From positions 1 through 32,919 of IMG/VR virus record IMGVR_UViG_3300033149_000189: a DNA stretch of 32,919 bases. The stretch is one strand, 5' to 3'. This stretch comes from a virus. Under the pieces are notes generated by a model. That model was not told the DNA's origin, did not search any database, and saw only the letters and a program-made list of their open reading frames with translations. The position numbers and the translations under genes were made by a program. Positions 1-32,919 of the stretch are shown here, one piece after another (the stretch's first letter is position 1; each line of letters begins with the position of its first letter).

Positions 1-3000
1 AAGTGCAATAATATTTCTTTGAGGAACATTTTTTAATTGTGGTTCCGTAATTAAATCAGTAATAACACCAAGATGAACAAGATTAACTGCATCAGCATCC
101 ATACCCTCTATTAATATGTTGGGTATTGATTTAGTACCTTTACTTGGTTTTTTGGTTGTACCTGCTCTGTTAGGGTCACCAAAAGTTAATCGCTCCAAGA
201 ACTTTCTACGTGCAGGTAAAGACAGTTGGGTTAAAAATTCTGTTGAAACCACATCATCAATCAACTTTGGTTTACCTGCTTTTATAAGACTAATAGCAGA
301 TTCTAATCCTGCAATTTCTTTTTTATAGTTATTGATAGTTTTATCAGATTTTGTTCCTGAATCAATTGAAGCTCTTCGTGATTCTATTCTACCCTCTAAT
401 TCACCTATAAGAGACTCTAAGGCTTTCTTTCTATTTACCTCAGGTATTTGAGTAAGGTTATCTCTAAACACTCTGAATGTAGCTTCATTTGATAGTATCG
501 AACCCTCACCCATTTTTACAACAGGCATTGGCACGTGACCATTAAACTCAGGATTGGCTTTCCAAAACTCATCAAACACTTGCTTGTTATCTTGGTATAT
601 TTGCTTGGCTTTTTCTACTAATGCAGATGCTTCTACAAACGTAGTATTTGCCCAAGCGGCATTCTCGTTTCCAACAGTACCTGTAAAACCTAAACCACCT
701 TTCAAGTTGTCTATAGTGGTTCCTGTTAATGGATTAACTACATTACCTGTTCTTAGTTGGTCTGATATAGTGAACACCACAGGGATTCCGTTAATTACTT
801 TTAGTGATTTAACTGACGGAAGTTTTCTATCTGTCCTACTGTTTAGTTCATCTACCTCTATGGTTACTTCTGAAGGTGTCTCATCTAAATTAGTTGATAC
901 GTTACCTGATGCCAAATCATTTATGGCTGCAGTAACATCAGTAACCTCATCAATATCAGGAACAAATCTTCCTTCTGCTTTAAAATCTACACGAGGTCCT
1001 TCAAGTGTTGCTTCGAAATCAGCCGTCTCTTGTTGGAGTGTCTTTGAAGACACTATCTCATCAATACGTGCTTGATTATTTTCTGCGACACGTGCTTGAA
1101 ACTTTGTAAGTTTTTTATCTGCTATCTGCTTGTCTGCTATACCCGCAAGGATACCATCAAGTCTCGTCTCTTCAATTGTATTGTTATCAAATGCAGTTAC
1201 ATCTGCACGTGTTGGACGTGCCACTGATTCAGGTACAACAACTTCTTCTATCACTTCGGCTTCTACTGCAACCTCCTCTCTTACGGGTAATCCTGCAGCT
1301 TCACGTTGTCTGTTAGACATACGCTCTTCCGTTTTAGGATTTCTTACAGTTTCAATATCTACTTCTTCAGTAGTCTTAACGTCTCCTGCAGCATTAGTAA
1401 CATACTCCTCATTGGTGAGTGTATTATCTTTTGAAATTGTTTCAGTAGAAAAAACATTACCTTCTTCATCTAAAAGTTGTAACTTTCTACTACCATCGAG
1501 TTGAGTGGTTACTTTGGCAATCCCTGTTTCTCCATTAGGGTCTTCATATGTAATCTTTTCTTGTGATACAGGTATTTGATTATCCTGTAATCTTTCTACC
1601 TCAGTTTCCTGAGTGGTCGTAGGTTCTGTGGTTTCCGGTTGTACGGTCCGTACTTCGCCTTCCACCGTTTGTATATCTCCGGTTTGTTCAGACGTAAATA
1701 GTCCTCTTGTTTCTGACTCTTGAATGGCATCTTCTCCAAATTTTTGTGTTAATTTATCGGCTACTTCTTGGTCGTTAGTTATTGATATAGTAGATTTCAA
1801 GAATTGTTTTTCAGACATATCTGAAAGTCTTTTCAGAAATCTTTTTCTATTCATTGAAATTCCATCTATACTATAACCCGCTCTAACATCTTCTCTGATG
1901 TCAGTGTCACTTGTAGTTTTTGTGTCTATAAAAACACTTGGAAGACTTACTTGGTCTTCTTTCTTTCTCAGTTGTTTTGTTTCTGCAAGTTCCTGAAGTT
2001 CTGCACTTATCTCTGCTATCTTGTTCTTGAATACAGACTTTCTGTTTTGTGTAGAAGACAACTCTTCTTTGGCTGCCATCAGTTCCATTGTTCTATTAAG
2101 AACATCATCAGAAACTCTACCCTCAGAAACATCTAATACGTTATTAGCATCCTTACGAAGTCCTAAGTTTAGTTGTATTCTTTGATTGGTTTCAGAATTT
2201 ATCTGACCAAGTCTTTCCATATTGTTTGCCCAATTAGAAACTCTTGTTTCAGAAGGAGCGAACACACCTTTTAATTCGTTATTAAGACCACTAACTGTTG
2301 TTAAAGTATTAGCAATGTCTACATTATTCTTAGCTCTTGAATCAATAGCCATATTAACTAAAGCAGTTGGTGTATTCATTCCAATACCACCTAATCCCTC
2401 AGCAATAATTTCTTTAAAATCTAACTCATCACCTACAGTTATTTGAGCTAATGCTTCACCTGTCATCTCTGATAACGGGTCAAATGCAACACGTTCTGCG
2501 GTTTGTGCAAGTATTTTTGTACCCTTAGAAGCGGTCTTACCTACTTTAAATAATCTACCCGCAAGACCTCCTGATAGGAAATCTATAATTGCAATTGGTA
2601 TTCCTCTTTTTAAACCTCTTTCTTTTGCTTCCGCCCATACATTCTCATCATCAAATGCTTGTGCTATTTCTTCAGGATTATGAATGTTATAATTCTGACC
2701 TGCAGATTCCAACCAAGCATTAGTATATTCTAATGCTAAATTAGTTGCCGCAAAACCTGTACGTAAACCGTACCCCAAACCTGATACTGCACCGGCTGCA
2801 GTACCTGCACCGGGAACTACACTACCTGCAACTGCACCTGTAGCGATACCGGTTCCTGTAGTAGCTCCTATGATTTTAGTTCCATAAGGCATCATCTGAC
2901 TTATAGAGTTTGCAGCCAATGAAGTCATTAATTCAAAAGGGTTGTCTAAAAAAGCATCAAATCCCTCTCTAAATCCTTTTGATGAGTAGTATCTATTCAA

Positions 3001-5004
3001 AGCCAAACTAACTTTACCTGTGTTAGCTGCCTCCATATAATCAACGATGGCTTGTGCTACTTGAGCAGTTGTGGCATCGTCATCTAAATCAGTTAATCCA
3101 AGAGATATTTTTAATATTTCATTACCTGCTTTTCCTCGATACTTACCTTCAGCTATAGAATTAGTGAAAGCCGACCAATTCTCTACCACGTCACCACGTA
3201 AATTCTCATCATACTTGGCACTTAAAAAAGTTTCAGCGACCTCATATTTATTAGCAGCTAAAGTAGATGTATCTTTTGATGCTTTATAAGAAGTTATTAT
3301 CTTATCTCTTTCCTTTGCCTGTGCTTCTGATTTTGGTTCAAACTTCATTAAGTCCTGAACGCTCATTCCAAAAGTTGACTCGGATATTTTTTCTAATTCA
3401 TTCTGTACGTATTTAGCAGCTGCATTTGTACGTGCAGCCTCCCTTGCTAATTCTTGATACTTACCATCCATATAGACATCAAAGTCATCTCTAATTTCTT
3501 GGAAGTCATCATCGGAAAAAAGACTAAACAACTCTTCTTCTTTAGTTTCAAGTTGCTTTCTTATATCATTAATATCGTTTCTTAACTGACCTGTATTGGG
3601 GTCGTAGAACTTTCCAAATCTTTCTCTCTCTTCAGGTGTAAGTTCGTCAAGTGTAAATATTCTTCTGTTTATAAAATCCACACCATCACGTGCGTCTTCG
3701 TATTCAGTAAATTGTTTTTTGTATGTTAAGTAATCATACCCTCTGTCTCTAAAAAATCTATCACCTTCTGCGTCTGCATTGTTTATATCTTTCCAAGAAC
3801 CTTTAGCGAACTCATCTGCTTCCTCTGCGGTTTCAAAGTTGAAAACCTCTCCACGTCTCAGAGCTTCTTGATATGCTTCCATACCCTCAAGTTCCATCCA
3901 ATACTCAGGGTTCTCGTGAACTATATTTTCATTTTTTAAAAACAACGTTGGATATACCACATTCTTACCGTCAATTTCTGCAGACTCAAATAATACTGTA
4001 GAAGTTGTTCCGTCAGGATTTAGTCTCTCAACGGGTCTTAATTTTTTTGCTTTCAAAGAACTTTGGATATCGTTCTTGCTTATCTCTTGACGGACCTCAT
4101 CAGGTTTACGTGCATATTTGCTAACAAATCCTCTCAGCTTTTCTGCTTCTGCATTAGCAGTGGAATCAAAGAATGGGTCAAGGTCAATATCTAAAACCTG
4201 TGGCTTCCCATCAGGACCTGTAGTAGATACCTCCATTGCATCTCCTATGCCTGTTTTTCTAAATGTAAATCCATATTTACCATATAGATTATTAAAATGT
4301 TTTACGGCTTCATCCTCTTCTAATTTTATATAGTCTGAAGTAGTACCCTCTATCGCAGAAGAAAATTCAGGGGTGGCTATCACCTCATCAGTTTCTAATT
4401 CTAACTGAGCAGAACGCTTTGCTCTCTGTTCTTTTTCTTGAGCCTGTAATGCTTCTAACGATGGTCTCTCTGCCTCGATAAGTCTTTCTGTGTATGCTCT
4501 ATCAGCTTCGAGTTGTGCTTGAGCTTGTCTATAACCCTCAGACTCCATAATCTGACGCTGAACCTGTGCTCTAAAAGCACCGGGTTGTCCCATAGATAAT
4601 TGAGACATCTCATCTAAAAAAGGTTTGGTAGGGTCTTGATAGTTTGTTGCTCGGGTATCTGTAGGAGTTACTGAGAAACCCTCAATAATCTCCTCTGTAG
4701 CTTGAATAAGAGGTGGCTTAGTAAAGGTCTCTTGTGATTCCAATGAAGAAGTTTCCGATGGTAATTCCAAATCGGAAGTGTCTTTTTTTTTTACCTCAAA
4801 CTCAACTTCTTCGTTTTGAGGCATCTGATATTTCATAAGAAACTCTTCTTTTGATTTTGTGAACAATCCATCACGAGACACTACGGCAAAAACTTTGTCT
4901 TTGTATGTGTCGCTACCGTTATATTGTTGAACAAATTCTTCGTAAGATTTAGTATAGTAACCATCTCTTACAAGAACATCATAAAGTTTTTTTAATTCCT
5001 CCAT
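1..5004 (-). CDS. Giant internal virion (ejection) protein, T7 gp16-like by position; 3' end cut by window edge
   Basis: An open frame of 1668 codons runs from the ATG at 5004 to the left edge without a stop, so the C-terminus lies outside the window. Residues 6-28 and 37-59 are a tandem repeat (pattern RDGYYTKS-EEF-QY, then RDGLFTKS-EEF-KY). Most of the rest is charged and helical. Residues about 700-760 form a Gly/Ala-rich hydrophobic stretch (GTGIATGAVAGSVVPGAGTA) that could enter a membrane. A long acidic, Glu/Thr/Val-rich region follows. It is the last gene of the set GNAT-like, small Ala/Gln-rich, 622-aa and giant protein, matching T7 gp13-gp14-gp15-gp16. A role in the ejected internal core is inferred from size, position and the glycine-zipper-like stretch. 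No lytic transglycosylase motif is visible in this part. It could also be a large polyvalent protein of the kind many phages inject. The start follows the previous stop by 9 nt. Confidence 0.72.
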   Translation of the reverse strand, partial: MEELKKLYDVLVRDGYYTKSYEEFVQQYNGSDTYKDKVFAVVSRDGLFTKSKEEFLMKYQMPQNEEVEFEVKKKDTSDLELPSETSSLESQETFTKPPLIQATEEIIEGFSVTPTDTRATNYQDPTKPFLDEMSQLSMGQPGAFRAQVQRQIMESEGYRQAQAQLEADRAYTERLIEAERPSLEALQAQEKEQRAKRSAQLELETDEVIATPEFSSAIEGTTSDYIKLEEDEAVKHFNNLYGKYGFTFRKTGIGDAMEVSTTGPDGKPQVLDIDLDPFFDSTANAEAEKLRGFVSKYARKPDEVRQEISKNDIQSSLKAKKLRPVERLNPDGTTSTVLFESAEIDGKNVVYPTLFLKNENIVHENPEYWMELEGMEAYQEALRRGEVFNFETAEEADEFAKGSWKDINNADAEGDRFFRDRGYDYLTYKKQFTEYEDARDGVDFINRRIFTLDELTPEERERFGKFYDPNTGQLRNDINDIRKQLETKEEELFSLFSDDDFQEIRDDFDVYMDGKYQELAREAARTNAAAKYVQNELEKISESTFGMSVQDLMKFEPKSEAQAKERDKIITSYKASKDTSTLAANKYEVAETFLSAKYDENLRGDVVENWSAFTNSIAEGKYRGKAGNEILKISLGLTDLDDDATTAQVAQAIVDYMEAANTGKVSLALNRYYSSKGFREGFDAFLDNPFELMTSLAANSISQMMPYGTKIIGATTGTGIATGAVAGSVVPGAGTAAGAVSGLGYGLRTGFAATNLALEYTNAWLESAGQNYNIHNPEEIAQAFDDENVWAEAKERGLKRGIPIAIIDFLSGGLAGRLFKVGKTASKGTKILAQTAERVAFDPLSEMTGEALAQITVGDELDFKEIIAEGLGGIGMNTPTALVNMAIDSRAKNNVDIANTLTTVSGLNNELKGVFAPSETRVSNWANNMERLGQINSETNQRIQLNLGLRKDANNVLDVSEGRVSDDVLNRTMELMAAKEELSSTQNRKSVFKNKIAEISAELQELAETKQLRKKEDQVSLPSVFIDTKTTSDTDIREDVRAGYSIDGISMNRKRFLKRLSDMSEKQFLKSTISITNDQEVADKLTQKFGEDAIQESETRGLFTSEQTGDIQTVEGEVRTVQPETTEPTTTQETEVERLQDNQIPVSQEKITYEDPNGETGIAKVTTQLDGSRKLQLLDEEGNVFSTETISKDNTLTNEEYVTNAAGDVKTTEEVDIETVRNPKTEERMSNRQREAAGLPVREEVAVEAEVIEEVVVPESVARPTRADVTAFDNNTIEETRLDGILAGIADKQIADKKLTKFQARVAENNQARIDEIVSSKTLQQETADFEATLEGPRVDFKAEGRFVPDIDEVTDVTAAINDLASGNVSTNLDETPSEVTIEVDELNSRTDRKLPSVKSLKVINGIPVVFTISDQLRTGNVVNPLTGTTIDNLKGGLGFTGTVGNENAAWANTTFVEASALVEKAKQIYQDNKQVFDEFWKANPEFNGHVPMPVVKMGEGSILSNEATFRVFRDNLTQIPEVNRKKALESLIGELEGRIESRRASIDSGTKSDKTINNYKKEIAGLESAISLIKAGKPKLIDDVVSTEFLTQLSLPARRKFLERLTFGDPNRAGTTKKPSKGTKSIPNILIEGMDADAVNLVHLGVITDLITEPQLKNVPQRNIIAL
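1037..1054. repeat. 18-bp palindrome, copy 1 of 4 (inside the giant gene)
   Basis: The plus strand reads AGTGTCTTTGAAGACACT. In the frame of the giant protein the minus strand encodes V-S-S-K-T-L, whereas copy 4 encodes E-C-L-Q-R-H-S in another frame. The same DNA sequence is therefore kept in different codon contexts. Confidence 0.92.
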
Positions 5005-5013
5005 AAATATTTA

Positions 5014-6882
5014 TTAATCAAGTTCACCACCACTACTACCGGCTTTTATAACACCGTATTGGTCAATATAACTTTCTTTACCTTTTTGGTCTAATATCAA
5101 ATTTTGTTTTTTTCTTGCGTGGGCAAGAACTGCTTTCTTAACTTCTTCAAATTGAGTTGCTACAGTAGCTTTGTTTTTTAAATCTATTTCAAACAATTTA
5201 CCGTCAATATTGACGTTTATACCTCTACCATAACCATATTCAGTTACTTTAATCTTATCGGTTCCCGGAATATTAGCTATTTGAGTTTGCAACGCTTGAA
5301 CTGCAGCATCTTCTTGTGCTTTACTCATTGCGGCACCTGCATCTTTAAGAACGGATTGAGCATTAAATTTAGCACCTTCGTTTTTGTCGAATGCCGCATC
5401 GAATCCAAGACGTTGGTCTTCTTGAACTTCATCTAATCCTGTAGATGTCGGATTAAAGTCTTTGTCAAATCTAATCTTACCTCTCTTAGCAATCTCATCA
5501 AAGTTCTGAATCTTTTGTTTGTCTGTCAACAACTTATTAGCGATACCCTCAACAAAAGCTCGTTGACTTAATGTGTTTCCGTCAGCATCTTTAAATTTAA
5601 AAACTTCAACCTTACCATTGATAGTAAATTCGATTCCTTCAGGAGTTCTTCTCAATCTTGAAATATTATTATTAAGACCTCTAATAGAAGAAGCTGCGGA
5701 TTTTACTGTGTTATTATCACCGTAATAAAGAGCTGCTATGTTAGACATTACATCTACTTGTGAATCTTTAAGGTCCTCACCTTCTGTTACCTGAGTTGGT
5801 TCGTATGGTGTAGTACCTGCTGATTTAGCTTGAGTCTTAACATCTATATTAGCACGAATAGCTATTCTCATAGCTTCCTCTACAACCTCTCTCTGTCCGT
5901 CTTTAAACACAGGTTCTCCTGCTGCGTTTTTACTTCTATCTAAGTAGATTAACTTTCCTGTTTTGTCTGCCTTCCACTCTTCTTCATCATAAGTAAAAGT
6001 ATACCTTTCACTTGTTCCCGGTACAGTTAACTTTCTGTCTGTTAGAACTGATGCCACATCATTCTTGTTAATCATCATTGCTCCAACTTGGTCTGACTCC
6101 CAATCTTTATAGGTTGCAGAAAAATCCTCACCCTCCAAACCGAAATCGTGTTGCTTTGCATCAATCTTAGTGATGATAGTATTTAAACTTCCTTGACCTG
6201 CATATTTAACAATAGCCTCTTCTAATGTACCTAATTGTTCTGCAGCCGCAGCAGCCGCACCATTCAAATCAAACCTATTGTATTTTTGTTTTAATCTTTG
6301 GCGTAGTTCATTAACAGAAGTAAAGTCATTTGGGTTTTTACTCATCTCTAATACTCCTGTCTTTTCGTTTTTTACCATTCTACCGATGCTTACCACACCG
6401 TTTGTTGGGTTGATATACCCTCTTGAATTTCTTAAGTTAGCGAGTCCTTCGGCTTGTTCCATCTCCCACACCTCACGGAATGCGGATTCATCTCCATCCC
6501 AACGTGCCATTTTTTCCGAGTACTCGTCTTGATATTCTTTAGCAAGGTCAAACATTCTACTTGTTCCATCCTGTGCATTCTGTCTTCCTACTGTATAATC
6601 CTTTAATTTAAGCTGACCACTTTTTAATAGTCGGTCTTGCATCAATCTGTATTGTTGCATATTGTTAGCAAACTCTAATGCAAATGTATTACCTGCATCA
6701 TAGTCCCCTGTCACAGCGTTTGATAATGTTTCTCCAAACTCTCTTGACGCTTTGTCGATAGCCGCCTTTTTCTGCTCACGAATCTGAACTTCTTCCTTGA
6801 GCATATCGGACATATTCTTTCCAATCTCCGCCCAATTTATCTGACTATCTGCAGACCTTTCAGCATATTTAAAATAAGTCAT
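5014..6882 (-). CDS. Internal virion protein, T7 gp15-like by position (622 aa)
   Basis: This is a soluble, helix-rich protein of 622 aa without a signal peptide or membrane segment. It starts MTYFKYAERSADSQINWAEI and then has a long charged helical region (about residues 20-160). An Ala run (AAAAAA) lies near residue 207, and mixed alpha/beta segments follow to the end (SSGGELD). I recognise no enzyme motif. The N-terminal pattern is one I associate with structural proteins of marine Bacteroidota podoviruses. It sits between the small Ala/Gln-rich protein and the giant terminal protein, the place gp15 holds in T7, so an internal-core or cargo protein delivered into the cell is the best inference. 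The ATG at 6882 is 12 nt after the stop of the preceding gene in the same transcription unit. Confidence 0.65.
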   Translation of the reverse strand: MTYFKYAERSADSQINWAEIGKNMSDMLKEEVQIREQKKAAIDKASREFGETLSNAVTGDYDAGNTFALEFANNMQQYRLMQDRLLKSGQLKLKDYTVGRQNAQDGTSRMFDLAKEYQDEYSEKMARWDGDESAFREVWEMEQAEGLANLRNSRGYINPTNGVVSIGRMVKNEKTGVLEMSKNPNDFTSVNELRQRLKQKYNRFDLNGAAAAAAEQLGTLEEAIVKYAGQGSLNTIITKIDAKQHDFGLEGEDFSATYKDWESDQVGAMMINKNDVASVLTDRKLTVPGTSERYTFTYDEEEWKADKTGKLIYLDRSKNAAGEPVFKDGQREVVEEAMRIAIRANIDVKTQAKSAGTTPYEPTQVTEGEDLKDSQVDVMSNIAALYYGDNNTVKSAASSIRGLNNNISRLRRTPEGIEFTINGKVEVFKFKDADGNTLSQRAFVEGIANKLLTDKQKIQNFDEIAKRGKIRFDKDFNPTSTGLDEVQEDQRLGFDAAFDKNEGAKFNAQSVLKDAGAAMSKAQEDAAVQALQTQIANIPGTDKIKVTEYGYGRGINVNIDGKLFEIDLKNKATVATQFEEVKKAVLAHARKKQNLILDQKGKESYIDQYGVIKAGSSGGELD

Positions 6883-6894
6883 ATACTTTTACTT

Positions 6895-7758
6895 TTAGTT
6901 TTCGTATGGCATCGCTATAGGTGGCAATAGCGTTGGTTGAATATTAACATTAAAAGGGTCTATACCTCTTGGCTGCAATTGACCCACCGGTTGCACTAAT
7001 GGCATTGCAGTTAAATCTCTTGTCAATGGCATTAACTGTTGCTTGGTGAAATTTGATGTCATAAAATCTTGAAATTCTATTGCTGACATATCACCAACTC
7101 CCGAAACATCCACGCCCTGAAATGTATCAACCTTCGCTATATCTTGTTGTAAATTTGGATTGGCTGCTGCTGCTTTATTAAACGCTCTTGCCTGTCCACT
7201 CTTTTGATATAAAGGTACGAATTGAGCTGCTTGTTGTGCAGTCGCAGTAATACCTTGCATCCCTTGCTCCATTGCTCGTGCTCTTGCCGCTTCGGCATCA
7301 GCCGCAGCTTGTTGTGCACCCGCTACTTCTCCTAAATCTAACTGTACACCAATATCTCTAAGTCTTGATTCTTCTGCAGCTTTTAACTTTTCTAACTGTG
7401 CAAGTTCCTGTCCCATTTGAGCACGAACTTTTGCTTGTCCTTGTTGTTGAGCCATCTGAACTCTACCTGCAGTAGCTGCAGCACCTCTTGCTTCTCCTTC
7501 AACTCCTGCCTGAAGAGCAGTAGCTCCTTGAGTTAACAACGCTTCACGCTCTAACTCATAAGCCTCTTTTGGGATAGCAAGTTCCTCGTATACATTCACC
7601 TCGAGTTTCTTTCTTGCTTCAGCCATTTTCTGAGCGGCTTCTCTTTGAGCTTGTTCCATCTTACGCCTTTGTGCTCCGGCTTGTCCGAAAGACATTGCCG
7701 TACTTCCTGCAGTTGCGGCTAATCCCACTCCGGCTGCTATAGTTGTAAATGCTGCCAT
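6895..7758 (-). CDS. Small ejection protein, T7 gp14-like (287 aa)
   Basis: The first 20 residues are hydrophobic and small (MAAFTTIAAGVGLAATAGST). Residues about 28-190 are an Ala/Gln/Glu-rich helical region with heptad-like spacing (QRRKMEQAQREAAQKMAEAR), and the tail is Pro-rich with many Leu and Pro residues. This is the usual build of phage ejection proteins such as T7 gp14 and P22 gp7, which leave the virion first and form a pore in the outer membrane. The position also fits: the GNAT-like gene lies 1 nt upstream and the 622-aa gene lies downstream, as gp13-gp14-gp15 do in T7. The function is inferred from composition and synteny, since such proteins show little sequence conservation. 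Confidence 0.65.
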   Translation of the reverse strand: MAAFTTIAAGVGLAATAGSTAMSFGQAGAQRRKMEQAQREAAQKMAEARKKLEVNVYEELAIPKEAYELEREALLTQGATALQAGVEGEARGAAATAGRVQMAQQQGQAKVRAQMGQELAQLEKLKAAEESRLRDIGVQLDLGEVAGAQQAAADAEAARARAMEQGMQGITATAQQAAQFVPLYQKSGQARAFNKAAAANPNLQQDIAKVDTFQGVDVSGVGDMSAIEFQDFMTSNFTKQQLMPLTRDLTAMPLVQPVGQLQPRGIDPFNVNIQPTLLPPIAMPYEN

Positions 7759-7759
7759 A

Positions 7760-8164
7760 TTATCTTATCGTTTTAATTAGTTCTGTGTTGTATGAATCGC
7801 CTTTAGTGAAACCAAGTTTCTCATACACACTTATTAATCCTTTATGTTTTATCAGAGCATAAACATATTTATGTCCTGTATTCTTTGCTAATTGCTCTAA
7901 ATTAAAAATTAACCACTCAATTGCTTGACTACGAGTAGGTTTCTTTCTATATGTTTTAGAAGAGACTATCCAATCAACCCAAGCAACACCTGAGTTAGTG
8001 GTATAGATAAAACCCGCACACACAGGCTCGTCTCCATCTAACACCATCAAACCACTTTCGGGAAGGAAATCTTTTTGTGGAGGTTTCCATCCCCATTGCT
8101 TCCACCATTCCACGAGAATGGTTTCATAATCTTCGTCTAATAGTGGTCTGATATTTAGATTCAT
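7760..8164 (-). CDS. GNAT-fold N-acetyltransferase-like protein (T7 gp13 position)
   Basis: The 134-aa protein has the compact alpha/beta pattern of the GNAT family. It opens with NIRPLLDEDYETILVEWW, followed by beta strands near residues 38-43, 47-56 and 60-68, a helix containing AIEWLIFNLEQLAKNTGHKY, and a closing YEKLGF motif (114-119) typical of GNAT C-termini. The acetyl-CoA loop, normally R/QxxGxG/A, would fall at RKKPTRSQA (73-81) and is degenerate, so catalysis is uncertain. T7 gp13, needed for virion assembly, also sits between gp12 and gp14 and is described as GNAT-like, so this may be a morphogenesis protein rather than an enzyme. A TATCTTTG box ends 7 nt upstream of the ATG, so its mRNA may be leaderless. 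Confidence 0.75.
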   Translation of the reverse strand: MNLNIRPLLDEDYETILVEWWKQWGWKPPQKDFLPESGLMVLDGDEPVCAGFIYTTNSGVAWVDWIVSSKTYRKKPTRSQAIEWLIFNLEQLAKNTGHKYVYALIKHKGLISVYEKLGFTKGDSYNTELIKTIR

Positions 8165-8171
8165 TACACTA

Positions 8172-8179
8172 CAAAGATA
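8172..8179 (-). promoter_or_regulatory. Bacteroidota-type -7 promoter box (TATCTTTG)
   Basis: The minus strand reads TATCTTTG, matching the TAnnTTTG -7 consensus of Bacteroidota primary sigma factors. It lies between the stop at 8187 and the ATG at 8164. Only 7 nt separate the box from the ATG, so transcription would begin almost at the start codon. I see no TTTG -33 box at the usual distance; that region is coding. Confidence 0.55.
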
Positions 8180-8186
8180 GTAATTT

Positions 8187-9002
8187 TTAAGGGAATGATT
8201 TCATCACTTCGGACTCTACCGCAAATAGCTCGGAAGGGTTCTGAGATTTACCAACAGGAAGTTCTAAGAAAAACTCACAATAATGTCCTAATACACCGTG
8301 TGATTCGGCTATTGGATTCTTGATATACAAGAAGTAAGCATCCTGAATTGGTATAGGGTTAGTAGTTCCCGGAACTGTAGTTGAATCAATAATTATTTGA
8401 TTAGTTCCATTAGGTTTATTTACATTTATCTGCGTAACTACCCCTGCAAATATAGGGGTGTCGTATGGTGGAAGTGCATAATACAAATAGTCACCAACAC
8501 TTATGATGCTACCTATATTTATTTCTAACGCAAAATTAATAAAGTAATCATTAGGAGCACCACCAACAGTTTGGCTTCTTGCTATACCATTTAATGAACG
8601 TAACTCCCATTCTGATTGGTTAGTGTTAGCACCTGTTGGTCCATCGTTTCTAACAAACCCAAACCACGATGCTTCTTTTCTTTCAAACCAATCATCATCA
8701 ATGTATCCTGTAACTTGAATATCTGTAGTTAGATATGATTCCCAAGAATCATCTGCCTCAAGATTGATTGTCTTAAATAACTTGTTAGTTAATGGCTCTT
8801 GATTGAATACACTTGTAATAGTAGCGGGATAATCTACACCATAAAAATTACAGTGTCTGTTATTGGTGTTATGTCTAAATATATTACCACCCTTAAATGA
8901 ATAAAAAAACTGATTCATTCCTATCATATAATCAGGAAAGAATGAATAAAAAGAAGGAAATCCTTTTGAACCTTCGCTATATGTTAATGTATAATCTGCC
9001 AT
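8187..9002 (-). CDS. Tail-associated virion protein (271 aa)
   Basis: The protein carries the block GFPSFYSFFPDYMIGMNQFF followed by RHNTNNRHCNFYGVDYPATI and a KLFKTINLEADDSW segment. I recognise this motif series from virion or tail-stabilisation proteins of Bacteroidota podoviruses and crAss-like phages, where it can form the end of a larger tail protein. Here it is a separate gene. The second half (about 150-250) is beta-rich and ends in a predicted sandwich-like segment. It has no signal peptide or membrane segment. It follows the 1599-aa muzzle-like gene and the 307-aa Cys-rich gene, so a peripheral tail role is likely. The ATG at 9002 follows the previous stop by 36 nt, and that gap holds one copy of the 18-bp palindrome. 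Confidence 0.6.
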   Translation of the reverse strand: MADYTLTYSEGSKGFPSFYSFFPDYMIGMNQFFYSFKGGNIFRHNTNNRHCNFYGVDYPATITSVFNQEPLTNKLFKTINLEADDSWESYLTTDIQVTGYIDDDWFERKEASWFGFVRNDGPTGANTNQSEWELRSLNGIARSQTVGGAPNDYFINFALEINIGSIISVGDYLYYALPPYDTPIFAGVVTQINVNKPNGTNQIIIDSTTVPGTTNPIPIQDAYFLYIKNPIAESHGVLGHYCEFFLELPVGKSQNPSELFAVESEVMKSFP

Positions 9003-9017
9003 ATCTTATTTATTAAT

Positions 9018-9035
9018 AGTGTCTTCAAAGACACT
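9018..9035. repeat. 18-bp palindrome, copy 2 of 4 (intergenic)
   Basis: The plus strand reads AGTGTCTTCAAAGACACT, with 8-nt arms AGTGTCTT and AAGACACT around a CA centre. It sits 3 nt after the stop of the 307-aa gene and 15 nt before the ATG of the 271-aa gene. The minus strand has no T-tract after it, so it does not look like a Rho-independent terminator. The centre is in the opposite orientation to the other three copies. Confidence 0.9.
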
Positions 9036-9038
9036 GTT

Positions 9039-9962
9039 TTATGGACAAGGTGTTAAACTTGTTATTACACCATTTGCGTCCACTACAATTTGTTTTAATC
9101 CTGATGGTGGGTCTATAACATAACTACCTGCAGGAACTCTACTATTACCAAATTGGTCCTCTACATAAAACTCATTCACCGCAGGTTCTCCTGCAGTTCC
9201 ACCACGATTAGGTACATTATAATATGTATTGGGTAGTGGGTCTCCACATCCACCTCCTGCATTAGTTGTAGGTACACCTGTTAACAACAGAGGACAATTA
9301 ACCTCTATATTAAATGCCGTTCCCGAACAGGGTCCCGCCATTTCAACTGTAACCACATCAGGTAATACAGTATTTTTAGGTATGTACAATGTCATATATC
9401 CCGGGTCAAATCCTGCACTTAACTGAACATCTCCACCTGCTCCTGTAATTGTTCCTGATGTTCCAATCAAATCAAATGACGTACCGTTAAATCTATATTG
9501 GTCTAATCCTGAATATCCACCTGCGTTTAATTGAGCAGCAATACCACAATCATCGTTACTGTTACCAATAAAAGTATAGTGGTCAGGACTTGCGGTACTT
9601 GCCTTATATCCATCTCCACCTGTCAGCTCATTATACGTATTACCATTCCAAAGTGCACGTATACCATCAGGTATACCAAATGGCTCGAAATAAATTATCG
9701 TACATCCTAAGTCCGCACCTGCACTAAAGCTAAGCTCGTAAAGACCTTGATTACCGGATGTATTAACACCGCTACCACACGGCAGTACACAAGAAGGACA
9801 CGCCACAGGTATTCCCAACAGACCCCCTACTTGCTGACGAACTGTTGTTCCATCAGAGTAGTAGCCGTCAGGTGCAGCTATTGTCATCTCCACGTCAGTG
9901 AAGACTGCGGTTGCTCCTGATAATGTTGGAGCGTCAATATAATAATTACCAAATGTTGCCAT
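9039..9962 (-). CDS. Cys-containing beta-rich tail protein (307 aa)
   Basis: The N-terminus (about 1-60) has the pattern ATFGNYYIDAPTLSGATAVF, then DGYYSDGTTVRQQVGG and ACPSCVLPC. I associate this with tail or adhesin proteins of Bacteroidota phages. The middle is Gly/Ser/Asn-rich and beta-like. The segment from LYELSFSAGADLG to FNIEVNCP resembles about residues 1190-1290 of the adjacent 1599-aa protein, which also ends in LTVNCP, so a domain appears to be shared. The C-terminal 45 residues form a short beta module ending SLTPCP. It has about ten cysteines and no signal peptide. It lies 17 nt downstream of the 1599-aa gene and is probably exposed on the tail. The function is inferred. Confidence 0.6.
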   Translation of the reverse strand: MATFGNYYIDAPTLSGATAVFTDVEMTIAAPDGYYSDGTTVRQQVGGLLGIPVACPSCVLPCGSGVNTSGNQGLYELSFSAGADLGCTIIYFEPFGIPDGIRALWNGNTYNELTGGDGYKASTASPDHYTFIGNSNDDCGIAAQLNAGGYSGLDQYRFNGTSFDLIGTSGTITGAGGDVQLSAGFDPGYMTLYIPKNTVLPDVVTVEMAGPCSGTAFNIEVNCPLLLTGVPTTNAGGGCGDPLPNTYYNVPNRGGTAGEPAVNEFYVEDQFGNSRVPAGSYVIDPPSGLKQIVVDANGVITSLTPCP

Positions 9963-9979
9963 ATATTTTTATTTACTTT

Positions 9980-12900
9980 TTATGGTGGTGGTGGTGTACA
10001 CGCACACGAGATTAAATTTACTTCAACTTCAGCTACAATAACACCAAGTTCTAATGCACAGAAATCTTGAGAATCTCCTATACCTAAGGTAAATTGAGCA
10101 GGTGACCCAAAGCAATCTGTATAATTGACAACGTGAATTTGGTCAACACTATTATTGGTAGCTCTATACTCATTACACACTTGATTACAATTAGTGATGT
10201 CAGGTCTCGCTATAGTCATACTCGTAGTTACCGGGTCAGTACTATCTGCAATAACCTCAAAGACACAATCAGGGTCTGAAGCCAATTCAACAAAATCACC
10301 AATAGAAACTCCTAAAGAATTGTTTGCAATTTGTGTTCCTGAAGGTGAACTGTCTCCACATTTTTGTAATTCAAATACCTCTACAGTACACTCACAACAC
10401 GCAGCAAATGCAGTTGAAGCGTCATAACACAATTCAATAAGGGTTGGTCTTCTGTAATCGTATATTAAATACAGATACTGCTCATTTGTGTTTGGCATTG
10501 TAAACGATGCCTCATAAGTGTTAGGTCCTCCTGTAATTGGAGTAGCCGCACTTGAAGCAGCCATCAATGCCGCCATTTCTGCAGGGGTATTGTTATAAAG
10601 AGTATTACTTCTTAAGTAACGCAACTCATCCACCGAACTATCAAACACATAATCATCTATAGGTAGTATTCTATTACTTATTATACTAACCTGAGCATTG
10701 TCGGCAGGAATAAAACCTGCACCCTGTGGACCCGCTATCGGGTTGTATTGTGATATTAATGGATGTGTAGTACCTGACACTAATTCAACTTGCTCTGAGT
10801 GTAGAGGTGAAACAAAAGTTCCATCTATCCATCTGTATTCATTGTGTATAAACAACCCTGCATCATTATCAATAGAGTAACATACTTGTATGATAGTTAT
10901 CTCTTGTGCATCAGGACAGTTAACTGTAAGTTCAAGTTCAGCAGTAGCTCCCGGAACATCAACTGATATTTCAATTTCTATTGTGTCCTCCGCTACGTTA
11001 TCTTTATTAACAATCAATGGCGAACCTGCATTGTTGTTTACAAATCCTGTAGTAAAAGTAGTGCCGTCATAAATCGCATTAATTTTAACGTTACTACTTA
11101 CATTTAAAATGTTATAATCTATTCTTACATCACCAACAAGTGCACCAACATCAACACAGAAAGTTGTTTTTTCATCTGAATCTGCAGTTAATGTTCGAGT
11201 TATACCACACTCAATACATTCCTGTGGTGTTGGTATAAATGTATCATTAGAACTCAACACGTATTCATTCATATACGGGTCGAATCCTCCAAGTTTTTGT
11301 GTGTTAAAAGATTCAAGAAATAAATCTCTAAACCAAGAACGCATTCCTTGTTCTGAGATTACTGTTAATCTTTCATTCTGAGCTGAAGTTCCTTTTAGTT
11401 GTATAACCGCTCCTCGTTTAGCATCAGTAAAGAATTTATCCATTCCCCACTTAGTATAACTTTCAGGATTCATACTCACGCCATACTCTTCAATACGTGC
11501 AATTTGTGTACCTAATACTTCAGGTACAGATGCAATAGAACCTCCACCCGTTGAATCGGATAATAAGTTCTTTCCTGATAGTACATAAGATATTTTATCT
11601 TCCTGTAGTGTCAGTACATCTGTTTCTCTACCATCAATAAGATATACGGGACCATATGATTCTTCTAATGGTTTAAAGTTTAACAAGCCAAGATTAAATT
11701 CATTCAGCTTATTAACATTAGATTCATCATTATAAATACCACTGTAAGTTAAATCTGCAAATCTTCTTACCTCTTTATAATCTTGAGCAGATGTAGTTGT
11801 AACTCTGTTACCTAACAATAAACTTTTTCCATCTATCGAATCTCTAACTTGGAAACTTTCAACTCCATTTCCAAAAGCATAACAGTTAAAGAATGCAGTA
11901 TCTACAATAGCAGATTGAAATGCATCTTGGTTCTGTACGTTACCCTCGTGGAATCCTGTTGCCGGGTCAATTGCGAATGACTCTGATGATTCATACCACA
12001 CATCAGGTGCAGCATCTTGAGGTTGTGTTTCAAATACCAATAAAGAATTACTTCTAATTACTTCAATCTTTACCTTTAAACTTACTCTTTTCTTTTTACC
12101 ACTATATCCTTCAGAACTCTTAACAGTAAACATTGTCCTACCATTAGGACCTACACCTGTTCGGAAAACACAATTAACATTAGCCGCACCACATCCCCCT
12201 AACGAGCCATTTAAAGTACTGTTATAACCCGGTCCTGTAACTCCTGTTCCCTCATTAGATGCTTGAGTTTCTAATGCAACTGCTATATTGTCTCCATCAA
12301 ACCAATCTTTGAAATTTGAATACTCCTGAGATGCAGTAAACGTAGCATCAACTCTCCAAGTTCTTTGAGGAACTCCTCCCGCAAAACTACCTGTGTTACC
12401 ACGTCTGTGGTTATCAATAAATATATTTATACGAGACCCCGCAGGTATAGTGTAGTCAATATAAGAACCCGGTGTTGCAGGGTCTTCCCTGTCAACAGGA
12501 TAATCTACAATTCTACAACCGCTTCCTGAACTACTAAACTCCCCATATGCAACTACAGGTAAATCACCTACAGTAGTCGCAAAATCTGTTGCCCTCATTT
12601 TCATATAAACACCTTGAGGAACAGGTATCTCAGCACCGGTCACATCAACAGGAGCAGGGTCTAAGAACTCTCTCTCCTGTGCTTTTTTATCTAAAACAGT
12701 AGCAAATGCACATCTATTGATGGGACCATTTGTATCTCTTTTAACTGTCAACAAATCTCCTTCTTCTACTTTCTGTGCATTCTGCCCTTCAAGTAAAAAG
12801 AAATCTGCTGATGATGTTGGGTCACGGAAAAAGAAATTAGAATATACGTTGAAATAATTTTCTTTGTCTGCTTTAATACAGAACTTATATCTTGTCGCCC

Positions 12901-14779
12901 AACTTGGAGCAAGTTGTGTTGTTGGTATATCTACTCGAATTTGATTTGCAAACTCAGATAATGAACAAGGTACATTTACCGTGTTGTTAGGACTCACTAA
13001 AGCAGTTGTAGCTCTATTGAAGTCATCCATATAAATAATACCTACCTCATAGCTTCTGTTACTATGTAAACTTTTAGGGTCTCCTATAGTTTGAAATGTT
13101 GCTGAACCAAAAGTAACGCTATAATATTCATATGCCCATTGCGTTATAGCTAATGGGTCATCAACAAATCTCATAGCAGGGAGTTGTAATTTAATCTCTG
13201 TAGACGCAGGGGATACAATAACTGCTATGGGTTCGTTAGGACCATTTATACCGGACTCAAATTTACTTAAAGTATCCAAAGATGTAGGGATACTACAGTT
13301 AAATAAATCTGTCAGAGTAGAACCTAAACAAGCGTCTGCTACAGTTTCAATGTTTGCAGCAGTACCAATTTTATCTAAAAAGTCTACGCTAATTCCTAAA
13401 TCATAGGGACTCGCAAAGTCTTGTGGCAAAATATAAGTAAAGTTTATTTCAGTCTCAGCAGTCGTAGCAGTTGGAGGGTTTGGACCTGTAAATCCAAAAT
13501 GCTCAAATTTAATTTGCAGTTCAATTATTGCACCCGCTACTAAATCTAAACCATCTAAATCAAATGAAACGATAGCATTAGTAACTGTATTAGCACCATC
13601 AATAGAGTAATTTCCATCCTCAACTGCATCAGGTACTTCCTCTAATCCTATCTCTTCTGAAACAAGCTGAGTAGTAAACTCAAGTTTTGTGGGAAACCCC
13701 GACAAACTTACAATGTCATACTGCTCTAAGTAGTTTCCATAAATCAACCTGTTACCCATTAACGTCTGAGCCTTAGCAAGTCTCGGTACGTTATCGTATA
13801 GTCTTAATATCTCACTGTCAGGTAAGATTGTAAATATTTTACTATTGCTAAAAGTGTAAGTAAAATCTGTATTATCTACAAGACCTAACTCTTCTTTATC
13901 AAGTTTCTCAATAACTCGAATACTTCCTGTCTGCATATCCTTCCATAAAAGGTCTATACCTTTTACAAGAGGTCCTCCTGAGTTGTATGTTAAAGTAGAT
14001 TGGTTTGTTACATTTAACATCCCTTCATTTAATCCTGTAGAAAAATCATATCTGAATGCTCCGGGTATAAATGATGGATTTGAAAACTGAGATGTAGCTG
14101 AATACTCTCCGTCCTCGTATCTGTATCTGTATGCAAAACAAACAAATCGGTCCTCTAAAAAAGTTTCTTGAGAGGACGTGCTTATAGGTTCAATGTCTAA
14201 AGATGTTATAGGTGGTTTCTTAACCACGAGAATATCTTCATTTATAATTTGGTCAATATTACCAATTGGGTTTGGGTAGTTCCTGTTTATGTTTATGAAA
14301 CGTGGAGCGTTATAATCATCAGTAAAAAACAACAAGTCCTCTATTAAGTTGACTCCCGTTATTAGATACTGTTCATCAAAATTTAAAGTTGAATTTATAC
14401 CGCTACCATCATCAATACTAATTACGTGATACGTTAGTATATTAAGTACTGTGTTATATGATACAATTAAATCAAGTTTATTAGTAGTTCCTGAAGAACC
14501 GGGAAACGCAGGGTCGTGAACAAACCAATACATAGTCTCGTTAGCACCGTCTTCATAAGCACCAATACATTTGGCTGAGTTAGACAGTTGCTGACCACCG
14601 AACTGTAAATTAGTCAACTGAGTGTTCCCCTTAGTAGTTTCAACAGAACCCACTTCACTATCTTCAGTAGAACCTAATCTTACATTTAATGCGTCTACAT
14701 ACTCACCATTAGGGACAAGTCTCTCATCGAGACTTTTATTCATCCTCCCTAAAACAAAATTTCTTTGTACGTTAGCCAT
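9980..14779 (-). CDS. Tail nozzle/muzzle-like protein (T7 gp12-like position), 1599 aa
   Basis: This is the largest complete gene in the window. The N-terminus contains the block GRMNKSLDERLVPNGEYVDA followed by LNVRLGSTEDSEVGSVETT, which I recognise from large tail-stabilisation proteins of marine Bacteroidota podoviruses. The first ~500 residues are beta-rich with repeated Tyr/Asp patterns (for example ENLIEDLLFF-like and DDYNAPRFININR), as expected of beta-propeller nozzle proteins such as T7 gp12 and the crAss001 muzzle. Residues about 1185-1290 form a Cys-bounded beta domain resembling part of the 307-aa neighbour. The last 150 residues are Cys-rich (FAACCECTVEVF, NCNQVC, LISCACTPPPP). 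It lies 1 nt after a ring-protein gene, as T7 gp12 follows gp11. It probably forms the distal tail tube and carries accessory receptor-contact domains. Confidence 0.72.
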   Translation of the reverse strand: MANVQRNFVLGRMNKSLDERLVPNGEYVDALNVRLGSTEDSEVGSVETTKGNTQLTNLQFGGQQLSNSAKCIGAYEDGANETMYWFVHDPAFPGSSGTTNKLDLIVSYNTVLNILTYHVISIDDGSGINSTLNFDEQYLITGVNLIEDLLFFTDDYNAPRFININRNYPNPIGNIDQIINEDILVVKKPPITSLDIEPISTSSQETFLEDRFVCFAYRYRYEDGEYSATSQFSNPSFIPGAFRYDFSTGLNEGMLNVTNQSTLTYNSGGPLVKGIDLLWKDMQTGSIRVIEKLDKEELGLVDNTDFTYTFSNSKIFTILPDSEILRLYDNVPRLAKAQTLMGNRLIYGNYLEQYDIVSLSGFPTKLEFTTQLVSEEIGLEEVPDAVEDGNYSIDGANTVTNAIVSFDLDGLDLVAGAIIELQIKFEHFGFTGPNPPTATTAETEINFTYILPQDFASPYDLGISVDFLDKIGTAANIETVADACLGSTLTDLFNCSIPTSLDTLSKFESGINGPNEPIAVIVSPASTEIKLQLPAMRFVDDPLAITQWAYEYYSVTFGSATFQTIGDPKSLHSNRSYEVGIIYMDDFNRATTALVSPNNTVNVPCSLSEFANQIRVDIPTTQLAPSWATRYKFCIKADKENYFNVYSNFFFRDPTSSADFFLLEGQNAQKVEEGDLLTVKRDTNGPINRCAFATVLDKKAQEREFLDPAPVDVTGAEIPVPQGVYMKMRATDFATTVGDLPVVAYGEFSSSGSGCRIVDYPVDREDPATPGSYIDYTIPAGSRINIFIDNHRRGNTGSFAGGVPQRTWRVDATFTASQEYSNFKDWFDGDNIAVALETQASNEGTGVTGPGYNSTLNGSLGGCGAANVNCVFRTGVGPNGRTMFTVKSSEGYSGKKKRVSLKVKIEVIRSNSLLVFETQPQDAAPDVWYESSESFAIDPATGFHEGNVQNQDAFQSAIVDTAFFNCYAFGNGVESFQVRDSIDGKSLLLGNRVTTTSAQDYKEVRRFADLTYSGIYNDESNVNKLNEFNLGLLNFKPLEESYGPVYLIDGRETDVLTLQEDKISYVLSGKNLLSDSTGGGSIASVPEVLGTQIARIEEYGVSMNPESYTKWGMDKFFTDAKRGAVIQLKGTSAQNERLTVISEQGMRSWFRDLFLESFNTQKLGGFDPYMNEYVLSSNDTFIPTPQECIECGITRTLTADSDEKTTFCVDVGALVGDVRIDYNILNVSSNVKINAIYDGTTFTTGFVNNNAGSPLIVNKDNVAEDTIEIEISVDVPGATAELELTVNCPDAQEITIIQVCYSIDNDAGLFIHNEYRWIDGTFVSPLHSEQVELVSGTTHPLISQYNPIAGPQGAGFIPADNAQVSIISNRILPIDDYVFDSSVDELRYLRSNTLYNNTPAEMAALMAASSAATPITGGPNTYEASFTMPNTNEQYLYLIYDYRRPTLIELCYDASTAFAACCECTVEVFELQKCGDSSPSGTQIANNSLGVSIGDFVELASDPDCVFEVIADSTDPVTTSMTIARPDITNCNQVCNEYRATNNSVDQIHVVNYTDCFGSPAQFTLGIGDSQDFCALELGVIVAEVEVNLISCACTPPPP

Positions 14780-14780
14780 A

Positions 14781-15704
14781 TTACTTCAACCATTTATCCT
14801 TACCTCTCATATTCATTAAGAGTCTGCCCGGATGTATATTACTAATTCTAATTTTTGCATTTCGTAGTAATGCACCTTTACGCTTACGTGCTCTTGCAAT
14901 CACATATTCTTGAACACCTAATTTAGAATTTAGTATGGCATACTCAATGTAAGCATAAACATATTCTTCAAAGAGTTTATTTACAGTTACGCTTGAGTCG
15001 TTACCATTCTCCATACCATCCGAAACATATTCAAGAATACACTTTTGGTTTGCCATATCAGAGCTAAAGTTTATAACTCCTGATTTTTTGTCAATGCTGA
15101 ATGTGGGATTCCTATTTGCAGTTTCAGTATTCAAACCAAAACGTGCACCTATTTGATAATCAAAATACCACTGCCCATCACAACAATATCCTTCGTATCC
15201 GTTAAATGGATTATTAGCGTTTAAGTAAATAGATTTTTTACTACCTATAATTCTGTCATAATCTATATCAGAATATTGAGGACTTAAAGCATTACCATCA
15301 ACATCAAATAATATTCTACAGTTATTGTCCTGCAGATAAGCACTACTCCAATTAGTTTGAATGTTCTCAGTTAATGGATACAACAATCCATCTTTGTATA
15401 CTGAGATTCTAACCCAATTAACATAGTCTGACGGCATAACAAATCTAAGCGTATTACACACGTCAAGTTCTAATATTTTTATTTCTTTAAACGCATCGTA
15501 GTTAAGCTCTTGTATTGCTCTTTTAGCGTGGAATAAAACCTTAAATCTCTCTTCGTTATTAATAAGGTTATGGTTTCCCGCATACATCAGCATAAAGTTG
15601 TTTACGATGTCATACAAAGACACGTACTGATAAGACCCCCAATTAGCGTCTTCAGGTACTGCACCTCCGTTTTCGTAATATTGATATTGTGATATATAAG
15701 GCAT
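14781..15704 (-). CDS. Head-tail connector ring protein, T7 gp11-like (307 aa)
   Basis: The 307-aa protein has an alpha-helical N-terminal half with the block YVSLYDIVNNFMLMYAGNHN and RFKVLFHAKRAIQELNYDAF. A beta segment follows (LELDVCNTLRFVMPSDYVNW, then RISVYKDGLLYPLTE). The C-terminus is helical and basic (YVIARARKRKGALLRNAKIR). This helix-beta-helix build and length fit the adaptor or tail tubular A proteins (T7 gp11, P22 gp4 and the crAss ring proteins). The gene lies between another ring-like gene (6 nt upstream) and the nozzle gene (1 nt downstream), the usual place of the adaptor. The assignment comes from architecture and synteny. Confidence 0.68.
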   Translation of the reverse strand: MPYISQYQYYENGGAVPEDANWGSYQYVSLYDIVNNFMLMYAGNHNLINNEERFKVLFHAKRAIQELNYDAFKEIKILELDVCNTLRFVMPSDYVNWVRISVYKDGLLYPLTENIQTNWSSAYLQDNNCRILFDVDGNALSPQYSDIDYDRIIGSKKSIYLNANNPFNGYEGYCCDGQWYFDYQIGARFGLNTETANRNPTFSIDKKSGVINFSSDMANQKCILEYVSDGMENGNDSSVTVNKLFEEYVYAYIEYAILNSKLGVQEYVIARARKRKGALLRNAKIRISNIHPGRLLMNMRGKDKWLK

Positions 15705-15710
15705 AGTTTA

Positions 15711-16670
15711 TTATTTTTCTTGTTGGTCTTCCATATTTTCTAATCCTTGACCAAACTGCACTGCAGCTACTTCTCGGATTGACATACCCGCATATTGTAA
15801 TATCTTCAACACCAATGTTGGTTCATCTGATATAGACAACTCAAAGTCTTGATAATCAGGTTGTGATTGGTCAAACGATGGCTCACCACCAATTAAGTTT
15901 ACATACGTCCAATTAGGGTCACGTGGGTATCTAATGTATTGACATTGTACCGCTCCCATAGTATTAATGCTTGGCGGAAACAATGACAATGTAGGTTCCT
16001 GTTGCGTATACGCAGGGAACATTGTTGATGGTGCGGTAAGTAATGAATTGTTTAGCATAGTAATTTTACTATGTGTTACTTTCTCTGCTTCATTTACTAC
16101 ACTATCATCATATATTACATATTCCTCTCCAAGATTTGGAAAGATATCCGCAGGGTTTCCATCAGCATCTACCAATACAATTTGAACAGGATTTACAGTT
16201 TCTGCGAAAGCAACTTCATTAGTTGTAACATTTACTACTATATCTCCCGGCTGAACTCCTGCTGCTACAAAATTAGTTGTACTATCTATTAGCGTTTGAA
16301 GAAATGTAACATCATTAGTCCCACTTGCCAACAGTCTTGTATACGTTAATACCTTATTAAGTAAATAATAATTATCATTTGTGGTAATAGGACTTGGGGT
16401 AAAGAATTTATTATTTGATTGATGCAGCAAAAACTTTGTCTCTGAAAAAATATTTATTACTTCCTCATAACCTTTAGTAATATCAGCATAACCCGTACCT
16501 GATTGACGAGCATTCTCTTTATTCAATTGATAGTTATACTGATAAAAATAATCCTCAAAGATATCTAACTGTGCTTGTTTAGCAAACAAGTTAAAATCAG
16601 AGGGAGAAATGTAACCGTAATTATTTTTATTCAGTATAGACAATACCGTATTTCTAACCGAATTTATCAT
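15711..16670 (-). CDS. Head-tail connector ring protein with an inserted beta domain (319 aa)
   Basis: The N-terminus is helical (MINSVRNTVLSILNKNNYGY, then SPSDFNLFAKQAQLDIFEDY), as in connector proteins. Residues about 116-190 are a beta domain starting SGTNDVTFLQTLIDSTTNF. It closely resembles residues 31-98 of the 155-aa virion protein at 30089-30556. The C-terminal part contains AVQCQYIRYPRDPNW and a helical end rich in Glu and Gln. It is the first gene after a strong terminator and a TATCTTTG promoter box 18 nt upstream of the ATG. This arrangement starts a new transcription unit containing the tail genes. The ring role is inferred from position between the capsid genes and the nozzle gene. 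Confidence 0.62.
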   Translation of the reverse strand: MINSVRNTVLSILNKNNYGYISPSDFNLFAKQAQLDIFEDYFYQYNYQLNKENARQSGTGYADITKGYEEVINIFSETKFLLHQSNNKFFTPSPITTNDNYYLLNKVLTYTRLLASGTNDVTFLQTLIDSTTNFVAAGVQPGDIVVNVTTNEVAFAETVNPVQIVLVDADGNPADIFPNLGEEYVIYDDSVVNEAEKVTHSKITMLNNSLLTAPSTMFPAYTQQEPTLSLFPPSINTMGAVQCQYIRYPRDPNWTYVNLIGGEPSFDQSQPDYQDFELSISDEPTLVLKILQYAGMSIREVAAVQFGQGLENMEDQQEK

Positions 16671-16687
16671 ATGTAAATACTTTATTA

Positions 16688-16695
16688 CAAAGATA
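16688..16695 (-). promoter_or_regulatory. Bacteroidota-type -7 promoter box (TATCTTTG)
   Basis: The minus strand reads TATCTTTG, 17 nt before the ATG at 16670. It lies just 3' of the terminator T-tract at 16699-16706, so it restarts transcription for the tail genes. No clear -33 TTTG is visible, because the terminator hairpin occupies that place. Confidence 0.65.
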
Positions 16696-16698
16696 CAT

Positions 16699-16728
16699 AA
16701 AAAAAAAGAGGGGTAGTTAAACCCCTCT
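16699..16728 (-). terminator. Rho-independent terminator after the 245-aa gene
   Basis: On the minus strand an 8-bp perfect stem (AGAGGGGT / ACCCCTCT; plus 16707-16714 with 16721-16728) closes a 6-nt loop and is followed directly by a run of T (plus A-run 16699-16706). A second 7-bp hairpin (AACAACT / AGTTGTT, 16742-16760) lies just before it in the transcript and spans the stop codon of the 245-aa gene. Confidence 0.85.
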
Positions 16729-16749
16729 CTGTTGCTTAGTGAACAACTG

Positions 16750-17487
16750 CTATAGTTGTTTTTCTAAAAACTGTAACACATCTACACCATCATCAGTTTT
16801 GAACCAATCAGATAAATATTCTATTGGGTCTACTCCAAATGGTATAGTAGTCATTCTTTTTTTATTACCTTCAAGGTTAAAGTGAACATCTCTTTTCTTG
16901 TTTCTAAAACCTAAAATTTTATTGTCAAAGAATTGTTGTATTGTAGATTGAAGTTTTAGTGAAGGGTCTGATAGTGCTCTTAAAAAAACTTGTGGGTTTC
17001 TTTTAGCAAATACCAATACATCTCTTTTAAGTTCTGCAGTTGTAATAGTAGTTACATCCACATTAAATAAAACCCTACCTACATTTTCAAGTTGGTCAAT
17101 AGATAAAGATTTAGCTTCAATTAAAGCATCAACCTCTACATTTAACTGATTTACTTCTGCTTGTGCGTCTTTACCAAAATCAACCTCTATAAACTTCTTT
17201 CCGTTGAGAGGGTGATAGTGTAAAAACTCTTGAAGAATAGGATTGTTCTTTGGTACACGTAACATACCGTCTTCAAAAACAATAGGTTCAACAATTGCCG
17301 TTCCATCTTGTTCATCTTCAAAACAACTCTTTTGATTTCTTGCGTATCGTAACGCTCGGTTGTAGCCTTTTTCTTCATCAAAATAAAGTAAAGGACTTCT
17401 ACCTGTATTTCTTGAGGGGATAATGCACGACAAAGGTGCTCTGTTTCTTGTGAGTTTATAAACTCGGTCTTTCAATTCTAATTTCAT
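16750..17487 (-). CDS. Conserved phage protein of unknown function next to the capsid gene (245 aa)
   Basis: The N-terminal 60 residues contain PLSCIIPSRNTGRSPLLYFD followed by RALRYARNQKSCFEDEQDGT, a pattern I recall from uncultured marine Bacteroidota phages without a known function. The remainder is helical, with a basic, possibly extended segment (FRNKKRDVHFNLEGNKKRMT) near the C-terminus. There is no signal peptide or membrane segment. It lies between the major capsid gene and the ring genes and ends in a strong terminator, so a capsid accessory or head-completion role is plausible but not shown. The ATG at 17487 has an A/T-only leader. Transcription either reads through the weak terminator-like palindrome at 17521-17542 or uses an unseen promoter. 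Confidence 0.6.
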   Translation of the reverse strand: MKLELKDRVYKLTRNRAPLSCIIPSRNTGRSPLLYFDEEKGYNRALRYARNQKSCFEDEQDGTAIVEPIVFEDGMLRVPKNNPILQEFLHYHPLNGKKFIEVDFGKDAQAEVNQLNVEVDALIEAKSLSIDQLENVGRVLFNVDVTTITTAELKRDVLVFAKRNPQVFLRALSDPSLKLQSTIQQFFDNKILGFRNKKRDVHFNLEGNKKRMTTIPFGVDPIEYLSDWFKTDDGVDVLQFLEKQL

Positions 17488-17509
17488 TTTAATTAAATTT
17501 TAAATTTAT

Positions 17510-17542
17510 AAAAAAGGATAGGAGTGTCTTTGAAGACACTCC
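17510..17542 (-). terminator. Probable attenuating terminator after the major capsid gene, formed by the palindrome
   Basis: The palindrome at 17521-17542 has 10-nt arms (GGAGTGTCTT / AAGACACTCC) and forms a stem of 9-10 bp. On the minus strand it is followed after 5 nt by six T residues (plus A-run 17510-17515). The gap between stem and T-tract is wider than ideal, so termination may be partial. That would lower expression of the genes after the capsid gene. Confidence 0.5.
17523..17540. repeat. 18-bp palindrome, copy 3 of 4 (intergenic)
   Basis: The plus strand reads AGTGTCTTTGAAGACACT, extended here by GG and CC to 10-nt arms. It begins 16 nt after the stop of the capsid gene in the transcript. 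Copy 3 is the only one with a T-tract on the transcribed side. Confidence 0.92.
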
Positions 17543-17558
17543 CTCCCTTTATTGATTA

Positions 17559-19037
17559 TTAGTCTTCGAATAATACGAAGTTGTTTGCACCCATAGTACA
17601 TACACATCTTTCTGATAAGAAGTGAACCTCCATAGCATCTAAGCTACTTGTAGCTGCACCACCTGCAGAACCTGTAATCCACGTTTTGTAACGTCTGTCT
17701 TCAGTTTCTGAAGCACGGTAACGTACGTGTAAGTATGGTCTTTTAGCGTTCTTACCAAGTACTTGGTCATATACAGATGTAGAACCTGCAGGAACCAATA
17801 AACCGTTGATGTGACCTGAAGACGCTCCTGTTGCGTTTCCTCCACGCATAGTTGGGTCGTTCAAGTATTTCCAATCAGTTTTGTAGAAGTCATATCCTCT
17901 ACGGAATCCTGAGAATCCTAAGTTAAGAGCCATTTCCTCATCGTTGTCAAATAGTCCGTAAGAAGAACCACCTGCACCATAAGAGTTCTGAGCTGCTAAC
18001 ATATCATCAATAGCAAATCCAAATTGTCTGTCAAGGAAAAGTACGTTCTCCTCGATAGCTCCTTGAGAATCTAAACGTCCAATAATAGTATCAAAATCAG
18101 CAAGAACATTTGGAATACCACCTGTCCATAAATTACCTCTTTCTCCTACAGTATAGAAAATACCTTCAGAACCTTTGTTACCATAGTTAGGGTTAATAGC
18201 ACCTGTTGCAGCACCTGAACCTGCTTCTGCAGGAACTGCCTCAACCATAGCGGTTTCAAGATAATCATCGAATCTCAAACGAGTTTCGTGCTCAGACTTC
18301 ATATACCATAAGTATCCTGATGCTCCGTTTTCAGTGGTTACTTCTACCCAACCGATTTGAGCCATATCAGAACCTGATACTGCATATTTGTCTTTGATAA
18401 TAATTGGTGAGTTCTCAAAGATGTAGTCATCAGACTCAAGAGAACCTTCCATTCCAACAGTTCCTTTCTTAAATTCAGAACCGTAGATAAAGATAGTAAC
18501 GTCAGCATTTCCAAGACCTGTACCTGCAGTTACAAGACCACCTGCTTCATAGAAAGCAACAGTAGCTTGAATAGGAGAAACAGTAAGGTCAACGTCAGTA
18601 ACGATACCTTTGTTCTCTCCTGAACCGTCATTTTGAATTACAACAACAGTCTGTCCTTCTCTCAAAGCGATACCACCTTGAGCAGAGAAAGGAACTTGTC
18701 CTGTAGTAGCCGTTCCTGCCGGAGCAGCCGGGTCATTAATTTGGAAAGTAGCCTCATCAGCGTTTACAAGTGCAGCACTACCAACTTGTGTGTACTTCAC
18801 GTGTAGTCTACCTTGCTCTGCCCATTTAACTAAGTCAGAGTTTGAAGGAAGCTCCGCTCCTACTAATCTTAAGAATGAACTAATTGTTCTGTTTCCATAA
18901 CGCTCAAATTCTTTTTCATAAGTATCAGGAAGATACTGATTCAAGAAATCAAAGTTTTGGATGTAGTTTGTTGCCAACGGCACCTGTTGTGCGGATGGCT
19001 GAAGGTCAAAACCGGGACCTGTAAAATTACCTGCCAT
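17559..19037 (-). CDS. Major capsid protein (492 aa)
   Basis: The segment from residues 36 to 82 (YLPDTYEKEFERYGNRTISS, then FLRLVGAELPSNSDLVKWAE) is a pattern I recognise from major capsid proteins of crAss-like and related Bacteroidota phages. Residues about 85-190 are Gly/Ala/Val-rich and beta-like and probably form an inserted surface domain. A segment with GFRRGYDFYKTDWKYLNDP (near residue 375) and a C-terminal beta region with ERCVCTMGANNFVLFED complete the protein. Length fits an HK97-fold subunit. The gene follows an acidic scaffold-like gene by 21 nt and precedes the head-tail joining genes, the usual place for a capsid gene. It lacks its own promoter box and has an A-rich leader. 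Confidence 0.85.
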   Translation of the reverse strand: MAGNFTGPGFDLQPSAQQVPLATNYIQNFDFLNQYLPDTYEKEFERYGNRTISSFLRLVGAELPSNSDLVKWAEQGRLHVKYTQVGSAALVNADEATFQINDPAAPAGTATTGQVPFSAQGGIALREGQTVVVIQNDGSGENKGIVTDVDLTVSPIQATVAFYEAGGLVTAGTGLGNADVTIFIYGSEFKKGTVGMEGSLESDDYIFENSPIIIKDKYAVSGSDMAQIGWVEVTTENGASGYLWYMKSEHETRLRFDDYLETAMVEAVPAEAGSGAATGAINPNYGNKGSEGIFYTVGERGNLWTGGIPNVLADFDTIIGRLDSQGAIEENVLFLDRQFGFAIDDMLAAQNSYGAGGSSYGLFDNDEEMALNLGFSGFRRGYDFYKTDWKYLNDPTMRGGNATGASSGHINGLLVPAGSTSVYDQVLGKNAKRPYLHVRYRASETEDRRYKTWITGSAGGAATSSLDAMEVHFLSERCVCTMGANNFVLFED

Positions 19038-19058
19038 TTTTTTAATTTTTTAAATTGT

Positions 19059-20162
19059 TTACTTTTTATTACTTTTAATCTTTAAGCCTCTGCTACTTGG
19101 CGTAGACACAGACCTGAATTGCAACCCATCCTTACTTCTTGCCACTTGAGGTGTCTTACGTTCTGTCATTTGGACATTTTTCATTTTACGTGTAACATTC
19201 TCTGTAGCATCTGATTTGCCTTGCTCATAAAAGAACGTAGCAAATCTTTCAGGATTCATTGCGATGGCTAATGCCCTGTGATATCCCGCAGCATCATTAA
19301 TCAACCCTGTTTCTTTATCAATAAACTTTTTTACAAAAGATGATGAATCTAACTGAGTCTCTTTCATTTTGCTCGAATCACCCGGATTAAAAGTCAAAGT
19401 AGCATCTCCAATCTTGAAATCAAAACCTTTGAAATCTGAAAATACCTCGTTGGTTTTTTCAATAAACCAATCTCTTTTCCTTTTTACTTCCTCTTGGTTA
19501 CTTTTAGCCGTAGCCAAGTATTGCTTATACTCGTCAATTTCTTTCTGTTGCTCTTCAGAAATTCCAACCGTGCTTGACTCAAGGGGTTGTTTGTACATTT
19601 CCTTTTGCTCGTTAAAAAACTTTTTAGCTTTAGCAATAACTTTTTTCTTTGCCAACTTAATTTTCTTAATATCTTTTTCCTCGTCAAGTTCTTCATCGTA
19701 TCTGTAGTCATCCATCAGGACATCCACGTCATCCGAATCCATAGCCTCGCCTGTAGCAATAAGATATTCAGATAATAGTTGGTCTTCTTCCATCGAAGAG
19801 AAGTCCGTGTTTAATTTCATATAATCGGACATCCCCCTTCCGGTAGATTTTTTATATTCAAAATAAGCCTTTACATCTTCAGGCAATTCTTCATTACTTT
19901 CTTTAGTATCAAAGATTTGGTCTACAGATGTAAAATCTTTTTCGTATCTGTTTTTAATAAATGAAAGAACGTCTTCCTCTTTTAACTCAGAGGATTTAAT
20001 TTCTTCTTGAGGTTGTTGCTCAACTTCTACACTCGGTTCACTTTCAACTTTTACAGTTTCAGTTCCCTGTACTTCTTGCTCGTGCTTATCAAGCAATTCC
20101 TGTTCAATTTGTTGAGTTGATTTTTCTTCAACCGCCTCAACTGCTTTTACTTTAATTTCCAT
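19059..20162 (-). CDS. Putative scaffolding protein (367 aa)
   Basis: The protein is very rich in Glu, Lys, Asp and Gln and is predicted mostly helical. Residues 1-70 are acidic with Gln/Glu repeats (EEKSTQQIEQELLDKHEQEV). Residues about 75-175 hold a helical domain (EDVLSFIKNRYEKDFTSVDQ). Residues 165-245 look like a coiled coil (LAKKKVIAKAKKFFNEQKEM). The C-terminus is basic and Ser/Arg/Lys-rich (SSRGLKIKSNKK), as in scaffolds that bind the capsid through a basic tail. It lies directly before the major capsid gene, the usual place for a scaffold. A TAACTTTG promoter box lies 15 nt before the ATG. No protease motif is visible. The role is inferred. Confidence 0.65.
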   Translation of the reverse strand: MEIKVKAVEAVEEKSTQQIEQELLDKHEQEVQGTETVKVESEPSVEVEQQPQEEIKSSELKEEDVLSFIKNRYEKDFTSVDQIFDTKESNEELPEDVKAYFEYKKSTGRGMSDYMKLNTDFSSMEEDQLLSEYLIATGEAMDSDDVDVLMDDYRYDEELDEEKDIKKIKLAKKKVIAKAKKFFNEQKEMYKQPLESSTVGISEEQQKEIDEYKQYLATAKSNQEEVKRKRDWFIEKTNEVFSDFKGFDFKIGDATLTFNPGDSSKMKETQLDSSSFVKKFIDKETGLINDAAGYHRALAIAMNPERFATFFYEQGKSDATENVTRKMKNVQMTERKTPQVARSKDGLQFRSVSTPSSRGLKIKSNKK

Positions 20163-20177
20163 TTGATTTAATTTTTA

Positions 20178-20185
20178 CAAAGTTA
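20178..20185 (-). promoter_or_regulatory. Bacteroidota-type -7 promoter box (TAACTTTG)
   Basis: The minus strand reads TAACTTTG, matching TAnnTTTG, 15 nt before the ATG of the scaffold-like gene. A TTG lies 16 nt further upstream, a little close for the -33 box. It would boost scaffold and capsid mRNA over that of the portal and terminase. Confidence 0.55.
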
Positions 20186-20213
20186 ATAATAAAATTTTGT
20201 TCAATTTATTCGG

Positions 20214-22649
20214 TTATCTTGGGGAAAACTCGGCTAAATCAAAACCATCTAAACTATCTTCATTTGATTCGAATATTTGCGGTGGCAAATTATTCTTACG
20301 TTGATTTATTAATTTAGATTGCTGCGTATTCTGTTGGTCGATACGAGCAGCTTTAGCATCTTCTCTTTGAGTCTCTCTTTGCTGAAGTGCAGTCTCAGAA
20401 ATATTTCTAAGTTGCTGATTATAATTAAACTCTTCAGCCATTAATTGACTCTTAAGCTCTGCTTCATTTTTCATCTTTTCTATTTCAAAAGCAATCTCAG
20501 CTTGTTTCAATTGCATTTTGCCTTGAAGTTCAGCTTGTTGTTTTTGTAAAGCTAATTGAGCTGCCATCTCTTGAGACTTCAAGTTTTGTTGTGCAGTCAT
20601 AGCTTGTTTCTGCATAGCCATTTTCTCTTCTCTATCCTGCTTCTGTTTTCTTTTCAGTTTAAGAAGTTGGTTTGCAAGTTTAATATTTTTTATCTCTCTA
20701 ATATCAATAGCATCTTCAAGATTAATATCCTGTTTAGATAAAGCCATCTGAATGTTTTGTTCAAGTTTAGCTTTCTCTTCTTCATCAGGTGCAACCTCTA
20801 AGAATATACCAAAGTCATAAATGTATAAATCTGAAATCTCATTCAGAATACTTACATTGTACTTACCTATCTTATTAGCGAAGTCATCTTTGAAATCTGC
20901 GTATTCAAGAATATCTGCAACCCTATAAGTTAATGCTTCAGATAAACTTCTAAATATATAAAGACTTCCATCCAATATATGACGAGTTGCTACGTTAGAA
21001 TTTAATGCAGCAAGTTTCTGTAAACCAACTAATGAATCAGGGTCAGGCATACTACCGTCTCTTGCTTCATTAAGACCTGTTACAGTTCTAATCATATTTA
21101 GATAATAGTTATAATTACTGATAAGCATCTGTGATTTAGATGCTCCTGAGTTAGATGTCAATTGAGTAATCGGTACTCTTGCATTATTAAAATCTCCATC
21201 CTGAGTATAAGACCTACCAATAACAGAACCTGTTTGGAAATAAAGTCTTAATGCATCTTCAGGATTGTAAGCATTACCTGTACCTAAATCAACTTCATTT
21301 AGTCCATCGGCATCAATGTATACACCATCAGGAACTACACGTGAAATAACTTGTTGTAATTTTAAGTGAGTCATCTGAATCAAATCAGCAAAAGGAATCA
21401 TTCTTCTAACTAAAGATTCAATTACTCCTTTGTACATTCTTGGTGCTACTGCTACGTAGTTAGGTAATGCGTGTTGGCTTGTAGATTTTGGTCTTACCAT
21501 ATTCTTTGCAAGTTCCCACTTTAAAAGAATATTAGTTCCCATAACCATTACACCATCATACCAAACATCAATAGTCTTTTCAAACTTCTCAAACTTTCCT
21601 TCTTCCATTACTTCAACCGGTGGGTCAAATTGGTCATCTTTTTCAATAACCTTACTACCACCTGTTGCCATTACTTTTTTCTTATAGACCATCTTTTTAG
21701 TGGTCTTGTAATTAAAGTACATTAATGTAACTGTGTCTCTATAAAAAATATCATTCTCATAGAACTGAGCAACATTATAATAATCGTACCACGATTGACT
21801 GTACTTAGATATCTCTTCTAAATCTTCATTGGTTAATGAAGGGTCAATCTTTTTACAATCAATAATAGGAACTGTTTTAATTTCTCCCCAATAAAAACAA
21901 TCTTTAAAGTGAGGGTCTTCTGTATAGCTATAGACAATATTAGCAGGGTCAACATAAGAAACTTGTACACCTGCTCCGGGTAGAAACTCGTGCTTTGCAA
22001 CACCTATTCCTAAAACAGTTAAGTCGTAATCAAATTGTTTACGTAAATCTAAATAATGATTCTCTTCGAGTATAGTATTAATAGCTTCTTCTTCAGCAAT
22101 CTCAATAGCAGGTTTGTAGTTTAACTGCATATATAAAGATAATTCCTCATCAGTTTGAGGAAGTTCATCAGAAGGCATAACAAATGGGTCAACCCCACCT
22201 TTCTTTTGAATTATTTCTAACATAGGTTTAGCAGCCATCTGTCCCTCTATCATATCTTGATACTTAGAACGTTTGGCTTGTGACATAGCATCTTGTGCAT
22301 ATGCCTTTACTTTAAACAACCTATCTGCCATTCCGTTAACAACAATGTCAACAAACTTTGGTATAACAGGGACAGGGGTCCAATCTAAATTTAAGTAACT
22401 TAAATCTCCATCAATTGCTAATTCATTCTTATATTTGCCAATGGATTGTTCACCCCTTGCGTATAATCTTAACCTATGAAACTCTCTCCATTGGTCGTAG
22501 TATCTGCAACCATTCCCATCTTTTTTAAACCATTCATATTGTATTGCTTGACCTATTTGTAGACCAAACTCATCGGTAGCCTTTTCTGCATCCGAAACGA
22601 ATTGGCTTGGGAACCCTGCAGATGTAATATTTATTTTTACATCTTTCAT
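20214..22649 (-). CDS. Portal protein (811 aa)
   Basis: The portal ring at the capsid vertex is the DNA gate and packaging platform. The N-terminal region includes WREFHRLRLYARGEQSIGKY and LNLDWTPVPVIPKFVDIVVN, a pattern I recognise from portals of crAss-like and Bacteroidota podoviruses. Residues about 640-790 are a long Gln/Lys/Glu/Ala coiled coil (ALQKQQAELQGKMQLKQAEI), fitting a C-terminal barrel like that of P22. The end reads FESNEDSLDGFDLAEFSPR. The ATG overlaps the terminase stop by 4 nt (ATGA), so the two genes are translationally coupled. A TAACTTTG box inside the terminase gene (22690-22697) could add a promoter. Position between terminase and scaffold supports the call. Confidence 0.85.
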   Translation of the reverse strand: MKDVKINITSAGFPSQFVSDAEKATDEFGLQIGQAIQYEWFKKDGNGCRYYDQWREFHRLRLYARGEQSIGKYKNELAIDGDLSYLNLDWTPVPVIPKFVDIVVNGMADRLFKVKAYAQDAMSQAKRSKYQDMIEGQMAAKPMLEIIQKKGGVDPFVMPSDELPQTDEELSLYMQLNYKPAIEIAEEEAINTILEENHYLDLRKQFDYDLTVLGIGVAKHEFLPGAGVQVSYVDPANIVYSYTEDPHFKDCFYWGEIKTVPIIDCKKIDPSLTNEDLEEISKYSQSWYDYYNVAQFYENDIFYRDTVTLMYFNYKTTKKMVYKKKVMATGGSKVIEKDDQFDPPVEVMEEGKFEKFEKTIDVWYDGVMVMGTNILLKWELAKNMVRPKSTSQHALPNYVAVAPRMYKGVIESLVRRMIPFADLIQMTHLKLQQVISRVVPDGVYIDADGLNEVDLGTGNAYNPEDALRLYFQTGSVIGRSYTQDGDFNNARVPITQLTSNSGASKSQMLISNYNYYLNMIRTVTGLNEARDGSMPDPDSLVGLQKLAALNSNVATRHILDGSLYIFRSLSEALTYRVADILEYADFKDDFANKIGKYNVSILNEISDLYIYDFGIFLEVAPDEEEKAKLEQNIQMALSKQDINLEDAIDIREIKNIKLANQLLKLKRKQKQDREEKMAMQKQAMTAQQNLKSQEMAAQLALQKQQAELQGKMQLKQAEIAFEIEKMKNEAELKSQLMAEEFNYNQQLRNISETALQQRETQREDAKAARIDQQNTQQSKLINQRKNNLPPQIFESNEDSLDGFDLAEFSPR

Positions 22650-24880
22650 CTAATTATCTGACTTAAGTTGCCTTTATTGCTATACCTTGCAAAGTTAATC
22701 AATATTCTTGATTCTTTTCTTTCAGGTTGGTACAAGTGTTTTTGACAAGCCATAATAGCTAATCCTGAACTAATTGACGCATCATACTTAGTTCTGTTAC
22801 TTATATCAAACCTTGCCCAATCCTCAAGAGTCCTGTTAAAAGGCATTGTATTCATATCTCCTTCTTCAGTTTTTAAACCAACGTGTTTCTCTATAAATGA
22901 TTCAATAGCAGCAGCGTGAGCTTGTTTAACATCCTCACTCGAGTTGGGTATACCCCCTAACTCTCTTTCTGTTTTTGAAAGTTTAGTAAACACTTTGTCG
23001 GGTCTATTCATACAATAACCTCTATACCCTCTGTTTTTAAAATGGTATAATAATCTTGGCTTGTTATTTTCAATTAATATTGGCATACCATAAAATACAC
23101 ACGCCATCAAAACATCTTCAAAAAATATTTCTGCAGTTTGTGGTCTTGCGATATACTCTAAAAAAAACTCATTACTTGGTGCTTCTTCCATACTAAATTT
23201 AGTTAGTCCGTGTAATGCACCATTAGAGCCTTTGCCTCCTACTGTTCCTGATATGTCATATGAGTCACAACCGAAAGCTCCTATATGTTCATTTCCGGGA
23301 TATCTAATCCCGTTCTTTGTTTTTATATTGTTCTGTAAATTAATGTTGGGTACCCACGTAATTAAAAACCTTCCTCTTTTGTCAGGGGAAAATAAAACCT
23401 TCGAATCTTTTATTCCGTCCTTCCAACTAAAAGAACCACGTGTAACATATTGGTCCGTAATCATTCCGTCATTATAATCTATCTGCTGATATATCTTTGT
23501 CAGATTAAATAATGATTGTTTGCTTTCATCTCTAAATGCGTGAGACTCTGTTCTTGGAAACTGTCTATAATATTCATTCAAAGCATCAGCATCATTCTTT
23601 AATGATTCAACTTCATTCTCCCAATACTCAATAGCACCCATAGATATAGTTTCATTGTCTATACCTAAAACTTTTACAGTAGGTGTGTCTAAAACAGGAT
23701 TGCCATATCTATCTATGAATCCTTCCATATTCCATTCCATAGGAATAAATAGTGAATATAAACCACTTTTTGTTTGACCGTTTGAGTTACGTTTAGTAAC
23801 ATCTGAGTCATAATACAATTGCTTAAAATTATCCCCACCCTTTGCTAATGCATTGGATGTTGAACCCATCATACACTTACCTATAATCTTGCTACCTAAA
23901 CGTAAACAAGTTTTAGTTACACGCCAATTGTTTAATATATTATTTGGCTTTAGCCATTTTCCACTTTCATCGTGAACTAATAATAATAACTTTTCACCAT
24001 CATAACTGTTGTCATCCGTATTCTTCCAATCAATAGTAGTATCTAATCCTTGTATCTCTTCATCATCAGAGTCATACATATTCTTTTTAGTAATCTTAGA
24101 TGCCGGTACACGATAAGCTAATTCTGTTTTTGGTTTATCCATACCATCCATAATCGGTTTGAAAAAGAACGGTAGCCTACTATTTATTGGTACTACTTTA
24201 TCAGTAAACATTTTCTTTGCATCCGAACCCGTCTTTGAAAGTATTCCAACTCTTGAATCTTTTGCGAGTGTACCCGTGTTCACACATTCTGATGATGACA
24301 TAAAAGAAAATCCTGAACGTCTAATCTTTAAATATATCATTCCAAAACTTCTTTTGTCAGCTTTACAAGCCTCCCAAAAAATATACAACAATCTATTAGC
24401 TTCTCTATAGTCAGGATAACCAACATCAATATTAGTCCACTGTAGATACATATAGTGAGCACCTGTTATGTAAGTGGGGATACCGTTGTTCATAAACCAA
24501 CACCCATCTTCTCTATAATCAAACTCTTGCTCAATGTAATCAACCCATCTGCTTTTAAATTCAGAAGGCATATCATTCCATTGAAATATAGATTGAATCT
24601 TTGATAATTGTTTGGGTAACTCTCGTCTCTCCCAATACTGTTTGCTTTTATCTGAGTGTCTTTGAAGACACTCTTTAGGTGTTTTAGGTAGTGCAATCTT
24701 TAAACCTGATATCTCAATGACATCACCGATTTGTCCTGTCTTAGATATAACAACTACATCATACTTTTCATCGTAACCATAAATCCAAGACTTATTACGA
24801 TTCTTATTACTAAGTACGTTTTTAGGTACGTAATTATTTAGTACTCTATATAGTTCGCTATTTAGACCTTCTTTCTGCAA
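22646..24880 (-). CDS. terL: Terminase large subunit (744 aa, TTG start)
   Basis: The packaging motor ATPase and nuclease. Residues 83-175 carry the block YWERRELPKQLSKI and NNGIPTYITGAHYMYLQWTN, typical of large terminases of crAss-like and related phages. The Walker A position holds IRRSGFSF (186-193) rather than a canonical GxGKS/T loop. A Walker B motif follows at LLLLVHDE (298-305; D304, E305). A probable motif C lies at CMMGST (336-341). The RNase H-like nuclease starts near GAFGCDSYD (534-542) and includes an acidic ILIEN (601-605). The frame has no ATG near its N-terminus. TTG at 24880 is the best start and overlaps the upstream 92-aa gene by 23 nt, so initiation probably depends on coupling. 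One copy of the palindrome lies within codons for ECLQRHS. Confidence 0.88.
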   Translation of the reverse strand: MQKEGLNSELYRVLNNYVPKNVLSNKNRNKSWIYGYDEKYDVVVISKTGQIGDVIEISGLKIALPKTPKECLQRHSDKSKQYWERRELPKQLSKIQSIFQWNDMPSEFKSRWVDYIEQEFDYREDGCWFMNNGIPTYITGAHYMYLQWTNIDVGYPDYREANRLLYIFWEACKADKRSFGMIYLKIRRSGFSFMSSSECVNTGTLAKDSRVGILSKTGSDAKKMFTDKVVPINSRLPFFFKPIMDGMDKPKTELAYRVPASKITKKNMYDSDDEEIQGLDTTIDWKNTDDNSYDGEKLLLLVHDESGKWLKPNNILNNWRVTKTCLRLGSKIIGKCMMGSTSNALAKGGDNFKQLYYDSDVTKRNSNGQTKSGLYSLFIPMEWNMEGFIDRYGNPVLDTPTVKVLGIDNETISMGAIEYWENEVESLKNDADALNEYYRQFPRTESHAFRDESKQSLFNLTKIYQQIDYNDGMITDQYVTRGSFSWKDGIKDSKVLFSPDKRGRFLITWVPNINLQNNIKTKNGIRYPGNEHIGAFGCDSYDISGTVGGKGSNGALHGLTKFSMEEAPSNEFFLEYIARPQTAEIFFEDVLMACVFYGMPILIENNKPRLLYHFKNRGYRGYCMNRPDKVFTKLSKTERELGGIPNSSEDVKQAHAAAIESFIEKHVGLKTEEGDMNTMPFNRTLEDWARFDISNRTKYDASISSGLAIMACQKHLYQPERKESRILINFARYSNKGNLSQIIR
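24655..24672. repeat. 18-bp palindrome, copy 4 of 4 (inside terL)
   Basis: The plus strand reads AGTGTCTTTGAAGACACT, extended by G and C to a 20-nt palindrome (24654-24673). In the terL frame it encodes E-C-L-Q-R-H-S. The reading frame differs from that of copy 1, so protein homology does not explain the match. Confidence 0.92.
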
Positions 24881-25136
24881 ATCCTTGTTTAGTATCTATT
24901 TTTGTATTAGGTGTTATTTCAGCAAGAGCCTCACGTTCTTCCTCAACACGTTTCAATATTTCAAATGCATCAAAGATTGCTAACTTCTTTGTAGCTGCTG
25001 CATTCTTTAATCTGTCTGCAGCCAAGTCATCTTCAGGGTCAGGTTTAATAATTTTTTCTTTAGCAACTTTTATTAATTGTTCTACTGCCTGATGACCTGC
25101 TTCTATAATTTTTAATTTGATTTCTTTACTATTCAT
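24858..25136 (-). CDS. Possible terminase small subunit (92 aa)
   Basis: This is a short, mainly helical, charged protein (MNSKEIKLKIIEAGHQAVEQ, then ADRLKNAAATKKLAIFDAFE). It has no membrane segment or signal peptide. It overlaps the start of terL by 23 nt. I recall similar proteins directly upstream of terL in uncultured marine Bacteroidota phages. Size, helicity and position suggest a small terminase subunit that recognises phage DNA, but no helix-turn-helix is evident, so the call rests on position. It could instead be a head-assembly factor. Its ATG overlaps the upstream stop by 4 nt. Confidence 0.5.
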   Translation of the reverse strand: MNSKEIKLKIIEAGHQAVEQLIKVAKEKIIKPDPEDDLAADRLKNAAATKKLAIFDAFEILKRVEEEREALAEITPNTKIDTKQGFAERRSK

Positions 25137-25696
25137 AATACTAATGTAATTGAATGGTCATACATTCTATAGAGAGTTTCACCATCAACATTAAATTTAT
25201 ATTCTTGAAAAGGTTTGTAACAAACTGTATCTCCTATCTCAACACCCTTGCTTTTTAAATAATCATTCACGATTACAACTTCACCCATTAAAGGTTCTTT
25301 TGTGAATGGCTTGAATATATAACTATCTTTAACAGGGATGGGTTTAACAAAACAATACCTATCGTATCCATACCACTTATCATCTTTCTTGTAAGCAAAA
25401 AATTGGTCGGGGTCTAAAAAGAAAATGTTTTCTTTTAGAAAACTCTTACCGCTTCTTCTACGTCCTTTCATATCATTGTAAAATTTAAAGACGTTATGAT
25501 GAACTAATAATGTATCTCCTTTCTCAATAGGACCACAATAATTAAGAGGTGTCTCAAGAACTATTGCTTCTCTATTTGAGGTAGATGCATCTTCTTCAGA
25601 GGTGCTTGTTATAAAATCAATACCTCCTATATTTTTTATGTTATCGTATCTCCTATTATTTTTAGGTTCTACAATGAATTGATAAATAGACTTCAT
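25133..25696 (-). CDS. Tandem GroES-like co-chaperonin-type protein (187 aa)
   Basis: The sequence reads as two GroES-like units. Unit A (about 5-71) has FIVEPKNN, then NIGGIDFI, NREAIVLETPL and IEKGDTLLVHHNVF. Unit B (about 114-187) has YCFVKPI, MGEVVIVND, VEIGDTVCYKPF and GETLYRMYDHSITLVL. Both follow the GroES order: IVKP, GG or loop segment, GEVLAVG-like strand, VKxGDxVxF, and in unit B the closing EEYLxMxExDILxIV-like strand. Residues 72-113 form an insertion. Phages such as T4 (gp31) encode their own GroES so that the host GroEL folds the capsid protein, and the position two genes before terL fits a capsid-folding role. The assignment is mine from pattern and needs a structure comparison. 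It has 4-nt and 1-nt overlaps with its neighbours. Confidence 0.55.
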   Translation of the reverse strand: MKSIYQFIVEPKNNRRYDNIKNIGGIDFITSTSEEDASTSNREAIVLETPLNYCGPIEKGDTLLVHHNVFKFYNDMKGRRRSGKSFLKENIFFLDPDQFFAYKKDDKWYGYDRYCFVKPIPVKDSYIFKPFTKEPLMGEVVIVNDYLKSKGVEIGDTVCYKPFQEYKFNVDGETLYRMYDHSITLVL

Positions 25697-25920
25697 TAAA
25701 AATTTATATTGTACTCAATGGATATAGGCATAGTGGATGTAAACTCTTTCCACAAGACAACCTCGTCATTCTTTTCAATCCAAATTTTTATTGAGTTAGA
25801 TTCTCTATAGTGCTTTATTAAATGAATAGTGTAGTTTGAATTTAACACTTCTTGTCCAACAAGATAGTGCATAGCTCCGCCTTTGTAGTCAGGACCTATT
25901 GAGATTTTCCTTATGTCCAT
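25696..25920 (-). CDS. Small protein of unknown function, first gene of the packaging unit (74 aa)
   Basis: I place the start at the ATG at 25920, giving 74 aa beginning MDIRKISIGPDYKGGAMHYL. A longer frame from a GTG at 26010 would run through the terminator and promoter and is rejected. The protein has beta-like segments (EVLNSNYTIHLIKHYRESNS, then IKIWIEKNDEVVLWKEF) and no membrane segment. I recognise no family. It opens the transcription unit of GroES-like protein, terminase, portal, scaffold and capsid, with a TATCTTTG box 22 nt before the start and a 1-nt overlap with the next gene. Confidence 0.6.
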   Translation of the reverse strand: MDIRKISIGPDYKGGAMHYLVGQEVLNSNYTIHLIKHYRESNSIKIWIEKNDEVVLWKEFTSTMPISIEYNINF

Positions 25921-25942
25921 TTTTAGTTTATTTAATTTATAA

Positions 25943-25950
25943 CAAAGATA
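25943..25950 (-). promoter_or_regulatory. Bacteroidota-type -7 promoter box (TATCTTTG)
   Basis: The minus strand reads TATCTTTG, 22 nt before the ATG at 25920 and only 2 nt after the terminator T-tract. It is the likely promoter of the packaging and capsid unit. The -33 region lies in the terminator hairpin, and no TTTG is seen there. Confidence 0.65.
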
Positions 25951-25952
25951 GT

Positions 25953-25981
25953 AAAAAAAAATACCCCTATAAAGGAGTATT
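25953..25981 (-). terminator. Rho-independent terminator before the packaging unit
   Basis: On the minus strand AATACTCC pairs with GGGGTATT (one G-U pair; plus 25960-25967 with 25974-25981) around a 6-nt loop, followed directly by a run of about eight or nine T (plus A-run 25953-25961). It ends the transcript that includes the 334-aa gene and the repeat region. Confidence 0.8.
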
Positions 25982-26002
25982 CTTTTAATACGAGAGGGCA
26001 AG

Positions 26003-26067
26003 GGATACACCGCAAAGCACGAGGCTATTAGGATACACCACTCACGACTAACGTTAATGGATACACC
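26003..26067. repeat. Three GGATACACC repeats spaced exactly 28 bp apart
   Basis: GGATACACC occurs on the plus strand at 26003-26011, 26031-26039 and 26059-26067, start-to-start 28 bp both times. The 19-bp sequences between them are not alike. The block is flanked by an inverted pair, AGGGCAAGGG (25995-26004) and CCCTGCCCT (26066-26074), which can close a long stem with one bulged A. No ORF fits. It lies in the 161-bp gene-free stretch between the 334-aa gene and the terminator at 25953-25981, and would be in the 3' part of that transcript. It could be a structured RNA, a protein-binding array or a packaging or replication signal. The function is unknown. Confidence 0.7.
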
Positions 26068-26081
26068 CTGCCCTATTTTTT

Positions 26082-27086
26082 TTATGCATTTCTTCTTGAT
26101 ATTGTACTTGAAGTTCCTACAGTCATAACAGCTTTATTTAATGGATTTGTAGTGGCAGTAATACCTCTTTGATACGATAAAGTTACAGGATTTGAAGGTT
26201 GTCCAAATATATATGGAACTGTATGGTTAGTCAATGTAAAGTTAGGATTCTCAATACCTACGACTAATCTAAAATATATTTTAAGCATTTGAGGAGCATC
26301 TCCAAAAAAGTTAAAAGGAGTTAACGTATTCCATCCCGGTGACGATTGTCTATTATCTACACCATTTCTTACTCTAAACTGTTCAGTAGGACTATCTGCT
26401 AATCCTGTAGGATAGTTAAAGTTGGTGTACTCTGTGGTTTGTGGTGTTCCATTGGGAGTTAGATAATTAAACAAAAACTGAAGCTGATTAAAAGGAACCT
26501 CTATATGTGTTGTCTCATAAAGGTTGGGGTCAAAAAAATCTGCTACTGCACCTGTGTTTGCAACCTTTAAATCACCAATAACATTCCACTCTGTTACAAT
26601 AGGATGAAATTTAACATTATAACCTTGATTATTATACATAAACGTATCTCCGTTACCCCAATTTGTATCTCCAAATCTTGCTTGTGTATAGGCTCCGTTT
26701 AAGTGTGTAGGATGAGTCCATCCACCACTTTTCCCATATGGACCTGCTATGGAGGTTCTCTTAGCTTTAGCTTGGTTTTTTGTATACATAAAAAGTCTTG
26801 CAGTTGGATTTTCTTGAAGCCATTTAATATTATCTCCTTGAAATCCTTTAATGCATAACTTACTATTAATACCCCACAAGTCATCTGTTGTACTTTTTTT
26901 CTTTACAATGTACAATTCAGGTACAGGGATAGTATTGTTTTCAGGAAGTTTTGAATTGGTGTAATTAGCTATACCATCAACCGTAATGTTTTTGGTGGCA
27001 TCCTTAACAGACCCACTTGTTTCAGAGATTATTATTTTATCATCTCCTTTTGGATTTACAATATTATAGTTAGCTATCTTACCCAT
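26082..27086 (-). CDS. Fibre-like structural protein (334 aa)
   Basis: The N-terminus (MGKIANYNIVNPKGDDKIII, then TKNITVDGIANYTNS) has the pattern common at the N-termini of phage fibre and virion-surface proteins: a short hydrophilic opening, a GxDxxxxxx-S segment and a KITVxxLxxY-like segment. The rest is beta-rich with many Asn, Thr, Pro and Gly residues (HPTHLNGAYTQARFGDTNWG). There is no signal peptide or membrane segment. It lies 2 nt after a 77-aa coiled-coil gene and before the repeat region. A capsid or tail fibre role is likely by build only. Confidence 0.5.
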   Translation of the reverse strand: MGKIANYNIVNPKGDDKIIISETSGSVKDATKNITVDGIANYTNSKLPENNTIPVPELYIVKKKSTTDDLWGINSKLCIKGFQGDNIKWLQENPTARLFMYTKNQAKAKRTSIAGPYGKSGGWTHPTHLNGAYTQARFGDTNWGNGDTFMYNNQGYNVKFHPIVTEWNVIGDLKVANTGAVADFFDPNLYETTHIEVPFNQLQFLFNYLTPNGTPQTTEYTNFNYPTGLADSPTEQFRVRNGVDNRQSSPGWNTLTPFNFFGDAPQMLKIYFRLVVGIENPNFTLTNHTVPYIFGQPSNPVTLSYQRGITATTNPLNKAVMTVGTSSTISRRNA

Positions 27087-27088
27087 AA

Positions 27089-27322
27089 TTATTTTTTAGT
27101 ATTCTTGGAGACATCTCCTGTCTGTAAATTTATTACAGAGTCTTCTCCATATTTTTTAATTAGTTTCTGTTCCTCCTGTGAGAACTTTGCTCTAAGTACA
27201 TTAACGCCCTGCATTAATCCTGACTTTTGAATCTCAAGTTCTCCGAGTTGAATTTTCATTTTCGTGAACTCTTTATTCAGGTCATTGATTGATTCTAACT
27301 CTTCTTTAGTTAATTTTGCCAT
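27089..27322 (-). CDS. Small coiled-coil phage protein (77 aa)
   Basis: Almost the whole protein is a charged coiled coil (KLTKEELESINDLNKEFTKM, then LGELEIQKSGLMQGVNVLRA), ending GEDSVINLQTGDV. I recall close relatives with the same C-terminal YGEDxVINxxTG pattern in many phages, without a known function. It has its own TACCTTTG promoter box 23 nt upstream and a leader ending AAATTAAATCAAATGG, nearly identical to that of the scaffold gene. It may be a fibre or assembly chaperone, since it lies directly before the fibre-like gene. Confidence 0.65.
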   Translation of the reverse strand: MAKLTKEELESINDLNKEFTKMKIQLGELEIQKSGLMQGVNVLRAKFSQEEQKLIKKYGEDSVINLQTGDVSKNTKK

Positions 27323-27345
27323 TTGATTTAATTTTAATATTTATA

Positions 27346-27353
27346 CAAAGGTA
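27346..27353 (-). promoter_or_regulatory. Bacteroidota-type promoter with -7 (TACCTTTG) and -33 boxes
   Basis: The minus strand reads TACCTTTG, 23 nt before the ATG at 27322. A TTTG lies at 27376-27379, 22 nt upstream of the -7 box, close to the Bacteroidota spacing of 19-21. This is the best two-part promoter in the window. It serves the coiled-coil and fibre-like genes. Confidence 0.65.
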
Positions 27354-27358
27354 ATGAT

Positions 27359-27748
27359 TTACTTTTTAATCTTTTCAAAAGACCTTCCACCAAAGTATGC
27401 TGAGATAACTGTTATTAAAACAATCTGAAGTAAATCAACCCAATTTTCTTTTACATCAAAAGAAATAAAACCTGCATCTATAAATACCATTAGCACAGTA
27501 GATACAACTAAGAATAACAAAACCAAAGGTCTTACATTTTTAGATAGCCACGAATCAGAAGTCATATCTGACTTCCATCGCTCCGTTACGTTTTGTTGCA
27601 TATCTTTTTCAGCATCAATAAATATCTGTGTAAGCTCTTTTTCAAATTGAGCTTTCTCATCTTTTGTGTGAACGAACCTATCAATAAGTCCTCCTACTTT
27701 TTCTCCTACTTTATCTAAGCCAAATATTTTCTTTAGTATTTCTTTCAT
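27359..27748 (-). CDS. Holin-like membrane protein (129 aa, 3TM-holin/GTA type)
   Basis: The first 60 residues are charged and helical. A WLSKNVRP motif (67-74) then leads into a first membrane segment at about 73-92 (RPLVLLFLVVSTVLMVFIDA). A second lies at about 103-121 (WVDLLQIVLITVISAYFGG), followed by a short basic tail (RSFEKIKK). The RP-then-TM layout and the SAYFGGRSxEK ending are features of the holin family named for gene-transfer-agent release. It overlaps the amidase gene by 4 nt, as expected of a holin-endolysin pair. Host lysis timing by membrane permeabilisation is the likely role. Confidence 0.75.
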   Translation of the reverse strand: MKEILKKIFGLDKVGEKVGGLIDRFVHTKDEKAQFEKELTQIFIDAEKDMQQNVTERWKSDMTSDSWLSKNVRPLVLLFLVVSTVLMVFIDAGFISFDVKENWVDLLQIVLITVISAYFGGRSFEKIKK

Positions 27749-28164
27749 AAGTTCTTGTATTCTTCTGTTGCATCAAAACTTGGACAAGCCTTTGGAGCAA
27801 AATCCCTATGTCCATTTATTGTAGCATCAGGTGCTAATAGTTTTAAAAAATACAACAAATATTCTAATGATTCTTTTTGTTTATCTGTTCTTGTGTCCTT
27901 AGGAGTTTTACCATCTTTCTCTACTCCACCGATGTAACATACACCCCAAGATTTACAATTCAATCCTTTGGTGTGAGCACCGCATACATTTATACTTCTG
28001 CCGGTCTGAATGGTTCCATCCATAAGAACTATGAAATGGTATCCGCATCCTCGCCATCCTCGTGCCTTATGCCATTTATCTATTACGTTTACATCAATAC
28101 TGTCATCTCCTTCTCTTGTAGCTGAACAGTGTACTATAATATTTTTAACATCACTTGGATTCAT
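27745..28164 (-). CDS. Endolysin: T7-lysozyme-type N-acetylmuramoyl-L-alanine amidase (139 aa)
   Basis: This is a compact Amidase_2/PGRP-fold enzyme that cuts the amide bond between MurNAc and L-Ala in peptidoglycan. Zinc and catalytic residues fit T7 lysozyme: H12 in NIIVHCSAT, Y42 in CGYHF, H119 in NGHRDFAPK, K125 and C127. The spacing H-6-K-2-C equals that of T7 H122, K128 and C130. Other family blocks are IDKWHKARGWRGCGYHF and GVCYIGG. It has no signal peptide, so it depends on the adjacent holin. Length is close to T7 lysozyme (about 150 aa). T7 lysozyme also binds RNA polymerase, but nothing here shows that. The ATG overlaps the preceding stop (ATGA). Confidence 0.93.
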   Translation of the reverse strand: MNPSDVKNIIVHCSATREGDDSIDVNVIDKWHKARGWRGCGYHFIVLMDGTIQTGRSINVCGAHTKGLNCKSWGVCYIGGVEKDGKTPKDTRTDKQKESLEYLLYFLKLLAPDATINGHRDFAPKACPSFDATEEYKNL

Positions 28165-28286
28165 TTGCCTTGACCTCTATATTTTTTTTTATATTTAGTT
28201 TGACTACGTGATGCATTCTTTGAATGAACACCGGGTCTTTTTTTTCGATTCTTTTTTTGGAATACAGGTATATGTATTTTAGCCAT
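28161..28286 (-). CDS. 41-aa highly basic protein in the lysis region
   Basis: ATG at 28286, TGA at 28163-28161. The product begins MAKIHIPVFQKKNRKKRPGV and ends SQTKYKKKYRGQGK. Over a third of the residues are Lys or Arg. It is tied to its neighbours by a TAATG overlap upstream and an ATGA overlap downstream, which strongly supports translation. I recall similar small basic proteins in phages of marine Bacteroidota. It may bind nucleic acid or sit in the virion. The function is unknown. Confidence 0.75.
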   Translation of the reverse strand: MAKIHIPVFQKKNRKKRPGVHSKNASRSQTKYKKKYRGQGK

Positions 28287-28627
28287 TACTGTAAGGAGTC
28301 AATATATATTTGTAGTTTCTCTACGGTTATAGTTGGTTCAAACATTATATTACCTTCCCACACTCTATATGGCTTACCATCTTTTTTAATAGCAATCACA
28401 GGAATCTTATCAAATGTTTTCTTTATATGATTTGGCTGCTCTTCATAGAGAGCTTCCTCTACATTGCAGTTTGTAAGTTTATGAAGTGGTAAAGAATTTT
28501 TTCTATTCCAATTACTATTTATCTGAAGAACTGTAACACTATGAACTATCTCTTCTTTTTTAACAGGCATAGGCGATATTAACATCGCTGCTATAATTAA
28601 AAAAACAATTGAGATTAGTGACTTCAT
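28286..28627 (-). CDS. Exported thioredoxin-fold-like protein without CXXC (113 aa)
   Basis: Residues 1-20 are a signal peptide or signal anchor (MKSLISIVFLIIAAMLISPM). The rest follows a thioredoxin-like order: strand VTVLQINSNWN (31-41), a helix, then FDKIPVIAIKKDGKPYRVWE (72-91), in which P76 is the likely cis-proline, and a final helix. At the place of the WCxxC site it has NWNRKNS, with only one cysteine in the protein (C54), so it cannot be a disulfide oxidoreductase. It overlaps the next gene by TAATG and lies 2 nt after the 97-aa gene. A periplasmic role during lysis or in host interference is possible. Confidence 0.6.
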   Translation of the reverse strand: MKSLISIVFLIIAAMLISPMPVKKEEIVHSVTVLQINSNWNRKNSLPLHKLTNCNVEEALYEEQPNHIKKTFDKIPVIAIKKDGKPYRVWEGNIMFEPTITVEKLQIYIDSLQ

Positions 28628-28629
28628 AA

Positions 28630-28923
28630 TTACTTATTTTCATACAAACGAGATTCGAGCAGTTTTAATGTTTCTTTTATTTCCTGAACATCTTCTTTCA
28701 TTGCATCAACATCTTGCTGAGTTAGCATAATAGTTTTTCTTACTATCTCGTCTTTGTATTGATATTCTTGCTCTGATATAACAGGTTCAGGTTTCTCCAT
28801 AGCTAATGCTATGTCTGCCTTTAAACTAAAATAAACACTCAATATGCTTACTAAAACAAACCCCAATCCTGCGGCATCTTTAATTGTTAGTTTTAACTGA
28901 GTGTCTTTCGTAATCTCGCTCAT
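28630..28923 (-). CDS. One-TM coiled-coil protein, possible spanin-like lysis protein (97 aa)
   Basis: Residues about 16-35 are a single membrane segment (DAAGLGFVLVSILSVYFSLK). A charged coiled coil follows at about 55-95 (QQDVDAMKEDVQEIKETLKL). The short N-terminus is likely cytoplasmic and the coiled coil periplasmic, the build of an inner-membrane spanin. The gene is first in the lysis group. No outer-membrane lipoprotein partner with a lipobox is seen nearby, so a spanin role is only inferred. Its start lies inside a possible 37-codon ORF (28880-28993). Confidence 0.6.
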   Translation of the reverse strand: MSEITKDTQLKLTIKDAAGLGFVLVSILSVYFSLKADIALAMEKPEPVISEQEYQYKDEIVRKTIMLTQQDVDAMKEDVQEIKETLKLLESRLYENK

Positions 28924-28993
28924 CTTTAAATTCTACTATTTCATAGTTAACTTCTATATCTAATAAATAAGAATTTGTTTGTATAAATTCCAT
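28880..28993 (-). CDS. Possible leaderless 37-aa ORF overlapping the lysis group start
   Basis: ATG at 28993, TAA at 28882-28880. The product MEFIQTNSYLLDIEVNYEIV... ends VKTNN. The ATG lies 4 nt after the TAAATTTG box at 28998-29005, which would make the mRNA leaderless. It overlaps the 97-aa gene start by 44 nt in another frame. It may be a real small protein or an upstream ORF that couples translation. No homologue is recognised. Confidence 0.3.
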   Translation of the reverse strand: MEFIQTNSYLLDIEVNYEIVEFKDERDYERHSVKTNN

Positions 28994-28997
28994 TGTA

Positions 28998-29005
28998 CAA
29001 ATTTA
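28998..29005 (-). promoter_or_regulatory. Possible -7 promoter box of the lysis region (TAAATTTG)
   Basis: The minus strand reads TAAATTTG, matching TAnnTTTG, in the AT-rich 114-bp gap between the DUF285 gene and the lysis genes. AT-richness makes chance matches easier, and no -33 box is seen. Its position before the lysis genes supports it. Confidence 0.4.
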
Positions 29006-29037
29006 AAGAAAATAAAATAATTTATTTATTGAAAAAT

Positions 29038-30087
29038 TTAAGGAGTACAGTTGGTAAAGTTAGGCTTAGGTTGTGTCCAATTAGGTTGTAAATTAGAAAA
29101 CCCACCGCACTGTATAACATTGGCAACATTCCAACTACTTAAATTTTGATTATAAACACCCGTAGAAGGACCCCCACATTCAAACATAGCTGACATATTA
29201 GTCACATTACTAACATTCCAAGAGCTTAAAGGTTGGTTAAATGATATTGCTCTGTTAAACATAAAAAACATATTAGTTACATTACTAACATTCCAAGAAT
29301 TAAGCCATTGATTAAAATCACTTGCTGAACGAAACATATTACTCATATTTGTAACGTTACTCACATCCCAATTACTAATATTCTGATTGAATGAAGTAGC
29401 ACCTCTGAACATACCACCCAAATCTGTTGCACCGGATACATCCCAACTTGATAGGTCTTGATTAAAGTTATCTGCTGCCTCAAACATTTCGTAAAAGGCA
29501 AACCCTACACCACTGCTCGTATTCCAAGAATTTAATGGAGAGTTAAAGGCATTAGCAGAAGAGAACATAAAACCAAAGTCAGTAACACTACTTACGTCCC
29601 AAGAATCAATGTTTTGATTAAATGAAGTAGCAGAAGCGAACATAGACTGCATAGTAGTAACACTACTCACGTCCCAATTGTTTAAGGGTTGGTCGAAAGA
29701 ATTTTGTCGTTGGAACATACTCCTCATATTGGTGACATTGCTCACATCCCAATTTCCTATAGGTTGATTAAATGCTCCTCCACTTGAGTCCAATAAAAAC
29801 ATTTTATCCATATTGGTAACACTGCTCGTATCCCAATTTGAAATATTCCCATTAAAAGAATTTCTTCCCCTAAAGGCTTCAGACATATCAGTTACCTGAC
29901 TAACATCCCAATTTTGAATCTTACCATAAGGCACAAGGTTGTAGTCCCCATTAGGGTCTTGTGCTAATATATCTGTAATTGCTTGGTTAAAAGTTGCGTC
30001 CGTCAAAGGGGTTGGTGGAGGCGGTGGGGTTGAAGATTGATTACCCGCCTCTAATCCTATTCCTATTGCTATTGCTATAGATGCCAT
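29038..30087 (-). CDS. DUF285/BspA-like repeat protein, possible adhesin (349 aa)
   Basis: Residues 1-12 are hydrophobic (MASIAIAIGIGL), followed by a Pro-rich linker (SSTPPPPPTPLTD) and about 11 tandem repeats of about 25 residues. The repeat pattern is NWDVSxVTxMxxMFxxAxxFNQxL, for example NWDVSNVTNMSNMFRSASDF. Ten repeats are nearly complete. The last, SWNVANVIQCGGF, is degenerate and leads to a short Cys-containing end (FTNCTP). This is the DUF285 (BspA-like) family, known from surface proteins of bacteria and some protists. In a phage, between virion genes and the lysis group, a tail-attached or capsid-attached adhesin is likely. It could also be released at lysis. The ATG is 1 nt after the stop of the 155-aa gene. 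Confidence 0.82.
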   Translation of the reverse strand: MASIAIAIGIGLEAGNQSSTPPPPPTPLTDATFNQAITDILAQDPNGDYNLVPYGKIQNWDVSQVTDMSEAFRGRNSFNGNISNWDTSSVTNMDKMFLLDSSGGAFNQPIGNWDVSNVTNMRSMFQRQNSFDQPLNNWDVSSVTTMQSMFASATSFNQNIDSWDVSSVTDFGFMFSSANAFNSPLNSWNTSSGVGFAFYEMFEAADNFNQDLSSWDVSGATDLGGMFRGATSFNQNISNWDVSNVTNMSNMFRSASDFNQWLNSWNVSNVTNMFFMFNRAISFNQPLSSWNVSNVTNMSAMFECGGPSTGVYNQNLSSWNVANVIQCGGFSNLQPNWTQPKPNFTNCTP

Positions 30088-30088
30088 A

Positions 30089-30556
30089 TTACCATAGTGC
30101 TATAATATCTGAAGCACCGGTTCCTGTAGCTTTTACTTTACTTATCATTACAGGAATAAAGGTACCGTTTGCGACATTTGTGAACACTAAGTCATCACCA
30201 CCTACAGTCTCAACAGAAAGAGCTCCTCCTGTTCCTACATATAGTACAGGTCCCTCACTGTTATCTGTATTGTATACAGAGTATTGATTTCCATTTACAG
30301 TAAAAATATTTGCAGACAATCTTAACGATGTGGCAGCTACCGCTTCAACTGTTGCAACCGCATTAGTAGAATTATTGTAAACAGTTGCTCCGGGTTTTAC
30401 TTTTCCAATAAAACTTGCCGTTGAATCAACCAAGTGATTAGCAAGTGTAGAATCGTTAGTTCCTGAGCCAACTAAATCAGATGGAGATGGCACTATAACA
30501 TTGTCGTTAGGGATTACTGCAATCCCTCTACCTGTTTGTAATTTTTGATATGCCAT
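30089..30556 (-). CDS. Virion surface protein with SGTND beta domain (155 aa)
   Basis: The N-terminus is MAYQKLQTGRGIAVIPNDNV, then a beta-rich domain starting SGTNDSTLANHLVDSTASF (31-98). Similar sequence occurs inside the 319-aa ring protein (116-190). The C-terminal part has GPVLYVGTGGALSVETVGGD and the ending TGASDIIALW. I recognise this pattern from virion proteins of many marine phages, where it is usually unannotated or called structural. It has no signal peptide. It lies between the 196-aa protein and the DUF285 protein, with gaps of 10 and 1 nt. A capsid decoration or small tail protein is likely. Confidence 0.6.
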   Translation of the reverse strand: MAYQKLQTGRGIAVIPNDNVIVPSPSDLVGSGTNDSTLANHLVDSTASFIGKVKPGATVYNNSTNAVATVEAVAATSLRLSANIFTVNGNQYSVYNTDNSEGPVLYVGTGGALSVETVGGDDLVFTNVANGTFIPVMISKVKATGTGASDIIALW

Positions 30557-30566
30557 ATCTCTTGTA

Positions 30567-31157
30567 TTATGCTTTTGTTACAACAATTCCTACTACCGCT
30601 TCAGATGTAGAAGAAGCAATACTTCCTGCTACTTCAATTCCTGCCATAGCAAACATACTACCTGCAGGGATTACTAAATTTTTATCACTTAAGTCCTCAA
30701 CAAATCCCGGTGCAGTGTTGTCGTCTGCATTGGTTAATTCAGTAGTTAACGCACCTATTTGAGTCCAAGTTCCTGCTTGGTTAGGGTCTGCATCTAAAGC
30801 TGCTGAAGTGTAGAGCTCAAATACATAATTAAAATCTCCTGACGCACCTGTAATAATCTCAGCCATCTTGAAATAGATAGACTCAATTTTTACTGCGTAA
30901 GGAAAAATAATAGCTGAAGTCTGAGTAGTAGGTGATTGGATTCCTCCCCACTCTACAGTGTCTCCATTAAAAGGAGCAGTATTACCTGCACCTAAGTTAA
31001 TAATCTTTCCGTTGTACGAAATCTGTACAAGCTCTTTAAAATCTGCGGGAAATTCATATGCATCCCTTTGTGCATTTAGTTGAGCAGAGCCTTTATTTTC
31101 TGTATCAACAAAAGATGCTACTCCGTGAAATTTTGTTCCTGTTGGTATTGCTGCCAT
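30567..31157 (-). CDS. Virion surface protein, shared N-terminal module (196 aa)
   Basis: Residues 1-35 (MAAIPTGTKFHGVASFVDTE, then KGSAQLNAQRDAYEF) match the N-terminus of the 164-aa protein at 32097-32591. The remaining residues are unlike that protein: beta-rich, with PFNGDTVEWGGIQSP and SAIIFPYAVKIESIYFKMAE, and the end AVVGIVVTKA. A common N-terminal module with different C-terminal parts is typical of fibres or decorations that share an attachment site. No promoter box is near the ATG. The leader is A/T-only. Confidence 0.58.
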   Translation of the reverse strand: MAAIPTGTKFHGVASFVDTENKGSAQLNAQRDAYEFPADFKELVQISYNGKIINLGAGNTAPFNGDTVEWGGIQSPTTQTSAIIFPYAVKIESIYFKMAEIITGASGDFNYVFELYTSAALDADPNQAGTWTQIGALTTELTNADDNTAPGFVEDLSDKNLVIPAGSMFAMAGIEVAGSIASSTSEAVVGIVVTKA

Positions 31158-31184
31158 TTTTTTATTTTTAAAAATTGTTATGTT

Positions 31185-31349
31185 CTATTGATAAGGGAAC
31201 ATTCTATTTAAGGTGTCCCTTCTTTTTCCACACCCACAGTCTCTTCCTGTGGCTTTTGATACTTTATCAACAACGCTCTTGATTCCTGTAACTCGTGTTA
31301 CCTTTGCTACAGTATCTCCTAACCCTCTTGATTTAGTATTGTATTTCAT
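31185..31349 (-). CDS. 54-aa basic protein with DCGC motif
   Basis: ATG at 31349, TAG at 31187-31185. The product begins MKYNTKSRGLGDTVAKVTRV, then TGIKSVVDKV, and ends DCGCGKRRDTLNRMFPYQ. I recall the GLGDT...TGI...DCGC.KR...LN.MFPY pattern from small proteins of several phage groups, with no function known. The two cysteines could bind metal or form a disulfide. A TATCTTTG box ends 4 nt before the ATG, so the mRNA is probably leaderless. It is too short to be found by simple length cut-offs, but codon-level conservation of the pattern supports it. Confidence 0.72.
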   Translation of the reverse strand: MKYNTKSRGLGDTVAKVTRVTGIKSVVDKVSKATGRDCGCGKRRDTLNRMFPYQ

Positions 31350-31353
31350 TGTA

Positions 31354-31361
31354 CAAAGATA
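31354..31361 (-). promoter_or_regulatory. Bacteroidota-type -7 promoter box (TATCTTTG)
   Basis: The minus strand reads TATCTTTG, 4 nt before the ATG at 31349. No -33 TTTG is evident upstream. The spacing implies a leaderless transcript for the 54-aa gene and the virion surface genes after it. Confidence 0.58.
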
Positions 31362-31367
31362 AATAAA

Positions 31368-31508
31368 TTATTTTTTACATTTACATAGCTTGTTAGGACA
31401 CGATGCTACATTAAACATAAGTTTAGATAGGAGCCAATTCCATTTACATTGGAACTTGCACCAAACACCTTGAACCCAAAGTCCTGCTTTTACTAATAAC
31501 TTTCCCAT
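31368..31508 (-). CDS. 46-aa Cys- and Trp-rich small protein
   Basis: ATG at 31508, TAA at 31370-31368. The product begins MGKLLVKAGLWVQGVWCKFQ, continues CKWNWLLSKLMFN, and ends ASCPNKLCKCKK. It has five cysteines and four tryptophans in 46 residues. The ATG follows the stop of the 73-aa gene directly (TAAATG), so the two are probably coupled. No family is recognised. The Cys-rich end suggests a metal-binding or disulfide-linked peptide. Confidence 0.6.
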   Translation of the reverse strand: MGKLLVKAGLWVQGVWCKFQCKWNWLLSKLMFNVASCPNKLCKCKK

Positions 31509-31730
31509 TTACTTTTTTATTAGCTTTCCGATGTGACCTTTTACAGAAGATGGGTAGCACTTTTCACTGTGCTCATACTTCATTGAATGGTCTCCACCAT
31601 AAGAATGTTTGTAAATCTTTTTAGACATTGCTTTACTCTCGTCTCTTCTATCTTTCATAGATTGAGAGTGAGCACCTTTGTGCTTGTTTCCTAATGACTC
31701 ATCGAGTCTTGAGTTGTATCCTTGTTTCAT
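31509..31730 (-). CDS. 73-aa Lys/Ser/His-rich small protein
   Basis: It begins MKQGYNSRLDESLGNKHKGA and has a second RRDES motif (28-32), suggesting an internal repeat of R-L/R-DES. The rest is rich in Lys, Ser and His (KIYKHSYGGDHSMKYEHSEK) with a basic end. I recall the MKQGY.SRLDESLG start from small proteins of marine phages, with no function known. It overlaps the previous gene by ATGA. It may be a minor virion protein. Confidence 0.68.
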   Translation of the reverse strand: MKQGYNSRLDESLGNKHKGAHSQSMKDRRDESKAMSKKIYKHSYGGDHSMKYEHSEKCYPSSVKGHIGKLIKK

Positions 31731-31882
31731 TTTTTTAAACCTTTATATTTTTTTCTAAGTGAATCCAATTCACCTCCAAATACTTGCTTTTTCTTCTTTT
31801 TCTTTTTAGGGACAGTTGGTCCTACTGTACCAATTTTATCAATTGCAGAATTTCTGAACCCCATTGTGTAATCGTTTGCCAT
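31727..31882 (-). CDS. 51-aa small basic protein with a seven-lysine run
   Basis: ATG at 31882, TGA at 31729-31727. The product begins MANDYTMGFRNSAIDKIGTV, contains PKKKKKKKQVFGGELDSLRK and ends KYKGLKK. It overlaps the 73-aa gene by ATGA. Between two basic small genes, it is probably translated in the same way. The Lys run may bind nucleic acid or an acidic partner. No family is recognised. Confidence 0.68.
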   Translation of the reverse strand: MANDYTMGFRNSAIDKIGTVGPTVPKKKKKKKQVFGGELDSLRKKYKGLKK

Positions 31883-31894
31883 AACTATAATTAT

Positions 31895-32083
31895 TTATTT
31901 ACTGCAGCCAAAGTTCTTGGCAAAATTTGCCATCTTAACTACATTTGGTTTATATTTATTGGTATTTTTCATTACGGTACTTGCTGCAGAACAAACGGAT
32001 TTACCCGGCATATTCTTTTTTGCCCAAGCAGTAAATTTACCTGCGTTGCTTTTTTTAATTTTTATATCTCCTTTTGATTTCAT
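31895..32083 (-). CDS. 62-aa small basic protein (KFTAW...ANFAKNFG type)
   Basis: The protein reads KSNAGKFTAWAKKNMPGKSV near its start and KPNVVKMANFAKNFGCSK at its end. I recall the pattern GKFT-x-AK...VMxNxxKYxPxVVKxANFAxNFG from small proteins of phages and some large DNA viruses, without a defined function. It is basic with two cysteines (C31, C60). Gaps to the neighbours are 12-13 nt. Confidence 0.65.
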   Translation of the reverse strand: MKSKGDIKIKKSNAGKFTAWAKKNMPGKSVCSAASTVMKNTNKYKPNVVKMANFAKNFGCSK

Positions 32084-32096
32084 TATTTTTTAGTAT

Positions 32097-32591
32097 TTAA
32101 AAAACTTTTAATTCAAAATAAATATATGCAAGATATGATGATTCATCGTAATCAACAGGTGTTCCTGACCCATCCCATACTGTAAAAATTAATCTTGTTA
32201 TAGGTTGTCCTTGCCCTGTCCAAGATACAAGTCCATCAATATATTTTTTAGTAGAACCTCCATAAGTCCTTCTGCAGTTAAACGTAAAACCGTTTGGTAC
32301 AGTAATAGAGTTTGAAAAAATAAGTTGATATGTACCCGCCGCAGTTCTACTTGAGGTTATTGTTTCTCCTATAGTATTTTCAAATATAGTAACAACGGGA
32401 GCATCAGTTCCCACTTGATACAAGTAACCATTTATTACTTCACTACTTGATGAACCTGCATTAACCGTGTCTGCAATATCTTGCATTGTATACGCTTGTC
32501 TTCCCGCATTTAATTGTGCGGAACCTCTATCAAGAGTATCTACTGAGGCATCTAAGCCGTGAAATTTAGTCCCATTAGGTATTATAGCCAT
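32097..32591 (-). CDS. Virion surface protein, shared N-terminal module (164 aa)
   Basis: Residues 1-34 (MAIIPNGTKFHGLDASVDTL, then RGSAQLNAGRQAYTM) match the N-terminus of the 196-aa protein. The C-terminal part differs: it is Ser/Thr-rich and beta-like (NTIGETITSSRTAAGTYQLI) and ends YLAYIYFELKVF. It fits a fibre or decoration with a shared attachment module. A TATCTTTG box lies 22 nt before the ATG. Confidence 0.58.
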   Translation of the reverse strand: MAIIPNGTKFHGLDASVDTLDRGSAQLNAGRQAYTMQDIADTVNAGSSSSEVINGYLYQVGTDAPVVTIFENTIGETITSSRTAAGTYQLIFSNSITVPNGFTFNCRRTYGGSTKKYIDGLVSWTGQGQPITRLIFTVWDGSGTPVDYDESSYLAYIYFELKVF

Positions 32592-32613
32592 ATCTCTTCT
32601 ACTTTATTTCTTA

Positions 32614-32621
32614 CAAAGATA
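32614..32621 (-). promoter_or_regulatory. Bacteroidota-type -7 promoter box (TATCTTTG)
   Basis: The minus strand reads TATCTTTG, 22 nt before the ATG at 32591 and next to the stop of the 96-aa gene. It would start a unit that includes the 164-aa protein and the small-protein cluster. The -33 region is coding, without a clear TTTG. Confidence 0.6.
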
Positions 32622-32912
32622 CTAATATTTTCCTTTCCTATTTTTAGGTGAACTCTTGGTTGAGCCTCCTTTACCTGCCCATAAATTCTTACACGCCCAA
32701 TAACGTGCAGTTAGTTTTGATTTAGCAGTTCCACATTTGTGTCTTGCTCTAAATGATTTACGTGCGGCTGCACTATAGTTATGTCCATAACCTTTAGCAC
32801 CAAAATGAATTAGTTTTTCCTTCCCATTCTCACAGGCTTTAACCATTCTCTTCTTTCCTGCTCTATCTGATGCAACTACTTTGTTGCATTTCATTTTACT
32901 TTTGTCTGCCAT
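32622..32912 (-). CDS. Small basic Cys-containing phage protein (96 aa)
   Basis: The protein is rich in Lys, Ala and Gly. It has the block LIHFGAKGYGHNYSAAARKS, then FRARHKCGTAKSKLTARYWA and CKNLWAGKGGSTKS. I recall this RARHxC...AKxKxTxRYWACxxLW pattern from small proteins of marine and gut phages, where the function is unknown. Four cysteines (C9, C27, C60, C74) could form a metal site. It is the rightmost gene; the ATG at 32912 is 7 nt from the window edge, so its promoter lies outside. Confidence 0.72.
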   Translation of the reverse strand: MADKSKMKCNKVVASDRAGKKRMVKACENGKEKLIHFGAKGYGHNYSAAARKSFRARHKCGTAKSKLTARYWACKNLWAGKGGSTKSSPKNRKGKY

Positions 32913-32919
32913 TGTTATA

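Follow-up and report, generated by a model that had tools for sequence, protein, structure and literature searches.

A predicted 80-nt three-way-junction RNA follows an exchangeable fibre-like gene in phages

Packaging RNAs of the phi29 type (pRNA) keep their secondary structure as their sequence diverges (PMC12670572 and PMC5340915), and pRNA is the nearest analogy to the element described here, likewise a phage-encoded RNA with a three-way junction (in our case supported by covariation) and here encoded near a terminase gene. Bacterial small RNAs derived from 3' untranslated regions (3'-UTRs), a reviewed class (PMC9438474), share with it a structured stretch that a stop codon precedes and an intrinsic terminator follows; Rfam Flavo-1 and other motifs from comparative genomics (PMC2864571) are also orphan structured RNAs recognised by covariation, and the name of Flavo-1 points to flavobacteria; in type III toxin-antitoxin RNAs (ToxI-like tandem repeats), as here, a terminator and a small gene come after short tandem repeats. 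Unlike pRNA, our element is missing from close relatives whose packaging genes are very similar (it is absent from MW202828.1 and from 61 relatives with the 74-aa gene described below), so it is not part of the packaging machinery; its loops (UUNGU / YUCGU) are not mutually complementary, as ring formation would demand, and it is tied to a fibre-like gene and is 80 nt long, with repeated linkers. Unlike the 3'-UTR-derived small RNAs, it is a three-way junction that covaries, its linkers are repeated and it shows no recognised seed. Its 13.5 bits against the Flavo-1 gathering score of 42 mean that it is not a member of that family, and in contrast to a type III system the adjacent 74-aa gene is conserved in 61 relatives that lack the repeats and has a separate promoter after the terminator. 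Searching Rfam 15 with the window (the whole stretch of DNA analysed, a single IMG/VR record of 32,919 bases) and five homologous loci yields no family at the gathering cut-off (the best sub-threshold matches score 13-22 bits), and we found no description of the three-way-junction element in the open-licence literature. It is of interest as a phage RNA family that covariation backs and that has no Rfam counterpart, in which joints repeat in an unusual design and whose occurrence is strictly tied to a single exchangeable gene.

The minus strand carries every gene in the window, and its relatives are flavobacterial phages (elemo phages, Cellulophaga phages and the uncultured MW202828.1). Recognised genes include the terminase large subunit (TerL; 22646-24880, minus strand; PHROG 6681, 1.5e-180), a portal gene, a virion structural protein and a GroES-like co-chaperonin gene (25133-25696, minus strand; PHROG 13932, 5e-19). 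Along the minus strand, a 334-aa gene (27086-26082) for a putative tail fibre or receptor-binding protein is followed by the repeat block (26074-25995), by an intrinsic terminator (25986-25953) with stem AATACTCC/GGGGTATT and a T run, and by TATCTTTG (25950-25943), which we take to be a Bacteroidetes-type -7 promoter element, here for the genes downstream: the 74-aa gene (25920-25696), the GroES-like gene, a 92-aa gene, then terminase and portal genes. The preliminary description had correctly set the block ahead of a terminator and a promoter. It had also called this the only sizeable gene-free stretch; the gap, at 161 bp, is the window's largest, yet 159 bp are gene-free at 31350-31508 and 121 bp at 28165-28285. 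(The gap at 31350-31508 has a TATCTTTG element at 31361.) A coding role for the block was considered and rejected: extending the 74-aa gene upstream to a GTG gives the 104-aa open reading frame at 25696-26010, and the conserved start is the ATG at 25920.

The block drew attention as three 9-bp repeats at an exact 28-bp period, and within the window this holds. GGATACACC starts at 26003, 26031 and 26059 (plus strand; spacing 28 and 28), has no further exact copy in the window, and is the only exact 9-mer there to form an equally spaced triplet at spacings of 12-100; no such triplet appears in any of 200 dinucleotide shuffles. The triplet is not a product of chance. Among relatives, however, the period is not strict (R2 to R3 is 29 in L088, where R3 reads GGTGTAACC), and in L089 R1 reads GGTGTGTCC. 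Exact-pattern scans of viral contigs, looking for either the triplet or two copies of the minus-strand repeat GGTGTATCC, return just the same cassette, unrelated tandem repeats and chance matches; a scan of genome contigs for the repeat finds no match, and blastn against phage records gave nothing useful. What the repeat represents becomes apparent on the minus strand, where it reads GG-UGUAU-CC: in the folded L088 allele each copy is the end of one helix (GG), a 5-nt linker (UGUAU) and the start of the next helix (CC). A 9-nt arm, a 5-nt loop, a second 9-nt arm and a 5-nt linker add up to the 28-nt period.

The RNAalifold consensus of 8 alleles, together with a match to our covariance model R1 (84 bits), places an 80-nt element at 26074-25995 on the minus strand, in the order P1, linker, P2 hairpin, linker, P3 hairpin, linker, P1. 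The sequences said to bound the block and to be able to pair, AGGGCAAGGG and CCCTGCCCT, do pair; in all alleles the 5' arm of P1, AGGGCAGGG (26074-26066), has the 3' arm, CCCTTGCCCT (26004-25995), as its partner. Linker 1 (UGUAU, 26065-26061, within R1 at 26059-26067), whose second and third positions (G, U) are invariant in the 8 alleles, leads into the P2 hairpin CCATTAACG-TTAGT-CGTGAGTGG (26060-26038), where 8 of 9 pairs show two-sided changes across alleles. Linker 2 (UGUAU, 26037-26033, within R2 at 26031-26039) keeps UGU in all 8; the P3 hairpin CCTAATAGC-CTCGT-GCTTTGCGG (26032-26010) has two-sided changes in 7 of 9 pairs and is the weakest helix of the window's own allele; linker 3 (UGUAU, 26009-26005, within R3 at 26003-26011) has an invariant GU in all 8. 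The predicted junction is thus one of three helices of about 9 bp each, joined by three near-identical 5-nt UGUNN linkers and with two helices capped by UUNGU-type pentaloops, and it is the joining of three helices by such linkers that produces both the pseudo-three-fold symmetry and the apparent repeats.

The 8 distinct alleles come from 11 contigs and fall into four sequence groups (alignment A6), and all occupy one position, 3' of a 334-aa homologue and before the terminator and the TATCTTTG promoter. Comparing this intergenic region among related phages, as the preliminary description advised, shows a constant layout, a different sequence and pairing that is kept. The L110 allele, GGTGGTTCC-TGTAT-GGCACCGTC-TTCGT-GATGGTTCC-TGTGT-GGAGATGTC-TTCGT-GATTAATCC-TGTAT-GGCACCGCC, has the GG/CC ends of all three joints switched to CC/GG; L116 retains the exact 28-nt period with a sequence that is different again; L111, L118 and L120 have one additional arm base and a period of 29. 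Relatives retain the architecture and not the sequence, so taking the loss of repeats or spacing in relatives as a refutation, as had been suggested, is misleading. RNAalifold returns the junction unprompted, with two-sided compensatory changes in 16 of 19 pairs. The named junction pairs 78.4% of cells on the alignment at a covariation score of 0.595, and shuffles equal it in 0 of 500 cases on paired cells, on two-sided cells and on score alike; with the partners displaced by 1 to 3 columns, pairing falls to 42-50%. Mean binding is -8.1 kcal/mol for cognate arms, against -3.2 for non-cognate arms and -3.6 for the same helix with arms of different groups, and when one allele from each of the four groups is used (an assignment test less affected by relatedness) the true partners rank 1 of 24 for P1, P2 and P3. 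Identity between groups is 0.36 in the arms, 0.74 in the linkers and 0.88 in the loops. Strong covariation across relatives therefore backs the structured RNA that had been one of the options first raised: the alignments indicate a fold retained by compensating mutations despite nearly complete sequence change, with four sequence groups known and hence few independent covariation events.

The helices also bear on strand. Read on the minus strand they contain 20 G-U against 4 A-C oppositions (scored alike), the excess expected if, as it appears, minus-strand RNA is what selection acts on. CsrA-type GGA sites on the plus strand were set aside because this bias favours the minus strand and because CsrA is generally missing from flavobacteria. 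The 28-nt units are, as a separate observation, more alike within a molecule (U1/U2 mean 66%; 79% in L110, 6017-6095) than between groups (57%), which suggests an origin by tandem duplication or homogenisation.

The covariance model finds 10 matches in 94 sources (937 kb), only 3' of 334-aa homologues and with nothing else up to E = 5; whole records that were searched have one RNA copy each. Every examined contig with the 3' end of a 334-aa homologue has the RNA, and all others searched lack it. The homologues that precede it, 48-100% identical and with the RNA in every case, include a set at 87-100% identity and a set at 48-49%, and there are further loci at 47-49%. By tblastn over the relatives, the 74-aa gene is kept with or without the RNA: in 61 relatives it has a different upstream gene, with neither the RNA nor the terminator-promoter unit there, and in 59 of these 61 the upstream gene ends within 40 bp of the 74-aa start. 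The closest RNA-less relative, L008 (TerL 88% identical), aligns to the window on both sides and has no counterpart of the stretch that begins with the 334-aa gene and ends with the promoter, and the complete relative genome MW202828.1 (TerL 77% identical) gives no covariance-model match. On this distribution, the gene with its RNA, terminator and promoter makes up a single exchangeable cassette, and this suggests that exchangeable surface-protein-type cassettes of dsDNA phages can come with a structured RNA, a terminator and a promoter of their own. A geometry-only scan of relatives for more junctions yields, beyond the known alleles, matches at control level.

The 334-aa protein has no homologue among phage isolates, plasmids, PDB, Pfam, PHROGs and bacterial genomes, and its AlphaFold model (mean pLDDT 49) is too poor for a fold search. 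Four relatives encode short proteins with a similar N-terminal motif and a different length and C-terminus, which would fit a modular appendage protein. Between the window (26082-27086) and L089 (6001-7005) the 334-aa gene is 87-88% identical while the phages are otherwise 97-98% identical; the changes cluster around residues 110-120, 230-265 and 310-330, and the RNA block differs too.

Our preferred reading, to which we assign a probability of roughly 0.6, is of a structured minus-strand RNA of about 80 nt in the 3'-UTR of the 334-aa gene, recognised by a factor through its unpaired bases and governing the 3' end of the mRNA; comparison shows how the RNA folds, from which strand it is read and to which cassette it belongs, and the function is inferred. 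The minus-strand transcript of the gene would include the junction as its 3' untranslated region. A protein or other factor would bind there, most likely through the unpaired UGUNN linkers and UUNGU loops, because these are the conserved parts of an RNA whose stems covary. Because the junction sits between stop codon and terminator, its role would most likely be to set the fate of the mRNA 3' end (stability, translation or processing). An 80-nt, single-copy element with several natural alleles, unlike one another at most stem bases, makes a compact and directly testable object.

A stable small RNA is possible, if rather doubtful. Junction and terminator together (about 120 nt) would be released from the transcript 3' end, or made from a promoter of their own, and act in trans on phage or host targets; 3'-UTR-derived small RNAs occupy just such a place, after a stop codon and ahead of a strong intrinsic terminator, and the exposed loops and linkers are conserved. 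The alleles have no conserved internal promoter, however (a TTG-N20-TATATTTG match at 26234-26204 lies within coding sequence, and its -33 part is altered in L116 and L118), and the conserved single-stranded stretches are just 5 nt, short for a seed. We think it improbable that the element controls termination, as a put-like polymerase-modifying RNA or an attenuator that tunes read-through from the 334-aa gene into the 74-aa, GroES-like and terminase genes. It does lie 8 nt upstream of an intrinsic terminator dividing two gene blocks, but all 8 alleles have the terminator hairpin and T run, folding predicts terminator pairing at a probability of about 1 in each, independent of the junction and with no competing pairing, and a promoter right after the terminator means that read-through is not needed.

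There is similarly little chance that the working form is an arm-swapped long hairpin (P2 5' arm with P3 3' arm, P2 3' arm with P3 5' arm), alone or switching with the junction. The window, L089 and L116 alleles all have this hairpin as their minimum-energy fold (-25.7 against -23.0 kcal/mol for the junction in the window's own allele), and on the alignment it is nearly as good as the junction (73.2% paired, covariation 0.506). Both of its special helices nevertheless fall below the junction, its non-cognate arms are weaker on average, one of the two special helices ranks just 4-5 of 24 in the assignment test, and its score owes much to the resemblance of P2 and P3 within a molecule. Three tandem hairpins with UGUAU loops were also tried and rejected (60.2% paired, covariation 0.360). 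It is a long shot that a symmetric protein assembly recognises the pseudo-three-fold RNA, with its three equivalent joints of the GG-UGUAU-CC type, the most provocative candidate being the expected trimer of the upstream fibre-like protein, so that the 3'-UTR would couple synthesis or assembly of a trimeric appendage to the protein's own mRNA; if true, the element would define a new class of RNA, one that travels with a receptor-binding gene. That the block acts at the DNA level, with a small terminase or another protein binding iteron-like repeats or a pac/cos-type packaging site, was among the options first raised and has in its favour three identical, equally spaced 9-mers about 0.9 kb from a candidate small-terminase gene; it is scarcely credible, because pairing is conserved and the repeat sequence is not (GG-TGTAT-CC becomes CC-TGTAT-GG in L110 and takes other forms in L111, L116, L118 and L120, pairing kept), the G-U bias indicates RNA, and the block goes with the 334-aa cassette, being absent from relatives with 74-88% identical TerL, from the 61 with another gene in the slot and from complete genomes, MW202828.1 among them. 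The case also shows why, in AT-rich phage genomes, a fold should be tried on "repeats" before they are labelled iterons.

The surrounding genes offer some further observations. The gene at 29038-30087 (about 3313-3905 in L089) has internal repeats of the DWDVSxVTxMxxMF type (DUF285/BspA-like), which account for many off-register alignments between close strains. The proteins encoded at 30567-31157 and 32097-32591 have a common N-terminus, MAxIPxGTKFHGxxxxVDTxxxGSAQLNAxRxAY, suggesting duplicated appendage proteins that have diverged C-terminally. Many of the relatives L011-L087 have recurrent insertions, of about 150-200 bp between the 74-aa and GroES-like genes and of several hundred bp to about 0.9 kb between the GroES-like and 92-aa genes; small genes may have been inserted at these places. 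A second terminator directly followed by a promoter-like TATCTTTG lies at 16730-16688 (minus strand), the same arrangement as at 25986-25943, and similar TAnCTTTG elements occur at 32621, 31361, 27353, 20185 and 8179.
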